Source: Neisseria sp. (GTDB lineage: Bacteria; Pseudomonadota; Gammaproteobacteria; Burkholderiales; Neisseriaceae). Taken from it: a stretch of DNA of 64,000 bases. Location of the stretch: positions 20,325 through 84,324 of the forward strand of contig NZ_JAUMUI010000010.1 of the NCBI RefSeq assembly GCF_030530745.1, in the 5' to 3' direction. The stretch's first letter is position 1. Each line of letters opens with the position of its first letter. Position numbers and translations under genes: made by a program. This document shows positions 1 to 64,000 of this stretch, in pieces. The notes beneath the pieces were generated by a model. It was not told the origin of the DNA. It saw only the letters and a program-made list of their open reading frames with translations, and ran no database searches.

Positions 1-266
1 GTATCCAAAATAAAATCCACCCGGGCGATCCTGCCAGCAAAAACCTCTACGACCTGCCGCCGGAAGAAGACGCGCAAATTCCCACCGTGTGCGCTTCACT
101 GGAAGAGGCGTTGCAAGCATTGAAAGCCGACCATGAGTTTCTGACGCGCGGCGGCGTGTTCAGCAAAGACTGGATAGAGAGCTATATTTCTTTCAAAGAA
201 GAAGACGTGCGCCGTATCCGCATGGCGCCGCACCCGTTGGAATTCGAAATGTATTATTCCCTGTAA
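1..266 (+). CDS. glnA: Glutamine synthetase, C-terminal end (partial)
   Basis: The frame opening at base 3 and ending in TAA at 264-266 encodes about 87 residues that read like the C-terminus of type I glutamine synthetase (ATP-dependent ammonium assimilation onto glutamate). It includes the segments [28 protein letters not shown] and the terminal [11 protein letters not shown], which are characteristic of GlnA. The start lies outside the window. A strong hairpin terminator follows at once, so this is the end of its transcription unit. Confidence 0.93.
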
Positions 267-281
267 CCGCAGCAACGGCAG

Positions 282-314
282 AATACCCCGTACAAAAATG
301 CGGGGTATTTTTTT
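282..314 (+). terminator. Rho-independent terminator of glnA
   Basis: Perfect stem AATACCCCG / CGGGGTATT followed by a run of T residues, 16 bases after the glnA stop codon. Confidence 0.9.
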
Positions 315-730
315 GCAGGGGGTATGTTGTGGCGAAAGTTGAATGGATTGCCAGGGCCGTCTGAAATGCTCGAACCGTCTTCCAAGCGGTTACGGAATAC
401 GGCCGGCAATGCTTAACATTGCCATATCATTAAAAAGAAAACCGGAAGAGGATATGAAAATATATTGAATGCCCGCGTGTCCATCATTTTATCCGTTTTC
501 CTATAATACAGGCATACCATATATTCATATTTACAAAATAACTTTATGATTAAATAAGCATAATATAAATATATCATTAATTTTTAACAACAAATTTTTG
601 CAAAAAAAAAACAAAATAAAACGAAACAAAATCATGTATATAACACTCTTATAGGCAAGATTTTCATTTTCAGGTTTATTCTTGATGGAATCTTGTTTCT
701 TGTTTTTAATCTATATTTAAGGAGTTTTAT
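315..730. other. Gene-free AT-rich leader region before the bacteriocin gene
   Basis: No convincing coding frame. There is one uptake sequence near 357. A TATAAT hexamer at 502-507 could be a -10 element but lacks a good -35. From about 470 the sequence becomes very AT-rich up to the bacteriocin start, in sharp contrast to the core genes. Confidence 0.5.
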
Positions 731-973
731 ATGACTGCTTTAGCAATGAATGATTTGGGTATGCAGGAACTGACCATGGCCGAACTGGATTTGGTTGCCG
801 GAGGCTGGGATTGGGGTAAAGTAAACTGGGGACGGGCTGCTGCAATAGGCGGCGCTGGTGCTGCTGGAGGTGGTATCGCAGGTTCTGCTGGTGGTCCCAT
901 TGGTGCAGGCCTAGGAGCCGCTGGCGGTTTTGTGGCCGGCTTTGGCGGAGCAGTAATTGCTGATGCTTGGTAA
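731..973 (+). CDS. Double-glycine-leader bacteriocin/microcin-like precursor peptide
   Basis: This 80-residue peptide has a leader (residues 1-25) ending QELTMAELDLVAGG. That is the classical GG-type leader, closely resembling the colicin V leader pattern (LTxxELDxVxGG) that is cut by C39-peptidase ABC exporters. The predicted mature peptide is about 55 residues: a Trp-rich start (WDWGKVNWG), then a Gly/Ala-rich stretch full of GxxxG-like spacing, and a C-terminal Trp. This composition is typical of class II pore-forming bacteriocins. A good ribosome site (AAGGAG) precedes the ATG. It heads a row of tiny membrane proteins that may provide immunity. No exporter or peptidase gene lies nearby, so export would need machinery encoded elsewhere. 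Function is inferred from leader and composition only. Confidence 0.8.
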   Translation: MTALAMNDLGMQELTMAELDLVAGGWDWGKVNWGRAAAIGGAGAAGGGIAGSAGGPIGAGLGAAGGFVAGFGGAVIADAW

Positions 974-1060
974 AAGCTCGCTGTAATTATTTAGAATTTG
1001 GTAGTTTGGCAAAGCCAAACTACCAATAAAATTTCAATTTTATCAAAATGGGATACAACG

Positions 1061-1249
1061 ATGAACACCAAAAGATTTTTACTGATTTCAGGAGGTATAT
1101 TTTTTCTATTTATGCTCGTTACTTCTTATTTATTTGTGTATAACGAATTTTTAACCTCTCTTAAATTCTCTATCATTTCCACATTGGTTTTTGTTCCGGT
1201 AAATTTTCTCTTGAATAAGTTGTTTAATAAAAAGGCTTTCACTAAATAA
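1061..1249 (+). CDS. Small two-helix membrane protein, candidate bacteriocin immunity protein
   Basis: The 62-residue product begins MNTKRFLLISGG and has two hydrophobic segments (about residues 5-27 and 34-52) followed by a basic tail (NKLFNKKAFTK). An upstream in-frame GTG at 998 would add 21 hydrophilic residues, but ATG 1061 starts directly before the first helix and is preferred. It follows the bacteriocin gene by about 90 bases and shares size and architecture with the next small genes. The immunity role is inferred from position and topology. Confidence 0.55.
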   Translation: MNTKRFLLISGGIFFLFMLVTSYLFVYNEFLTSLKFSIISTLVFVPVNFLLNKLFNKKAFTK

Positions 1250-1329
1250 AGATCATGTGTAGACTGATTGTACTTGCCACAAAATACTGCATGCCACAAA
1301 AATATTTTTAAGTTAAAGGTGGAATAGCA

Positions 1330-1557
1330 ATGGTATATTTTGGAACCGGTATGGATAAAAAAGAAAGTGTACTCAGCCCTATTGATAAAATTATGTTTTT
1401 GATAACATTTATTGTATTGTTTCTTCTATTTTATTTCGGATCGGGATACGGCTTTTTAAATTCATTTTTTATCAGTGCGGGCTTCACGCTGATATGTTCC
1501 ATAATTCGGATAATCGGGCTTAAATTAGCTAAAAAAATTAATAAAAATATCAAATAG
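1330..1557 (+). CDS. Small membrane protein, immunity-like (paralogue 1)
   Basis: The 75-residue protein has two hydrophobic helices and ends in a lysine-rich tail (LKLAKKINKNIK). The ATG at 1330 has a well-placed AAAGGTGG; an in-frame ATG at 1351 is the alternative. It is clearly paralogous to the gene at 1610: both share LSP near the N-terminus, an IMF motif, GFLNS, an FTLI block and LKLAKK. Such tandem paralogues next to a bacteriocin gene suggest immunity proteins, possibly to several related peptides. Confidence 0.6.
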   Translation: MVYFGTGMDKKESVLSPIDKIMFLITFIVLFLLFYFGSGYGFLNSFFISAGFTLICSIIRIIGLKLAKKINKNIK

Positions 1558-1609
1558 ATTTTTAATATACGGTAATTACAGGAGACCGTTTGCGCATTTT
1601 GGATTTGGT

Positions 1610-1819
1610 ATGGAGATAAAGAAGGATAAAAGAAGCATACTCAGCCCTGTTGAAGCGATAATGTTTTCAATATTGTTGATTGCAATTTTTCTTTATTCCT
1701 GCTTTATATCAAGACATGGTTTCTTAAATTCGGTATTTTTCAGTTTGTGTTTCACTCTCATACCGCTTATATGCCGGATAACCGTGCTTAAATTAGCTAA
1801 GAAAAATTCTGAAAAATAA
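1610..1819 (+). CDS. Small membrane protein, immunity-like (paralogue 2)
   Basis: The 69-residue two-helix protein is paralogous to the one at 1330, with shared LSP, IMF, GFLNS, FTLI and LKLAKK blocks at the same spacing. No strong ribosome site precedes ATG 1610. It ends in a basic tail (AKKNSEK). The function is inferred as immunity to the bacteriocin at 731 or a relative. Confidence 0.6.
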   Translation: MEIKKDKRSILSPVEAIMFSILLIAIFLYSCFISRHGFLNSVFFSLCFTLIPLICRITVLKLAKKNSEK

Positions 1820-1898
1820 TAAGCTGTTTTTTTTACGGTTTCTATAAACATTATCTATTGTCGGTGGCAGTCAAATGAATGAGAGGGAAACAGGCATT

Positions 1899-2062
1899 AT
1901 GAATATAAAATTACTTATAACAGTTTTGATTATATTGTTTTTTATGCAGTTGCAGTAAATTCTTTATATTATGGGCATAGTTTGAAGAGATCACTCCTGT
2001 TGAGCCTGACTACTGCAATTTTAACTTTTACGATGATTATGATAGGAAGTGGACTGAAATAA
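1899..2062 (+). pseudogene. Frameshifted small membrane protein (same family)
   Basis: The frame from ATG 1899 (MNIKLLITVLI...) stops at 1956-1958, but a second frame takes over at the six-T run at 1938-1943. It continues YAVAVNSLYYGHSLKRSLLL and on to a TAA at 2060-2062. One extra T would join them into a two-helix protein of about 54 residues like its neighbours. An in-frame ATG at 1875 is an alternative start. The break is either a true mutation, slippage in the T tract, or a sequencing error. Confidence 0.5.
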
Positions 2063-2109
2063 CCTGCTGCTAAAATTAAGCTGTTCCAACCAAAAAAGAA
2101 AGAAATATC

Positions 2110-2301
2110 ATGCTGCATAAAATCTTAACCGTCTGCATGTATTTTTTCACCGTCTACTGCATTTTTATCTTTTTTGCATGGGTTTATGAAATCCTTACCG
2201 TAGGTTTCGCATGGAGGGAGGCTGCCGTTTATGCAAGGTCTTTCTTGATTTTTTCGGCACTTGCCGTTTTTTCTTACCGAGCGGTTTATCCTTATAAATA
2301 A
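2110..2301 (+). CDS. Small hydrophobic protein of unknown function
   Basis: The 63-residue product has two membrane segments (about residues 4-30 and 43-58) separated by a short polar loop (AWREAAVYARS). It belongs to the run of tiny membrane proteins downstream of the bacteriocin gene. It shows no clear sequence identity to the LSP/GFLNS pair, so it may be immunity to another peptide or unrelated. Confidence 0.5.
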   Translation: MLHKILTVCMYFFTVYCIFIFFAWVYEILTVGFAWREAAVYARSFLIFSALAVFSYRAVYPYK

Positions 2302-2342
2302 TTTTTATTGTAACGGTATTGAAAATATATAGGCGGTAAATC

Positions 2343-2513
2343 ATGATGAAAACTTTCATAATATCCTGCTTCTATTTTTTCTTTATGTTTTTCTATTTTC
2401 ATTTTGTTGTTTTCCGAAAAAAACAAACTGTGGAAAAACCGCTGGCCGCTGCTTTTACGGCCACCGTTGTTTTCGCCGCCGGTTTTTATCTGCTGAACCG
2501 TTTGTTTCCTTGA
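2343..2513 (+). CDS. Very small membrane protein, last gene of the bacteriocin cassette
   Basis: ATG 2343 to TGA 2511-2513 encodes 56 residues (MMKTFIISCFYFFFMFF...). There are two hydrophobic helices with a central basic loop (FRKKQTVEK), ending LLNRLFP, which echoes LLNKLF in the protein at 1061. ATG 2346 is an equal alternative start. An uptake-sequence hairpin follows, closing the cassette. Confidence 0.5.
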   Translation: MMKTFIISCFYFFFMFFYFHFVVFRKKQTVEKPLAAAFTATVVFAAGFYLLNRLFP

Positions 2514-2544
2514 TTTCCCGTATGGCGGGGCGTTTCCTGCAGGG

Positions 2545-2570
2545 GGCCGTCTGAAAGTTTTCAGACGGCC
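2545..2570. terminator. Uptake-sequence inverted repeat, terminator of the small-gene cassette
   Basis: GGCCGTCTGAAA and its reverse complement separated by two bases form a strong hairpin after the 2343 gene. Confidence 0.75.
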
Positions 2571-2638
2571 TCGGGCTGTTTGCGGTTTGCGCTTTCCTTT
2601 ACAATGCCGGGGTTTTCCGCATTTTCCTGCAACTGTTT

Positions 2639-4198
2639 ATGACCCTGCCCAAACCTGCTGCCACCCTGCTGCTCGCGCTGCTGCCGATCGGCTTTCCTGC
2701 CGTGATGGTGGCTGCGCCCCTGTTTGCGCTGGCATTTTATGAAAACGAAGGCATGGTATGGCAGATGCTGCAAGACGGATATATCCGGTGGCGCATCGGC
2801 TGGACCACGCTTCAGGCGGCGGTTACCTGCGTGTTGGCGCTGCTGGCGGGCGTGCCGGCGGCTTGGGTGTTGGCGCGGCTGGCGTTTCCCGGGCGGCGTT
2901 GGATTCTGCGCCTGTTGATGCTGCCGTTTGTGATGCCCACGCTGGTGGCCGGTATGGGCGTGTTGGCGCTGTTCGGCCCGCACGGCATGTTGTGGGCCGG
3001 CTGGGAAGACACGCCCTACCTGCTGCTTTACGGCAATGTATTTTTCAACCTGCCCGTGCTGGTGCGCGCGGCGTATCAGGGGTTTCTGCAGGTGCCTGCG
3101 GCGCGGCTGCACACGGCGCAGACGTTGGGTGCAAACGCATGGCAGCGTTTTTGGCATGTCGAACGCCCCGTGTTGCAGCCGTGGCTGGCGGGCGGCGTGT
3201 GTTTGGTGTTTTTATATTGTTTTTCGGGTTTCGGGCTGGCGCTGCTGCTCGGCGGCAGCCGTTATGCCACGGTGGAAGTGGAAATCTACCAGCTGATTGC
3301 GTATGAACTCGATATGGCGCAGGCTTCGGTGCTGGTGTGGCTGGTGCTGGCGGTTACCGCGCTGGCGGGCGTGCTGTATGCATGGTTCGGCCGCCGCACC
3401 GCTTCAAGCCGCACCATCCGCCCGCTGCCGCCCGGGCCGCCGCGCACGTTTGCCGCCAAAGCCCTGCTGGCGGGTTCGCTGCTGCTTTTGGCCGCCTGTT
3501 GCGCCCTGCCGCTGCTGGCCGTGTTATGGCAGGCGGCGCAGGCAGGGGATTCCTGGCGGGTGTGGCGGCAGGCCGACACACTGCATGCGCTGTGGAATAC
3601 CCTGCGTTTCACTTTTGGAGCCATGCTGCCGGCGTTGCTGCTGGGTGTGCTGCATGCGGCTTTGGCGCGCCGCGCCGCGTGGGTGCGCGCGCTGACGTTT
3701 CTGCCGTTTATGGTGTCGCCCGTGTGTGTGGCGTTCGGCCTGCTGCTGCTTTATCCCGAATGGACGGCATCGCTGCCGCTTTTGGTGGCCGTTTACGCGC
3801 TGTTGGCTTATCCTTTTATTGCCAAAGACCTGCTCGCCGCCCGGGATGCGCTGCCCGCCAATTATGCCGCAGCCGCCCGCAGCTTGGGTGCCACGCCGTT
3901 TCAGACGGCCTTAACCGTTACCGTTCCGCTGTTGCTGCCTGCGTTGAGGCGCGGGCTGACTTTGGCTGCCGCCACCTGCGTGGGCGAATTTGCCGCCACA
4001 CTGTTTTTGTCGCGCCCCGAATGGCAGACGCTCACCACCCTGATTTACCGCTATCTCGGCACGGCGGGCGCAGAAAACCACGATCGTGCGATGGTGCTCA
4101 CGGCGGTGCTGATGCTGCTGGCTTTACTGGTGTTTTTATTGCTGGACGCCGCTGATAAAGATAAGAAGAACAGGCCGTCTGAAAACCATACGCGGTAA
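2639..4198 (+). CDS. thiP: ThiP-type ABC transporter permease
   Basis: This 519-residue inner-membrane protein has about 12 hydrophobic helices and two binding-protein-dependent permease halves. Each half carries an EAA-type loop that docks the ATPase: around residues 152-178 (AARLHTAQTLGA...) and 405-432 (NYAAAARSLGATPF). The duplicated layout fits the FbpB/ThiP group, and overall length and motifs fit ThiP, the thiamine/TPP uptake permease. An iron (FbpB-like) substrate cannot be excluded because the binding protein and ATPase genes are not adjacent. The start follows a terminator hairpin, so it is probably transcribed on its own. Confidence 0.8.
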   Translation: MTLPKPAATLLLALLPIGFPAVMVAAPLFALAFYENEGMVWQMLQDGYIRWRIGWTTLQAAVTCVLALLAGVPAAWVLARLAFPGRRWILRLLMLPFVMPTLVAGMGVLALFGPHGMLWAGWEDTPYLLLYGNVFFNLPVLVRAAYQGFLQVPAARLHTAQTLGANAWQRFWHVERPVLQPWLAGGVCLVFLYCFSGFGLALLLGGSRYATVEVEIYQLIAYELDMAQASVLVWLVLAVTALAGVLYAWFGRRTASSRTIRPLPPGPPRTFAAKALLAGSLLLLAACCALPLLAVLWQAAQAGDSWRVWRQADTLHALWNTLRFTFGAMLPALLLGVLHAALARRAAWVRALTFLPFMVSPVCVAFGLLLLYPEWTASLPLLVAVYALLAYPFIAKDLLAARDALPANYAAAARSLGATPFQTALTVTVPLLLPALRRGLTLAAATCVGEFAATLFLSRPEWQTLTTLIYRYLGTAGAENHDRAMVLTAVLMLLALLVFLLLDAADKDKKNRPSENHTR

Positions 4199-4214
4199 GT
4201 TAACCTGAAAGGCA

Positions 4215-4246
4215 GAGGCCGTCTGAAAACTGTTCCAGACGGCCTC
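4215..4246. terminator. Convergent uptake-sequence terminator between thiP and hslO
   Basis: GAGGCCGTCTG and CAGACGGCCTC form a stem between two converging genes, so it can serve both strands. Confidence 0.8.
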
Positions 4247-4285
4247 GGATTGTTTCCGGCGCTGTTTCACGCAGCCGGCAGGGCG

Positions 4286-5191
4286 TTATTGAATCCGCGC
4301 CCTTTCGCCGCGCACGGCGGCGGCAACGTCCATGCCGAAAAGGGCGTTGATGTCGGTTTCGTCGAACACATATTCGGCATTGCAGAAATCGCAGTCGATT
4401 TTCACACTGCCTTGTTCTTCAAGCACCGAGCCGACTTCTTCACCGCCCAGCATCAGCAGCATATCGCTGACCTTGCCGCGCGAGCAGGTGCAGGCGAATT
4501 CGATGGGTTCGGCATCAAACACGCGCGGAGGGGTTTCGTGGAACAGCCGGTAGAGCAGGTGGTGTGCGTCAAGCTGCACCAGTTCTTCCGCGTTCACGGT
4601 TTGCGCAAGCGTGGCAACGTGTTCCCACGCCTCGGGGGCGGGAGCCGGTTCGGGCAGACGCTGCACCAGCAGGCCGCCGCACGCTTCGTCGGAAGCGGCC
4701 AGCGTAATGTGAGTGTCGAGCTGCTCCGAACGTTTCATATAGTTCACCAGCATTTGCGCGATGCTTTCGCCCTCAAGCGGCACCACGCCCTGCCACGGTT
4801 CGCCGTCTTGCGGTTGCAGGGTAATCGCAAAAATGCCGTTGTCGCCCAGCAGGCTGCGCAGGTTTTCACTGTCGCCGATAGCGGCCTGCGTGTCCCAGCG
4901 GGCGGTGGCGCGGCAGGTGCCGGCGGAAGTGGCTTCCGCCACCAGCATTTTCAAACGGCCTTGCCCCTGCACCTGCACAATCAGCGTGCCCTCGGTTTTC
5001 AGGTTGCTCGAAAGCAGCGCACCGGCGGCGAGCAGCTCGCCCAATGCGCGGCGGATAGCTGCGGGGTAGTGTTTCTGGCCGGCGATGTGGCGCCACACCT
5101 CTTCCAGGCGCACGTGCTGACCGCGCACGGGCATATCGTCGAAAATAAAACGGGTGCGGCAATCGGTGGAAACGGGGCCGGAAGTAGTCAT
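4286..5191 (-). CDS. hslO: Redox-regulated chaperone Hsp33
   Basis: The 301-residue cytoplasmic holdase is activated by oxidation and protects unfolded proteins. The C-terminal zinc switch is visible as CxC at about residues 232/234 (CTCSRGK) and CxxC at about 266/269 (CDFC), almost exactly where E. coli Hsp33 has them. ATG 5191 is chosen over the ATG six codons upstream (5209) because AGGAA sits nine bases before it. It is the only gene of its unit, flanked by uptake-sequence hairpins on both sides. Confidence 0.93.
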   Translation of the reverse strand: MTTSGPVSTDCRTRFIFDDMPVRGQHVRLEEVWRHIAGQKHYPAAIRRALGELLAAGALLSSNLKTEGTLIVQVQGQGRLKMLVAEATSAGTCRATARWDTQAAIGDSENLRSLLGDNGIFAITLQPQDGEPWQGVVPLEGESIAQMLVNYMKRSEQLDTHITLAASDEACGGLLVQRLPEPAPAPEAWEHVATLAQTVNAEELVQLDAHHLLYRLFHETPPRVFDAEPIEFACTCSRGKVSDMLLMLGGEEVGSVLEEQGSVKIDCDFCNAEYVFDETDINALFGMDVAAAVRGERARIQ

Positions 5192-5285
5192 TTCAAGGTG
5201 TTCCTGCATGGTTTTTCAGACGGCCTCAATATGGTTACAGGCCGTCTGAAATCAAGGGGCGGCGTTTTAAAATGCTTTTTAGCTC

Positions 5286-5355
5286 TAGGGTCTGTCGACA
5301 TTTAACCGGCGAAGCGGTTTTTTGAGGCAAAATCCGCATCTGCGCTGCCTCGTAT
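5286..5355. repeat. One-ended remnant of the TAGGG-type MITE
   Basis: TAGGGTCTGTCGACA at 5286-5300, followed by CCGGCGAAGCGGTTTTTTGA, matches the inverted right end of the complete element at 41501-41664 for about 45 bases. The opposite end is missing. The right boundary given is approximate. Confidence 0.7.
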
Positions 5356-5361
5356 CAAAAG

Positions 5362-5389
5362 TTAACTGGCTTCACTATTATGCTAAAAT
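5362..5389 (+). promoter_or_regulatory. Candidate yebC promoter
   Basis: TTAACT, 16 bases, then TAAAAT with an upstream TG (extended -10 TGCTAAAAT), about 60 bases before yebC. It lies just right of the MITE remnant. Confidence 0.4.
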
Positions 5390-5448
5390 AGCGGCCTTTA
5401 AAAATAACCGCCCGCAATCAAACGGTTGCGGAAATTGAAAGGAAAATT

Positions 5449-6177
5449 ATGGCAGGCCACAGCAAATGGGCGAATATCCAACACCGTAAAAGCCGTCAGG
5501 ACGCCAAACGCGGCAAAATCTTCACACGCTTGATCAAAGAAATCACCGTTGCCGCCAGAATGGGCGGCGGCGATCCCGCATCCAACCCGCGCCTGCGCCT
5601 GGCGGTGGACAAAGCCACCGGCAACAATATGCCCAAAGACAACATCCAGCGCGCCATCGACAAAGGCACCGGCAATCTGGAAGGCGTGGAATACGTAGAA
5701 CTGCGCTATGAAGGCTACGGCATCGGCGGCGCCGCGCTGATGGTGGACTGCCTCACCGACAACAAAACCCGCACCGTGGCCGATGTGCGCCACGCCTTCA
5801 ACAAAAACGGCGGCAACCTCGGCACCGACGGCTGCGTGGCGTTCAACTTCGTGCATCAGGGCTACCTGCTGTTCGCGCCGGGCGTGAGCGAAGACGCGCT
5901 GATGGAAGCCGCGCTCGAAGCCGGCGCGGAAGACGTGGTTGCCAACGACGACGGCTCCATCGAAGTGATTACCGCCCCCAACGACTGGGCGGGCGTGAAA
6001 GCCGCGCTCGAAGCCGCAGGCTTTCAGTCGGAAGACGGCGACGTAACCATGCGCGCGCAAAACGAAACCGAATTGAGCGGCGAAGATGCCGAAAAAATGC
6101 AGAAACTCATCGACGCGCTAGAAGATTTGGACGACGTGCAAAACGTTTACACATCAGCCGTGCTGAATTTCGAATAA
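5449..6177 (+). CDS. yebC: YebC/PmpR family protein (TACO1-like)
   Basis: The 242-residue product begins [14 protein letters not shown] and has the conserved family blocks ([40 protein letters not shown]). Members of this family act as transcriptional regulators or help ribosomes through proline stretches. AAAGGAAA is well placed before the ATG. It is a single-gene unit ending in an uptake-sequence hairpin. The length is typical. Confidence 0.93.
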
Positions 6178-6200
6178 GCAGTCCAACGGTAAAAGCTTAA

Positions 6201-6230
6201 AGGCCGTCTGAAAACATTTTCAGGCGGCCT
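6201..6230. terminator. Convergent terminator between yebC and the rRNA methyltransferase gene
   Basis: AGGCCGTCTGAAAA pairs with TTTTCAGGCGGCCT, allowing one mismatch. It lies between converging genes. Confidence 0.7.
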
Positions 6231-6280
6231 GAAGTATTTTTAAACCGGCTTCAAAAGCCTCGGGCTGTTAAGGGCGGTAT

Positions 6281-7423
6281 TTACCGGTTAGACCCCGCCA
6301 CCATATCGATCAGAAACAGGCGGCAGTCGAGATTGCCGTTAAACAGCGGGATTTTGCGTTTGGGCGAGAGACGCATCAGCTTGGGCATTTCGCGGTCGGC
6401 GGTGAACATGCCGGCGCGCCAGCCCGCGTAGTGCTGTTTGAGCCATGTGCCCAGCTGCGGGTAAAGCGCGTGCAGCGCCTGCACTTCGGCCAGCCGCACG
6501 CCGTAGGGCGGGTTGGAAACCATGATGCCGTGCTCGCCGTTGGGGCGGGCGGACTGCGCATCCTGCACGCGCCAATCAATCAGGTTGCCGACACCGGCGG
6601 CTTCGGCATTGGCTTCGGCGGTGCGTATCATGAAACGGTTGTTGTCGCTGCCCGCTATCGGGGCGGGCGTTTGCGGCAGAATCTGCCGTTCGGCTTCGCT
6701 GCGCAGATTTTGCCACAGGGCCGCATCGAAGTTTTTGAGTTTTTCAAAGCCGAAACGGCGCATCAGGCCGGGGGCGCGGCGGGCGGCTATCCGGGCGGCT
6801 TCGATGGCGAGGGTGCCGCTGCCGCAAAACGGGTCTTGAAACGGCTGCGTGCCGTCGTAGCCCGCCAGCAGCAGCAGGCCGGCGGCGAGGTTTTCGCGCA
6901 GCGGGGCTTCGCCCGTGTCTTGGCGGTAGCCGCGTTTGAACAGGGCTTCGCCGCTGGTGTCGAGAAAAATCTGCACGGTTTGTCCGCCGATAAAGGCGTG
7001 TACGCGCACGTCGGGGTTGGTTTTGCCCACGCTGGGGCGTGCGCCGAGCGCGTCGCGGAAGGCGTCGCACAGGGCGTCTTTGATTTTCAGGGCGGTGAAA
7101 TCGAGGCTTTTTACCCGCGCGCGTTTGCCTTCCACTTTCACTTTGAAGGTTTGTTCCAGCCCGAACCATCCGGCCCAGCGGATATTGCGGGCGAGGGCGT
7201 AGATGTCGGCTTCGCTGCGGTAGCTGCCTTTGGTCAGTTGCAGCAGCACGCGGCCGGCGGTGCGCGAATGCAGATTGATGCGGTAAACCTGTTCCAGCGT
7301 GCCTTTGCAGGCCACACCGCCGTCGGTGGGTTCGGTGTCGGCGCAGCCGAGTGCGGAGAGTTCCTGCTGCAAAACGCTTTCGAGGCCGCGCGGGCAGGTG
7401 GCGAAGAGGGAGTAGCGGGTCAT
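6281..7423 (-). CDS. rlmL: THUMP-domain RNA (guanine-N2) methyltransferase, RlmL N-half type
   Basis: The 380-residue product carries a THUMP RNA-binding region (about residues 45-155) and a Rossmann methyltransferase domain. The SAM-binding DPFCGSGT motif and the catalytic NPPYG motif (about 302-306) are both visible. This matches the N-terminal half of E. coli RlmL, which makes m2G2445 in 23S rRNA; the RlmK half is absent. The start [13 protein letters not shown] at 7423 is preferred because the longer frame to 7486 runs into a MITE. Confidence 0.85.
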
Positions 7424-7453
7424 GGGGGCTTTCGGGGTGGTGGGATTCAGGCT

Positions 7454-7597
7454 GAGACCTTTGCAAAACCCCCATCTGCGGCGCATTTCTGCGTTGTGTG
7501 CTGGCCCGCTCGCTTGCCTAACTTCATGTTATGTCTGCGCTCGCTGCGCTGCTACGCCTTGAACTGCATCCGCATCTGGGGGTTTTGCAAAGGTCTC
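7454..7597. mobile_element. MITE with GAGACCTTTGCAAAA ends
   Basis: A 144-base element with near-perfect terminal inverted repeats of about 21 bases (GAGACCTTTGCAAAACCCCC). It has no coding capacity. The ends resemble, as I recall, those of IS1106/IS5-family elements of Neisseria. The interior shares GCGCATTTCTGCGTTGTG and CTGCTACGCCTTGAACTGCA with the copy at 50774-50933. Confidence 0.75.
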
Positions 7598-7727
7598 AGG
7601 CCGTCTGAATCGTTAAACATCAGATAATGCGGTTGATTATAACTGTGCAGAGGGCTTTGCGGCAGAATATTTCAGACGGCCTGCCCGGCTGATTTTATAA
7701 TATGCTTTTTCCATTTCAAGGGTTGTC

Positions 7728-8333
7728 ATGAACGCCACCGAAATCATCCACATCATCGGCACCGCCGCTTTCGCCCTTTCCGGCTATCTGGTCGGCGTGC
7801 GCAAGCGGCTGGATATGCTGGGCGTGATGATTGCGGCCATGCTCACCGCCATCGGCGGCGGCATGATGCGCGATGCCATTGTCGGCCGCATACCGCTGGT
7901 GTTCACCCAAAACACCGCATGGGTGGTTATCGGCATCACGTTGCTGCTTGCTTGGGGGTTCAAGCTGCAAAACACCCGCAAACGCGAGCTGGCGGCGGTG
8001 TTTTTGTGGGCCGACTCGTTGGGTTTGGCGGCGTTCACCATCACCGGCGCGCAGGCAGGCTTGGCGCTGGACGTGAATATTTTCGGCGTGGTGATGCTCG
8101 GCTTTATCACGGCGGTGGGCGGCGGCATTGTGCGCGATATGCTGGTGAACGATATTCCCATGATTTTGCGCAAGGATTTTTACGGCACCGTGTCGGTGAT
8201 TATCGGCCTTGCGCTCTACGGGTTGGACAAACTGGGCTGGGTAAACCCGTTCACATTGAACCTGCTGCTGTTCGGCGGTTATGTGCTCAGGCTGTGGGCG
8301 TACCGCGTGGCCTGGAGGCTGCCGAAATTTTGA
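7728..8333 (+). CDS. TRIC/UPF0126 family membrane protein (YicG-like)
   Basis: The 201-residue product has about seven transmembrane helices formed by two repeats. Each repeat carries the glycine signature AIGGGMMRD (about residues 43-51) and AVGGGIVRD (about 129-137), diagnostic of trimeric intracellular cation channels and their bacterial relatives. It is probably an inner-membrane cation channel; the physiological substrate is unknown. It is monocistronic and ends at an uptake-sequence hairpin. Confidence 0.88.
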   Translation: MNATEIIHIIGTAAFALSGYLVGVRKRLDMLGVMIAAMLTAIGGGMMRDAIVGRIPLVFTQNTAWVVIGITLLLAWGFKLQNTRKRELAAVFLWADSLGLAAFTITGAQAGLALDVNIFGVVMLGFITAVGGGIVRDMLVNDIPMILRKDFYGTVSVIIGLALYGLDKLGWVNPFTLNLLLFGGYVLRLWAYRVAWRLPKF

Positions 8334-8335
8334 TT

Positions 8336-8370
8336 AAGGCCGTCTGAAACGGTGGCTTTCAGACGGCCTT
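8336..8370. terminator. Uptake-sequence terminator after the TRIC gene
   Basis: AAGGCCGTCTGAAA / TTTCAGACGGCCTT stem with a short loop, directly after the stop codon. Confidence 0.75.
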
Positions 8371-8489
8371 ATCTTTTATACTTCGCCATCCGTTTGCCAA
8401 CCATATACTGTTTATACTGTTTCAGACGGCCTGAACAGCCTGCAAAGGTTTCAAGCCGTCTGAAAACCTTATCTAACCGAAAGATTGCC

Positions 8490-9272
8490 ATGTCAGACAT
8501 CTTAAACAAAATCCTCGCCACCAAAGCCGGGGAAGTGGCCGCCGCCAAAGCCGCGCTGCCGTTAAACGAACTCAAACCGCAGGCTTTGGCTGCCGAGCCT
8601 GCGCGCGGATTTACGGAAGCCGTCCGCGCCAAACACGCCGCCGGCCTGCCGGCCCTGATTGCCGAAGTGAAAAAGGCCAGCCCGTCCAAAGGCTTGATCC
8701 GCCCCGATTTTCACCCTGCCGACATCGCACAGGCATATGAGCGCGCCGGAGCGGCCTGTTTGTCGGTGCTCACCGACGAGCAGTATTTCCAAGGTTCGCC
8801 CGAATACCTCAAGCAAGCCAAAGCCGCCGTAAACCTGCCCGTGCTGCGCAAAGACTTTATCATCGACGACTATCAGGTTTATCAGGCCCGCGCCTGGGGT
8901 GCCGATGCCGTGCTGCTGATTGCCGCCGCACTCGAAGCGCATGAGCTGGAACAGTTCGAGCACACCGCGCACGAATTGGGCATGGCGGTGCTGCTGGAGC
9001 TGCACGACCCCGCCGAGCTGGAAAAGTGCCGCAACCTCACCACACCGCTGTGGGGCGTGAACAACCGCAACCTGCGCACGTTTGACGTATCGTTGCAGCA
9101 AACGCTCGACCTGCTGCCCGCGCTTGCAGGCAAAACCGTGGTTGCCGAAAGCGGCATCCGCAGCAAAGAAGACATAACCTTTATGCAAAACCACGGCGTA
9201 CACACCTTCTTAATCGGCGAAACCTTTATGCGCGCCGGCGATATCGAAGCGGCGGTGAAAGCGTTGTTTTAA
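8490..9272 (+). CDS. trpC: Indole-3-glycerol-phosphate synthase
   Basis: This 260-residue TIM-barrel enzyme of tryptophan synthesis closes the indole ring of CdRP. The family motifs are visible: [10 protein letters not shown] (about 55-64), [28 protein letters not shown] and AESGI. The start ATG 8490 ([15 protein letters not shown]) gives the normal length. The longer open frame from 8352 only adds translated intergenic uptake sequences. It stands alone here; no other trp gene is adjacent. Confidence 0.95.
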
Positions 9273-9424
9273 ACGGCAGGCCGTCTGAAAGCCTTTTTAA
9301 CGTCCGTATTATCCGAGCCTGTTCCGGGTGTTTGCCTGTTTTTACCAAAAAACCGCTTTTAATTTAAAGCGGCGCCCACCATTTAGAGGCCGTTAAAACA
9401 ACCGCATAACACAAGGAAAACACC

Positions 9425-9664
9425 ATGAATGTTCCCGTTTCTTACGCCGCTTCCTATCCGCACACCTGCAACAAAGCCCTTTATGTGGCGATGGCGCTGC
9501 TGTTCGGAACGTTTGGCGTACACAAGTTCTGCGCCGGCCGCGTGTGGATGGGGATACTGTATTTTCTGCTCAGCTGGACATTTATCCCTACCGTTATCGG
9601 CATTATCGAAGGCATTTTCGCCGCCTTCAAACCCACCGACTCGCTGGGTGCCATCGTGGTGTAA
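9425..9664 (+). CDS. TM2-domain protein
   Basis: The 79-residue protein has two hydrophobic helices joined by a short turn. The TM2 signature is clear: FGTFGVHKFCAGRVWMGILY then a second helix ending GIIEGI. TM2 proteins are small inner-membrane proteins of unknown role. AAGGAAA precedes the ATG. An unusually long hairpin terminates the gene. Confidence 0.85.
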   Translation: MNVPVSYAASYPHTCNKALYVAMALLFGTFGVHKFCAGRVWMGILYFLLSWTFIPTVIGIIEGIFAAFKPTDSLGAIVV

Positions 9665-9688
9665 AACAAACCGTGGCGAACCGGAATA

Positions 9689-9728
9689 TGTGAAAGGCCG
9701 TCTGAAAAGATTCAGACGGCCTTTCACA
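9689..9728. terminator. Extended uptake-sequence hairpin after the TM2 gene
   Basis: The inverted repeat extends beyond the uptake sequence (TGTGAAAGGCCGTCTGAA and its complement), giving an 18-base perfect stem. Confidence 0.85.
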
Positions 9729-9966
9729 TCGGCTTTACGTTTATACGATAAAACCGCCGTTCCGTATAATGATGTGCACAAACACCGGATGTGCGGTTAT
9801 AGTGCCGTATTGCGCTTCACCGGTTTTTTTGAAATATAAACCAGTTTCAACATGCAGGATATGAAAGTGCCGTTCTGCGTGCTGCCTATCCGGAAGGGTT
9901 ATCCCTGCCCGATACATTCGGATTCTGCTGCCGGAAGGCGGGATTTCGACAGAAAAGGAAAATTTC

Positions 9967-11271
9967 ATGAAAAAAATCACCACAGCTTTAGCTGCCGCCG
10001 GCCTGATCGCGGCCTTATCGGGCTGCCAGGCCCTCACTTCCGTGCTTCTCGCCGGTAAAACCGATCCGGCTTCTGCCGCCGTCGCCGACCCCGTGCAGGA
10101 AGTGGGTGCGGTAACCGAAGTGTCCGGCGACGGCCAGAAAATCACCGCCGCCGTGGTGAAATACGCGGCCGACATCAGCAACAGCTCGCTGCAGGCCGAC
10201 GATTTCGCCGTGGCAGACCGCAAAGTTACCAGGGTGTATGCCAACGATGCCCCCGTTACCTCGGGGCAGCCCAAAAACGGCCGCTATGTGGTGGTGGAGC
10301 TTTCCAAAAACGATGAAGACGCCGTAGCCTTCGGTGTGGAAGGGCGCGACATCATCCGCCGCAAACCCGAACTGAAAGTTACCCAAACCGGCGACATTTC
10401 CGACACCGGGGGCAATACCATCGTTCCCACCGGCAACGAATGGCGGAGCAAAACGGCCGTCAATTTAGTGGTGGACGATTTCAAACAAGCCTCGTTTGCC
10501 GACCCGCAAACCGGCGTAACCGTTAACTACAACCTGTTTGTGCCGAAAAACTACAACCCGAAGAAAGCCTACCCGCTGGTGCTGTTTATGCACGATGCGG
10601 GCATAAGCGGCAGCGATGTGAAAGCAACCCTGCAACAAGGTTTGGGCGCAGTGGTTTGGGCTTCGCCCGAATCGCAGGCCAAAAACGAAGCATTCGTGCT
10701 GGCACCGCAGTTCAACCGTAAAGCCGTGAACGGGAAATACGAAGCTGCCGACGGTGCGGATGCCGTTATCAACCTCATCAAGCACCTGCAAACCCAATAC
10801 AATATCGACCCCGCGCGCCGTTATGCCACCGGCCAGTCGGACGGCGCTATGGCGGAATTGGCGATGAACATCAAATACCCTGATTTCTTTGCCGCTTCCT
10901 ACATCGTGGCCGCGCAGTGGGATGCCGCCAAAGCAGCGCCGCTTGCGAAAAGCAAAATGTGGATTGTGGTTGCCGAAGGCGATGAAAAAGCCTATGCGGG
11001 CATGAACGCCGTTACCGCAGCCCTCGAAAAGCGCGGTGCCAAAGTGGCGCGTAAAACGTGGAGCGGCCTCTCCGCGCCGGCCGAGTTTGATGCCGAAGTG
11101 CGGGCCATGCGCAGCCAAAACGCCGGCATCAACTACACCGTTTTGCAGAAAGGCACGGTGGTGCCCTCCGGCAAAACCGACAATAGCAGCGCCAACCACA
11201 CCAACACCTGGCGCATCGCCTACACCATCGAAGGCATTCGCGACTGGCTGTTCGAGCAGCGCAGGCCCTGA
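9967..11271 (+). CDS. Lipoprotein with alpha/beta-hydrolase (esterase/peptidase-like) domain
   Basis: The 434-residue product begins with a lipoprotein signal (lipobox LSGC, lipidated Cys at residue 19). An Ig-like N-terminal region (about 45-165) is followed by an alpha/beta-hydrolase domain that starts near FVPKNYNPKKAYPLVLFMHD. The nucleophile elbow GQSDGA (Ser at about 290) fits a prolyl-oligopeptidase or PHB-depolymerase-like esterase; the catalytic His is probably in the NHTNTW segment. It should be anchored in the periplasm or at the cell surface. The substrate is unknown. A possible promoter (TTATAC, 18 bases, TATAAT at 9765-9770) lies far upstream. Confidence 0.8.
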   Translation: MKKITTALAAAGLIAALSGCQALTSVLLAGKTDPASAAVADPVQEVGAVTEVSGDGQKITAAVVKYAADISNSSLQADDFAVADRKVTRVYANDAPVTSGQPKNGRYVVVELSKNDEDAVAFGVEGRDIIRRKPELKVTQTGDISDTGGNTIVPTGNEWRSKTAVNLVVDDFKQASFADPQTGVTVNYNLFVPKNYNPKKAYPLVLFMHDAGISGSDVKATLQQGLGAVVWASPESQAKNEAFVLAPQFNRKAVNGKYEAADGADAVINLIKHLQTQYNIDPARRYATGQSDGAMAELAMNIKYPDFFAASYIVAAQWDAAKAAPLAKSKMWIVVAEGDEKAYAGMNAVTAALEKRGAKVARKTWSGLSAPAEFDAEVRAMRSQNAGINYTVLQKGTVVPSGKTDNSSANHTNTWRIAYTIEGIRDWLFEQRRP

Positions 11272-11292
11272 CCGGAGCGGTTCAAATATTTT

Positions 11293-11329
11293 GCAGGCCG
11301 TCTGAAAACATTTCTTTCAGACGGCCTGC
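11293..11329. terminator. Uptake-sequence terminator after the hydrolase gene
   Basis: GCAGGCCGTCTGAAA and TTTCAGACGGCCTGC form a 15-base stem 21 bases after the stop. Confidence 0.8.
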
Positions 11330-11691
11330 GTATTTTTCAAGCCCTGAAAATGCCTGAATACCGTTATGGCCCCAAGTTTGAACCGGGTGTCTTTATTTTA
11401 GGGTTTGGAATGCAGAAACCGAAGCGGCGCAGCGGGCAGCTGCAAGTGTCTGGCGGAGTTTGTTTGAAATTGAACGGTTTGGAAACGAAAGGTGTTAAAG
11501 AAAATCTATGCAGTTAATAGCAAAAAACCGTTAGGTTTACAAAATAATACGTTAACCGTTAATAAGTGTTATTCAAATTGCAATAGTGTAAAACTTGTTG
11601 TTTGGTTTATTTGTTATGATGATAATTTCGTTCGTTTAAATTTAAATATAAGTTTGAATATCATCACACAGTAATAAAACAGGATTCCGAT
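11330..11691. other. AT-rich leader of the Pycsar-like fusion gene
   Basis: No supported gene. The short frame 11492-11674 has no homology I recognise and poor coding character. The last 200 bases are strongly AT-rich, unlike the coding sequence on both sides, which may point to an acquired gene or a regulated promoter. Confidence 0.45.
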
Positions 11692-13584
11692 ATGGCTGAA
11701 AACAACGACAAAACCCATAAAACCGACAATATGCCGTCTGAAAACCACACAGAGCCGCAGGGCGGTTCTTCCGACACTCCGCACAACGAAGCGGATCACG
11801 CCCAAACCGACAATGCCTTCAAGCAGGAACCGGTATTGTTTTTGGAAAACCTGGACGACGCCGCCCAAACAGAACCCGGACAAACGGCAGAAGACGATGC
11901 GGAAGCGCAAGGCGCCGTAACCGAAAACGGCGCTGAAGAACTTGGTGGGAAAAAAGCAAAAAAGAAGGCCAAAAAAGAAGCCAAGCGCAAAGAAAAAGAA
12001 GCGGCAGGGTTAACGCCCATCGCCGAATCGGTGGTTCAGATCGGCACCGCCAAAGGCGTGGAAACCATGTTCCGCAACGCCTTCCGCACCGAGATGGAGC
12101 TGCTGGCACTGGCCGCCACCAAAGCCAACATCATGATTTCGCTCAACGGCTTCATCGTGTCGGCGCTGATGATTTCGGGCGCGTTTATTTTTTCGAGCTC
12201 GCCCGATTTCCTGGTGCCCGCCGGTATCTTCATGACCACCGCCGCCGCCTCCATCGTGTTCGCCCTGCTGTCGGCTTCGCCCGAGCGCATGGGCAGGATC
12301 CGCTCTGCCATCGAATGGTTCAAAGACGTATTCAAACGCAAAGCTTCGCTGAAAGATTTCAAAGCCAGGGTGCTGAGCCCCGAGGCGCGTTTTATCGACA
12401 AAACGCCCAACATTCTGATTTATGAAGACCGCGTTAAGGTTTCGCGCGAACGCTACTGGGAAATGATGCAGGACATCATGGCCGACCGCGAACAGGTATA
12501 CAAAAAAATGAGCGAAGAGCTCTATTGGCTGGGTTTGCTGGCCAACAAGCAGTTCAAATACCTGAATATGTCGTATGCCGCGTTCCGCTGGGGGCTGATA
12601 GCCTCGGTGGTGGCCTTTATCGCCGTTAAAACCCTGCCCGCCGTCGTGCCTGCGATGCAGGCTGAAAAGAATGCCGCCGAGTTGCGCAAAGTGGGCATTC
12701 ATTCGTTTAAGGGGCTGTATGAGCCTTCCGCCGTACAGCAGCTGCCCGACGGCCGCCTGCTGGTGGTTGAAGACGAACACAAACGCGCCGCCAGCATCGT
12801 TTCGTTCAAGCCCGACGGCACGCTCGAAGAAAACGAAGCGGCCGATACCCGCATCGTGCGCGGGTTCAAACGCAAACTCAGCGATTTGGAAGGCCTCACC
12901 CTCGATAAAGAAGGCTATGTTTACGCCATCACCTCGCATTCGCGCAACCGCGAAGGCGTGCGCCGCCCCGACCGCGAGCACTTTTTGCGCTTTAAAATCC
13001 GCGGTAACGACGTGGTGGAGCTCAGCTCGTTCGACGGTTTGGTGGATGTTCTGGAAAATTCCGAGCAGGTTGAACAGCTTATCCGCAACAAAACCGGCAC
13101 CATGCTTGATCTGAAAACCCTGAATATCGAAGGCTTGGCCTACGATCCGGTTGAAGACCGCATATTGCTGGGCTTCCGCGATCCCGAGTTCAACAACCGA
13201 CCCATGGTGCTGTATATCGACAACTACAAAGAAATGTTTACCGAGGGTGCACAACCCAATTTCTCAGATATAGCGTTTTTGGATCTCAAAGGCGGCGGCA
13301 TCCGTTCGATTAACTATGATCCCGTGCTGAAATCGTTTGTCATCACCAACGAAGTGAAAGACGAAAACCGCAAGAAGTTTCCGCAGTTCTGGGTGTGGAG
13401 CGGCAAGCCCAACGAAGAGCCCAAACCGGTTGATTTGCCCAACTTCAAACTCATGAGCAACGTGGAAGCCGTGGATTCGGTGAAAATCAACGGCCAAAAC
13501 CGCCTGATCTTCATGAGCGACGACGGCGATGCAACCAAAGGCATAGGCGGTAAATATATGATTGTCGAATACGACAAATTCTAA
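11692..13584 (+). CDS. Pycsar-effector-like membrane module fused to a beta-propeller-like domain
   Basis: 630 residues. Residues 1-82 are acidic and look disordered; 86-104 form a Lys/Ala-rich basic stretch. Residues 128-312 match my knowledge of the Pycsar effector membrane family (PycTM/DUF5706): an R-x-E-x-x-x-L-A-x-x-K-A-N-I-M-I-S-x-N motif, two helices (about 147-168 and 172-194), and a soluble loop. A closing LYWLGLLANKQFKYLNMSYAAF block precedes a third helix (about 299-318). Residues 335-630 form a soluble domain with DGRLLVVED, LEGLTLDKEGYVYAITSH and NIEGLAYDP repeats, resembling DUF3616/SdiA-type beta-propellers. With three helices the C-terminal domain would be periplasmic if the N-terminus is cytoplasmic. 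No nucleotide cyclase is adjacent. Function is unproven. Confidence 0.7.
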   Translation: MAENNDKTHKTDNMPSENHTEPQGGSSDTPHNEADHAQTDNAFKQEPVLFLENLDDAAQTEPGQTAEDDAEAQGAVTENGAEELGGKKAKKKAKKEAKRKEKEAAGLTPIAESVVQIGTAKGVETMFRNAFRTEMELLALAATKANIMISLNGFIVSALMISGAFIFSSSPDFLVPAGIFMTTAAASIVFALLSASPERMGRIRSAIEWFKDVFKRKASLKDFKARVLSPEARFIDKTPNILIYEDRVKVSRERYWEMMQDIMADREQVYKKMSEELYWLGLLANKQFKYLNMSYAAFRWGLIASVVAFIAVKTLPAVVPAMQAEKNAAELRKVGIHSFKGLYEPSAVQQLPDGRLLVVEDEHKRAASIVSFKPDGTLEENEAADTRIVRGFKRKLSDLEGLTLDKEGYVYAITSHSRNREGVRRPDREHFLRFKIRGNDVVELSSFDGLVDVLENSEQVEQLIRNKTGTMLDLKTLNIEGLAYDPVEDRILLGFRDPEFNNRPMVLYIDNYKEMFTEGAQPNFSDIAFLDLKGGGIRSINYDPVLKSFVITNEVKDENRKKFPQFWVWSGKPNEEPKPVDLPNFKLMSNVEAVDSVKINGQNRLIFMSDDGDATKGIGGKYMIVEYDKF

Positions 13585-13621
13585 CCGTTATCCGTTAGGA
13601 AACAACATAACGGTTTCCGGC

Positions 13622-13670
13622 AAACACCTGAGGCCGTCTGAAAACTTGTTTCAGACGGCCTCAGGTGTTT
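13622..13670. terminator. Extended uptake-sequence hairpin, convergent
   Basis: AAACACCTGAGGCCGTCTG is repeated inverted on the right side, giving a stem of over 20 bases between two converging genes. Confidence 0.85.
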
Positions 13671-13680
13671 TGCAAAGTTT

Positions 13681-13748
13681 CGGGCTTGTCCCGGGTATGA
13701 CGAATATAAATAAATTCAGGACTACAACGGCTTTTTTGAAAAGGTCTC
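13681..13748. repeat. Right-half remnant of the GAGACC-type MITE
   Basis: CCCGGGTATGACGAA, ATAAATAAATTCAGGA and the terminal AAAGGTCTC match, in order, the right half of the complete copy at 19555-19718. The left end is missing. Confidence 0.65.
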
Positions 13749-13773
13749 GGCTTGGTGTCGAGGCCGTGATTTT

Positions 13774-14487
<714 letters not shown>

Positions 14488-14610
14488 TTACAGTTATTTT
14501 TTGAAGAAAAGCGGATTTTATAACAAAAGGAAGGGGGCTTTGGCAAAACCCCAGCCGTTTTCTGAAAAACACGGAGCGGGAATAACGGACTTGAAGTATT
14601 TCAGACGGCC

Positions 14611-14628
14611 AATTGTCAACAGACCCTA
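14611..14628. repeat. Terminal remnant of the TAGGG-type MITE
   Basis: AATTGTCAACAGACCCTA is identical to the right end of the element at 41501-41664. Only this end is present. Confidence 0.6.
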
Positions 14629-14702
14629 AGATATTTTTCAAAGCTTTATTTTTGTGATGCTTTTTGAATTTTGCAAAGGCAGCGGCCGATGGAAAGGGCA
14701 GG

Positions 14703-15248
14703 TTATTTTACTTGGAAACGCCCGCGTTTGATTTGCAGGCCGCCTTGCTGCAACTGTGCGGCCAGGCCGTGGTTGCGCAGGGCGTGGGTGAGGGCGACGG
14801 CGAGGCCGTCGGCGGCGTCGGCCTGCGGCGTGCCCGACAGGGCCAGCATCTGCACCACCATATGCTGCACCTGCTCTTTAGCGGCCTTGCCTTTGCCGAC
14901 CACGGCCTGTTTGACTTGCAGGGCGGTGTATTCGAACGTGGGCAGGTTGTGCATCACCAGCGCCGCCAGCGCCGCGCCGCGCGCTTGGCCGAGCATCAGC
15001 GTAGAGGCGGGGTTGACGTTCACAAACACCTGCTCCACCGCCGCCTGCTGCGGGCGGTAGGCGGCGATGATTTCGTCGATATGCTTCACAATCACGGCGA
15101 TGCGTTCGGCCAGCGGCGCGTTGGGCGGGGTTTTAATGCAGCCCGATGCCACATAGAAATGCTCGCGCCCGCGCACGTCGATAACGCCGAAGCCGGTAAC
15201 GCGGCTGCCGGGGTCGATGCCGAGGATGCGGGTGGGGCGGGTGTTCAT
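14703..15248 (-). CDS. ruvC: Holliday junction resolvase RuvC
   Basis: The 181-residue endonuclease resolves Holliday junctions with RuvAB. The RNase H-like fold is recognisable: [16 protein letters not shown] (first catalytic Asp), AVEQVF (catalytic Glu), GQARGAAL, and [12 protein letters not shown] with the last acidic pair. The length is typical. RuvA and RuvB genes are not nearby. An uptake sequence overlaps the upstream region. Confidence 0.95.
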
Positions 15249-15296
15249 GTTTTCAGACGGCCTGTGGAAAGATGCGGATTATACAGGGATAAACGG

Positions 15297-15332
15297 CAGG
15301 CCGTCTGAAAAGGCTTTTTCAGACGGCCTGCG
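15297..15332. terminator. Uptake-sequence terminator downstream of selO
   Basis: GCAGGCCGTCTGAAAA / TTTTTCAGACGGCCTGC stem; it lies just after the selO stop on the minus strand. Confidence 0.75.
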
Positions 15333-15356
15333 TTTTTTTTGAAACAGGCGCGGCGC

Positions 15357-16826
15357 CTAACTCGAACAGCTCACGCAAATGCCGCCGGCCCATTGGGGCG
15401 GCCGTTCGGCGAAGTCGGCAAATTCCCGCCGCGCTTCAAACGGGTTCTGCATGCAGCGGTGCAGGCGTTCGATTTCGCGGAAGTCGCCGTTTCTGGCTTG
15501 TTCGATGGCCTGTTCGAGCAGGTAGTTTCTCAATATATACAGCGGGTTGACGGCGTTCATGCGTTCGGCGCGCGCTTCGGGGCTGCTGTTTTCGGCGCGC
15601 AACCTGCCTCGGTAGCGTCCTATCCAGTGGATAAAGGCATCGGCGGGGCCTTGGAACAAATCCAGCAGGGCAGGCGGCAGCGGCTCATCGTGTGCGTTGC
15701 CGACGCATGATAAATGCCTGAAAAACAGGGTGAAATCTACTTTACGGCTTTGCAGGGCGGCAAACATGTCGCCGATGAGTTCGGCGTCGGTTTTTTCTGC
15801 GGTTTGCAGGCCGATTTTGGCGCGCATTTTGGCGGTATAGGCCGTCTGAAACGCTTCGGGAAAGCGTTCCAGCTCTTCGGTTAATGCACCCTCCGACACC
15901 AGCGGCAGCAGGCACGAGGCGAAGCGGCCCAGGTTCCAATGCGCAACATAGGGCTGTTCGTTGTAGGCGTAGCGCCCGCCGGAATCGGAATGGTTGCAGA
16001 CGTGGCGGCGGTCGTAATGGTCGAGAAAGCCGAACGGGCCGTAATCTATGGTTAAGCCGAGTGCCGACATATTGTCGGTGTTCATCACGCCGTGGCAGAA
16101 GCCCACGCTCTGCCAGGCGGCTATCAGTTCGGCGGTGCGCTGCGAAACGGTTTGGAAAAATGCCAGATAAGGGTTGTCGGCTTCGCGGCATTCGGGGAAG
16201 TGGTGTTCGATTAAAAAGTCGGCCAACACGGGCAGGTTGTGGTGCCGGCCGGTGTGGTAGAGGTATTCGAAGTGGCCGAAACGAATAAAGCTCGGGGCAA
16301 TACGCGTAACTACAGCGGCGGTTTCGGCTTCTTCGCGGTAAACCGCATCGTTGCTGCCGGTGAGCGCCAGTGCGCGCGTGGTGGCGATGCCTAGGCCGTG
16401 CATGGCTTCGGAGCAGAGGTATTCGCGTATGCTGGAGCGCAGCACCGCGCGGCCGTCGGCAAAGCGCGAATAAGGCGTTTTGCCCGCGCCTTTGAGCTGC
16501 CATTCCCAGCGCTGCCCGCCGCCGGTGCTGTCGCCCAGTAAAAGCGCGCGCCCGTCGCCGAGCTGGCGCACATACACGCCGAACTGGTGGCCGCTGTACA
16601 CGGTGGCCACGGGCGCGGGGTCGTAGGCGGGGGCGCTGCCGGCGAGATAGAGCAGGTTGCCGGGGTTGTCGAAGATTTCAGACGGCCTCAAGCCCATTTC
16701 TGCCGCCAGCGCGTGGTTTTGCGCCACCCAATAAGGTTGGGCCAGCGGTTCGGGGCGGACGCGGCTGTAAAAGGTTCCGGGCAGCCGGGTAACGGCGGGC
16801 GCGGTTAGGGGGAGTGTGTGCGGCAT
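15357..16826 (-). CDS. selO: Protein adenylyltransferase SelO (YdiU/UPF0061)
   Basis: The 489-residue pseudokinase transfers AMP to proteins and is linked to redox homeostasis. Family blocks are visible: VYSGHQFGVYVRQLGDGRALLLGD, GAGKTPYSRFADGRAVLRSS, HGVMNTDNMSALGLTIDYGPFGF and the C-terminal CVSC pair (CxxC, the position of CxxU in selenoprotein homologues). Length and motifs are complete. The start ATG 16826 gives MPHTLPLTAPAVTRLPG. Confidence 0.93.
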   Translation of the reverse strand: MPHTLPLTAPAVTRLPGTFYSRVRPEPLAQPYWVAQNHALAAEMGLRPSEIFDNPGNLLYLAGSAPAYDPAPVATVYSGHQFGVYVRQLGDGRALLLGDSTGGGQRWEWQLKGAGKTPYSRFADGRAVLRSSIREYLCSEAMHGLGIATTRALALTGSNDAVYREEAETAAVVTRIAPSFIRFGHFEYLYHTGRHHNLPVLADFLIEHHFPECREADNPYLAFFQTVSQRTAELIAAWQSVGFCHGVMNTDNMSALGLTIDYGPFGFLDHYDRRHVCNHSDSGGRYAYNEQPYVAHWNLGRFASCLLPLVSEGALTEELERFPEAFQTAYTAKMRAKIGLQTAEKTDAELIGDMFAALQSRKVDFTLFFRHLSCVGNAHDEPLPPALLDLFQGPADAFIHWIGRYRGRLRAENSSPEARAERMNAVNPLYILRNYLLEQAIEQARNGDFREIERLHRCMQNPFEARREFADFAERPPQWAGGICVSCSS

Positions 16827-17000
16827 GGTTTTTCCTTTTTATCGTTTGAGGCCGTCTGAAAAATATCGTGCGGCGTTTGTGCAGGCCCGGCGCTGCATTT
16901 CAGACGGCCTATCCTATATACAGCCTCTGCATCATTTCCGCAACCCTGCCGCCTGCGGGCCGAATTCCTATTGAAAACAAAGGCTCCGTCTTGCCCGATG

Positions 17001-17009
17001 TGCTATAAT
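17001..17009 (+). promoter_or_regulatory. Extended -10 promoter for the 17048-miaB unit
   Basis: TGCTATAAT, a perfect extended -10, lies 39 bases upstream of ATG 17048. No good -35 is needed or seen. Confidence 0.55.
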
Positions 17010-17047
17010 CCGCCGCTGTCTTACCCACATTACGGCAGAAAAATATT

Positions 17048-17422
17048 ATGAAAAAACTGTTTACCCTTTCGATTTTATTGTTTTCTTCCCTAACCTGGGC
17101 GCAGCGCACCGTGCCGGCCGATATGGACGTGGCCGTGTTGAAGCAGGTGGCCTACCCGCAAATCGTGCTGAGCGACGGCGGCCTTTCTTGGTTGAAAATC
17201 CTCACGTTGGGCTGGCTCGACGGCAAGGCCGCCGCATTTGACACCGCCCCCGATTTGCGCATCAAAGACGAACGCAACCGTTTCATCGTGCGCGGCAAAC
17301 TCACCGGCCACACCGGCAAAGCCGTGGCCGTACGCCGCAACGAAGCAGGCGGTATCAGCGAAATCTGGGTGCTCACCGATGCCGAAAAGCGGGCCTTCGA
17401 GCAGCGTGCCGCCCGCCAATAA
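17048..17422 (+). CDS. Small exported protein of unknown function
   Basis: The 124-residue product has a clear signal peptide (MKKLFTLSILLFSSLTWAQ, cleavage near residue 18). The remaining domain of about 105 residues has no motif I recognise. It sits 18 bases before miaB and is probably co-transcribed with it from the promoter at 17001. Expected location is the periplasm. Confidence 0.75.
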   Translation: MKKLFTLSILLFSSLTWAQRTVPADMDVAVLKQVAYPQIVLSDGGLSWLKILTLGWLDGKAAAFDTAPDLRIKDERNRFIVRGKLTGHTGKAVAVRRNEAGGISEIWVLTDAEKRAFEQRAARQ

Positions 17423-17440
17423 ACCATTTATCCGTTTGAT

Positions 17441-18760
17441 ATGAAAAAAGTATTTATCCGCACCTTCGGCTGTCAGATGAACGAATACGACAGCGAAAAA
17501 ATGCTTTCCGTGCTCGCGGAAGGCGACGATTTGGTGCAAGTGAGTGAGGCCGAAGAGGCCGACATTATTCTGTTCAACACCTGCTCCGTGCGCGAAAAAG
17601 CGCAGGAAAAAGTGTTTTCGGATTTGGGCCGCGTCAAGCCCCTGAAAGCCAAAAACCCCAACCTGATTATCGGCGTGGGTGGCTGCGTGGCCTCGCAGGA
17701 AGGCGAGGCCATCGTGAAACGCGCGCCCTATGTGGACGTTGTGTTCGGCCCGCAAACCCTGCACCGCCTGCCGAAAATGATTATGGACAAAGAAACCACC
17801 GGCCTCTCGCAGGTGGATATTTCCTTCCCCGAAATCGAAAAATTCGACCACCTGCCGCCCGCGCGCGTCGAAGGCGGCTCAGCGTTCGTGTCGATTATGG
17901 AAGGCTGCTCGAAATATTGCAGCTTCTGCGTCGTGCCCTACACCCGGGGCGAAGAGTTCTCGCGCCCCTTAAACGACGTGCTCACTGAAATTGCCGGCCT
18001 GGCACAGCAGGGCGTGAAAGAAATCAATCTGTTGGGGCAAAACGTGAACGCCTACCGCGGTGCGATGGACGACGGCGAAATCTGCGACTTCGCCACCTTG
18101 CTGCGTATCGTGCACGAAATCCCCGGCATCGAGCGTATGCGCTTCACCACCAGCCACCCGCGCGAATTTTCTGATGCGATTATCGAGTGCTACCGCGATT
18201 TGCCCAAGCTGGTTTCGCACCTGCACCTGCCGATACAGAGCGGTTCCGACCGCGTGCTCTCGGCAATGAAACGCGGCTACACCGCGCTGGAATACAAATC
18301 CATCATCCGCAAACTGCGCGCCATCCGCCCCGATTTGTGTTTGAGTTCCGATTTTATCGTCGGTTTTCCCGGCGAAACCGAACGCGAGTTCGAGCAAACC
18401 TTGAAGCTCGTGAAAGACATCGCCTTCGATTTGAGCTTCGTATTCATTTACAGCCCGCGCCCCGGCACACCCGCCGCCAACCTGCCCGACGACACGCCGC
18501 ACGAAGAAAAAGTGCGCCGTTTGGAAGCCTTGAACGAAGTAATCGAGGCCGAAACCGCCCGCATCAACCAAACTATGATCGGCACAGTGCAGCGCTGCCT
18601 AGTGGAAGGCATCTCCAAAAAAGACCCCGACCAGCTGCAGGCGCGTACCGCCAACAACCGCGTGGTGAATTTCACCGGCTCCGCCGACCTGATCAACCAA
18701 ATGGTCGAGCTGGAAATCACGGAAGCCTACACGTTCTCGCTGCGCGGCGAATTGGTTTAA
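17441..18760 (+). CDS. miaB: tRNA-2-methylthio-N6-dimethylallyladenosine synthase
   Basis: The 439-residue radical-SAM methylthiotransferase modifies A37 of tRNAs reading UNN codons. The N-terminal domain supplies three cysteines for one Fe-S cluster (FGCQMN, NTCSVRE, GGCVASQ). The radical-SAM motif CSKYCSFC lies at about residues 155-162, followed by VPYTRG. A C-terminal TRAM-like domain ends the protein. It follows the small exported protein closely. Confidence 0.96.
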
Positions 18761-18785
18761 AAACCGGTTTAAAACGCTTGAAAGG

Positions 18786-18825
18786 CAACAGGCCGTCTGA
18801 ATAAAGGTTTTCAGACGGCCTGTTG
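18786..18825. terminator. Convergent uptake-sequence terminator after miaB
   Basis: CAACAGGCCGTCTGA / TCAGACGGCCTGTTG stem between miaB and the converging zapG. Confidence 0.8.
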
Positions 18826-18863
18826 TCATTATAAAAAATATTCAGGGCCGGAGCCTTTGCAAA

Positions 18864-19454
18864 TCATGTCTTGTTTGCGGCCGCCGGTTCGGTTTCGGCG
18901 GTTTCGGATGCCGGAACCTCCGCATTTTCTCCGCCGGTTTCTGTTTGGCCTGCTTCAGACGGCGCGGCAGAATCGTCGGCCAGCGGCGGCGGGGTAATCA
19001 CGGGAGTGTCGCTCACGGGGGTTTGTTCGTCTAAATCGATATCCGGCTGCGAGGCGGCGACGGCATTTGCGGTAACGGCAGACGGAGGCTCGGAGGTTCC
19101 TTCTGCCGCAGCAGCGGTGCCGGCGGCCAGATAAGCCACGGTAACCGAGGCATTGCCGCGTTTGGTGAGCTGCTCCTGCAGGGTTTCTTTGCCCATCAGG
19201 GTGTGCGCGCCGCTGCTCAGGTGCCGGATAACTTTCTGATAGCTGCGGTTCAACTCGTCGACGGCGGCGGCGGTTTCTATGAAATGTTCGTCCACTTTGC
19301 GGCGGTATTGACCGAATTCCTGCATCAGCGTTTCGCGCTCTTTTTTATGCTGGCTGGCTTTCGGGCGCATCAGCAGCCACATCAGCAGCAGGCCGGCGGC
19401 AAAGCCGGTAACGGCGGCTAAAGCGAGTTGTGCTTCCCAGGGTAGCGTATTCAT
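18864..19454 (-). CDS. zapG: YhcB/ZapG family cell-division-associated membrane protein
   Basis: 196 residues: one N-terminal helix (about 8-28, VTGFAAGLLLMWLLMRP), a coiled-coil segment with the family pattern LMQEFGQYRRKVDEHFIETAAAVDELNRSY, and a long low-complexity Pro/Glu/Ala tail that is probably disordered. The DUF1043 layout matches YhcB/ZapG, an inner-membrane factor linked to division and envelope growth. ATG 19454 is chosen because AAGGAG lies seven bases before it. Confidence 0.8.
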   Translation of the reverse strand: MNTLPWEAQLALAAVTGFAAGLLLMWLLMRPKASQHKKERETLMQEFGQYRRKVDEHFIETAAAVDELNRSYQKVIRHLSSGAHTLMGKETLQEQLTKRGNASVTVAYLAAGTAAAAEGTSEPPSAVTANAVAASQPDIDLDEQTPVSDTPVITPPPLADDSAAPSEAGQTETGGENAEVPASETAETEPAAANKT

Positions 19455-19554
19455 TTTGTTCTCCTTGTGTTCGGCGGCATAATCGGAAAACTGCCGACCG
19501 TATCTTACCAATGAAACGGGGGCGGGAACAATGGCGGGCACACAAACACAGGCC

Positions 19555-19718
19555 GAGACCTTTGCAAAATTCCTTTCAGCATCTCAAAACCTCTGCGTCA
19601 TACCCGGGCTTGACCCGAGCATCTTTTTGTTTCAAAAGAATAATAGATACCCGGGTCAAGCCCGGGTATGACGAAACATAAATAAATTCAGGATTAAAAC
19701 GTATTTTGCAAAGGTCTC
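19555..19718. mobile_element. MITE with GAGACC ends and a nested CCCGGG inverted repeat
   Basis: Terminal repeats GAGACCTTTGCAAAAT and its complement bound 164 bases. The interior differs from the copies at 7454 and 50774 and carries a second inverted repeat at 19597-19672 (GTCATACCCGGGCTTGACCC). The remnant at 13681 is of this subtype. Confidence 0.75.
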
Positions 19719-19719
19719 A

Positions 19720-19752
19720 GGCCGTCTGAAAACAAATGTTTTTCAGACGGCC
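19720..19752. terminator. Uptake-sequence terminator downstream of metK
   Basis: GGCCGTCTGAAAA / TTTTCAGACGGCC stem 25 bases after the metK stop. Confidence 0.75.
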
Positions 19753-19776
19753 ATGTGTTGCATGGCATGAACAGTG

Positions 19777-20946
19777 TTACAAACCTGCGGCGGCTTTCAG
19801 CACGGCGGCTTTGTCGGTGCGCTCCCAGGTGAATTCCGGCTCTTCGCGGCCGAAGTGGCCGTAGGCGGCGGATTTGCTGTAAATCGGGCGCAGCAGGTCG
19901 AGCATTTGGATAATGCCTTTGGGGCGCAGGTCGAAGTGTTCGCGCACGAGCCTGATCAGTTCGGCTTCGTTCAATTCGCCGGTGCCGAAGGTGTCTATGG
20001 CGATGGAGGTCGGCTCGGCGATGCCGATTGCGTAGGAAACCTGAATCTGGCATTGGCGTGCCAAGCCTGCTGCCACGATGTTTTTGGCAACATAACGGCA
20101 GGCATAGGCGGCGGAACGGTCGACTTTGGTGGGGTCTTTTCCGGAAAACGCACCGCCGCCGTGCGGGGCCGCACCGCCGTAGGTATCGACGATGATTTTA
20201 CGGCCGGTCAGGCCGCAGTCGCCCTGCGGGCCGCCGATAACGAAGTTGCCGGTGGGGTTGATCAGGTATTTGGTTTCTTCGGTGAGCATTTCTTTGGGCA
20301 GCACGGGGAAGAGGATGTGTTCTTTCACGGCGGCAATCAAATCTTCGCGGCTGATGTCGGGATCGTGCTGGGTGGAGAGTACCACGGTGTCGATGCGTTT
20401 CACTTTGCCGGTTTCGCTGTCGTAAACGCAGGTGAGCTGGGCTTTGGCATCGGGGCGCAGCCACGGCAGGATGCCGCTTTTGCGCACTTCGCTCTGGCGC
20501 TGCATCAGGCGGTGGCTGTAGTAGATGGCAAACGGCATCAGCACGGGGGTTTCGTCGCAGGCGTAGCCGAACATCAGGCCCTGGTCGCCCGCGCCCTGGT
20601 TCAAATCTACGCCTTCGCCTTCGTTTACGCCTTGGGCGATGTCGGGCGACTGTTCTCCGTAGTTTAAAACCAGTTTGCAGGAATCGGCCGAAAAGCCCCA
20701 TTCGGGGTTGTTGTAGCCGATGCGGGTGATGGTTTCGCGGGCAATCTGTTCGTAATCGACTTCGGCGGTGGTGGTGATTTCGCCGGCCAGCACGCACAAA
20801 TCGGTGGCAACCAGGGTTTCGGCGGCCACGCGGCCTTTGGGGTCTTGCGCCAGAACGGCGTCTAAAACGGCGTCGGAAATCTGGTCGGCAACTTTATCGG
20901 GGTGGCCTTCGGACACGGATTCCGAAGTAAACACATATTCGCTCAT
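19777..20946 (-). CDS. metK: S-adenosylmethionine synthetase
   Basis: The 389-residue cytosolic enzyme makes SAM from ATP and methionine. Its start is the canonical [22 protein letters not shown], with the family hexapeptide-like GAGDQG and the P-loop-like [19 protein letters not shown]. The start at 20946 is preferred over the longer frame to 21045, which adds 33 unconserved residues. SAM from this enzyme feeds the methyltransferases and, through SAH, LuxS (53109-53615). No SAM riboswitch is evident upstream. Confidence 0.97.
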
Positions 20947-21082
20947 GGTGGTTCTTTCGTAAAAGAAGCAAACCGGCGGCTTGCCGGTCTGCATGGCAGC
21001 TAAACGGTGCAAATTATAGCAGAGGCGGCGGACCGCTCCGGCCATACCTGCATGAATAATTCATCAGGCCGTATGAAAAGGG

Positions 21083-21625
21083 TTAATGGCTTTTGTGGCT
21101 GGTGCCGTAGAGCACTTTGTCGGTGTAGGCCATCGCCAGCGCCGAGGCCAGAAAGCCCAAGTGCAGCAAGAGCTGCCACATCATGGTTTTTTCGGGCAGG
21201 TTGCCGGCGTTCACAAAAGTTTGCAGCAGATGGATGGAAGAAATGCTGATAATCGACATCGACAGCTTCACTTTCAACACCGAGGCGTTTACATGGCTGA
21301 GCCATTCGGGTTCGTCTGGATGGCCCTCGGTGTGCAGTTTCGATACGAAAATTTCATAACCGCCCACAATCACCATCACCAAGAGGTTGGCAATCATCAC
21401 CACGTCGATCAGGTTGAGAACCGCCAGCATGATGGTGTTGGCATCCATTTGGTTAAGGTTTGCAATCAGGTGCCACAGCGATTTGAGGAATTTGTAGGCA
21501 TAAACCGCCTGCACTACAATCAGGCCGAGGTAAATCGGCAGTTGCAGCCAGCGGCTGGCGAAAATCATTTGGGCAATCCAAGAGGGCGGTTGGCTGTGCG
21601 GGGAAGGGGTCTGGTGGTGTTCCAT
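21083..21625 (-). CDS. YqhA/UPF0114 family inner-membrane protein
   Basis: The 180-residue protein has about four hydrophobic helices. Family features are [15 protein letters not shown] near the N-terminus and [27 protein letters not shown] in the middle. The molecular function of the family is unknown. It faces away from the acyltransferase gene, with their start regions overlapping, so they share a divergent promoter region. Confidence 0.87.
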
Positions 21626-21770
21626 GGTATTTCAAACGGAAAGTTGGCAAAAGTGCAGAAATTACCCTGTTTCGGTGCCGAGTTCAATATTTTCATCACA
21701 GGTGCGGCATGGCGGGCAGGCGCGGTTTTCCATTACAATGCTGCTTTTACCAACATTTACCGCCACCGCC

Positions 21771-22652
21771 ATGCAAACTCTGGTTTTTCTGCTGTTCCGC
21801 CTGTTTGCCGCACTGCCGCTGCGCACGCTGCACGCCATAGGAAATGTGTCGGGCAGTTTGGGCTTTTATTTCGCCCGCAAAGACCGCGAAAGGATACGCA
21901 GCAATTTGCAGATTGCCGGCCTGAATGCAGACGATGCTGCCGTTAAAGCCGTGTTGCGGGAAACGGTCAAAGGCGGGCTGGAGCTGCCGGTGGCTTTTTT
22001 CAGACGGCCTGAGCAGGTGGCGGGGCTGTTCAGGGCCGCACACGGCTGGGAGCATATCCGGCAGGCGGTGGAAAACGGCGAGGGCCTGCTGCTTATCACG
22101 CCGCACATCGGCAGCTACGATATTGCGGGGCGCTACATCAGCGAGCAGTTGCCGTTTCCGCTCACCGCCATGTATAAGCCGCCGAAAATCAAAGCGTTCG
22201 ACCAAGTGATGCAGGCCGGCCGCGTGCGCGGCAAAGGGCGCACCGCCCCCGCCAATATCCAAGGCGTAAAGCAGATTATCAAAGCCCTGCGCGCGGGCGA
22301 GGCCGCCATCGTTTTGCCCGATCATGTGCCCGATCCGCACGAAGGCGGCGAAGGTGTATGGGCCGGTTTTTTCGGCAAACCCGCCTACACCATGACGCTG
22401 GCGGGCAAGCTCGCCCAAGTGAAAGGCGTGAGGGCGTTGTTTTTTGTGGGCGAGCGCCTGCCCGAAGGGCAGGGCTTCGTGCTGCATATCGAGCCGTTGC
22501 AGGGCGGACTCAACGGCGATAAGGCTCACGATGCGCAAGTGATCAACAGCAATGTGGAATATTGGATCAAACGTTTTCCGCACCAATATCTGTTTGCCTA
22601 CAACCGCTACAAACATCCGGCAGGGGCGCCTGAGCCGACCCCTGAAAGCTGA
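21771..22652 (+). CDS. lpxL: Lipid A biosynthesis (LpxL/HtrB-type) acyltransferase
   Basis: The 293-residue inner-membrane-associated acyltransferase adds a secondary acyl chain to lipid A. It has an N-terminal anchor helix and the catalytic H-x4-D motif in ITPHIGSYDI (about residues 110-119), followed by TAMYKPPK and a DHVPDP block. ATG 21771 (MQTLVFLLFRLFAALP) is used; the longer frame back to 21624 has no conserved sequence. Another late acyltransferase of the family cannot be excluded. Confidence 0.85.
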   Translation: MQTLVFLLFRLFAALPLRTLHAIGNVSGSLGFYFARKDRERIRSNLQIAGLNADDAAVKAVLRETVKGGLELPVAFFRRPEQVAGLFRAAHGWEHIRQAVENGEGLLLITPHIGSYDIAGRYISEQLPFPLTAMYKPPKIKAFDQVMQAGRVRGKGRTAPANIQGVKQIIKALRAGEAAIVLPDHVPDPHEGGEGVWAGFFGKPAYTMTLAGKLAQVKGVRALFFVGERLPEGQGFVLHIEPLQGGLNGDKAHDAQVINSNVEYWIKRFPHQYLFAYNRYKHPAGAPEPTPES

Positions 22653-22689
22653 ACAAACATTGTGTTTTAATGACAAACAAACCGCACCA

Positions 22690-22729
22690 GAGGCCGTCTG
22701 AAACCATGCCGAACCGTTTCAGACGGCCT
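22690..22729. terminator. Convergent uptake-sequence terminator
   Basis: GAGGCCGTCTGAAA and TTTCAGACGGCCTT flank a 13-base loop, overlapping the end of the converging glycosyltransferase gene. Confidence 0.65.
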
Positions 22730-24371
22730 TTTCCAACAGCGCGAAGCCTTCTGTTTTATTGCGCGGGCGGGCGCCTTCCCACAACAGGTTCCAGCCGTCG
22801 GGTATGGTGCTGCCTTTGGGCTGCTGCACCAGACGGTAGGTGCACGAAGCATCGTTCACGCGCAGCTTCAGCGTGCCGTATTGCTGCCACACGATGCGCG
22901 CGGTGGCGGCATCGGCATCCACGCTCACGCAGCTTGCACCTGCGGCCAGGGTGGTTTTCAGATTGGCAGGCAGCGACGCTTCCATTTGCCGTACCACTGG
23001 CGCATGGCTTTTGGCGGCATCAAGCCACGGCAGAAACAGTGTCATCATCAGCGCCCACACCAGCGTTACCCCTGCCGCCCAGTTGGTAACGGCCTGCCGG
23101 CCGCGGATATGCTTGCGCGTAATCGCCCATAACCATACAGGGGTGAACGATACGGCCACCAGCATGGGCATAATGTCGATATCGGGCGTGTAATACGGGC
23201 TGAAATAATGGGAACGCTCAGCCAGTTTCTCGGGCCAGCCGTAGTTCATGGCGAAAAAGCCCAGCCATAAAAACACCGCAAACAGACCGAAAGCCATAAT
23301 GCCGAACCAGTTGATAAACGCCGCCGCTCCGCGCCGCAGGCCGTCGAGCTGTGCCGCACCGAGCAGCGCCAGCGGCGGCAGCAGCCAAACCAGATGGTCT
23401 TGGTAGCGGTGCGGGCTGAGCGTGAGCAGCACGGCGGCGGCGGCCAGCCAAGCCAGCGCAAGCACGCCCCAGCGTTGGCGGGAAAGCCGCATACGGGCGG
23501 CAGCCCATATTGCCAGCGGCCAGGCGGGAAAAGCAAACCACAACAGGTTTTTCAAATAATAAGGCAGCGAAAAGGCCGTCTGAAAACTCTGTGTGCCGCC
23601 GAACGCGCCGAACGCATGATAATGCAGCCAGATTTCAAAGGCCGCTGCATCGGTTTTAAACAGCGCAAACGGATACACCAGCATCACCGGCAGGGCAAAT
23701 GCAAACGCTCCCACCAAAGCGAGGTAGTAGCGTTTGAACTGCCATTGCTGATGCATCGGCAGCACCAGTGCCGTCAGCATTAGCACGGCAGGCAGCAGCA
23801 GCCCGGCCGACACCGACAGCAGCACCCAGCCGCCGCCAAGCATCAGTGCGGCCGTAATTACGCGCGTCTGCGCCAGCGAAAAGCCATACAGGCACATGCC
23901 CAGCGCGGCAAAAACTACCGACTGCCCGCTGAGGAAATGCGCCATCGTAACCAGCCCCGTGCAGCCGATTAAAATCAGCGCCACGCTGCGCCCCTGATGG
24001 CGGCCCAAAAAGTGGAAACCTGCTCCGCCGCAGCACAGCAGGCCGACGGCGGTAAACAGCACGCTGGCAAAGCGGGCGGCAGAATAAGCATCGGCCGCCC
24101 ACGGCGAGAGCAGCCGCCCGAACAGTGCCGCCGTCCACACATACACGGGAGATATGTTGAAATAAGGCCGGTCGAGCACGGTAGGCAGCCATGCGGAAGC
24201 ACCGTTTGAAAACGCCTCTACGGCAGTGAAAACCGCAGGTTCGGCCGGGTTCCACAAGTCGCGCGAAAAAATACCCGGCCACAGCCAGGCAAATGCCAGC
24301 AACAGCAGCAGCCAAGGTTTTTCGCGGATGGGGGAGGGCGGGCGGGATCCGGGCGGGGTGTAGGTCAGCAT
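22719..24371 (-). CDS. ArnT/GT39-like polytopic glycosyltransferase
   Basis: The 550-residue protein has about 11 hydrophobic helices and a soluble C-terminal domain. The first periplasmic loop contains SRDLWNPAEP, the acidic-pair region typical of GT-C enzymes that use polyprenyl-phosphate-linked sugars. LSPHRYQDHLVWLLPPLALL is the typical later loop. It is probably a periplasmic-face transferase onto lipid A or protein; the acceptor cannot be deduced. It is the only gene of its unit. Confidence 0.75.
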   Translation of the reverse strand: MLTYTPPGSRPPSPIREKPWLLLLLAFAWLWPGIFSRDLWNPAEPAVFTAVEAFSNGASAWLPTVLDRPYFNISPVYVWTAALFGRLLSPWAADAYSAARFASVLFTAVGLLCCGGAGFHFLGRHQGRSVALILIGCTGLVTMAHFLSGQSVVFAALGMCLYGFSLAQTRVITAALMLGGGWVLLSVSAGLLLPAVLMLTALVLPMHQQWQFKRYYLALVGAFAFALPVMLVYPFALFKTDAAAFEIWLHYHAFGAFGGTQSFQTAFSLPYYLKNLLWFAFPAWPLAIWAAARMRLSRQRWGVLALAWLAAAAVLLTLSPHRYQDHLVWLLPPLALLGAAQLDGLRRGAAAFINWFGIMAFGLFAVFLWLGFFAMNYGWPEKLAERSHYFSPYYTPDIDIMPMLVAVSFTPVWLWAITRKHIRGRQAVTNWAAGVTLVWALMMTLFLPWLDAAKSHAPVVRQMEASLPANLKTTLAAGASCVSVDADAATARIVWQQYGTLKLRVNDASCTYRLVQQPKGSTIPDGWNLLWEGARPRNKTEGFALLEKAV

Positions 24372-24513
24372 GGGGCGGAAAATGAAAAGTCAAACGGGTT
24401 TAAGTGTAACAAATAAAGATGCAGTATAGGGAGCCGTTATGAAGATGGCGGCTTTGGCAAAGGTTGCAGTCTGCTTAGGCCGTCTGAAATACCCGTTGTT
24501 CCGCCCAAGCCCG

Positions 24514-25920
24514 CTAAACCGTTTTGGAATATTGTGCCGTGGTTTCTTTATGGCGCAAATGGTAATCGAACACCATGGCGATGTTGCGGATTAAAAACCG
24601 CCCTTTCGGTGTAACCTGCAGGCCGTGCGGCTTGAGTACCAGCAGGCCGAGGCCGGCCAGTTGCTGCAAATCCGCCAGCTCGGTTTGGAAATAGTGTGCG
24701 AACGAGATGCCGAACACGCTTTCATATACCCGGAAATCCAATGCGAAACGGCACATCAGATCTTGAATGATGTTGCGCCGCAGCAGGTCGTCCCGATTGA
24801 GGCGGTAGCCGCGCATTACGGGCAGGCGGCCGGCGTCGATGGCGGCGTAGTAAGCATCGATATCGCGCTCGTTCTGCACATAGACATTGGCGATTTTGCC
24901 GATAGACGATACGCCCAAGGCAATCAGATCGCAGTCGGCATAAGTGGAATAGCCTTGGAAATTGCGTTGCAGCCAGCCTTCTTTCAAGGCCAGCGAGAGT
25001 TCGTCTTCAGGTTTGGCGAAATGATCCATACCGATAAACACATAACCGCGGGCGGTGAGCGTTTGCACGGCGTATTGCAGAATATCAAGTTTTTCTTCAC
25101 TACCGGGAACGGCAGCGGTGTCGATGCGGCGCTGCGGTTTGAAAATATGCGGCAGATGGGCGTAGTGGTAAAGCGCCAGTCGGTCGGGGTCGAGCGAAAG
25201 CACGGTGTCGAGGGTGGGTTTGATGCTCTCGAGCGATTGGTGCGGCAGGCCGTAAATCAGATCCACACTCACCGATTTGAATCCCGCTTCGCGTGCAGCC
25301 TCAACCACTTCGCGCGTTTCTTCAACGGTTTGTACGCGGTTGACCGCTTCCTGCACTTTCGGGTCGAAGTCTTGAATGCCCACGCTCATGCGGTTAAAAC
25401 CCAGCCTGCCCAAATGCAGCACGGTTTCGCGGCTGACTTTGCGCGGATCGATTTCTATCGAGTATTCCCCGCCGGGAACCAAATCGAAATAGCGCCGTAT
25501 CATTGCAAAAACGCGCTCAAGCTGCCCGTTGCTCAAAAACGTGGGTGTGCCGCCGCCGAAATGCAGCTGCGCCAACTGATGGCGGCCGTCCAGATGCGGG
25601 GCGAGCAGCGCCATTTCTTTTTCGAGATATTCGATGTAGGCATCGGCGCGGGCTTTGTCTTTCGTGATGATTTTATTGCAGCCGCAGTAATAGCAGATGG
25701 TATTGCAGAAAGGAATATGGATATAAAGCGACAAGGGCTTGTTTAAAGCCCCCGCATGGCGCATATCGAGCGATTCGATATAGTCGGTTTCGCCAAAGCC
25801 GCCGTGAAAGCGGTCGGCGGTAGGATAAGAAGTGTAGCGGGGGCCGCTGGAGGGCAGCGAAGCAATCAGCCCGCGGTCGAATTCAGGCTCAGTGTTGTTG
25901 TGTATCTTTATGATTTTCAT
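24514..25920 (-). CDS. hemN: Oxygen-independent coproporphyrinogen III oxidase
   Basis: The 468-residue radical-SAM enzyme of anaerobic haem synthesis. The cluster motif is CNTICYYCGC (Cys 72, 76, 79, 81), preceded by SLYIHIPF and by PRYTSYPTA, as in HemN. GGGTPTFLS and the HemN C-terminal domain follow. The start at 25920 (MKIIKIHNNTEPEFD) is preferred over 25959. It diverges from fnr across a short region with an FNR box, so it is probably induced under low oxygen. Confidence 0.95.
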   Translation of the reverse strand: MKIIKIHNNTEPEFDRGLIASLPSSGPRYTSYPTADRFHGGFGETDYIESLDMRHAGALNKPLSLYIHIPFCNTICYYCGCNKIITKDKARADAYIEYLEKEMALLAPHLDGRHQLAQLHFGGGTPTFLSNGQLERVFAMIRRYFDLVPGGEYSIEIDPRKVSRETVLHLGRLGFNRMSVGIQDFDPKVQEAVNRVQTVEETREVVEAAREAGFKSVSVDLIYGLPHQSLESIKPTLDTVLSLDPDRLALYHYAHLPHIFKPQRRIDTAAVPGSEEKLDILQYAVQTLTARGYVFIGMDHFAKPEDELSLALKEGWLQRNFQGYSTYADCDLIALGVSSIGKIANVYVQNERDIDAYYAAIDAGRLPVMRGYRLNRDDLLRRNIIQDLMCRFALDFRVYESVFGISFAHYFQTELADLQQLAGLGLLVLKPHGLQVTPKGRFLIRNIAMVFDYHLRHKETTAQYSKTV

Positions 25921-25999
25921 TAAATAATTTTCTTGATTCGGAATGGATAGGCAAACCAAAGGTAGTTTGATAGAATACCTGCACTATCATAAACAAGCC

Positions 26000-26013
26000 T
26001 TGACTGGAGTCAA
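26000..26013. promoter_or_regulatory. FNR-type operator between hemN and fnr
   Basis: TTGACTGGAGTCAA is a perfect palindrome close to the FNR consensus TTGAT-N4-ATCAA, centred between the divergent hemN and fnr. A second inverted repeat TGATAG...CTATCA lies at 25968-25989. The fnr product has the ExxSR recognition helix that reads such sites. Confidence 0.7.
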
Positions 26014-26071
26014 TAGTCCTTAAGTCGCGGCTTAACTATATAAAAGTTGCTCAGAAGAAAAGGTGCCTGCC

Positions 26072-26806
26072 ATGCCTGCACACACTGCCCAACATCAGAT
26101 GAAAACGCTGTGTTCGACGTGTTCCTTACGCGAACTGTGCCTTCCCGTGGGGCTGATGCCGACCGAATTTGCCCAATTGGATGCCGTCATCCGCCAAAGC
26201 CGCCGTTTGAAAAAAGGCGAATACCTCTTTCGTGCGGGCGAGCCGTTTACCTCGCTGTTTGCCATCCGCACGGGTTTTTTTAAAACCACCATCGCCAGCC
26301 AGGACGGGCGCGACCAAGTAACCGGTTTTTTCATGTCGGGCGAACTGATCGGTATGGACGGCATCTGCACACATGCCCACAGTTGCGATGCCGTCGCCTT
26401 GGAAGACAGCGAAGTGTGCGAGCTGCCGTTTTCGCACATGGAAGAGTTGGGACAGAATATTCCCAGCTTGCAAAACCATTTTTTCCGCCTGATGAGCCGC
26501 GAAATCGTGCGCGACCAAGGCGTGATGCTGCTGCTGGGCAATATGCGCGCCGAAGAGCGGTTGGCGGCTTTTCTGCTCAACCTGTCCAACCGCCTGTATG
26601 CCCGCGGTTTTGCCGCCAATGATTTTATTTTACGGATGTCGCGCGAGGAAATCGGCAGCTATTTGGGGCTGAAACTGGAAACCGTCAGCCGAACCTTGTC
26701 GAAATTTCATCACGAAGGGCTGATTTTGGTTGAACACAAGCATATTAAAATCTTAGCACCGCAGACTTTGAAGAAAATGGTTTCCGGCTGCGAGCACGCC
26801 GTATAA
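26072..26806 (+). CDS. fnr: Oxygen-sensing transcriptional regulator FNR
   Basis: The 244-residue CRP/FNR protein has the N-terminal cluster cysteines (Cys 14, 17 and 23 in CSTCSLRELC) plus a central Cys, probably 105 in HSCDAV. Together these bind the 4Fe-4S cluster that senses oxygen. The helix-turn-helix contains LETVSRTLSKF with the E-x-x-S-R residues contacting TTGAT. ATG 26072 is preceded by AAAAGG. An FNR box upstream suggests autoregulation and control of hemN. Confidence 0.95.
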   Translation: MPAHTAQHQMKTLCSTCSLRELCLPVGLMPTEFAQLDAVIRQSRRLKKGEYLFRAGEPFTSLFAIRTGFFKTTIASQDGRDQVTGFFMSGELIGMDGICTHAHSCDAVALEDSEVCELPFSHMEELGQNIPSLQNHFFRLMSREIVRDQGVMLLLGNMRAEERLAAFLLNLSNRLYARGFAANDFILRMSREEIGSYLGLKLETVSRTLSKFHHEGLILVEHKHIKILAPQTLKKMVSGCEHAV

Positions 26807-26824
26807 CTATTTGAAAATCAAGCA

Positions 26825-26857
26825 GGCCGTCTGAAAAAATATTTTTCAGACGGCCTT
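26825..26857. terminator. Convergent uptake-sequence terminator between fnr and cysB
   Basis: AGGCCGTCTGAAAAA / TTTTTCAGACGGCCT is a near-perfect stem with a tiny loop. Confidence 0.85.
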
Positions 26858-26875
26858 AAACATTCTCTGTTCGGT

Positions 26876-27826
26876 TTAGATGGAAAAATCTTCTTCAATC
26901 GGTTCGTATAACATTTTGTCAATCTGCGTGCGGGTGAGTTTGGGCGCAAACAGAGTAATAAAATCATAAGTATAGCCGCGCAGATAAGTGTCCGGCCGCA
27001 GCGCGATGTAAGTGTGGGAAGGCTCGAACAAATGCGAGGCGTCGATCAAGTGAAGATCGCCGTCGGTTTTGGCATCGTAAGCCATTTTTGCCATCAGGCC
27101 CACGCCTAAGCCCAGCCGTACATAAGTTTTCAACACATCAGTGTCGGCCGACGACAACGCCACAGTAGGCAAGGCTAGGCGGGCTTTCTGAAATGCACGG
27201 GCAATATTGTTGCTGTGATTAAGGGCGAATTCATAAGTTACCAGTGGAAAAGCTGCCAAATCTTCAATCGCCAACGGATGGCGGCAGTCTAAAAGAGGAT
27301 GATCATCCGGTACGATTACCGCATGTGCCCATGTTTCACAAGGCAGTCTGCGAAGCCCTCCGTTTTCCTCCGGCGTTTCGGTTGCAATGGCGAAATCCGC
27401 TTCTCCGTTTGCCACCATTTGGGCCAGCGCATCAGGGCTGCCCTGTTTGATACTCAACTGCACTTTAGGGTAACGCCGAACAAATTCCGCCACAATGGCC
27501 GGCAGCGCATAACGCGCCTGCGTGTGGGTAGTGGCAATAGTCAGAAAGCCGCTGTCGTGCTCGGTAAACTCGCTGCCGATATTCTTAATATTCTGCACAT
27601 CGCGCAAAATCCGTTCGGCCAACTCCAGAACCGCCTTGCCCGGTTGCGAAACCGAGACCACGCGTTTGCCGCTGCGGATAAATATCTGTACCCCCAACTC
27701 TTCTTCCAACAATCTGATTTGTTTGGAAATACCCGGTTGTGAAGTAAACAGGGCTTCGGCGGCTTCAGATACGTTCAGATTATGGCGGTAAACTTCGAGC
27801 GCGTAACGTAATTGCTGTAATTTCAT
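26876..27826 (-). CDS. cysB: LysR-family regulator CysB
   Basis: The 316-residue regulator has an N-terminal winged helix-turn-helix (MKLQQLRYALEVYRHNLNVSEAAEALFTSQPGISKQIRLLEEELG) and a periplasmic-binding-like effector domain. The exact start MKLQQLRY and the pattern TTHTQARYALP match CysB, which activates sulfate assimilation and cysteine synthesis. ATG 27826 is chosen; the open frame to 27889 adds unconserved residues. Confidence 0.93.
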   Translation of the reverse strand: MKLQQLRYALEVYRHNLNVSEAAEALFTSQPGISKQIRLLEEELGVQIFIRSGKRVVSVSQPGKAVLELAERILRDVQNIKNIGSEFTEHDSGFLTIATTHTQARYALPAIVAEFVRRYPKVQLSIKQGSPDALAQMVANGEADFAIATETPEENGGLRRLPCETWAHAVIVPDDHPLLDCRHPLAIEDLAAFPLVTYEFALNHSNNIARAFQKARLALPTVALSSADTDVLKTYVRLGLGVGLMAKMAYDAKTDGDLHLIDASHLFEPSHTYIALRPDTYLRGYTYDFITLFAPKLTRTQIDKMLYEPIEEDFSI

Positions 27827-28280
27827 CTTAAAAATTAAAAAAGCCAAACGGAGGGGATTTGTGGATTCTTTACGGCAGATACCCGGCAATGTAGCACACT
27901 TTGACAGAATCTGCCTGATTGTCTCAGTGTTGTAGTTAAGATTTTGTTTTTCAATAAACAGTCTGTTGTTGATATTGATAAGTCATGGCTGCTGTATGGT
28001 GCCGGTTGTTGTTTCTGTGCAACGGGTTTTGTCTGCAAGTGCCGTTTTGTTCGTTAATACATGACACAGGGTTGATTTTTCGGCATGATTCAGAAACAGG
28101 AAGCGGGTCTTTGCCGTTGTGTACGGAGCAGTTGTGTATTGACAGTTTGCCCTCCGTTTCTTTATAGTGCAGGCTGATATATCCGATTTGCCGCCGTTTA
28201 CGACAGTGGCCTGTATATTGGTGATTTGCAGCGGTTACGCTCTGCGCCCGTTGTATAACAATCTTTGATGAGGGAATAAA
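27827..28280. other. Divergent intergenic region cysB / rmpM
   Basis: No supported gene in 450 bases. It holds the rmpM promoter near its right end and is otherwise AT-rich. Confidence 0.6.
28139..28168 (+). promoter_or_regulatory. Promoter of rmpM
   Basis: A perfect -35 TTGACA, an 18-base spacer and -10 TATAGT, about 110 bases before the rmpM start. This is the strongest sigma-70-type promoter I see in the window, consistent with an abundant outer-membrane protein. Confidence 0.65.
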
Positions 28281-29024
28281 ATGACCAAACAGCTGAAATT
28301 AAGCGCCTTGTTTGTTGCCTTGGCCGCTTCAGGTACCGCAATGGCCGCCAGCGAGGCGCATACCAAACACGGTTATACCGTTGACCGCGAACAAACCGTA
28401 GTACGTAACAACTACGGCGAGTGCTGGAAAAATACCTATTTCGATAAAGAAACCCAAGGCCGTATTGAGTGTGGCGATGCTACTCCCGTAGCTACCGCCC
28501 CCCAATATGCCGATGAAACCGTTTCTCTGTCTGCCAACACTCTGTTCGGTTTCGATAAAGACAACCTGCGTCCCGAAGCTACCGAAACCCTGAATGCTTT
28601 GGCACAACGTTTGAGCAACACCAATGTTGAAGCTGTTCGCGTTGAAGGGCATACCGACTTTATGGGTTCCGAGCAATACAACCAAGCCCTGTCTGAGCGT
28701 CGTGCCAACGCCGTTGCCAACTACTTGGTGGGTCAAGGCGTTGCTTCCAACAAGATTTCTGCCGTTGGTTTGGGCGAATCTCAAGCCCGCATGACTGCTT
28801 CTTGCGAAGCCGAAGTTGCCAACTTGGGCAAAAAAGTTTCTAAAGCTAAGAAACGCGCTGCTCTGATTGCTTGTATCGAACCCGACCGTCGTGTAGATGT
28901 TAAGATCCGCACTTTGGTAACCAAACAGGTTGCTCCGGGTCAGGTTGAGGGTGAGCGTCCCGCTACCGAAGAAGGTTGGGTTCCCAGCCCCGCTTCTAAA
29001 TACCACGGTTATACCCGCCCATAA
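28281..29024 (+). CDS. rmpM: Reduction-modifiable protein (class 4 outer-membrane protein, OmpA family)
   Basis: 247 residues: a signal peptide (cleaved after GTAMA, residue 22), a linker, and a peptidoglycan-binding OmpA C-terminal domain with [27 protein letters not shown]. Cysteines in EAEV and [11 protein letters not shown] regions probably form the disulfide for which the protein is named. RmpM stabilises porin and receptor oligomers. Codon use is unusually biased to T-ending codons in places, as in highly expressed genes. Confidence 0.93.
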
Positions 29025-29048
29025 TCAACTTATATTAAGGTTGAAGAA

Positions 29049-29078
29049 CACAAAACCCCGCTTTGGCGGGGTTTTGTG
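29049..29078 (+). terminator. Terminator of rmpM
   Basis: CACAAAACCCCGC / GCGGGGTTTTGTG is a perfect strong stem, 25 bases after the stop. Confidence 0.9.
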
Positions 29079-29115
29079 TTGAAAGGATGTAGTCAGCTAT
29101 CGGAAAATAAAGTTA

Positions 29116-29272
29116 TATAGTGGTTTAAATTTAAAACAGTACAGCGTTGCCTTGCTTTAGTTCAAAGAGAACAGTTTTGTAAACTGCTGAAGCGGTAACA
29201 GAATCGGTTCCGTACTATCTGTACTGTCTGCGGCTTCGTATCCTTGTCTTTTTTTAAATTTAAGCCGCTATA
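29116..29272. mobile_element. Correia repeat enclosed element, full-length form
   Basis: TATAGTGGTTTAAATTTAA at the left and TTAAATTTAAGCCGCTATA at the right bound 157 bases. The interior contains TTCCGTACTATCTGTACTG and GTCTGCGGCTTCGTATCCTTGTC, diagnostic of Neisseria Correia elements, in the form with the internal insertion. It sits between rmpM and thiL and could influence thiL expression. Confidence 0.88.
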
Positions 29273-29373
29273 CCATTTCATGGTCAACGGCTTTGAATTT
29301 CCGTTTATGCGGGAAGGGCAATCCCTTTAAAGCTTCTGAGTTTTGTAAAAGTTTCGTCCCGACAAAATATCCT

Positions 29374-30336
29374 ATGAAAGAGTTTGATTTTATTCGTCGC
29401 TATTTACAACGGGTGCAAGCTGATGAAGACGTATTGCTGGGAATAGGCGACGATGCGGCTATCATTTGCCCGCGTGCAGGGTATGATTTATGTTTAAGTA
29501 GCGATATGCTACTTAAAAACAAACATTTTTTTGAGAGTGTCGCCCCTGCTGATTTGGCGTATAAAGTATTGGCGGTGAATATTTCGGATATGGCGGCAAT
29601 GGGTGCTGCTCCGCGCTGGGCGTTGTTGAGTGCCGGGCTGCCGCAATTACGGGAAAGCTGGTTGGCCGAATTTTGCGACAGTTTGTTTGCGTTGGCACGG
29701 CGTTTCGGCGTAACGCTGATTGGCGGCGACACCACCAAGGGCGATTTGGTATTTAATGTTACAATTGTCGGCGAGCTGCCGCAGGGTAGGGCGTTGCGGC
29801 GGGATGCCGCGCAAATAGGCGATGATGTGTGGGTATCGGGGCGGTTGGGTTTGGCTGCCGCCGCATTGCACCATCATTGGCAAACGTTTACTTTGCCCGA
29901 CGCGGTTTTTGATTTATGCGAACAGGTGCGGCTGAGGCCGGATCCGAGAGTGGCTTTGGGTCAGGCTTTGCTGCCGTTTGCTCGGGCGGCGCAAGATATT
30001 TCAGACGGCCTGGCGCAGGATTTGGGGCATATTTTGCAAGCCTCGGGTGTGGGTGCAGAGATTTTTGCCGAAGAAGTGCCCACCTTGCCGCAGTTGCGCG
30101 ATAACTTGGATAAAACGGCTTTATACGGCTGCGTGCTGGCGGGAGGGGACGATTATGAGCTGGTGTTTACCGCGCCCCAATCGTGCCGCGCTGCCGTGCT
30201 TGAAGCAGGCAGGGCAAGCGCTACACTGGTAACGCGTATCGGCAGAATAACGGAAGGCTGCGGCCGTCTGAATATTTCAGACGCTGCCGGCAGGCCGGTT
30301 GTGTTGGCTTCTTTAGGATTCGATCATTTTGAGTGA
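29374..30336 (+). CDS. thiL: Thiamine-monophosphate kinase
   Basis: The 320-residue kinase converts TMP to TPP, the last step of thiamine cofactor synthesis. Motifs include GIGDDAA (about 23-29), the SSDML loop, NISDMAAMGA and GGDDYELVF near the C-terminus. ATG 29374 (MKEFDFIRRY) gives the family start; the upstream open frame runs into the Correia region. It overlaps pgpA by eight bases. Confidence 0.95.
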   Translation: MKEFDFIRRYLQRVQADEDVLLGIGDDAAIICPRAGYDLCLSSDMLLKNKHFFESVAPADLAYKVLAVNISDMAAMGAAPRWALLSAGLPQLRESWLAEFCDSLFALARRFGVTLIGGDTTKGDLVFNVTIVGELPQGRALRRDAAQIGDDVWVSGRLGLAAAALHHHWQTFTLPDAVFDLCEQVRLRPDPRVALGQALLPFARAAQDISDGLAQDLGHILQASGVGAEIFAEEVPTLPQLRDNLDKTALYGCVLAGGDDYELVFTAPQSCRAAVLEAGRASATLVTRIGRITEGCGRLNISDAAGRPVVLASLGFDHFE

Positions 30337-30817
30337 TTTCAAACCTACTTTTTCATGGCTGAAATCGCGGCCGTTGTGTTTGCTCGGTTTCGGTTTCGGC
30401 AGCGGGTTGGCTTCGGTGGCTCCGGGCACGTTCGGCACGCTGCCTGCGCTGCCGATAGCGTTTGTTTTGTATTTAATCGGCATCACGGGCTGGTGGCTGG
30501 CGGCGTTGTGCGTTATCCTTTTTGTGTGGGGTATACGGATTTGCAGCCATACCGAGCGCGAACTCGGTATTCAGGATTACGGCGGCATTGTGTGGGACGA
30601 AATCGTTGCCATGCTGCTGGTGCTTGCATTCGTGCCGTTTCATTGGGCGTGGTGGCTGGCTGCGTTTGCCGTGTTCCGCCTGTTTGATGCACTCAAGCCT
30701 TGGCCGATAAAGTGGCTGGATAAGCGTGTACGCGGCGGTTTGGGCATTATGCTCGACGATGCGGTGGCCGCCGGTTTTACTTTGCTGGTGCTGCATATTG
30801 CCGCATGGGTGTGGTAA
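30329..30817 (+). CDS. pgpA: Phosphatidylglycerophosphatase A
   Basis: The 162-residue membrane enzyme removes phosphate from phosphatidylglycerophosphate. PgpA features are GFGSGLASVAPGTFGTLPALP, WDEIVAMLL and FRLFDALKPWPI near the expected positions. The start is a TTG at 30329 inside thiL's end; no in-frame ATG or GTG fits better. The eight-base overlap implies translational coupling to thiL. Confidence 0.92.
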   Translation: MSDFKPTFSWLKSRPLCLLGFGFGSGLASVAPGTFGTLPALPIAFVLYLIGITGWWLAALCVILFVWGIRICSHTERELGIQDYGGIVWDEIVAMLLVLAFVPFHWAWWLAAFAVFRLFDALKPWPIKWLDKRVRGGLGIMLDDAVAAGFTLLVLHIAAWVW

Positions 30818-30864
30818 CACAAAAATATAGGCCGTCTGAACATAACCATACGGAAAGTTGTATT

Positions 30865-31233
30865 ATGAACGAAATCGAAATCATCGTAGAGCCGAGTTTT
30901 TCGGCGGAACAAAGCAATATCGCTAAAGATAAATATGTGTTCAGCTACGATATTACCATCCGCAACAACAGCGATGAGGTGATTACCCTGCGCAACCGCC
31001 ATTGGCGGATTACCGATGCGCATGGTGAAGTGGAAAAAGTGTCGGGTGTGGGCGTGGTAGGCGAGCAGCCCGTGCTGTACCCCGGTGAAGATTATTATTA
31101 CAGCAGCGGTGCGCATCTCAACACCCCGTGGGGCTGCATGGAAGGCAGTTATGAGTTTGAAGACAGCTACGGCGAACGGTTTTCGGTGCCGATTCCCAAG
31201 TTTGATTTAAGGGCGGATGTGGTGGTGCATTAA
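30865..31233 (+). CDS. apaG: ApaG/CorD protein
   Basis: The 122-residue protein is a beta-sandwich of the DUF525/ApaG family, with FSYDITIRNNSDEVITLRNRHWRITDA and GVVGEQPVLYPGEDYYYSSG. ApaG domains occur in F-box proteins and in CorD; the bacterial function is poorly defined. ATG 30865 is used. It follows pgpA by 47 bases and may be co-transcribed. Confidence 0.93.
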   Translation: MNEIEIIVEPSFSAEQSNIAKDKYVFSYDITIRNNSDEVITLRNRHWRITDAHGEVEKVSGVGVVGEQPVLYPGEDYYYSSGAHLNTPWGCMEGSYEFEDSYGERFSVPIPKFDLRADVVVH

Positions 31234-31267
31234 CCGTTTGCCTGCCCGATACCGTTTGTTTGCATTT

Positions 31268-31298
31268 GAGGCCGTCTGAATATTTTTCAGACGGCCTC
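31268..31298 (+). terminator. Uptake-sequence terminator after apaG
   Basis: GAGGCCGTCTGAA / TTCAGACGGCCTC stem with a five-base loop. Confidence 0.8.
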
Positions 31299-31404
31299 AG
31301 TGTAAACGGGGTTTTGAAGCGGGTTAACCCCTGCTTGCAATTCTTTACGCCTTGTGCTGAAATGCCGAGCATCAAAACTAAAGTGTCAATAATCAGGAGT
31401 TAAC

Positions 31405-32781
31405 ATGGAAGCCTTGCATAGTTTTTTTGATACTGTAGGCGGATGGGTTTGGGGGCCGGTGATGCTGGTGCTGCTTGTCGGCACCGGCGTGCTGCTCACC
31501 GTGCTGCTTAAGGGTTTGCAGTTCAGCATGTTGGGTTATGCGCTCAAACAGGCTTTTATGCCGCACCACAAAAAAAGCGACGGCAGCGACCACGACGGTG
31601 ATATTTCGCACTTCGGCGCATTGATGACCGCGCTTTCGGCCACCATCGGCACGGGCAATATCGCCGGTGTAGCCACTGCCGTGGTGGCGGGCGGCCCCGG
31701 GGCGGTGTTTTGGATGTGGGTTACCGCCATTTTCGGCATGGCCACCAAATACGGTGAGGGTGTGTTGGCGGTAAAATACCGTGTGGTCAACAAAAAAGGC
31801 GAAATGTCGGGCGGCCCGATGTATTACATCGAACGCGGCTTGGGCAGCAAATGGAAATGGCTGGCCTATGCTTTTGCCCTGTTCGGCACGGTGGCCTCGT
31901 TCGGTATCGGCAGCTCGGTGCAGTCGAATTCTGTGGCACAGGCCGTGTATTCCAGCTTCAATATCGATACTGTTTACACCGGTGTGGCATTGACTGTGCT
32001 GACTGCTATCGTGGTGTTGGGCGGCATCCGCAGCATTGCCAAGGCTTCTTCACTGATTGTGCCGGCCATGGCCGTATTTTATGTGGCGGGCGGATTGGTG
32101 ATTATTTTTGCCAATATCGATTTGGTGGTGCCTGTTGTGAAACTGATTCTCTCAGATGCCTTTACCGGCCAAGCCGTTGCAGGGGGCGCAATCGGCAGCG
32201 TTATCCGTTACGGGGTGGCACGCGGCGTATTTTCCAACGAAGCAGGCATGGGTTCTGCACCGATTGCGGCGGCTGCTGCCAAAACCGACCACCCGGTGCG
32301 TCAGGCCTTGGTGTCGATGACAGGCACCTTTCTCGACACCATCGTCGTATGTTCGATTACCGGCATCGTGCTGGTGATGGGGCTGATCGGTGCAGGCGGT
32401 GAATTCGTGAAGCCCGAAATCACCGGAGCGGCGCTCACCACTTCCACTTTCGACCGCCTGTTGCCCGGTCCCGGAGGCTGGGTGGTAACCATAGGTCTGA
32501 TATTTTTTGCCTACTCGACTATTTTGGGTTGGTGCTACTACGGTGAAAAATGCGCGGCCTATGTGTTTGGCGACGGTTTTACCAATGTCTACCGCGTGGT
32601 TTACGTTGCCGCCGTGATGCTCGGCACGGTAGTCAGCTTGGACTTGGTCTGGTTGGCGGCAGATACCTTCAACGGCTTGATGGCCATCCCCAACTTGATT
32701 GCATTGGTTTTGCTCTCCGGTGTGATTGTGAAAGAAACTCAAGATTTCAAAGCCAGGCGCAAGAGCGGCGAGCTGCCTTAA
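31405..32781 (+). CDS. Sodium:alanine/glycine symporter, AgcS family
   Basis: The 458-residue protein has about 10-11 helices. Family blocks are LSATIGTGNIAGVATAVVAGGPGAVFWMW, MSGGPMYYIERGLG and FSNEAGMGSAPIAAAAAKTDHPVRQ. It imports a small amino acid (alanine or glycine) with Na+. AGGAG precedes the ATG. Monocistronic. Confidence 0.92.
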   Translation: MEALHSFFDTVGGWVWGPVMLVLLVGTGVLLTVLLKGLQFSMLGYALKQAFMPHHKKSDGSDHDGDISHFGALMTALSATIGTGNIAGVATAVVAGGPGAVFWMWVTAIFGMATKYGEGVLAVKYRVVNKKGEMSGGPMYYIERGLGSKWKWLAYAFALFGTVASFGIGSSVQSNSVAQAVYSSFNIDTVYTGVALTVLTAIVVLGGIRSIAKASSLIVPAMAVFYVAGGLVIIFANIDLVVPVVKLILSDAFTGQAVAGGAIGSVIRYGVARGVFSNEAGMGSAPIAAAAAKTDHPVRQALVSMTGTFLDTIVVCSITGIVLVMGLIGAGGEFVKPEITGAALTTSTFDRLLPGPGGWVVTIGLIFFAYSTILGWCYYGEKCAAYVFGDGFTNVYRVVYVAAVMLGTVVSLDLVWLAADTFNGLMAIPNLIALVLLSGVIVKETQDFKARRKSGELP

Positions 32782-32800
32782 ACTGCAGAATGTTTTTCAG

Positions 32801-32826
32801 ACGGCCCGGATATTGGTTCGGGCCGT
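32801..32826 (+). terminator. Terminator after the symporter gene
   Basis: ACGGCCCGGA / TTCGGGCCGT stem followed by a run of T. Confidence 0.75.
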
Positions 32827-32846
32827 TTTTATGAGGCCGTTTGAAA

Positions 32847-33230
32847 GTGAACATAACCGTACAACGTATTTATGATTACCGGGCAGATACGGCGGATATG
32901 AAAACAGCGGTACTGATTGACCGCCTCTACCCGCGCGGCATATCCAAAGAAAAAATGGCCGATGTGCAGTGGCTGAAAATTTTGGCACCCAGCGCACAAC
33001 TTCGCCGCTGGTATCATGAAAACCCCGAACAACGGTTCGATGCATTTGCCGCCCGTTATCAGGAAGAGTTGCAGGGCGGTGCACAGCAACAGGCGGTAGG
33101 CCGTCTGAAAGCGTGGGCGCAAGAAGGCGGCGTAGTGCTCTTAACGGCGGTGAAAAATCCCGAACGTTCGCATGTTTCGGTGTTGCTGGAAGTTTTGGGC
33201 GTGCCGTTTGCACGGTATGAAGGGTTGTAG
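32847..33230 (+). CDS. DUF488 family protein
   Basis: The 127-residue product matches DUF488: an N-terminal RIYDYRA strand, VLIDRLYPRGISKEK, a central LRRWYHENPEQRFDAF and VVLLTAVKNPERSHVSVL. The GTG at 32847 is chosen because it places the first strand as in relatives; a TTG two codons upstream is also possible. The biochemical function of the family is unknown. Confidence 0.85.
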   Translation: MNITVQRIYDYRADTADMKTAVLIDRLYPRGISKEKMADVQWLKILAPSAQLRRWYHENPEQRFDAFAARYQEELQGGAQQQAVGRLKAWAQEGGVVLLTAVKNPERSHVSVLLEVLGVPFARYEGL

Positions 33231-33436
33231 TGTGCCGGCATACTATAACTTGCCTGAATAATGGCAGAAGCGATAAAATAAAATCGTTTGCCAGAGCGTT
33301 CCTTCATGCAGACGGACTTCTGAAAAACGAATAACTTCAATATGATAGATAAGCTCCGATGTATATGTTTCAGACGGCCTCTGCGTCCGGGACGGAATAT
33401 CCGGCGGCATCGGGGCGGAACCGGATACGGGTATAG

Positions 33437-34606
33437 ATGAACACTCCGCAAAACACTGTCGGCTCGTCCGACAAGCATAAATTGTCGCGTCGTAAGCGTA
33501 ATCTGACGTTGGTTACGCTGTTTTTTATTGTGGTGGCGCTGGCGACCGCCATGGTTTATTTTTTGGTTTGGCAGCACGAAGAAAAAACCGACGATGCTTA
33601 TGTGGCCGGCCATTTGGTGCAGATTACGCCGCAGGTGGCGGGCACCGTGCGCAAAGTTTTGGTGGACGACACCGATATTGTGAAAAGGGGCGATGTGCTG
33701 GTGTCGCTTGACGACAGCGATTTCCAACTTGCTTACGACCGTGCTCAAAACGAGCTGATTCAGGCCATACGCCAAAACAAACAGCAAACGGCCGTTTCGT
33801 CGCAGGCCAAAGCGCAGGTGTTGATGCGCAAGGCGGATTTGGCCAAGGCGCAGGCTGATTTGCGCCGCCGCGAAAGTTTGGCGGATACCGATGCGGTTTC
33901 GGGGGAAGAATTGAGCCACGCGCGTGCCGCCGTAGTGCAGGCACAGGCCGCTTTGAAGGCAGTGGAGGCGGAAGAAACGTCGGCACAGGCCGCATTGGGC
34001 AAGAATGTTCCCTTACGCCGGCAGCCCGCCGTTCAGACAGCCGTCAGCCGAATTAAAGATGCTTGGCTGAATTTGCAGCGCACGCAAATCCGCGCGCCGA
34101 TGGCCGGGCAGGTGGCCAAGCGCAATGTGCAGGTGGGCCAGCGCATCGCGCCCGGCGCGCAGATGATGGCGGTGGTGCCGATGCACAATCTGTGGGTGGA
34201 CGCGAATTTTAAAGAAGTGCAGCTGCGCAAAATGCGCATCGGCCAGCCGGTGGAAATGACCGCCGATTTATACGGCAGCCGCGTGGTTTACCGCGGCAAG
34301 GTAATGGGTTTGTCGGCAGGCACCGGCAGCGCGTTTTCATTGCTGCCGCCGCAAAACGCTACCGGCAATTGGATCAAAGTGGTACAGCGCGTGCCGGTGC
34401 GCATCAGTTTAGACCCACAGCAGGTGCGCGCATATCCTTTGCGCGTGGGTTTGTCGATGTCGGTTAAAGTGGATACGTCCGACACCGGCGGCAAAACCAT
34501 GGCCGAAGCGGGCGACAGAAGCGCGGTGGTGGCCGAAACCGATATCGTGGATTGGGCGGCGGCCGATGCTTTGATCGAACAGATTTTTGAGAAATACGCC
34601 AAATAA
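33437..34606 (+). CDS. farA: Periplasmic adaptor of a fatty-acid/drug efflux pump (FarA/EmrA-like)
   Basis: The 389-residue membrane-fusion protein has an N-terminal helix (about 23-44), a biotinyl-lipoyl-like DDAYVAGHLVQITPQVAGTV start, an alpha-helical hairpin, and the closing lipoyl half RAPMAGQVAKRNVQVGQ. It links the inner-membrane pump FarB, encoded downstream, to an outer-membrane channel (MtrE in pathogenic Neisseria). In gonococci FarAB exports antibacterial fatty acids. The MITE at 34774 lies between farA and farB. Confidence 0.9.
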   Translation: MNTPQNTVGSSDKHKLSRRKRNLTLVTLFFIVVALATAMVYFLVWQHEEKTDDAYVAGHLVQITPQVAGTVRKVLVDDTDIVKRGDVLVSLDDSDFQLAYDRAQNELIQAIRQNKQQTAVSSQAKAQVLMRKADLAKAQADLRRRESLADTDAVSGEELSHARAAVVQAQAALKAVEAEETSAQAALGKNVPLRRQPAVQTAVSRIKDAWLNLQRTQIRAPMAGQVAKRNVQVGQRIAPGAQMMAVVPMHNLWVDANFKEVQLRKMRIGQPVEMTADLYGSRVVYRGKVMGLSAGTGSAFSLLPPQNATGNWIKVVQRVPVRISLDPQQVRAYPLRVGLSMSVKVDTSDTGGKTMAEAGDRSAVVAETDIVDWAAADALIEQIFEKYAK

Positions 34607-34620
34607 CGGGCGCAACGAAC

Positions 34621-34652
34621 AGGCCGTCTGAAACCCTTTTTTCAGACGGCCT
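34621..34652. terminator. Uptake-sequence hairpin between farA and farB
   Basis: AGGCCGTCTGAAA / TTTCAGACGGCCT with a short loop, 15 bases after farA; it may attenuate read-through into farB. Confidence 0.65.
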
Positions 34653-34773
34653 CAATATCTTCAAGGCCGGTGCTTTTATATATAAAAAAATCGGCCGAAA
34701 CTTAATAAAAAGCCGGTTTTTCATAATGCCCGCCCATGCGGCTTGAGGCCGTCTGAAAAACATAACCGCCGCT

Positions 34774-34852
34774 TAGGGAGTGTAGTCAGAAGGCTTGCGA
34801 AGCGGATTTTAACCAAAAATACCGCCGCAACGTTTTCTGACTACACTCCCTA
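34774..34852. mobile_element. Short MITE with TAGGGAGTGTAGTCAGAA ends
   Basis: Perfect 18-base terminal inverted repeats bound a 79-base element between farA and farB. The interior (complement of AACGTTGCGGCGGTATTTTT) matches the left arm of the element at 41501, so they are one family despite different outer ends. Confidence 0.8.
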
Positions 34853-34874
34853 GGCAGCGGGCGGATCGAAACTT

Positions 34875-36413
34875 ATGAACCAAGCAAAAACCTACCCGCC
34901 TTTAAAAGGAACCGGCCTGGTGCTGGTTACGCTGGCGTTGAGCCTCGCCGTGTTTATGGAAGTGCTGGACACCACCATCGCCAACGTAGTGGTGCCGGTG
35001 ATTGCCGGCGATTTGGGCGCGGCCGCAACACAGGGCACTTGGGTGATTACCGCGTTTGCCGTGGCTAATGCCGTTTCGGTGCCGTTAACCGGATTCGTGG
35101 CGCGCCGTTTCGGCGAAGTGAAAGTGTTTTTGGGCGCGGTTATCGGCTTTGTGATTACCTCGTGGCTGTGCGGCCTCGCGCCGAACTTGCAGATGCTGGT
35201 GCTGTTCAGGGTGTTGCAGGGTTTGGTGGCGGGGCCGCTGATTCCGTTGTCGCAAAGCCTGCTGATAGCCTCATATCCGCCCGAAAAGCGCACGCAGGCG
35301 CTGGCGTTGTGGGCGATGACGGTAGTGGTGGCGCCGGTTTTGGGGCCGATTTTGGGCGGTTGGATTTCCGATAACTGGCATTGGGGGTGGATTTTCTTCA
35401 TCAATATCCCTGTCGGCACCGCCGCAGCCTGGATAACGTGGAAACAGCTCGGCCACCGCGAAACCGAAATCAAGAAAACGCCGATAGACTATACCGGCCT
35501 GGTGCTGATGGTGTTGGGCGTGGGCGCTTTGCAGATGATGCTCGACCGCGGCAAAGAGCTGGATTGGTTTGCCTCGGGCGAAATCATTGCATTGGCCGTG
35601 GTGGCGGTAGTGTGCCTGACCTATTTTGTAGTGTGGGAGCTGGGCGAAGAACATCCCGTAGTGGATTTGTCGCTGTTTAAAGACCGCAACTTCACCGTGG
35701 GCGTAATCGCCACATCGCTGGGTTTTATGGTGTATATGGGTTCGCTGGTGCTGCTGCCGCTGGTGTTGCAGTCGAATTTGGGTTATACGGCAACTTGGGC
35801 GGGTTTGGTGGCCGCACCGGTGGGCATCCTGCCGGTTATTCTGTCGCCGGTTATCGGCAAATTCGGCGGACGGCTCGATATGCGTTGGCTGGTAACCGCC
35901 AGTTTTTTAATTTTCTCCTTCACTTTTTATTGGCGTACCAATTTTTATGCCGGTATGGACATGGCCAACGTGGTTTGGCCGCAGTTTTGGCAGGGTTTGG
36001 GTGTGGCGATGTTCTTTCTGCCACTCACTACCATCACCTTGTCGCGTATGCAGGGCGCACAGATCGCCGCCGCCGGCAGCCTGTCGAATTTTCTGCGTGT
36101 ATTTATGGGCGGAGTGGGCGTGTCGGTGGTAACAACCATGTGGGAGCGCCGGGAGGCATTGCACCATGCCCGGCTTGCCGAAGCGGTTACGCCTTATTCG
36201 GCAGCAACCCGACAGGCCGTACAAAATATGGAGCAGGCAGGTATCCGGCTGGAAGAGGGCTTGGCCAATATTGCCCAAAACATTACCCGGCAAGGCTTTA
36301 TTATCGGGTCGAACGAAATTTTCTGGGCAGGCAGCCTGTTGTTTATCGCGATGATTGCAGTTATCTGGTTTGCCAAACCGCCTTTCGGTTCTTCGGGCGG
36401 GGGCGGGCATTAA
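34875..36413 (+). CDS. farB: DHA2-family MFS efflux pump (FarB/EmrB-like)
   Basis: The 512-residue inner-membrane antiporter has 14 predicted helices. MFS motifs: VFMEVLDTTIANVVVPVI (helix 1), RRFGEVKVF (motif A) and APVLGPILGGWI (motif C). It is the pump partner of FarA. Hairpin and MITE in the 268-base gap suggest differential expression of the two. Confidence 0.92.
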   Translation: MNQAKTYPPLKGTGLVLVTLALSLAVFMEVLDTTIANVVVPVIAGDLGAAATQGTWVITAFAVANAVSVPLTGFVARRFGEVKVFLGAVIGFVITSWLCGLAPNLQMLVLFRVLQGLVAGPLIPLSQSLLIASYPPEKRTQALALWAMTVVVAPVLGPILGGWISDNWHWGWIFFINIPVGTAAAWITWKQLGHRETEIKKTPIDYTGLVLMVLGVGALQMMLDRGKELDWFASGEIIALAVVAVVCLTYFVVWELGEEHPVVDLSLFKDRNFTVGVIATSLGFMVYMGSLVLLPLVLQSNLGYTATWAGLVAAPVGILPVILSPVIGKFGGRLDMRWLVTASFLIFSFTFYWRTNFYAGMDMANVVWPQFWQGLGVAMFFLPLTTITLSRMQGAQIAAAGSLSNFLRVFMGGVGVSVVTTMWERREALHHARLAEAVTPYSAATRQAVQNMEQAGIRLEEGLANIAQNITRQGFIIGSNEIFWAGSLLFIAMIAVIWFAKPPFGSSGGGGH

Positions 36414-36694
36414 TGTGATAGCGGATTAAGGCGTAAGGGACAAAATGGGCGCTAAGCAATTGTTTGTTATAGATAACAGCTTTGTTATTTGAGCGGTAAA
36501 AAAGGGTTGGAAACCAACCAAATGCCCATTAAGCCGAAACTTCCGATTTCCGCCGGCCCGATCTGAACCATACATGGGCGGGCTGGCCCCGGCCGGTGTC
36601 CCATTGGCTGTGCTGCAAAAAATGGACGGCTGCCCCGATGGGCATGACAAGGGTTTTAAGCTACATCGGGTATATTCGTCATTTAATAACAGAA
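36414..36694. other. Gene-free stretch between farB and a lipoprotein gene
   Basis: No supported gene. A 90-codon frame on the minus strand has no recognisable features and no ribosome site. Confidence 0.4.
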
Positions 36695-37390
36695 TCACTC
36701 ACCGACGATAACCCATGCTGTTGTTGAAGCAATTGCCCAAGCGCCTGCTAACGGCACGCCAATAGGCAGCAAGACAATATCGCGCAAGGTGCGCCCAATG
36801 CCGTATTTTTTCTGCGTTTTAATAGTAACGGTTGCAGGTATAGGTTTTGCCAAACGATATTTTTGCAAGATTTCATCGCGGTTACTCAAACGCACGGGTC
36901 GGCCACGATTGTTGATTTGCACAAGATACAATTTATCGAAATCAAGAACCCGTCCGCTAAACTCGGCTAACTCTTTCGCAGTTCCCTCGGCTGCTTTTTT
37001 GATGTTTTCGTCGTCCGAATTGAATTTAACCAAAGACGAAATGTCGTGTTTTGCTAACACGGCTGCTTGTTTGGGCGTGAGTAGAAGCTCTATCTTGAAA
37101 TCGATATCTACGTCTTTTTTCTCTCCCTCCGATATCTGAAAAGGATTTAATCTAATCCGTATGAGATTATTTCTAATGTTTTTTTGATTGAGGAAGCGAA
37201 ATGTGGACTGGCATTTTTCATCGCAATGAATTTGGTAATCATACAATTCGCCCACGGCATAAATGCTTTTTTCGCTTGGCTGTGCCAATAAAGCATGTAT
37301 GGCTTCTTTCTCCTTGCGTGTTTTGCTAACTGTATTATGTGCGCAAGCGGTCAAAAGTAATATAGGGATGAGCAATAATAGGTTTTTCAT
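36695..37390 (-). CDS. Lipoprotein of unknown function
   Basis: The 231-residue product has a lipoprotein signal with lipobox LTAC (Cys 16). Two cysteines (CDEKCQ) lie near residue 57. The mature part is polar until a hydrophobic C-terminal segment (LPIGVPLAGAWAIASTTAWVIVG, about 207-229), which could insert in a membrane. AAGGAAG is well placed before ATG 37390. No family is recognised. Confidence 0.75.
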   Translation of the reverse strand: MKNLLLLIPILLLTACAHNTVSKTRKEKEAIHALLAQPSEKSIYAVGELYDYQIHCDEKCQSTFRFLNQKNIRNNLIRIRLNPFQISEGEKKDVDIDFKIELLLTPKQAAVLAKHDISSLVKFNSDDENIKKAAEGTAKELAEFSGRVLDFDKLYLVQINNRGRPVRLSNRDEILQKYRLAKPIPATVTIKTQKKYGIGRTLRDIVLLPIGVPLAGAWAIASTTAWVIVGE

Positions 37391-37579
37391 AAACTTCCTT
37401 TTGGGCTCCATGACCCCATGACAGCTATCGCAATGTTAAGGCTTATTTATAGGCGTCTGTTGGACGCCATCAGGATTGAATGAGGCATTCTTCAATGCCT
37501 CCATGAGTGCGTCTGGTGAGATCTTTTTGTCTTAGGATAAAAGAGAGGAGGAAATTAATTTCCAAGTGTTTGATTTATT

Positions 37580-37655
<76 letters not shown>

Positions 37656-37745
37656 GAGTTATGCAAAGATCGCTATTGTAAACATATTCCGCCGTCGGCA
37701 CAAGGCCGCTTGAAAGTGCGGTGGGCAAATAAGGGCGGAAAGTTT

Positions 37746-37754
37746 TGCTATAAT
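37746..37754 (+). promoter_or_regulatory. Extended -10 promoter of ubiD
   Basis: TGCTATAAT, a perfect extended -10, 78 bases before ATG 37832. Confidence 0.5.
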
Positions 37755-37831
37755 CGCCATCATTTTCAGCCCGCATCCGGCAGGCCGTTTGAACGCTTGG
37801 CGATTTTTCAGACGGCCTCGAAAGAACTTCA

Positions 37832-39310
37832 ATGAAATATAACGACTTACGCGACTTCATTCAAAAGCTCGAACAAGAAAACAAACTCAAACGCATCGGT
37901 ATACCGGTTTCGCCGCATTTGGAAATGACCGAAATCGCCGACCGCGTGTTGCGCGCCGAAGGGCCGGCCTTGTTGTTTGAAAACGCTGTACGCGCCGACG
38001 GCAGCCGTTATAGTTTTCCGGTGCTGGCCAATTTGTTCGGCACACCAGAACGGGTGGCGATGGGCATGGGGGCGGAGAGTGTGGCCAAATTGCGCGAAAT
38101 CGGCCAAACGCTGGCTTATCTGAAAGAACCCGAACCGCCCAAAGGCTTGAAAGATGCGTTTGCCAAACTGCCTTTGCTGAAAGACATTTGGAGCATGGCG
38201 CCGAACGTGGTGAAAAAAGCGCCGTGCCAAGAGATTGTCTGGGAAGGTGATGAGGTCGATTTAAACAGACTGCCGATTCAGCATTGCTGGCCTGAAGATG
38301 TCGCTCCTTTGGTAACTTGGGGTTTGACCGTTACGCGCGGTCCGCATAAAAAACGCCAAAACCTCGGCATTTACCGCCAGCAGTTAATCGGCAAAAACAA
38401 GCTGATTATGCGTTGGCTGGCGCATCGCGGCGGTGCGTTGGATTTTCAGGCGCATAAAAAAGCGTATCCGGGCATGCCGTATCCCGTTGCCGTAGTGTTG
38501 GGGTGCGATCCGGCCACTATTTTGGGGGCGGTTACGCCGGTGCCGGATACTTTGAGCGAATATCAGTTTGCCGGTTTGCTGCGCGGTTCGCGTACCGAAT
38601 TGGTGAAATGTATCGGCAGCGACTTGCAGGTGCCAGCGCGTGCCGAAATTGTGCTGGAAGGGGTGATTTATCCCGACGAAACCGCGTTGGAAGGCCCTTA
38701 CGGCGACCATACCGGTTATTACAACGAGCAGGATTATTTCCCCGTGTTTACGGTGGAGCGCATCACCATGCGCGAAAACCCGATTTACCACAGTACCTAC
38801 ACTGGCAAACCGCCCGACGAACCGGCCGTGCTCGGCGTGGCTTTAAACGAGGTGTTTGTGCCGCTGTTGCAGAAGCAGTTTCCCGAAATCGTTGATTTTT
38901 ACCTGCCGCCCGAAGGCTGTTCCTACCGCATGGCGGTGGTGAGCATCAAGAAACAGTATGCCGGACACGCCAAGCGCGTGATGATGGGTTGCTGGAGCTT
39001 TCTGCGCCAGTTTATGTACACCAAATTCATCGTGGTGGTGGACGACGATGTAAACTGCCGCGACTGGAAAGAAGTGATTTGGGCGGTTACCACCCGCATG
39101 GATCCGGTGCGCGATACGGTGTTAATCGAAAACACGCCGATTGATTATCTCGACTTCGCCAGCCCCGTTTCCGGCCTCGGCGGTAAAATGGGTTTGGATG
39201 CTACCAACAAGTGGCCGGGCGAAACCGACCGCGAATGGGGCAGGGTGATTGAGCGCGATGCAGCCACGGTGGCCAAGGTTGACGCCATGTGGCGCGATTT
39301 GGGTTTGTGA
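37832..39310 (+). CDS. ubiD: 4-hydroxy-3-polyprenylbenzoate decarboxylase UbiD
   Basis: The 492-residue prenylated-FMN-dependent decarboxylase of ubiquinone synthesis. It opens [14 protein letters not shown], then has a [13 protein letters not shown] region, [14 protein letters not shown], the catalytic-region [15 protein letters not shown] (E-x-P-fGDHtGy motif) and a C-terminal [14 protein letters not shown]. Length is typical. UbiX is not nearby. Confidence 0.95.
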
Positions 39311-39593
39311 TATCGAAAATTGTCTTTTGGACGGTTTGACGATAGTGTTGGAGCTTTTGCCAAACTAGGAGCAAGCGTGCCACATTTTGGCTTTGGCTGG
39401 TGTTGTTGTCAGCCTTTTACTTGATATGTTGATATTTCGGTGATTCGGTTTATTTTGATGCAAAGGCATAGTCCCGCAAGAAGCAGCTTCCAAGTTTGCC
39501 TGCTTCAGGTCGAAAATTCATCTTATTTGGAATAAGGCCGTCTGAAAACGGATATCCGTTTTCAGACGGCCTTAGCTTAGCAATCAAGAAGAC
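39311..39593. other. Gene-free stretch with a long palindromic uptake hairpin
   Basis: No gene. 39533-39574 is a perfect palindrome TAAGGCCGTCTGAAAACGG and its complement, probably the ubiD terminator. The rest holds nothing I recognise. Confidence 0.6.
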
Positions 39594-39625
39594 CATAAAA
39601 AAAGGAAACCGAAGTTCCCTTTTTA
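39594..39625 (-). terminator. Terminator of the infC-rpmI-rplT operon
   Basis: On the minus strand GGGAAC-TTCG-GTTTCC followed by seven T: a UUCG-tetraloop hairpin placed 19 bases after the rplT stop. Confidence 0.8.
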
Positions 39626-39643
39626 AATGCAAATATCAGGTAC

Positions 39644-40000
39644 TTAAACCAAAGCAGCTTTGGCTTTTTCCACCAACTGTGAAAAGGCGGGTTTGTCGAA
39701 CACAGCCAAGTCGGCCAAAACTTTGCGATCGATTTCAATGGCGGCGCGTTTGAGGCCGTTCATGAATTTGCTGTAAGACAGGCCGTTTTCGCGGGCACCT
39801 GCGTTGATACGCACAATCCACAATTGGCGGAACTGGCGTTTGCGCTGGCGGCGGTCGCGGTAGGCGTATTGGCCGGCTTTCATTACCGCCTGTTTGGCTA
39901 CACGGTAGACGTTTTTACGGCGACCGCGGTAGCCTTTGGCTAACGCTAATACTTTTTTATGGCGGGCACGTGCGGTTACACCGCGTTTTACGCGTGGCAT
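39644..40000 (-). CDS. rplT: 50S ribosomal protein L20
   Basis: 118 residues beginning [33 protein letters not shown], the standard L20 sequence. It is required for early 50S assembly. Third gene of the infC-rpmI-rplT unit; in many bacteria pheS follows, but here ubiD lies on the other strand. Confidence 0.98.
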
Positions 40001-40013
40001 ATTTCAAACTCCT

Positions 40014-40211
40014 TTAAGCGTAGGGCAACATTTTGGCAACAGAAGCCAAATCGCGTTCGTTTACCATGGCAGTACCGCGAAGCTGGCGTTTGTTTTTGGT
40101 GGTTTTTTTGGTCAGAATGTGGCGTTTGAACGCATGTGCGCGTTTTACACCGCCGTTGCCCAAGACTTTAAAGCGTTTTTTCGCGCCGGACTTGGTTTTC
40201 ATTTTAGGCAT
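40014..40211 (-). CDS. rpmI: 50S ribosomal protein L35
   Basis: 65 residues beginning [33 protein letters not shown], the typical L35. The start is ATG 40211; the longer open frame to 40397 translates intergenic DNA. Thirteen bases separate it from rplT. Confidence 0.97.
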
Positions 40212-40377
40212 GGGAAAACTCCATAAAGTTTTATCGGATAAGGCATCAGGGGGCGGAAATACGCACTTGAAACCCAAACACCACGGTTTTAACCGCTGTT
40301 TTTTTTGTTTCCAGACAGGCCGTCTGAAAAACACCGCTTCCGGTTGCGGCTGAAACCGGAAACAGAAAATTATAACT

Positions 40378-40899
40378 TTATTTCTTTTTCGGAGCAATCA
40401 TCATCACCATCTGGCGGCCTTCCATTTTCGGAAACTGCTCGACAGTGCCAATCTCGGCCAATTCTTCTTTCACTCGCTCCAAAAGTTGTGCGCCCAACTG
40501 CTGGTGGGCCATTTCCCGCCCGCGGAAACGCAGGGTAACTTTCACTTTGTCGCCGTCGGAAAGGAAACGGTTGATATTGCGCATCTTGATGTTGTAATCG
40601 CCTTCGTCGGTGCCGGGGCGGAATTTGATTTCTTTAATCTGCACCTGTTTCTGGTTTTTTTTGGCTTCGTCGCGCTTTTTGGCCTGCTGGTATTTGTATT
40701 TGCCGTAGTCCATCAGCTTGCATACAGGCGGTTTTGCGGTGGGGGAAATTTCCACCAAATCAACATCCTGTTCTTCAGCTGCAGCCAGAGCTTCTTTGAG
40801 TGATACCACACCGAGCTGTTCGCCGGCCCCACTGAGTAGGCGCACTTCTTTGGCGGTAATTTCGCCGTTGATCCGTGCTTCGCGTTCTTGTGCGATGAT
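40378..40899 (-). CDS. infC: Translation initiation factor IF-3
   Basis: The 173-residue factor checks start-codon selection on the 30S subunit. The conserved N-terminus ([21 protein letters not shown]) lies upstream of any ATG or GTG that fits. The start must therefore be an ATC, in the ATC-ATC-ATC run at 40894-40902, best the one at 40899 because AGGAG lies five bases before it. A non-AUG start is the hallmark of infC autoregulation. The next core gene upstream should be thrS, but that lies 7.7 kb away. Confidence 0.93.
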
Positions 40900-41089
40900 G
40901 ATGTCTCCTGTGTCGGGTTGTTTTACCGGCAGGTTCCGCTTCTGCCGACCTGCGCATAAAAATTTGTTTATTGTAAACGATTACCGCATCATTTGTGAAG
41001 TTTTACAGTTCTTGCCGTTTGAATTTTTCACAATTCTTCCAGTTTCTGCAATGCGCGGTACACGGCCCCGCTACATACTGCAAAATGCT

Positions 41090-41320
41090 TTTCGGAACAG
41101 CGGATTTTCTGCCGATCCGTATTTTGCGACAAATGCCGAAGCCACCCAAGCAGCAACGAAAATCGGTTATCGAAAAATCAGCCGAATGTTCATAGACAAA
41201 TATATGAAGCCACTAACAAAGGCGGCGCATGGAAAGCGGCTTTGACAGTAGCAGTCCCCGGTAAAAAGCAGACCCGTCTTGGGACATTTATCAGTACGTA
41301 TAGGAGATTAAATAATGAGT
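41090..41320 (+). pseudogene. Decayed C-terminal tail of a polymorphic toxin (Ntox21-like)
   Basis: One frame reads YFATNAEATQAATKIGYRKI and, after a frame change near 41160-41190, another reads NKGGAWKAALTVAVPGKKQT followed by RLGTFISTYRRLNNE and a stop overlapping the next ATG. From memory this resembles the end of bacterial toxin 21 domains (GG-x-WK, then TRxGT). The N-terminal part and an internal piece are missing. The toxin-immunity overlap supports the assignment. The left boundary is approximate. Confidence 0.5.
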
Positions 41321-41503
41321 GATGTTACCGAATGGGAAGACAGGAAAAAAAGTATCAGCGAGGTGATTCAAGAGATGGAAGCATTTGAAGATAAAGAGTT
41401 AGTTGTTGTGGTTACGGGTGATGAAGGCAAAACTTTTAAAACAGTCAAACTGATTAGCAAAGGTTTTGAGGACGATAAAGTGTATTGTGCCCTTTATATC
41501 TAG
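41315..41503 (+). CDS. Small acidic protein, probable toxin-immunity protein (paralogue A)
   Basis: 62 residues with the pattern VIQEMEAFEDKELVVVVTGD then KTFKTVKLISKGFEDD. TAGGAGA precedes the ATG. It starts at the end of the decayed toxin tail and is paralogous to the gene at 42792. Its TAG stop codon is the first three bases of the MITE at 41501, which may have replaced the last two residues seen in the paralogue. Confidence 0.6.
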   Translation: MSDVTEWEDRKKSISEVIQEMEAFEDKELVVVVTGDEGKTFKTVKLISKGFEDDKVYCALYI

Positions 41504-41664
41504 GGTCTGTTGACACAACGCAACGGCGGTGTTTTTGGTCAAAAATCCCCGTCTGCGGCGTTAAAAATGCTCGCAAGGTGTTCAACCTTGCTGCGCTTTT
41601 TGTCTTGCATACGCGGTTTTTGCCTCAAAAAACCGCTTCGCCGGTCAATTGTCAACAGACCCTA
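41501..41664. mobile_element. Complete MITE with TAGGGTCTGTTGACA ends
   Basis: Perfect 15-base terminal inverted repeats (TAGGGTCTGTTGACA / TGTCAACAGACCCTA) around 164 bases without coding capacity. Related ends occur at 5286 and 14611, and a related interior at 34774. Confidence 0.85.
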
Positions 41665-42057
41665 GAATTTAGTGCCCGATTGCCTTGAATATTTGGCAAT
41701 ATTCGTTTCCCATTCCCACCGTCAGCACCAATGCCGCCGCACCGTGGGTTAAAAGCAGTCCGTATTGTGTTTTCATCTGCCTCTTATGGATTTTTGCATG
41801 TATCTATTTTACACTTCCGCTTCAAAGTAGCGGACGATGTTGGGATAAGTTTTACCCGTACGGTTTAATCCCCATTGTGGCGGATCGGTTTCTGTGCTTA
41901 AAATTACCGCCCCGTTTTGCTATAGCAGGCTGTCTGCCGCAAACAGCACCGCATCGGCGGCAATCTGTCCGAGTGGTTGAACGTGCTGTTGTCTGTGGGG
42001 TAAAATTTAGGATCTGCCGAGTCAGCCCTTACGGTTTCCAATCAACGGAGGACTATC
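41665..42057. other. Gene-free stretch with a possible gene remnant on the minus strand
   Basis: No intact gene. On the minus strand a frame interrupted by a stop reads AVILSTETDPPQWGLNRTGK and on to RYFEAEV, ending at 41809. It looks like the tail of a decayed gene, but I do not recognise the family. Confidence 0.35.
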
Positions 42058-42681
42058 ATGACCGAAAACCCCCTTACCTTTTATACCCACCCCATGTCGC
42101 GCGCACGCGTTACACGCTGGATGCTGGAAGAAACCGGCCTGCCTTATGAAACGGTGCTGTTGGATTACGGCACCACGATGAAGGCGCGGGAATACCGCGC
42201 CATTAATCCCATGGGTAAAGTGCCCGCAATCAAACACGGCGGTACGGTGGTTACCGAGCAGGCCGCCATCTGTCTGTATCTGGCGGATTTGGTTCCCGGG
42301 AAAAAACTTGCCCCGCCCGTCGGCAGCCCGGAACGCGGCACTTATTACCGCTGGATAAGCTTTATGTCTCCGCTGGAGCAGTTGATGACCGCCAAAGCCG
42401 GCGGTAGCGCGTTGCCAAAACCCGAAACGGCGGGTTTCGGAACCGAACAAGACCTGCTCGACACACTGGAATCCGCCCTCAAAGACTGCGAATATCTGGC
42501 AGGCGGCACCTTTACCGCAGCCGACCTACTGGTGGCAGCCTATGTGGGCTGGTATTTGGAATTCAAACTGCTGGAACCGCGCCCTGCGTTTGAAGCCTTT
42601 GCCAAACGCCATCAGCAACGCCCGGCGGCACAGCGCGCCTGTGCCATCGACGACGCTTTACTGGCGCAGCGGCCTGAATGA
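42058..42681 (+). CDS. Glutathione S-transferase family protein
   Basis: The 207-residue cytosolic protein has an N-terminal thioredoxin-like domain (FYTHPMSRARVTRWMLEETG, then NPMGKVPAIKHGG with the cis-Pro, and TEQAAICLYLAD for the glutathione gamma-glutamyl site). The helical C-terminal domain contains FTAADLLVAAYVGWYL. It probably handles electrophiles. It stands between the two paralogous immunity-like genes. Confidence 0.9.
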   Translation: MTENPLTFYTHPMSRARVTRWMLEETGLPYETVLLDYGTTMKAREYRAINPMGKVPAIKHGGTVVTEQAAICLYLADLVPGKKLAPPVGSPERGTYYRWISFMSPLEQLMTAKAGGSALPKPETAGFGTEQDLLDTLESALKDCEYLAGGTFTAADLLVAAYVGWYLEFKLLEPRPAFEAFAKRHQQRPAAQRACAIDDALLAQRPE

Positions 42682-42791
42682 AAGTTTTTTGCAAAATTAA
42701 GCCGAAAAACGACCGCTTGCAGGCGGGCAGAAAACCAAGGGCCGTCTGAAAACTTATCTTTCAGACGGCATTGCTGTTGGAAGACTAAATT

Positions 42792-42986
42792 ATGGAGAAA
42801 CATCAAAGTTGGGGAGCGGACAGCAAAACCATCGAGCAGCTTATTCGGGAATTGAAAACTTTTGAAGACCAACAGCTTGTCGTTATGGTATCCGGTGATG
42901 GTGGGGATACGTTAAAGCCGGTTAAATTGCTCGGGAAAGAGTTTAAAGACGGGCGTGCCTATTGCACCCTTTTTATCGAAGAATAA
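42792..42986 (+). CDS. Small acidic protein, probable toxin-immunity protein (paralogue B)
   Basis: 64 residues (MEKHQSWGADSKTIEQLIRE...). It is paralogous to 41315: shared FEDQQLVVMVSGDGGDTLKP versus FEDKELVVVVTGD, then VKLLGKEFKDGRAYCTLF. No toxin frame lies directly before it, only an uptake-sequence hairpin at 42739-42772, so it may be an orphan immunity copy. Confidence 0.6.
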   Translation: MEKHQSWGADSKTIEQLIRELKTFEDQQLVVMVSGDGGDTLKPVKLLGKEFKDGRAYCTLFIEE

Positions 42987-43063
42987 AATTCTCAAAATAT
43001 CGCATCAAAGGAAGGTTGTCTGAAAGTAACGGATTTTCAGACGGCCTCAAGGGTCGTTTTGGG

Positions 43064-43095
43064 CAGCCTGAAAACCTTACTGTGTTTTCAGGCTG
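43064..43095 (-). terminator. Terminator of res, with a variant uptake core
   Basis: CAGCCTGAAAAC / GTTTTCAGGCTG stem. The arm carries GGCAGCCTGAA, the Kingella/Eikenella-like uptake dialect, rather than GGCCGTCTGAA. Confidence 0.75.
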
Positions 43096-43102
43096 ATTTG
43101 AT

Positions 43103-45727
43103 TTAATTCCGGCACTCGTCCAGCGAGGAAACGACCTGATAGGATACGCCGTCGAAGTTTTCAAAACATTTTCGGGCGCAGGCAATTTTCTGCCGTTCGC
43201 TTTCCCTTAATTTATCGAAATCCACGCCCTCCTGTATGCCTTTGCCCGTATTTTTGGTTTCGGCGACAAAATACACTTTCCCGCGGTTTTCCATCACCAG
43301 CGCCCAATCTGGGTTGTAATTGCCGATTGGGGTGGGGATTTTGAACCAGCCCGGCAGTTTGAAATACAGGCGCACGTCTTCGTGGTTTTCGCAATCGTGG
43401 GCGAAGCGGTTTTCCGTGTCGGAATCGAGCGGGATATAGTCGGCAAAAATGGTTTTCTGCCGTTTTGCGCTGTCTGCTTGGTTTACGGCAAAGGTATATC
43501 CGTTCATAAAAAATTCCGCACCGTTGTTTTCCAGCTCCTGCCAACGCGCCAGCGTTTGCGCGTATTCCTCTTTTTCAGGCAGCCTGAAATATTCGATGCC
43601 GTCTATCATCAGCGCATTCAAAGCCAGCAGGATTTTTTCCGCCGCCAAATCGATAAAGCGCTGCGGGTTGTTGCCGATTTCGCCGATGCGCCCTGATTCC
43701 CGCAACACCTCAAACAGCGTGGCGCGGGTCAGGCGGGTTTTCTTTTCCAACTCGTGCAGAATATCGGGCAAATCCCATTCGATTTCGGTTTGCTGCGTGC
43801 GGCTGTTGTTTTGCTCGCCCCAGATACCGTCGGTTTGCGTTTGATGAATGGCCGCTTTCTGCACCACAATCTGCGGTTTTTGCACCTGCGGCATTTCCGC
43901 CACCAGCTTGGCGGCCGTCTGAATCAGCGCATGGCGGTCAAACTGCACCCGATAACGTGTTTGCTGCTGCAATTTCTGCCAGATTTCTAAAAACACGGGG
44001 TCGAGCGTGAAGCCTTTGCGGAAGGTCTGCCGCTTGCGGTCGGCGGCTTTTTTCGCGCCGCCGTTGCCGAACCTGATGCCGCATTCGTCTTCGTATTCTT
44101 TTTGCAGGTTGGCGGCGAAACTTTCATAACTTTCGTTCGGAATCACCGTGAGAATGTTCACCCCTTCGTCGCGCACACGTCCGCCCTCTTGGTTTACCGC
44201 CAACCGCAGACCGCGCCCGATTTCCTGCCGCTTTTTAATCGGCGAGCGGGTTTCGTTAAGCGTGCAGATTTGGAATACATTGGGATTGTCCCAGCCCTCT
44301 TTCAGCGCGGAATGGGAAAAGATAAAGCGCAGCGGCGAATCGAAAGACAATAATTTTTCCTTGTCTTTCATAATCAGGTTATAAGTATCTTCATCGGCTT
44401 TGCTGCTGCCATTGGTGTCTTTATCACCGTTTTTATCCTGTGAAAAATAGCCGTCGTGCACGCCGTCCGCGCTTTCGCCCGTTTCTTTGCGGTAAATCTC
44501 TTCAAACCAGCGCGCGAATTTGCCGCCGTTGCGGTAATTCGCTACTTTGTCGATAAAAAACAGCGACAATACCTTAATCCCGCGCGCTTTCAGACGGCCT
44601 TCTTTTTTCAAATGCTCTTTTACCGTGGCGGCGATTTGTTGTTTCATCACCTCGTCGCGCAGTGCGTCCTGGTTTTCGCCCAAGGTCAGCACCGTGCCGT
44701 TGGAAAGTGCTAATGTGCCCGCTTCCGCGTCCAAACCGTTGACGATAAAACCGTGGCGGTAGCTTTCATTACCGTTTGATTTGTCGAACAAGTCATCTCC
44801 CGCAGCCACAGAAACCGTTTTCTTTTTGGTTTCCTTTTTATCCTGAACATGAATTTCCACTTTGGCCGTGAGCTTTTTCTTACCCTCGGAAAAACCCTGC
44901 AATACCGCATACGCGCCGTTGACATCGTTTTGCGCCAAAACGGGCATCACCTCAATCTGTTTCACCAGTTTTTTGTTATACGCCTCAATCGGGTTTAAGC
45001 TGTAAATTTTGTGATACGGGTTTTTATGCGTGGCCGAATAGCGCAGGGTAAACAAAGGGTTCAGCGCATCAATTGCCTGCTTGGCCAGCTCCGTTTCCAT
45101 ATTTTGCGGCTCGTCGATAATCACAATCGGGTTCGTGCCGCTGATGAACTTAATCGGCGCTTCGCCGCTTTCGTTCACGCGGTTAATCACATTGTCGTCT
45201 TTCTTAAACGCATCAATGTTCATAATCAGGATTTCAATATGGTTGTTGGCGGCGAAATTGCGCAAAGCATTCAAACGCCCGCTGCCATACACCGCCGAAT
45301 GGAACACGGGCTTGTCGAAGGCCGTCTGAAAATGCGGCGTCATCGCGCGTATGCTCTGCATCACACCCTCGCGAATGGCCACGCTCGGCACCACCATCAC
45401 GAATTTTTTCCAGCCGTAGCGTTTGTTCAGCTCAAACACCGTGCGCAGATACACATAAGTCTTGCCCGTGCCCGTTTCCATTTCAACGGAAAAATTCAGG
45501 CCGTGTTCGCCGATTTGCGTTTCAGGCTGCCTGAAAGCCTTCTGCACCGCATTCAGGTTTCTGCCGATTTCGCCGTGCGCCAAATGCAGGCGGTTGGCCA
45601 CAACGGGCGACGCGCCTGCCGCATTCAGTTCAAACATACTGTCATGGTTCGGCTCGCCCTCAAACAGGCGCACAACCGCCTCCACCGCTTCCTGCTGGTA
45701 ATCGAGTGTTTCAAATTTCAACTGCAT
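43103..45727 (-). CDS. Type III restriction enzyme, Res subunit
   Basis: The 874-residue ATP-dependent endonuclease. Helicase motifs: METGTGKT (Walker A, about 83-90), IIDEPQNM (DExx, about 203-210), RYSATH (motif III), SHSALKEGWDNPNVFQ and GRGLRLAVNQEG (motifs V-VI). The C-terminal nuclease PD-(D/E)xK is seen as NPDWALVMENRGKVYFVAETK. It works with Mod (46568-48542), normally encoded just upstream; here a RAYT and REP clusters separate them. It appears intact. Confidence 0.92.
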   Translation of the reverse strand: MQLKFETLDYQQEAVEAVVRLFEGEPNHDSMFELNAAGASPVVANRLHLAHGEIGRNLNAVQKAFRQPETQIGEHGLNFSVEMETGTGKTYVYLRTVFELNKRYGWKKFVMVVPSVAIREGVMQSIRAMTPHFQTAFDKPVFHSAVYGSGRLNALRNFAANNHIEILIMNIDAFKKDDNVINRVNESGEAPIKFISGTNPIVIIDEPQNMETELAKQAIDALNPLFTLRYSATHKNPYHKIYSLNPIEAYNKKLVKQIEVMPVLAQNDVNGAYAVLQGFSEGKKKLTAKVEIHVQDKKETKKKTVSVAAGDDLFDKSNGNESYRHGFIVNGLDAEAGTLALSNGTVLTLGENQDALRDEVMKQQIAATVKEHLKKEGRLKARGIKVLSLFFIDKVANYRNGGKFARWFEEIYRKETGESADGVHDGYFSQDKNGDKDTNGSSKADEDTYNLIMKDKEKLLSFDSPLRFIFSHSALKEGWDNPNVFQICTLNETRSPIKKRQEIGRGLRLAVNQEGGRVRDEGVNILTVIPNESYESFAANLQKEYEDECGIRFGNGGAKKAADRKRQTFRKGFTLDPVFLEIWQKLQQQTRYRVQFDRHALIQTAAKLVAEMPQVQKPQIVVQKAAIHQTQTDGIWGEQNNSRTQQTEIEWDLPDILHELEKKTRLTRATLFEVLRESGRIGEIGNNPQRFIDLAAEKILLALNALMIDGIEYFRLPEKEEYAQTLARWQELENNGAEFFMNGYTFAVNQADSAKRQKTIFADYIPLDSDTENRFAHDCENHEDVRLYFKLPGWFKIPTPIGNYNPDWALVMENRGKVYFVAETKNTGKGIQEGVDFDKLRESERQKIACARKCFENFDGVSYQVVSSLDECRN

Positions 45728-45737
45728 GGTTTATCCC

Positions 45738-45866
45738 GTAGGGTGCAACTTGTTGCACCATTTCTGTTTTCATGTAGGGTGCAACTGGTTGCACCACGCC
45801 TAATTTGTCCCTTTTGGTGCATCAAGATGCACCCTACGCTTTTCTGTGCATCAAGATGCATCCTAC
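45738..45866. repeat. REP cluster left of the RAYT gene
   Basis: Two direct copies of GTAGGGTGCAAC...GTTGCACC (45738, 45774) and two opposite-strand copies of the GGTGCATC...GATGCACCCTAC type (45816, 45846). All share a GTAGGGTGCA head and a palindromic stem. The last overlaps the RAYT stop codon. Confidence 0.88.
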
Positions 45867-46399
45867 TCGGGGTATAAATCGCGGATTTCCTGCGCGATGC
45901 CGCTGCCCCAGTCCTGACAATACAAACCGCTTTCCACATCACGGTGAAACGACGAAAACGGCCAATCCGCCACATTTTCCACATAGCCGTGTTTGACAGG
46001 ATTGAAATACACATAATCCATATGCCGCGCCAAATCTCCCTCATCACGGATAGCGTGTTCCCAAAACCGCCGCTGCCAAATGCCCAAGTCGCCGCGTTTT
46101 TGTTTGCTGGCATTCTGCCGTCGGCAGCTTTCAGGCAGTCTTTTGCTGAACAGCGTTTTGAACAAACGGATACGAATGGGATAATCCGCATCCTGTTCAG
46201 GCAGCCGCATCAGCCAATGCAGATGATCGGGCAAAACACAGATTGCCAAAGTTTCAAAAGGATAACGCCTTTTGGTTTCGGCAAAGGCCTCCCGCAAAAT
46301 GCCGATATGATCGGTTAACAGGGATTGCTTGCGATCTTCCAGCACCAAAGTGAAAAAATAAGTGCCGCCCGGGCGGAAATAACGGCGGTAGTCAGACAT
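45863..46399 (-). CDS. REP-associated tyrosine transposase (RAYT)
   Basis: The 178-residue Y1/HUH-type transposase begins MSDYRRYFRPGGTYFFTLVLEDRK. The metal-binding HUH motif is DHLHWL (about 58-63) and the catalytic Tyr is in MDYVYFNPVKHGY (about 127-139). RAYTs are single-copy domesticated transposases linked to REP palindromes. REP clusters lie on both sides of this one, which makes them its likely substrates. Confidence 0.9.
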   Translation of the reverse strand: MSDYRRYFRPGGTYFFTLVLEDRKQSLLTDHIGILREAFAETKRRYPFETLAICVLPDHLHWLMRLPEQDADYPIRIRLFKTLFSKRLPESCRRQNASKQKRGDLGIWQRRFWEHAIRDEGDLARHMDYVYFNPVKHGYVENVADWPFSSFHRDVESGLYCQDWGSGIAQEIRDLYPE

Positions 46400-46463
46400 T
46401 GCACTTTTATTAAAACAGTTATCCGGTTGAATATTTTATGTCATTCGCAATCAACTATAAACC

Positions 46464-46571
46464 GTAGGGTGCAACTCGTTGCACTTTTTCAAATTCGTTT
46501 TCAGTAGGGTGCAACTTGTTGCACCAATTTCAAATTCTACAAGACTTTTGGTGCATCAAGATGCACCCTAC
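46464..46571. repeat. REP cluster right of the RAYT gene
   Basis: Two direct GTAGGGTGCAAC-type copies (46464, slightly divergent; 46504) and one opposite GGTGCATC-type copy (46550-46571). The last supplies the TAG stop codon of mod. Confidence 0.88.
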
Positions 46572-48542
46572 AGCGTTTCAAACGCCACCCCCGCATCTTG
46601 GCATTGCAAGGCCGCATTGGTTTTCAGCGCATCATCGCCGCCGAATACCTTATCCAGCGCGAACACTTTTTGCGGCTGCTGTGCCAGCACATCGCGCAGC
46701 AATTCATCGCTGACCGTTTCCAGCAGCAGCGCCGTTTTGCGGCTCCCTGCCGCGTTGTCGAGCCACACCACGCCGTCTGAAAAAATCATCGGGTCGGTGA
46801 GTTGGAAACCCAAACGCAAGGCCAGTTCGTAGGCCATGTTTTCCACCGTGGCATGCGCTTCGACCACATCGCGGAAGATTTCCAGTTGCGCCTCAAGGCC
46901 GTCTGAACTGCGGTTGACGGGGCTTCGCCATTGCTTGAAATTGCTTTCCGCGAGTTTGAAGACTTTGAACCCCGTATCAGGTAGGGTGCAACTTGTTGCA
47001 CCATCTTTGAAACCCGTGTCAAGTAGGGTGCAACTTGTTGCACCACCGTTGTTTCCGTTGCCGTTTTGCGGTGCATCAAGATGCACCCTACGGATTTGCG
47101 CACCCGCGCGGCGGATGCGCTCTTTGGCGATTTCGGCGATGGTGGCAAAACCCGCTTTGCGCGCTTCGGATTTTTCTTCCGTTTCTTCGGGCAGCTGCAC
47201 GCAGATATAGCGGCGCTTGCCGCCGTCTTCGGCGTTAAGCTGCATCACGGCGTGGGCGGTTGTGCCGCTGCCTGAAAAGAAGTCGAGGATTAAATCGTTA
47301 TTACCTGTTGAACAACTTACAATTTTTTGTAACAGAGCAACCGATTTGGGACTATCAAACATTTTATCTTCAAATAATTTAACCTGTTCTTTTGTTGCTG
47401 CCTGATTTAAATAAGAATTGTCTATAAATAAACTATCAAGCATAGCATCTGAATTTTTAATTTCATTTTTATATCGTTTTAAAATAAAACCACGCTCTCT
47501 ATCAGAATGCTGTTCTTTGAATTTTATCTTTCCACTTTTAACCCATAACTCAAAATTTTCTTTTGAGAAAAACCATGCTCTGCCTTTTGGTGGTACATCT
47601 TCCCTTCCTGTAAATGGATTAACAATTGGATAACGGTCTCCATCGCGAGGTGCTGTTGGATTATCAGAAATCCATTCTCCATTCGGGTCGTTATCTGGAT
47701 TTTGATATTGTGAAAAATCCTTTTCTTCTCCTTTTAAGTAAGAAAGCTCTTTATTTTTGGCATAGCAAATTAAATACTCATGTTGAATATTGATACCTGT
47801 TTTTTCAACATTAGTAACACTTTTCGTTTTTCTAATAAATTCTGCTAAAAAATTCTCCGCCCCAAACACCTCATCACACAGCAATTTCAACTGCGCCTGT
47901 TCATTATCATCAATCGAGATAAAAATCACGCCGTCTTCGCGCAACAGGGTTTTCGCCAAATGCAGGCGCGGCAGCATCATATTGAGCCAGTTGCTGTGGT
48001 AGTGGCCGTTGTCGCGGCTGTTTTTGCGCAACGCGCCCTGGAACACGCCGTCGCGTTTCAGGTAGCCCAAGTCGTCTTTGTCGCCCACTCGTTTGGCGTA
48101 TTCTTCGCGGGTTTCGGAAAATTTGTCGGGATAGATAAAGGAATCGCTGCCCGTGTTGTAGGGCGGGTCGATATAGATCATTTTCACGCTGCCTGCATAG
48201 GCTTTTTGCAGGATTTTCAGCGCTTCCATGTTTTCGGCTTCGATAAACACGTTTTGCGTGGCATCAAAATCCACGCTGTCGCTTTTGCAGGGAATTAAAG
48301 TGTTGAAAGTGGGCGATTGCAGGGCGCGGTAGGCGGCGGATTTGCCTGCCCAGTTGAGTTGATAGCGTTCGTTGCTGTCGCAAAGGTTGTCTGCGCCGAG
48401 AATGAGTTTGAGCTTTTCCCAGTCGATTTGGTTTTCGCAGAAGGCTTCGGGGAAAAATTGTTTGAGTTTTAAAAGGTTGTTTTGTTGGAAATTATTTTCT
48501 AATTCGTGTATAATTTCGGTTCGGTTCGGTTCGGTTCGCCAT
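46568..48542 (-). CDS. Phase-variable type III DNA methyltransferase Mod (OFF configuration)
   Basis: Adenine methyltransferase and recognition subunit of the type III system. Catalytic DPPYNTG (motif IV) and DFFSGSGTTAH (SAM-binding motif I) occur in the beta-class order. The natural start is ATG 48542, with AAAGG eight bases before. It is followed by four ACCGA repeats that lead to a stop after 16 codons. With five repeats the frame joins the main frame and gives about 659 residues. The conserved N-terminus (LKQFFPEAFCENQIDWEKLK) is only reached that way; a GTG at 48274 would lose it. ACCGA repeats are known from meningococcal modD. A REP cluster lies in frame near the C-terminal third. Confidence 0.85.
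46981..47091. repeat. REP cluster inside the mod coding sequence
   Basis: Two direct GTAGGGTGCAAC-type copies (46981, 47023) and one opposite GGTGCATC-type copy (47070-47091), in the same arrangement as at 46464. They encode RRVHLDAPQ, GATSCTLLDTGFKD and GATSCTLPDTGFK and keep the frame open. Confidence 0.88.
48516..48535 (-). repeat. Phase-variation tract, four ACCGA repeats
   Basis: TCGGT x4 on the plus strand (ACCGA x4 in coding sense) starting four bases after the ATG of mod. Pentanucleotide gain or loss changes the frame; 2, 5 or 8 repeats would be ON, 4 is OFF. Confidence 0.88.
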
Positions 48543-48576
48543 TGTTTTAGCCTTTCTGTTTGCCCTGATAGTATTG

Positions 48577-48605
48577 AGGCCGTCTGAAATATTTTCAGAC
48601 GGCCT
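48577..48605. terminator. Uptake-sequence terminator of thrS
   Basis: AGGCCGTCTGAAA / TTTTCAGACGGCCT stem directly after the thrS stop and before mod. Confidence 0.75.
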
Positions 48606-48618
48606 GTTGCTGAACATA

Positions 48619-50523
48619 TTAATCGGCAGCCTGCAATTCTTTACGCAGGTGTGCAATAAAGTCTTCCAGCTTTATGCTGCCCAAGTCTTCGGCTTTGCGG
48701 CGCACGGCCACTTGGCCGTTTTCTTTTTCGTTTTCGCCCACTACGATTTGGTAGGGGTAGCGGTATTGGCTGTTGTCGCGGATTTTGTAGCCGATTTTTT
48801 CGTTGCGCAGATCAAGTTCGGCGCGGAAACCGGCGGCTTTGAGTTTTTCTACCACTTCGCGGCAATAGCCGGCCTGTTTTTCGGTGATGTTCATCACCAC
48901 CATTTGCACGGGGGCGAGCCACAGGGGGAAGGAACCGGCGTGTTCTTCAATCAGGATGCCGATAAAGCGTTCCAGCGAGCCCAAGATGGCGCGGTGGAGC
49001 ATCACGGGGCGGGCGCGGCCGTTGTCTTCGGTAACGTATTCGGCACCGAGGCGTTCGGGCAGCACGAAGTCGAGCTGAATAGTGCCGCACTGCCACGAGC
49101 GGCCGATGGCGTCTTTGATATGGTATTCGACTTTGGGGCCGTAGAAGGCACCTTCGCCGGGCAGTTCTTCCCATTCCACGCCGCAGGCGGTGAGCGCGTC
49201 GCGCAGGCCCTGCTCGGCTTTGTCCCAGATTTCGTCGCTGCCCGCGCGTTGTTCGGGACGCAGGGAAAGTTTGACCGACACGTTTTCAAAGCCAAACTGC
49301 TTGTAGACTTTCATCACCAGTTCGTTGAAGGCTTTGGCTTCTTGGGTAATCTGCTCTTCGGTGCAGAAGATGTGGGCATCGTCCTGCACGAAACCGCGCA
49401 CGCGCATCAGGCCGTGCAGCGCGCCGGAGGGTTCGTTGCGGTGGCAGGAGCCGAATTCGGCCAAACGCATGGGCAGGTCGCGGTAGGAGCGCAGGGTGTG
49501 GTTGAAAATCTGAACGTGGCCGGGGCAGTTCATCGGTTTGACGGCGTAGGTGCGTTTTTCCGATTCGGTAACGAACATGTTTTCCTGATAGTTTTCCCAG
49601 TGGCCGGATTTTTCCCAGAAGGCTTTGTCCATCATCAGGGGGGTTTTGATTTCCTGATAGCCTGCGGCTTCGAGTTCGCGGCGCATGTGTTGTTCGATTA
49701 CCTGCCATAAGGTCCAGCCGCGCGGGTGCCAAAACACCATGCCGGGGGCTTCGTCTTGCAGGTGGAACAGATCGAGCTGTTTGCCCAGTTTGCGGTGGTC
49801 GCGCTTTTCTGCCTCTTCCATGCGAGTGATGTAGGCTTTCAAATCTTCTTTGCTCGCCCATGCGGTGCCGTAGATGCGTTGCAGCATTTCGTTGTTGCTG
49901 TCGCCGCGCCAGTAGGCGCCGGCCAGTTTGGTGAGTTTGAAGTTTTTGAGGAAGCGGGTGTTGGGCACGTGCGGGCCGCGGCACATATCCACATATTCCT
50001 GATGGTGGTAGAGGCCCATGGCTTCGACTTCGGGCATGTCGTCAATCAGGCGCAGTTTGTATTCTTCGCCGCGCTCGGCGAAGGTTTTGATGGTTTCGGC
50101 GCGCGGGGTCATCACCTTAATCACGTCGTAATCTTGCGCAATCAGTTCTTTCATGCGCGCCTCGATGGCCGCCATGTCTTCGGGCGTGAACGGTTTTTCG
50201 GTGGCGATGTCGTAATAAAAGCCGTCTTCTATCACGGGGCCGATCACCATTTTGGCGTCGGGGTAAAGCTGTTTGACCGCATGGCCGACCAAGTGGGCGC
50301 ACGAGTGGCGGATGATTTCGACACCTTCCGGGTCTTTAGGGGTGATGATTTGCACGGCGGCATCTTCGGTAATAGGATCAGATGCATCGCGCAATTCACC
50401 GTTTACCTTACCCGCTACGGTTGCTTTGGCCAAGCCCGAACCGATATCGGCAGCAATTTGGGCAACGGTAACCGGGGCTTCGTATTGGCGGACGGAACCA
50501 TCGGGCAGGGTAATATTAATCAT
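48619..50523 (-). CDS. thrS: Threonyl-tRNA synthetase
   Basis: The 634-residue class II synthetase has an N-terminal TGS domain ([15 protein letters not shown]), an editing domain ([19 protein letters not shown]), a catalytic core with [10 protein letters not shown] and [15 protein letters not shown], and an anticodon-binding C-terminus. ATG 50523 is chosen: GGAG sits seven bases before it, and 50 residues of the longer frame overlap the tRNA-Val. Normally infC follows directly; here the island does. Confidence 0.97.
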
Positions 50524-50633
50524 CAAACACTCCGGAAAAAAAACAGGCTTTTTCAAACAGCCCCTAGAAATCAAATATGAAAACAAAGAAACAACAAAAG
50601 CACACCGGTGCGGCTTTTGTTGTTTGCGGAATA

Positions 50634-50710
50634 TGGTAGGCACGATCGGATTCGAACCAACGACCCCCACCATGTCAAGGTGGTGCTCTAACCAACTGAG
50701 CTACGTGCCT
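50634..50710 (-). tRNA. tRNA-Val (GAC anticodon)
   Basis: A 77-base cloverleaf with encoded CCA: acceptor AGGCACG/CGTGCCT, D-arm TAGCTCAGTTGGTTAGAGC, anticodon stem CCACC-TTGACAT-GGTGG with GAC, T-arm GGTTCGAATCC. Confidence 0.93.
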
Positions 50711-50773
50711 GAAAAATTAGGAGTTAAATTATATGGGGCTTTGCATGTTTTTACAAGTTTGTAACCGCATGCA

Positions 50774-50933
50774 GAGACCTTTGCAAGTCTCCGTCTGCAG
50801 CGCATTTCTGCGTTGTGCGTTTATACCCTTTTAGGGTACAGCCCGCTCGCTTAGCCTTGTATTTGATATATCTGCACCCGCTGCGCTGCTACGCCTTGAA
50901 CTGCATCCACATCCGTGAAGGGGCAAAGGTCTC
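50774..50933. mobile_element. MITE with GAGACCTTTGCAA ends (third full copy)
   Basis: 160 bases bounded by GAGACCTTTGCAA and its complement, with interior identities to the copy at 7454 (CGCATTTCTGCGTTGTG, CTGCTACGCCTTGAACTGCATCC minus its last base). It has an extra inner palindrome ACCCTTTTAGGGT. Confidence 0.75.
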
Positions 50934-51047
50934 AGAATTTCGAACGTACTTGAAAATGTTGCGGTAAATGCCGCTGGGGTCGATTTGCTTCCATGAGCTC
51001 CAAACCAAAAAAACCGATTCCTAATTAATCATGGGCATTTAGATAAG

Positions 51048-51079
51048 AAAAAACCCACTTAAAAAAAGCGGGTTTTTTT
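51048..51079. terminator. Terminator downstream of tRNA-fMet
   Basis: AAAAAACCCACTT and AAGCGGGTTTTTT form a stem with one mismatch, ending seven bases from the tRNA 3' end. Confidence 0.7.
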
Positions 51080-51085
51080 GTAATG

Positions 51086-51162
<77 letters not shown>

Positions 51163-51245
51163 TCAGAATTTAGGCGGTAATTATATGAATCAATATAGAA
51201 TCATGTCAACTGCTTTTTGGTTTTTTTTATTTGTAAGAAATTCTA

Positions 51246-51349
51246 GAGGTTGTCGGCATCCAATGCAACAGCGGTATTTTGGCAGAAGCCCCCCGTTTGC
51301 GGCATTAGATCGCGTAGCGGACTTGCGAGGCTAAAATGTCGGCAGCCTC
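51246..51349. repeat. Candidate small MITE with GAGG(C/T)TG ends
   Basis: GAGGTTGTCGGCAT at the left and the complement of GAGGCTGCCGACAT at the right (11 of 14 identical) bound 104 non-coding bases. Confidence 0.4.
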
Positions 51350-51742
51350 TTTTTTTTGTGCTATGTAATGCTTCCGTTGTATTAAGTTTACAAAACTATG
51401 AATTTTATTACATTTGTCATGAAATTGAAATTTCTTTCTTTATGGCGTTTTATTTTGCTTTTTTTTGATTGTCTTTTTATTTGTTTCATTATTTTTATTT
51501 TTTGTGGAAAAAGATTTTATTTGTTTGGTTGTTTTGACGTGATACTTATTTTGGGTTAAATGGAGGCTCTTTGTTTTTTAATGATTAATATTGATATAAG
51601 CCATTGTTCAGGATACGATATATATTTACGGATCCAGTTTTGGAAGACCTGTTATGGCAGATTGATAACCGAGCTGGCAGCAGGATGTCCGTTATTGTTT
51701 GAAATTAAACATTTTAGTGATTAACCAACAGAATGACAGAAT
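51350..51742. other. Very AT-rich leader of the LytTR regulator gene
   Basis: No gene. Long T-rich stretches (51420-51620) contrast with the surrounding GC content and may hold the regulator's promoter. Confidence 0.5.
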
Positions 51743-52474
51743 ATGCTGAGTGCCATTATTGTTGAAGATGAAGTGTTGGCGGCGGAGCGTTTGCGGGTTC
51801 TGCTGGAAGAGTGCAATATTGTTTTGCTGAAGGTTTTCCATCATGCCCAGCCTGCTTTGGATTGGCTGAGTATTCATGAAGTGGATATTGTGTTTGCAGA
51901 TATAGGCCTGCCCGAGATTACCGGTTTGGATTTTGTCGAGCGCATTAAGCGGGCAGCGAAGAAACAGCCTGAAATTATTTTTACGACGGCATACGAAGAA
52001 CATGCTTTGCGCGCTTTCGAGCTTGCAGCTGCAGACTACCTGCTCAAACCGATTAAAGTTTCGCGTCTGCAGGCGGCGTTGGAGCGTTTGAGTGAGAAGC
52101 ACCGTGAAAAGGCCGATGATTTTACGCACTTCAAAGTGTTCAACCGCAACCGCATGGTTGAGATCCCGTGGCAGCAGGCGCGTTATTTGATGGCAGAACA
52201 TAAAACGGTGTTTTTATTTGCCGGAGACGGGCAGAGTTATGAGCTGCCGAAAACGCTGGTTTATTGGGAAGAATTGCTGGGGGAAAAGGTTATCCGTATC
52301 CACCGTAATGCTTTGATATTCCGTCATACGTTGGATTGTCTGATCCGCTTGGATAACGGAGAGGAAGACGATAATAATGCCTCTTGGGGAGCCTGTATTT
52401 TGGATGTGGAGAAACCTTTGGCCGTGAGCCGTCGGCAATTGGCCACTATCCGTAAGATTTTGCGCGAAGGGTGA
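51743..52474 (+). CDS. LytTR-type response regulator (AlgR-like)
   Basis: The 243-residue two-component regulator has a receiver domain (acidic pair VEDE at 8-10, phospho-acceptor Asp 53 in FADIGLPE, TTAYEEHALRAFEL, conserved Lys in LLKPIK) and a C-terminal LytTR DNA-binding domain (about 135-240, RIHRNALI). No histidine kinase is adjacent on either side, so its signal partner is elsewhere. Confidence 0.92.
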   Translation: MLSAIIVEDEVLAAERLRVLLEECNIVLLKVFHHAQPALDWLSIHEVDIVFADIGLPEITGLDFVERIKRAAKKQPEIIFTTAYEEHALRAFELAAADYLLKPIKVSRLQAALERLSEKHREKADDFTHFKVFNRNRMVEIPWQQARYLMAEHKTVFLFAGDGQSYELPKTLVYWEELLGEKVIRIHRNALIFRHTLDCLIRLDNGEEDDNNASWGACILDVEKPLAVSRRQLATIRKILREG

Positions 52475-52606
52475 GGCCGGGGTTTTTTGATACGTTGTCT
52501 GTTTTGTACCGGAGAATTTTTATCGGTTAACGGTGTATTTCGGCCGTATGAAAGGATTGAACCGCCCCAATCTCGGAGAAGCTGAGAATTTTTATCAAAC
52601 AGCCTG

Positions 52607-52646
52607 AAAAAGCCGAGCCCGTATACGACAGGGCCCGGCTTTTTTA
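52607..52646 (+). terminator. Terminator after the LytTR regulator
   Basis: AAAAAGCCGAGCCC / GGGCCCGGCTTTTTT stem with a short loop and a T run. Confidence 0.85.
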
Positions 52647-52805
52647 AGTTTAAACTGATGTGCCCATGGTTGTGATAATGTTCCAACAAGAACGACACAT
52701 AAAGCGTCGCCCTGCGTATTGCCCTGGTTGGGAAGGGGTTGCGCCCCTTTCTGATAAACCCAAATTCTACCGCTTCCAACCGCAAAGGAATTTTTGATGA
52801 AAATA
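52647..52805. other. Gene-free stretch left of a Correia element
   Basis: Open frames on the minus strand here show no recognisable domain. I see no supported gene between 52475 and 53108 apart from the terminator and the Correia element. Confidence 0.4.
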
Positions 52806-52965
52806 TATAGTGGCTTAAATTTAACGCAGTACCGCGTTGCGGCGCCTTGCTTAAAGAGAACGGTTTTGTAAACCGCTGAAGCGGCAGGCAACAGAACCGG
52901 TTCCGTACTATCTGTACTGTCTGCGGATTGGCCGACTTGTCCTCTTTTAAATTTAAGCCACTATA
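52806..52965. mobile_element. Correia repeat enclosed element (second copy)
   Basis: TATAGTGGCTTAAATTTAA and TTAAATTTAAGCCACTATA bound 160 bases. The interior shares TTCCGTACTATCTGTACTG with the copy at 29116. It is downstream of luxS (minus strand). Confidence 0.9.
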
Positions 52966-53108
52966 CACATCTGCCACAACCATCTGCTCCATCACCGGTA
53001 ACACACCTGCCGCATAAAAAACTTCGTCTGCAAACCGGTTGGGGCGTGTGCCCGATTTTTTTTAGGGGCGGCTCACTCTTTTCAGACGGCCTTGTTGCCT
53101 TGCAGGCA

Positions 53109-53615
53109 TCAGTTGCCCAACAGGCTTTCGTCCAACGTCAAATCTTCGCTTTTGTTCACACCTGCCCCGCGTTCGATTATGTTGCGGGCGATGTCTTGCG
53201 CCTCGGCCAGCGAGTGCATTTGATAGGTGCCGCACTGGTATTCGTTCAGCTCGGGGATTTCGTTTTGGCTTTTTACATTTAACACATCCTGCATCGAAGC
53301 GAGCCAGGCGCCGGCCACACGCTCTTCGTCGGGAGTCCCGATCAGGCTCATATAAAAGCCGGTGCGGCAGCCCATCGGCGAAATATCGATAATTTCCACA
53401 TCGGAGCTGTTCAGGTGGTCGCGCATAAAGCCCGCAAACAGATGCTCCAGCGTGTGTATGCCTTTTTCGGGCAGAATTTCCTGATTCGGCACGCAAAAGC
53501 GCAAATCGTAAACGGTGATGTCGTCGCCTTTGGGCGTGCGCATGGTTTTGGCCACCCGCACCGCAGGCGCGTGCATGCGGGTGTGGTCTACTTTGAAGCT
53601 GTCGAGCAGCGGCAT
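53109..53615 (-). CDS. luxS: S-ribosylhomocysteine lyase (autoinducer-2 synthesis)
   Basis: The 168-residue metalloenzyme cleaves S-ribosylhomocysteine to homocysteine and the AI-2 precursor DPD. The metal site is visible as HTLEH (His, Glu and His) and the later Cys in YQCGTY; the start is [17 protein letters not shown] 53615 has AAGGAAA six bases before. It recycles the SAM by-product made by methyltransferases. Confidence 0.96.
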
Positions 53616-53771
53616 AATCGTTTCCTTTTCAGATTCCGGCAAAACCGCATCATAGCATTTTTGCTGCGCCTGCGTGCAGTCCGGCTTCCCTTGTAGTTCG
53701 GCCGACGAGCCTGTTTTAACATTTAAAATAAAAATCCATATCTTATCTTATATTTACACAGATAAAGATAT

Positions 53772-53799
53772 TTGCAATCATGAAAAATTCTGTTATTAT
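53772..53799 (+). promoter_or_regulatory. Candidate fetA promoter
   Basis: TTGCAA, 16 bases, TATTAT. There is no poly-C tract between the elements, unlike the phase-variable gonococcal/meningococcal fetA promoter. Confidence 0.5.
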
Positions 53800-53812
53800 C
53801 TGTTTCCAGATT

Positions 53813-53832
53813 AGAGATAATCATTATTATTT
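53813..53832 (+). promoter_or_regulatory. Fur box upstream of fetA
   Basis: AGAGATAATCATTATTATT is close to the GATAATGATAATCATTATC consensus, just downstream of the promoter and 75 bases before fetA. This implies iron repression. Confidence 0.6.
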
Positions 53833-53906
53833 CTTGCTGAAGTTGGAGCCGGTACGGAAAACAGCGGGAAATTCCCAATAATCATCAGTTCCCGACGGAG
53901 AGAGTT

Positions 53907-55991
53907 ATGAAAAAGTTCAAACAACTGCCTTTAACCACAGCGGTTTTGGGTGCAATGCTGGCAGTGCCCGCTTTTGCGGAAACCGCCCGACCCCGGGAAG
54001 TAGCAGAGCTGGATACCGTCGTGGTCAGCGGCCGCCAAGGCTTGAAGGTGAAAACCAATGTGATCAACCAGCAGAAAAAAGACGAAAGCGTCGAAACCGA
54101 TTTGCGCGGCCTGTTTAAAGACGAGCCCGCCATCAGCATCGGCGGCGGTAACGGCACGTCGCAATACATGTATATCCGGGGTATGGGGCAGAACTCGGTA
54201 GACGTAAAGGTGGATAACGGCTATTCCGACAGCCAGATCCACTACCACCAAGGCCGTCATATGCTGGATCCGGCACTGGTTAAGATTGTTTCCGTGCAGA
54301 AAGGTGCGGGCAGCGCATCGGCCGGCATCGGTCAGACCAACGGTGCGGTGGTTGCCAAAACCCTTGATGCCGCCGATTTGCTGAAAAACAGCAGCAACCC
54401 CAATTTCGGTGCACGCGTCAATGCGGGTTACAACAGCAATAACGGCCACAACTATGGCGCAGCAGTATTCGGTCAGTCCGGCGTGTTTGATTATCTGATT
54501 GCAGGTACGCGTACTAAAGAAAGCGAATACAAAGGCGGCAAGGGATATGTCAATGCTTGGAACGGTTCCGATCGCGTGCCTTACAGCGCGTTGGACAAAA
54601 CCGGCTATTTGGCCAAAATCGGTGCCACTTTGGGCAACCACCGTTTTGTTTTGAGCCACCGCAATGAGCAGCATAAAGGCGAGCGCCTAGTGCGTGAGGA
54701 ATTTGGTATGTGGCAGGACTATATTAGGCCTAACGGCAGTCTTGCAACCCAAGCTCCGGCCATGCGTAAAATGACCGTCAATCACACCAATTTTGAATAT
54801 ATCGGTAAAGATTTGGGCTTTGCTGAGAAAGTGGAAGCCAATGTTTACCGCTTGGAGCAGGGACGTTGGTCGGCCGACGATTCGGGCAACGGTTATGCGG
54901 GCGGCAGCCGCAATACGGCACCGACTAAAAACAAACTCGATACCATTGGTGCCAATGTGAATTTCGATTCGCGCTTCAATGATAAGTTCTGGCTGAAATA
55001 CGGTGTCAACTACCGAAATCAGGAAGCCAAGCCGAATCAGATTTTCCGTGCGGGCATGAAAAATCAAGAGAAACAAGATGTTGGTGTTTACGGTGAGGCT
55101 ATTGTTGATGTTGTTGATGACGTAACCTTGACCGCGGGCTTGCGTTACGATTATTTCAATTTCAAATCAATGGACAGTAAAAAAGTCAGCGATGGCGCGC
55201 TGAATCCGAGTTTGGGCGTTATTTGGCAGGCTACGCCTGATTTGAGTTTCAGTGCCAGCCACAATTACGCCACACGCAGCCCGCGTATGTATGATGTGCT
55301 GATGGCGACAGGAAACAATATTGTTTCCATTGCCGACGGTACCAAGGCAGAAAAGGCCCGCAACACCGAAATCGGTTTCAACTACAATAACGGAACATTC
55401 GGCTTTGACGGAGGGTATTTCTGGCAAAACATCAAAGACGCATTGGGTGATACCGTTGCACGCGATAACCACCTGTGCCTGACGGGTGGCGTTTCCAGCA
55501 GCTGTTTCCGCGAAATCATCAATGCGGGCAGGGTGAAAAACAAAGGCTACGAACTGGGCGCGTCTTACCGCTATGAGGGGCTTACCGCCCGTTTGGGTGT
55601 GTCGCATGCCAAGCCGCGCTTCTACGGCGAGCGCCTGAGTGCCAACCCCGAATACGCCGCCGCCATCGGCCGCACTTGGACGGCTTCGCTGGCCTACCGT
55701 TTCAACAAGCCGAATCTGGAGCTGGGCGTGCACCACCGCCAAGTGGAAAAAGTTAAGCCTGAAGATAATTTCTTCCTGAGCAACAACACGGTTAACGCGG
55801 CCTCCGAAGGCAAGGCTTCTTACGGGGTAACAGACATTACCGCCAACTGGAAACCGCTGGGTAAAGACAAAATGAATGTGAATTTTGCGGTGAACAATAT
55901 TGCCAACAAAAATTATATTCCCCATGCCCAGCGCAGCAGCCTGCCGGGGGCTGGACGTGAATATCGTGTTGCGCTGAATTACACCTTCTGA
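53907..55991 (+). CDS. fetA: TonB-dependent siderophore receptor FetA/FrpB
   Basis: The 694-residue outer-membrane receptor has a signal peptide (cleaved after AFA, about residue 24), a TonB-box-like DTVVVSG (about 36-42), a plug domain with YIRGMGQNSVDVKVDNGYSDS and a 22-strand barrel ending in the aromatic YRVALNYTF. FetA takes up ferric enterobactin-like siderophores and is a variable antigen. A Fur box precedes it, and the binding-protein gene fetB follows. Confidence 0.93.
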   Translation: MKKFKQLPLTTAVLGAMLAVPAFAETARPREVAELDTVVVSGRQGLKVKTNVINQQKKDESVETDLRGLFKDEPAISIGGGNGTSQYMYIRGMGQNSVDVKVDNGYSDSQIHYHQGRHMLDPALVKIVSVQKGAGSASAGIGQTNGAVVAKTLDAADLLKNSSNPNFGARVNAGYNSNNGHNYGAAVFGQSGVFDYLIAGTRTKESEYKGGKGYVNAWNGSDRVPYSALDKTGYLAKIGATLGNHRFVLSHRNEQHKGERLVREEFGMWQDYIRPNGSLATQAPAMRKMTVNHTNFEYIGKDLGFAEKVEANVYRLEQGRWSADDSGNGYAGGSRNTAPTKNKLDTIGANVNFDSRFNDKFWLKYGVNYRNQEAKPNQIFRAGMKNQEKQDVGVYGEAIVDVVDDVTLTAGLRYDYFNFKSMDSKKVSDGALNPSLGVIWQATPDLSFSASHNYATRSPRMYDVLMATGNNIVSIADGTKAEKARNTEIGFNYNNGTFGFDGGYFWQNIKDALGDTVARDNHLCLTGGVSSSCFREIINAGRVKNKGYELGASYRYEGLTARLGVSHAKPRFYGERLSANPEYAAAIGRTWTASLAYRFNKPNLELGVHHRQVEKVKPEDNFFLSNNTVNAASEGKASYGVTDITANWKPLGKDKMNVNFAVNNIANKNYIPHAQRSSLPGAGREYRVALNYTF

Positions 55992-56180
55992 TTTCCGCCC
56001 CACCGGAAAACAGACAATGTCGTCTGAACATTATCTTTCAGACGGCATTGCAGCGGTGAAAAGGGCCGTTCCCGAATATTCCGCCATCGGTATGGCGGAT
56101 GGCGTTGCAGGCTGCCCGACAACAATATTCAGACGGCCTATAACCGATATTCGATTTTCACAACATCAGGAGCATCAAAA

Positions 56181-57155
56181 ATGAATTTCCGCCTAACCTT
56201 ATCCGCCCTTGCCTGCATCGCCGCACTGGCCGCCTGCGGGCAGCAGGAAACCGGTTCCGCCGCCAATTCCGCTTCGGATGCGCCGCAGGCATCCGCACAG
56301 CAGGCCGGTGGCGAAACCGTTGCCGTGGCCACCGCGCGCGGCGAGGCCGCCGTGCCGCTCAAGCCGGAGCGCATTGCCGTTTACGATTTGGGCATGATCG
56401 ACACTTTGAGCAAACTGGGCGTGCCCGTCGGCGCATCGATTAACGAATCGCGTCTGGACTATTTGAAAGACGCGCTGAAAGACGCGAAAAAAGCCGGCAC
56501 GCTGTTCGAGCCGGATTATGAGGCGCTCAACGAATACAAGCCCCAGCTCATCATTATCGGCTCGCGCGCGGCTAAAGCATTCGATCAGCTGAACAAACTG
56601 GCGCCCACCATCGAGATGACCGCCGATACCCAAAACTTGAAAGAAAGTTCGAAAGCGCGCATCGATGCGCTTGCTGCCATTTTCGGCAAACAGGAAGAGG
56701 CCGGCAAACTGAAAGCAGAAATTGATGCGGCGTTTGAAGCCGCCAAACAGGCGGCAGAAGGCAAGGGCAAAGGGCTGGTGATTTTGGTGAACGGCGGCAA
56801 AATGTCGGCCTACGGCCCGTCTTCACGTTTGGGCGGCTGGCTGCACCGCGACATCGGCGTGCCGCCCGTAGATGAAAACATTAAAGAAGGCAGCCACGGC
56901 CAGCCCGTTTCGTTTGAATACATCAAACAGAAAAACCCCGACTGGCTGTTTGTGCTCGACCGCTCCGCAGCCATCGGCGAAGAGGGGCAGGCCGCCAAAG
57001 ATGTGTTGAACAACCCGCTGGTGGCTGAAACTACGGCCTGGAAAAAAGGGCAGGTGGTGTATCTGGTGCCCGAAACCTATCTGGCCGCAGGCGGGGCGCA
57101 AGAGCTGGTCAATGCCGCCGACCAAGTGAAAGAGGCGTTTGCGGCGGCGAAATAG
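56181..57155 (+). CDS. fetB: Ferric-siderophore substrate-binding lipoprotein FetB
   Basis: The 324-residue periplasmic binding protein has lipobox LAAC (Cys 19) and the cluster A-2 fold: KPERIAVYDLGMIDTLSKLGV, KPQLIIIGSRAAK, and a long central helix. It receives siderophore from FetA. The fetCDE permease and ATPase genes that usually follow are absent here. Confidence 0.92.
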   Translation: MNFRLTLSALACIAALAACGQQETGSAANSASDAPQASAQQAGGETVAVATARGEAAVPLKPERIAVYDLGMIDTLSKLGVPVGASINESRLDYLKDALKDAKKAGTLFEPDYEALNEYKPQLIIIGSRAAKAFDQLNKLAPTIEMTADTQNLKESSKARIDALAAIFGKQEEAGKLKAEIDAAFEAAKQAAEGKGKGLVILVNGGKMSAYGPSSRLGGWLHRDIGVPPVDENIKEGSHGQPVSFEYIKQKNPDWLFVLDRSAAIGEEGQAAKDVLNNPLVAETTAWKKGQVVYLVPETYLAAGGAQELVNAADQVKEAFAAAK

Positions 57156-57189
57156 GCAGCCGCAAATCAGGCTGTTGCAACCGGTAAAC

Positions 57190-57219
57190 AGGCCGTCTGA
57201 AAGTTTTTCAGACGGCCTT
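57190..57219 (+). terminator. Uptake-sequence terminator after fetB
   Basis: CAGGCCGTCTGAAA / TTTCAGACGGCCTT stem, 35 bases after the stop. Confidence 0.75.
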
Positions 57220-57392
57220 TGTCTTGGGTGTTTAAAGGTTTTTTTGGTAGGCATCATGGCCATTTACAGCTTCAAGCCGTCTGAAAACGGGGCACCGGTA
57301 CGGCAAACCGCCCACGCCCGCTGAGCTGCATCAAAAACCTTGGTTTTTGCCCGTGCCATAATGCCGGTTCGGATTAAATACGAGGAGAAAAA

Positions 57393-58808
57393 ATGCAGAA
57401 TGAGCATCAAAAAAGCGGCAATGCCGCCGGCAGGGCGGCGCAGCGTTATTTCACCGTTTGGCGCTGGCATTTTTATGCGGGCGTGTTTGTTTCCCCCTTT
57501 TTAATACTGCTGGCCGCAACCGGCCTGATGATGATGCTGACGGCCAACATATACGGCAAAGAAGGCGACAGGCTCGGGGTGGCGGTGCGCGAAACGGTGC
57601 AGCCGCTGTCGCGGCAGGCACAGGCGGCGCTGGATGCGGTGGATAAAGATCACGGAGCGGTTGTGCAGTATATCGCCCCCCGTGCCGCCGATAAGGTGGC
57701 CGTGTTCCGCGTGAACGACGGCAGCGGCAAGGCAACCATGGTGGCGGTCGACCCCTATACGGCCGAAGCGGCCGCAATCTATCCGCGCGAAAAAAGCCTT
57801 TACCACCTGATGGACGAAATCCACTCGGACATGCTGATCGGCACAGTGGGCGACTATCTTCTGGAAACCGCCGCCGCGCTTACGGTGCTCTTGGTGGTCA
57901 GCGGCTGGTGGCTTTGGTATCAAAAGCAGCAGGGGCTGGCGAAAATGCTGGTTTCGCCGTTCGGCAGCCGCCGCTCGTGGTGGCGCAGCCTGCACGGCAC
58001 GGCCGGAACCTGGATCAGCCTGATGCTGCTGCTGTTCTGCCTTTCGGGCATGGCTTGGGCGGGCATCTGGGGCGGCAGGGCAGTGCAGGCGTGGAGTCAG
58101 TTTCCGGCAGGCAAATGGGGCGTGGAACCCAACCCCGTATCCGCCGTGCCCGTGCACGGCGATTTGAACGGCGGCAAAACCAAAGAAATCCCGTGGGTGC
58201 TGGAGCTGACCCCGCTGCCGCAGTCGGGTGCCGTTTCAGGTGAAGGCGGCATCGCCCCCGATACGCCGGTAACGCTGGACACGGTAGACCGCTTCGCCCG
58301 CGAAAACGGGTTTGAAGGGCGCTACCACCTGTATTTCCCCAAAGGAGAAACGGGCGTGTGGACGCTGAACCGGGATTCGATGAGCTACGACAGCCCCAGC
58401 CCCACCGCCGACCGTACCGTGCACATCGACCGCTACAGCGGCAGGGTGCTGGCCGACATCCGTTTCAGCGACTACAACGCCTTCGGAAAATTCATGGCCG
58501 CCTCCATCGCGTTCCATATGGGCACTATGGGCTGGTGGAGCGTGGTGCTGAACGTGCTTTTCTGCCTGTCGGTTATCGGCATGTGCGTCAGCGGCTGGAT
58601 TATGTGGTGGCGGCGCAGGCCGTCGGGTGCCGCAGACCTGGTGCCTCCCGCAGCGGCATATTCCGCCCGCCCGCCCAAGGGATTGGCCGCCGTTTTGCTG
58701 CTGCTTGCGGCTCTGTTTCCCACTGCGGCAGCGGCAATTATTGCCGTCTGGCTGCTCGACAGGCTGCTGCTGAGGCATGCCCCCGCCTTGGCTAAATACC
58801 TGAAATAA
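57393..58808 (+). CDS. PepSY-associated membrane protein (iron-uptake type)
   Basis: The 471-residue protein has four main helices: about 28-52, 152-172, 206-226 and 380-402, plus a hydrophobic C-terminal hairpin. It starts with the family pattern FTVWRWHFYAGVFVSPFLILLAATGLMM and has SRRSWWRSLHGTAGTWISLMLLLFCLSGMAWAGIWGG. PepSY-TM proteins often reduce or release iron from siderophores; that role is inferred from the fetA-fetB neighbours. GGAG lies well before the ATG. Confidence 0.85.
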   Translation: MQNEHQKSGNAAGRAAQRYFTVWRWHFYAGVFVSPFLILLAATGLMMMLTANIYGKEGDRLGVAVRETVQPLSRQAQAALDAVDKDHGAVVQYIAPRAADKVAVFRVNDGSGKATMVAVDPYTAEAAAIYPREKSLYHLMDEIHSDMLIGTVGDYLLETAAALTVLLVVSGWWLWYQKQQGLAKMLVSPFGSRRSWWRSLHGTAGTWISLMLLLFCLSGMAWAGIWGGRAVQAWSQFPAGKWGVEPNPVSAVPVHGDLNGGKTKEIPWVLELTPLPQSGAVSGEGGIAPDTPVTLDTVDRFARENGFEGRYHLYFPKGETGVWTLNRDSMSYDSPSPTADRTVHIDRYSGRVLADIRFSDYNAFGKFMAASIAFHMGTMGWWSVVLNVLFCLSVIGMCVSGWIMWWRRRPSGAADLVPPAAAYSARPPKGLAAVLLLLAALFPTAAAAIIAVWLLDRLLLRHAPALAKYLK

Positions 58809-58896
58809 CCGGCGCGCACCGCAACCGCGCGGGTGAAAAAACGGTTTTACCCCAAAAAGCCATGCCGTCTGAAAGGTTTCAGACGGCTTTTGTTGT

Positions 58897-59241
58897 TTAA
58901 TCAGAAATCAAATTTTCGTCAAACCAAACATCCTCATATCCGTTTTCGCCGATTAAAAACCGATACCCAGGCGGCAGGGCGAGGAATTTATAGATTTCCA
59001 AGCGCCATTCATTGATATGGGACACATGAAGAGGGGAGAAAAAATCTTTATCTTCTGAAAATTCATCCCCTGCCCAAATATACCATCCGGTTGTGTCCCC
59101 TTCGGGTTTGTACCTCAACCCATGGATAGGATAAAGATTTTTTTCTTTAACATTATGGGCAATACCCACTTTTAAATGATCGTGGCTTGGATAAAAATCC
59201 GCATGATATTTATGACAAATTTCCAATTGTTGATTTCTCAT
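58897..59241 (-). CDS. Imm33-like (DUF2185) immunity protein
   Basis: The 114-residue protein contains GWYIWAGDEF, FFSPLHVSHINEWRLEI and FLALPPGYRFLIGENGYEDVW, matching the Imm33/DUF2185 family of toxin-immunity proteins. ATG 59241 gives the typical start (MRNQQLEICHKYHADFYP). It is the last gene of the maf island here and has no toxin next to it. Confidence 0.8.
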   Translation of the reverse strand: MRNQQLEICHKYHADFYPSHDHLKVGIAHNVKEKNLYPIHGLRYKPEGDTTGWYIWAGDEFSEDKDFFSPLHVSHINEWRLEIYKFLALPPGYRFLIGENGYEDVWFDENLISD

Positions 59242-59293
59242 AAAATTCAGTATGGTTGAATGATGCCGTCTGAAAGGTTTCATACGGCATTTG

Positions 59294-59746
59294 TCAGTCA
59301 TCATACGGCTCCGTTGAATAGGCTTCTTTCCCGCCTACGATAATGGTAACGATTTTTTCCAATGCCACCCAGACTTGTGCGCCGATACCGTCAAACTCGT
59401 AAACATAGGTGGGATAATTTTCATCTGCAAGATAAATCTCATCCACCTCGCCAACATAATCGCACTGAAAAATCTGTTGAAATTCCGATAACGTCAGTCC
59501 TATTAGATTCAAGCCCAAAAAATATAATTCTTTATAACAAAAAATTGAAATAATTTCGTTATTTTTTATACCCAGTAATAAGTTTTCATCAGGAGATTCA
59601 TAATATTCTGTTCCGAATTCATCGGGAGATTCGTATGAAAAATCTTTCAAAAGTTTCTTGTATAAACCTATGTCGGTATCAAATTTAAAATCTCCAACAG
59701 AAACAAAAGGGGAAAATTCGGGATAATTATCTACCACGGCGACCAT
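59294..59746 (-). CDS. Probable immunity protein of the spare mafB cassette (MafI-like)
   Basis: The 150-residue acidic protein begins MVAVVDNYPEFSPFVSVGDF. ATG 59746 has AGGAGAAG before it and overlaps the end of the toxin cassette by 20 bases, the usual toxin-immunity arrangement. No family is recognised; function is inferred from the coupling. Confidence 0.65.
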   Translation of the reverse strand: MVAVVDNYPEFSPFVSVGDFKFDTDIGLYKKLLKDFSYESPDEFGTEYYESPDENLLLGIKNNEIISIFCYKELYFLGLNLIGLTLSEFQQIFQCDYVGEVDEIYLADENYPTYVYEFDGIGAQVWVALEKIVTIIVGGKEAYSTEPYDD

Positions 59747-60218
59747 GCTCTTCTCCTTTTGCTTTTCTGTCTGCATTTTTGTTGATATTCCTTATTTTTT
59801 GTTTTATCTTTTGCCTTTCATTTTTTGACATATTAGAAGTAATTTGACTTTCTAAATTGGCCACCTGTCTTTCCGCGGCAGTTTTCGCCCGTCCACCGTC
59901 CCCGTGTTTTTCGTTCTTGGAGCTGCCCGTCCTGCTTCCTGATTTGTCAGACCTTGATTTTACCCCGCGTTCGACGGCGTATCTGCCCACCGTCCCCGCC
60001 ACCCCTGCAACTTCTGCCGCATTGGGGTTGCGCTGCGCCCAGCGGTTGTAGGCGGCTTCGGCACGGCTGTAGGCGTTGTCGTAGCTTGCAGCGGCGCTGC
60101 CGAGGCCTTCCACCGCCTTGAGCTGTACTGCGGGCGGCAGGGCGCGGAGAGCTTCCAGACCCGCTACGGCTCGGACGGTGGCGATGCCGTTGTAGCCCTT
60201 TGAGCCCCGTACGGACTG
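59727..60218 (-). pseudogene. Spare MafB C-terminal toxin cassette (5'-truncated)
   Basis: The frame opens after a stop at 60219 and encodes a segment homologous to MafB (VAGLEALRALPPA, VEGLGSAAASYDNAYSRAEA, NPNAAE, VGRYAVERG), then a different basic toxin tail of about 75 residues ending GEEHGRRGR. It lacks signal and N-terminal domain. It is a silent cassette that can replace the mafB end by recombination through the shared stretch, or an internal ATG at 60113 may be used. Confidence 0.75.
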
Positions 60219-60227
60219 TTATACAGT

Positions 60228-60980
60228 TTACATTTTATGAATACCGCTTTCAGGAATCGAAACGTTTTCGTAAACCGTAATAGACGTAATTTCTTGCGTT
60301 TGCGGGTCGGACAATATTTCCAGATACGGAAGGTCGGGGCTGCGTTGTCGGTTAAACCAGCGGTAAGTGTGCAAATGGGGCAGTCTGCTGCCGCTGCCGC
60401 GTAAAAATTCCGGCAGGCCGCCTGCGCGGAAGCTACCGCCGAATCCTCCGTGTTCCTGACGGTAGGGGATGCTTGCCTCAATACTGAAATGGCGGGTGCG
60501 GCGCCGTCCATACCCGCCGCCACTGCTGAAACCCTCACCGTACGACAGCGCCAAACTGTTTTGTGTTTCCAAAAATTGACGGTTTTTCAGCAAATACTGT
60601 TCAAGAACAGGCGCGGTTTCTTCGTTAAGAATCGGTAATCCGTTGCCGTCTTTAGGCAGATCCGGCAAAGGATTGGGAGTATATACGCCCCACACGGCAG
60701 CCAATTCCTGCACCGGACGGTCAAACAGGCAGGACGTATCGAGATTTTCATAAATCTGCCTGACCAAACTGTCTATTCCTTCTACGCGGTGCAGGTTGCG
60801 GCAGTCGGACGGGCGTTGCATTTCCATACCGTCGGTATCGGATAACGGAGGATTGTCCGTTTTTTGCACGACGGCTTCCCGAACGGCTGCAACGGCAGTT
60901 TTTTCTGCGGACGGTAAAGGTTTCTCGCGGGAACAGGCGGTAAACAGCAAAACGGCCAGCAAGGCCACATATTGATTCAT
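60228..60980 (-). CDS. Lipoprotein of unknown function in the maf island
   Basis: The 250-residue product has lipobox FTAC (Cys 16). Motifs include a DCRNLHRVEGIDSLVRQIY region and a Gly-rich FSSGGGYGRRRTRHF stretch. No family is recognised. It ends nine bases before the cassette frame and lies between immunity-like genes. Confidence 0.7.
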   Translation of the reverse strand: MNQYVALLAVLLFTACSREKPLPSAEKTAVAAVREAVVQKTDNPPLSDTDGMEMQRPSDCRNLHRVEGIDSLVRQIYENLDTSCLFDRPVQELAAVWGVYTPNPLPDLPKDGNGLPILNEETAPVLEQYLLKNRQFLETQNSLALSYGEGFSSGGGYGRRRTRHFSIEASIPYRQEHGGFGGSFRAGGLPEFLRGSGSRLPHLHTYRWFNRQRSPDLPYLEILSDPQTQEITSITVYENVSIPESGIHKM

Positions 60981-61014
60981 CAGTATTCCTTTTCAGACGG
61001 CCTTGTAAAACCAA

Positions 61015-61563
61015 TCAAGTATCAACGGCAGAGCGGCGGGATTGTGCCAAGTAATCGATTTCTTCCCTGTCGAACAATGCTTCGAGCTCTTCCGCAGAAT
61101 GATCTTTAAGAAAATCCTTTTCTTCATTGGTTATCGGCAGCAGCCACATAAAACGCACATTATCCATGTATTCCAGTTTCTTTCCATAAGGATAAGGAAG
61201 GGAAATCAGGAAGTTTTCCAAATTTGAATTTTCCAGCCACGGCCTGCCTATCTCAACAACGTTGCCCAAATTCAAATGAGCACCCCCATAGTTGAAGCAG
61301 ACCGAAGCCAGCATGGCCAGCGCCTCCACATGTTCAGGCGTTTCATAGGGGCTGATAATGAAAAATTCCTGATTTATCATTTTCCCCATTCCCGAGCTTA
61401 CATAAACCCAAGGAAAATTTTCATGTTCGGGCGGCTCCACACAGAATATCCGGAAATCAGGCATTTCTTCCAAGATCCTGCCTGAATTCCAAGTCATGGC
61501 CTTAATTTTCCTGTCAGGCCAAAAACTTTCCAAATGAAGCCGGACGGATTTATTGTAGTCCAT
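61015..61563 (-). CDS. SUFU (suppressor of fused) domain protein, immunity type
   Basis: The 182-residue protein matches bacterial SUFU immunity proteins: PEHENFPWVYVSSGMGKM, FFIISPYETPEHVEALAMLA, and VRFMWLLPITNEEKDFLKDH near the C-terminus. These neutralise polymorphic toxins. No matching toxin frame is adjacent, so it is probably an orphan. Confidence 0.8.
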   Translation of the reverse strand: MDYNKSVRLHLESFWPDRKIKAMTWNSGRILEEMPDFRIFCVEPPEHENFPWVYVSSGMGKMINQEFFIISPYETPEHVEALAMLASVCFNYGGAHLNLGNVVEIGRPWLENSNLENFLISLPYPYGKKLEYMDNVRFMWLLPITNEEKDFLKDHSAEELEALFDREEIDYLAQSRRSAVDT

Positions 61564-61693
61564 GCTTTTTCGCCTGCTCTCTTGAATATCTAGACATTTC
61601 CGCTCCTTCTTTATGTTGACAAGTCAAATATTGTGTACCGTCAATTTCTTTCAACAGATGCCGTCTGAAAATTTCAGACGGCATCTGTTGAAG

Positions 61694-61966
61694 CTATGAG
61701 TTGGAAACTTTCTGCCATTCCGAAGGTTGGACATTGAATTCAAACTCTGCTTGCTCAAATGCAGATTCTAAGGTTTCATGATACGTATCCGATTGTTCAT
61801 TTAAATCCGCATCCAAATGAATCAGATAAAATCCAGAATCTCCATCATACTGAACAATACTTAAGAATTTGGGGGAAGGTAATATTCCATACTCATTGCT
61901 ATGCACCACCTTGTTTAATCCATAACCATATTTTTCATTTAGGATTATTTTAAACAATTCCCTCAT
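61694..61966 (-). CDS. Small acidic protein, candidate immunity protein
   Basis: 90 residues (MRELFKIILNEKYGYG...), with no recognised family. It lies 14 bases after the toxin remnant at 61981-62145, the place of a cognate immunity gene. Confidence 0.6.
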   Translation of the reverse strand: MRELFKIILNEKYGYGLNKVVHSNEYGILPSPKFLSIVQYDGDSGFYLIHLDADLNEQSDTYHETLESAFEQAEFEFNVQPSEWQKVSNS

Positions 61967-61980
61967 AACATTCTCCTAAA

Positions 61981-62145
61981 CTATTTTTTCTTATCAGGTG
62001 TAATGGTTACGGCGGTATTTTCAATCACCCTACCTCCTGGTTTGTCGTAAGCTTCAAAATGTCCATGATGCCGAGAAGATTTTGTTTCATGATTACCATA
62101 CCTGACCTGCCTCATGCCATCTCTTGATACATAACTGAGGGAAAG
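61981..62145 (-). pseudogene. Remnant of a polymorphic toxin tail
   Basis: The open frame after a stop at 62146 reads SYVSRDGMRQVRYGNHETKS, then RHHGHFEAYDKPGGRV, and ends in a Lys-rich tail and TAG. This looks like the extreme C-terminus of a nuclease-type toxin; only about 54 residues remain. Confidence 0.5.
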
Positions 62146-62196
62146 TTATGGGGTAGTTATGTAGATGCCGTCTGAAAATTTCAGACGGCATTTATT

Positions 62197-62583
62197 TTAC
62201 AGAGAAACAGATTCAACAATATCATTTTCTACCCAAAAAATAGCATCTAATTCTTTAGATTCGTAAAAATATCCTTCGTTATCCGTGATAAAATCATAAA
62301 CTTTAAAAATATCTTTTATTTCAAAAATATTTTTTCCAATCAAAGCATGGTTTTCATAGAATAAATTCTGCTGCAATTCCATACCAAGAAATATATCAGT
62401 ATTTTGCGAATCAAAAGTTAATAAAACACCTTCTGAATCAGACTTCCACATTTCATCTTCAATCAGGTTGCTGGCAAAAAAAGGAACTGCATCAATCTGC
62501 TTCAACAACTCCTTTTTTTTATTATATGGCTGATTGTAAACAAGGTCGTTTATTCCAATATGTGGCTGCCAAATCCATTTCAT
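62197..62583 (-). CDS. mafI: Cognate immunity protein of MafB (MafI)
   Basis: 128 acidic residues (MKWIWQPHIGINDLVYNQ...). Its ATG overlaps the mafB stop codon, the tightest possible toxin-immunity coupling. Function is inferred from position; no known immunity family is recognised. Confidence 0.75.
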   Translation of the reverse strand: MKWIWQPHIGINDLVYNQPYNKKKELLKQIDAVPFFASNLIEDEMWKSDSEGVLLTFDSQNTDIFLGMELQQNLFYENHALIGKNIFEIKDIFKVYDFITDNEGYFYESKELDAIFWVENDIVESVSL

Positions 62584-63821
62584 TATCTGTTTCCTTTATG
62601 ACGTCTACCGTGGGTTTCACCCGTTTGATTCATTTTATCCCGCCAATGTTTCACCTGCCTTTCATAAGTTTTCAACTCTTTTTTAGATAAACCGCGCTGT
62701 TTGGCATCAGATAAATTGCTCTCTGCACGCGCTAAATTCCGTTCGGCAGATTGTCTGGCACTAAGATTTTGATGCTTGTCGTTTCTTCCTCCGCCATGGC
62801 GATTCTGAATTGTACTTCCAGAACTTTTTCCTGCCATTCCACGCTCAACCGCATATCTGCCCACCGTTGCAGCCACCCCCACAGCCTCTGCCGCATTGGG
62901 GTTGCGCTGCGCCCAGTTGTTGTAGGCGGCTTCGGCACGGCTGTAGGCGTTGTCGTAGCTTGATGCAGCGCTGCCGAGGCCTTCCACCGCCTTGAGCTGT
63001 GCGGCAGGCGGCAGGGCGCGGATGGCTTCCAGCCCGGCCACTGCTTTGAGGGTGGAGAGGCCGTCTGCCGCATCGCCCGCGCCTATGGCTTCCCAGCCCG
63101 CTGCGGCTACGCCCGCAGCACCCGAGAGGGCGGCATTGACGGCACGGGCGGTTTGGCCGCGCCAGTCCAGCGCTTCGTTGGGGGCGGTGGCGGTTTCCCA
63201 AGCGTTCTTCAGGCTGCTGCCCGCCATGTCGCGGGCGTTGGTGAGGCGGTCGGCAAAGCGTTCGGCGGTGCTGCGGTAGTCGTTGACGTTGACGTTTACT
63301 TTGGCGGCGGCACCGTTGATGGTGTAGCGGTATTCGTCGCGCGCGCCGGTGGGGGCGGGGTAGCCGCCACCCTGCGGGCCGTCATAGCCGTCAGCGGGGT
63401 GGTGTTCGTGCCCCGTCCAGCGCAGGCTGTAGGTGGTGAGGTCTATGCCGACGTTGCCCTTCGAGTCGCCGGCGGAGCGGCTGCCGTGGTTGTCGAAGGG
63501 GGCGTGCACTTCGTGGCCGTGGCCGCTGAAACGCACGGTGTAGCCGATGTCGCCTTTGATGACGGCGTGTTCCATTTGCAGGTTGCCGATGCGCTGGCTG
63601 CTGACGGTGTTGACGGTTATGCTGCCGGTACGGTCGGTTACGCTGCCGCGGCTGCCGAAGAGGTGGTATTGGCCGCCGGGCTCGAAGTTTTTGCGGTCGG
63701 TGTTTTGGCGGATGAAGGGGTCGCTTCCCAAATCTGCCGCCGCGGCGGGCTGCACAAGGGCAGCCGCCGCCACGGCAAAGGCGGCAAGGAAGGCCGCCGG
63801 TTTGCGCAGCAGTTTTTTCAT
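62583..63821 (-). CDS. mafB: MafB polymorphic toxin
   Basis: 412 residues: a signal peptide (cleaved after AAA, about 28), the MafB N-terminal DUF1020 domain (DLGSDPFIRQNTDRKNFEPGGQYHLFG), the conserved stalk (VAGLEAIRALPPAA, NPNAAE, VGRYAVERG) and a variable basic C-terminal toxin of about 85 residues. The toxin ends KHWRDKMNQTGETHGRRHKG. MafB toxins are secreted and act between strains. The toxin activity is not recognised. It begins one base after the mafA stop. Confidence 0.93.
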   Translation of the reverse strand: MKKLLRKPAAFLAAFAVAAAALVQPAAAADLGSDPFIRQNTDRKNFEPGGQYHLFGSRGSVTDRTGSITVNTVSSQRIGNLQMEHAVIKGDIGYTVRFSGHGHEVHAPFDNHGSRSAGDSKGNVGIDLTTYSLRWTGHEHHPADGYDGPQGGGYPAPTGARDEYRYTINGAAAKVNVNVNDYRSTAERFADRLTNARDMAGSSLKNAWETATAPNEALDWRGQTARAVNAALSGAAGVAAAGWEAIGAGDAADGLSTLKAVAGLEAIRALPPAAQLKAVEGLGSAASSYDNAYSRAEAAYNNWAQRNPNAAEAVGVAATVGRYAVERGMAGKSSGSTIQNRHGGGRNDKHQNLSARQSAERNLARAESNLSDAKQRGLSKKELKTYERQVKHWRDKMNQTGETHGRRHKGNR

Positions 63822-63822
63822 G

Positions 63823-64000
63823 GTTTATTCCCCCGCTTTGTGCCGGCGCACGACGGCGTCGCTGACATCACGCGCGGCGCTGCCGTCGTTTTGCCAGTCG
63901 GGGCGGTTGGCGGCGGCTTTGCCGCCGTAGGGGGTGATGTCGGCAAAATCCACCATCAGGCCGTCTGCGGCTTTGAGGGTTTTGGCGGTTTTGAACGGCC
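63823..64000 (-). CDS. mafA: MafA adhesin-like lipoprotein, C-terminal end (partial)
   Basis: The frame reaching the window edge encodes about 58 residues with GLMVDFADITPYG and SAARDVSDAVVRRHKAGE, matching the end of MafA. mafA precedes mafB in Neisseria maf islands, and the one-base spacing supports an operon. The start is outside the window. Confidence 0.88.

Follow-up and report, generated by a model that had tools for sequence, protein, structure and literature searches.

A type III mod gene read out of frame behind four ACCGA repeats, with an open res gene, in a Neisseria genome

Gene content of the mod-res locus

A predicted type III restriction-modification locus was encoded on the minus strand of the 64,000-nucleotide stretch of Neisseria sp. 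DNA that was analysed (the window). The Mod body, a type III DNA adenine methyltransferase by frame translation and profile matches, occupied 46568..48517 (649 codons and a stop) and was out of frame with the ATG in front of it. It matched PF01555 with 135.7 bits and the PADLOC profile MTase_III at 2.4e-184, and its solved-structure matches included a Mod (6k0w) and the EcoP15I Mod (1.1e-67), in agreement with the type III methyltransferase named in the preliminary description. Alignment of Mods placed the DPPY motif at 48158..48169 (minus strand; body residue 117) and the FxGxG methyl-donor motif, here DFFSGSG, at 47264..47284 (minus strand; body residue 412). The variable DNA recognition domain lay between them at 47318..47857 (minus strand; body residues about 221-400), giving the order DPPY, recognition domain, FxGxG of a type III Mod with an N6/N4 adenine methyltransferase domain. 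In the conservation profile of 19 aligned Mods (of 45 loci), the first 220 residues were conserved, residues about 221-400 were not, and the end was moderately conserved. dN in the N-terminal part was 0.07-0.14 against a dS of 0.27-0.76 (six comparisons, of 18 aligned relatives), indicating that Mod is under constraint although the observed allele is out of frame. Such constraint fits a gene that would be in frame often enough.

The res gene (43103..45727, minus strand) was open throughout, a point overlooked in the preliminary description. Its 874-aa product, a predicted type III restriction subunit, matched PF04851 and PF19778 as well as PADLOC REase_III (3.2e-298), and EcoP15I Res was among its solved-structure relatives. 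The locus thus combined mod with a predicted Res carrying helicase and endonuclease domains, as expected of a type III system.

Also overlooked earlier was an insertion separating mod from res, made up of a transposase gene and GTAG-tagged palindromes; one element had entered mod itself. The gene between mod and res (45863..46399, minus strand) encoded a 178-aa REP-associated tyrosine transposase (RAYT; NF047646, 192.8 bits at a cut-off of 80). By pattern search, the stretch from mod to the transposase gene held three palindromes (46469..46566) and that from the transposase gene to res another three (45743..45832); a third triplet, all GTAG-tagged, lay in an insertion in mod (46981..47091, minus strand) as a REPIN-like pair and a 42-nt duplicated copy. 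The insertion kept the frame and sat in a linker that differs in length among the relatives in any case. A 42-nt tandem duplication was seen in the mod coding sequence at 46963-47045 (two copies, 92% match); changes in its copy number would alter the length of the Mod linker with the frame kept. The GTGCAWCNNGWTGCAC palindromes numbered 25 in the genome, on four contigs, and nine of them made up the three triplets of the mod-res locus. The palindromes were GTAG-tagged and stood in facing pairs, here beside a RAYT gene, resembling the GTAG REPs that are described in PMC3733652 as tagged palindromes in opposite-facing pairs and that were already described there inside genes. The present case differed from that account of GTAG REPs and RAYTs in that one element lay within a phase-variable mod, and in that merely 25 palindromes on four contigs were present. 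The 18-bp palindrome GGTGCAACNNGTTGCACC occurred in 3 of 47 genus genomes, at 13 places here and at one place each in two others. Searches of the other 44 loci gave no RAYT match; mod was present with res, or at least its start, in 13 of them, and the remainder stopped short of res.

Elsewhere in the same genome (G000), with gene names assigned by eye, palindrome clusters lay among pilin-like genes (contig C23) and before a sodium:alanine-symporter-like gene (C43), and a single palindrome lay near a porin-like gene (C42). A second RAYT gene formed one open frame (L137; C51:5195-5632) and a third was split over two frames (L138-L139; C11:6621-7060); the stretches taken around these two genes (L143, L144) held no palindromes.

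The upstream neighbour of mod (48619..50523, minus strand) was presumably thrS, judged by its protein sequence. An inverted repeat with the word GCCGTCTGAA, a Neisseria DNA-uptake word, lay between the two genes (48579..48603) and is a possible terminator of thrS. A scan with a simple sigma-70-like consensus gave no promoter on the minus strand immediately 5' of mod.

The ACCGA tract and the reading frame of mod

The mod reading frame opened with an ATG (48542-48540, minus strand), preceded at 8 nt by AAAGG, a likely ribosome-binding site. Four ACCGA units (48516..48535, minus strand) followed. The preliminary description had put four units directly after the ATG; the number was correct and "directly" was nearly exact, GCGA intervening between the ATG and the first whole unit. 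In a repeat scan of the window, the pure period-5 run extended over 24 nt (48515-48538, minus strand). With four units, the ATG opened a frame of 16 codons followed by TAA (48492..48542, minus strand), whereas the Mod frame started at codon GAA 48517 (protein EIIHELENNF...) and ran to the stop at 46570-46568. The distance from the ATG to the Mod body was 25 nt, which places the body in frame for unit numbers equal to 2 mod 3 (2, 5, ...). The stop after 16 codons, the restoration of the frame by five or two repeats and the out-of-frame state of the allele had all been proposed previously, and each was borne out by the frame translation and this arithmetic.

The tract was the sole pure array with a period of 4-9 and at least four units in the window, and 100 first-order Markov resamples of the window sequence produced no such array. 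Runs of at least three consecutive ACCGA units were confined to a single place in the 2.28-Mb genome (two overlapping matches of one tract), with zero occurrences of the reversed control pattern genome-wide. A chance origin of the repeat was rejected on the resamples and the genome-wide count. The unit length is indivisible by three, and the repeat sits between the start codon and the body and shifts the frame, as in phase-variable mod genes. Four units fall below the five from which pentanucleotide tracts were counted in two surveys (PMC5953494, PMC7371114), a survey threshold that does not itself define the mechanism; tetranucleotide tracts with at least 3 units are reported to vary at high frequency (PMC4751487). 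Switching of the four-unit tract may be rare, given its shortness.

Mod relatives were found in 33 of 47 genomes of the genus, taken to be Neisseria since the matches in G023 and G010 coincide in position with those in N. polysaccharea ATCC 43768 and Bergeriella denitrificans NBRC 102155. Tracts were read in 45 loci, made up of 15 of the 80 kept loci of a wider search (L003-L017) and all 30 genus loci, with some genomes entering twice; loci L018-L082 of the wider search were set aside. At least two ACCGA units ahead of the conserved AATTATA were present, by exact pattern only, in 10 of 84 family genomes, all of them in the genus. With one genome per species, tract length in these ten ranged from 3 to 21 whole units: 4 in the genome studied here, 7 in G008, 15 in G011, 10 in G010, 8 in G017, 3 in G023, 12 in G028, 4 in G033, 21 in G021 and 5 in G040. 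In three genomes, mod lay beside thrS, and there the tract held 4 (own), 8 (G017) and 21 (G021) units. The earlier claim of phase variation therefore stood in so far as tract length differs among related genomes, including at the same chromosomal site; judged from these relatives, the tract may also switch within its own population.

ON and OFF calls used an ATG, GTG or TTG located up to 45 nt 5' of the tract. All ten ACCGA mods of the genus were out of frame, four with a remainder of 1 and six with a remainder of 2. One fixed alternative start or frame in all relatives was ruled out, as the ten OFF loci occupy both OFF phases. Outside the genus, the mod of Rappaport israeli B08008 (L003) had 10 ACCGA units and was in frame. 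The accompanying Res match (about 8512-11107 in L003) shifted frame at about residue 266, though Mod was in frame. In Cardiobacterium valvarum NCTC13294 (L004), mod was preceded by a run of 75 ACCGA units, with an interruption and more repeats ahead of it; this run far exceeds the 2-15 units given in PMC4751487 for meningococcal modD. L004 was left without a call, no start being present within 45 nt of this run. In other mods of the branch, the position of the ACCGA tract was taken by AGCAACC or ACAGC units or by a G run.

Under free slippage, one third of the alleles would be expected in frame, compared with 0 of 10 ACCGA mods in the genus (P = 0.017), 1 of 11 when R. israeli was added (P = 0.075) and 3 of 17 when all repeat-bearing mods of the close branch within the genus were taken (P = 0.13, not significant), the genomes not being independent in any of these counts. 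The 17-mod count excluded G044, where the N-terminal match was split and the ATG frame ended after 4 codons, as well as the distant mods L100-L108, the remnants L109-L112 and the non-genus loci L003, L004, L006, L009 and L015-L017. Together these counts are weak evidence of an excess of OFF alleles among ACCGA mods, suggestive in the genus alone, and the 0 of 10 would also fit loci drifting to loss. In five of the 47 genus genomes (G009, G014, G025, G036, G038), the best match was merely 46-61 residues at the start of Mod. The stubs L109-L112 and G025 C1:1982494-1982631 are likely remnants of a related mod. A search of 72,556 plasmid records gave 788 matches, all below 60% identity, showing no close plasmid copy in that collection.

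Recognition domains and likeness to modD

The recognition domain of the window Mod (residues 240-360) was 88% identical to that of R. israeli and at most 34% identical to those of the other aligned Mods. The R. israeli mod shares the ACCGA tract as well, but it belongs to an organism outside Neisseria, has 10 units in frame and is accompanied by a frame change in the Res match. At the thrS site, the recognition domains of the three mods were 15-25% identical to one another. The mod of G008 (L084) was close to the window mod at both ends (90% N-terminal and 94% C-terminal identity), had the same repeat unit and was likewise out of frame; it differed in its recognition domain (34% identical), in its 7 whole units and in having no thrS match within its 1.5-kb flank. 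The recognition domains of G008 (ACCGA) and G043 (G run, L085) were 100% identical over residues 240-360, and the backbones of the two proteins were 88% (N-terminal) and 85% (C-terminal) identical. Recognition domains thus seem to be exchanged among mods whose repeats differ.

In N. meningitidis, modD carries a tract of 5'-ACCGA-3', and ModD1 has a phasevarion and the motif CCAGC according to PMC13248682, consistent with the unit having been linked to meningococcal modD in the preliminary description. PMC4751487 describes mod genes as having repeats in the N-terminal part and conserved end domains on either side of a variable recognition domain; one mod gene is defined there by >90% identity in the end domains, and modD is said in that survey to seem Neisseria specific. 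The window gene resembles modD in encoding a predicted type III Mod, in its ACCGA unit and in its N-terminal-repeat layout, and differs in species; its recognition domain may lie outside modD1-7. By the >90% description of the end domains, it would group with the G008 mod or at its edge. Compared with the ACCGA Mods of N. polysaccharea and N. viridiae (L092, L097), it was 82% identical in the N-terminal part and 47-48% in the C-terminal part. Over the first 55 residues, these two Mods matched the remnants L109-L111 at 50-51 and L112 at 43-44 positions; the corresponding figures for the window Mod were 40 and 34. That the window mod belongs to modD proper is doubtful on these signs, which are indirect and come from the Mods and remnants of other genus genomes. 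We regard it as an ACCGA-type, modD-like mod by its repeat unit and layout and have not filed it as modD. The ACCGA-tract mods of R. israeli and C. valvarum show that the wider ACCGA mod type extends beyond the genus, and no publication on them was recognised in the literature searched.

Proposed switching of restriction and methylation

It is very likely that mod of this type III locus is translated according to the number of ACCGA units between its start codon and its conserved body. Slippage during replication would alter the unit number. With four units, the short ATG frame would yield no full-length Mod, and restriction and modification would both be off in the clone although res reads open. 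Five or two units bring the body into frame by arithmetic; that such changes occur here, and how often, is judged from the relatives. Mod made from these alleles would, together with Res, give restriction. The likely benefit would be a small subpopulation differing in methylation and in restriction of phage or incoming DNA, with possible effects on transcription. The Res of a type III system depends on Mod for DNA recognition. Without Mod, Res could not recognise DNA; the ACCGA switch therefore probably shuts down restriction along with methylation, and turning restriction on or off is probably what switching does first.

Three other readings were weighed against this one. The system would be always on if Mod were synthesised despite the four units, whether translation began at GTG 48274 or at a rare start (CTG 48598 or ATT 48514, for example) or ribosomes shifted frame within the tract. 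All three codons are in the Mod frame, which was open from 48640 through the tract and also held several ATT and ATA codons upstream of it; ATT 48514 lies just 3' of it. The existence of another in-frame start had been named beforehand as grounds against an OFF allele. No ATG, GTG or TTG was present in the Mod frame from the upstream stop (48643) to GTG 48274, which is body codon 82, but the rare-start codons do exist. Starting at the GTG would discard 80 conserved residues; in the alignment of 19 Mods, which counts the window's own, the 20-residue blocks of this part averaged 59-81% identity to the window protein. By eye, no AGGAG-like core preceded any of the three codons. Frameshifting would have to work both ways, the relatives being OFF in two phases. 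Constant expression is accordingly very improbable. A stalled or nearly locked-OFF system is unlikely but deserves more weight; here the tract would have contracted to four units, switching would now be very rare, and the locus would be on the path to loss. This reading would account for a tract shorter than the pentanucleotide cut-off of PMC5953494 and PMC7371114, for the relatives that retain just the start of mod, for the lack of in-frame ACCGA mods in the genus and for the invasion of the locus by a transposase and palindromes, one element being inside mod. However, the 649-codon body and the 874-codon Res were both open, Mod retained both motifs, and the inserted element preserved the frame in a linker of variable length. 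Open mod bodies were likewise found in G033 (four units) and G023 (three units).

The remaining reading accepts the switch and limits its role to restriction bet-hedging with no gene-regulatory function, so that the term phasevarion would be inapplicable. We give it serious consideration and slightly less than even credence. It is consistent with the presence of an open Res here and with a near-full-length, one-piece Res match 3' of mod in 11 of 15 loci (L003-L017). In the other four, Res was in two frames (L003), was cut by the contig end (L006) or had no match, the sequence ending soon after mod (L015, L017). Against it, methylation by related phase-variable Mods, for example meningococcal ModD1, is reported in PMC13248682 to change the expression of gene sets. 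Regulation of other genes by this Mod is possible by analogy with such systems.

Translation of mod set by its unit number is a kind of on/off switch already known, and the locus is a further example of it. ACCGA-type switching of type III restriction-modification is extended here to another Neisseria genome and, with res open, probably covers restriction as well as methylation. A broader picture, which we put forward as a speculation and think rather improbable as a whole, is that Neisseria ACCGA systems are OFF in most cells and ON in a rare subpopulation, that recognition domains are swapped between mods with different units and between bacterial families, and that the palindromic element in mod adds a second layer in this genome, its 42-nt copies altering linker length without a frame change. 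The four-unit tract here and the ten-unit, in-frame mod of R. israeli, with nearly the same recognition domain, offer a ready test of the methylated motif.
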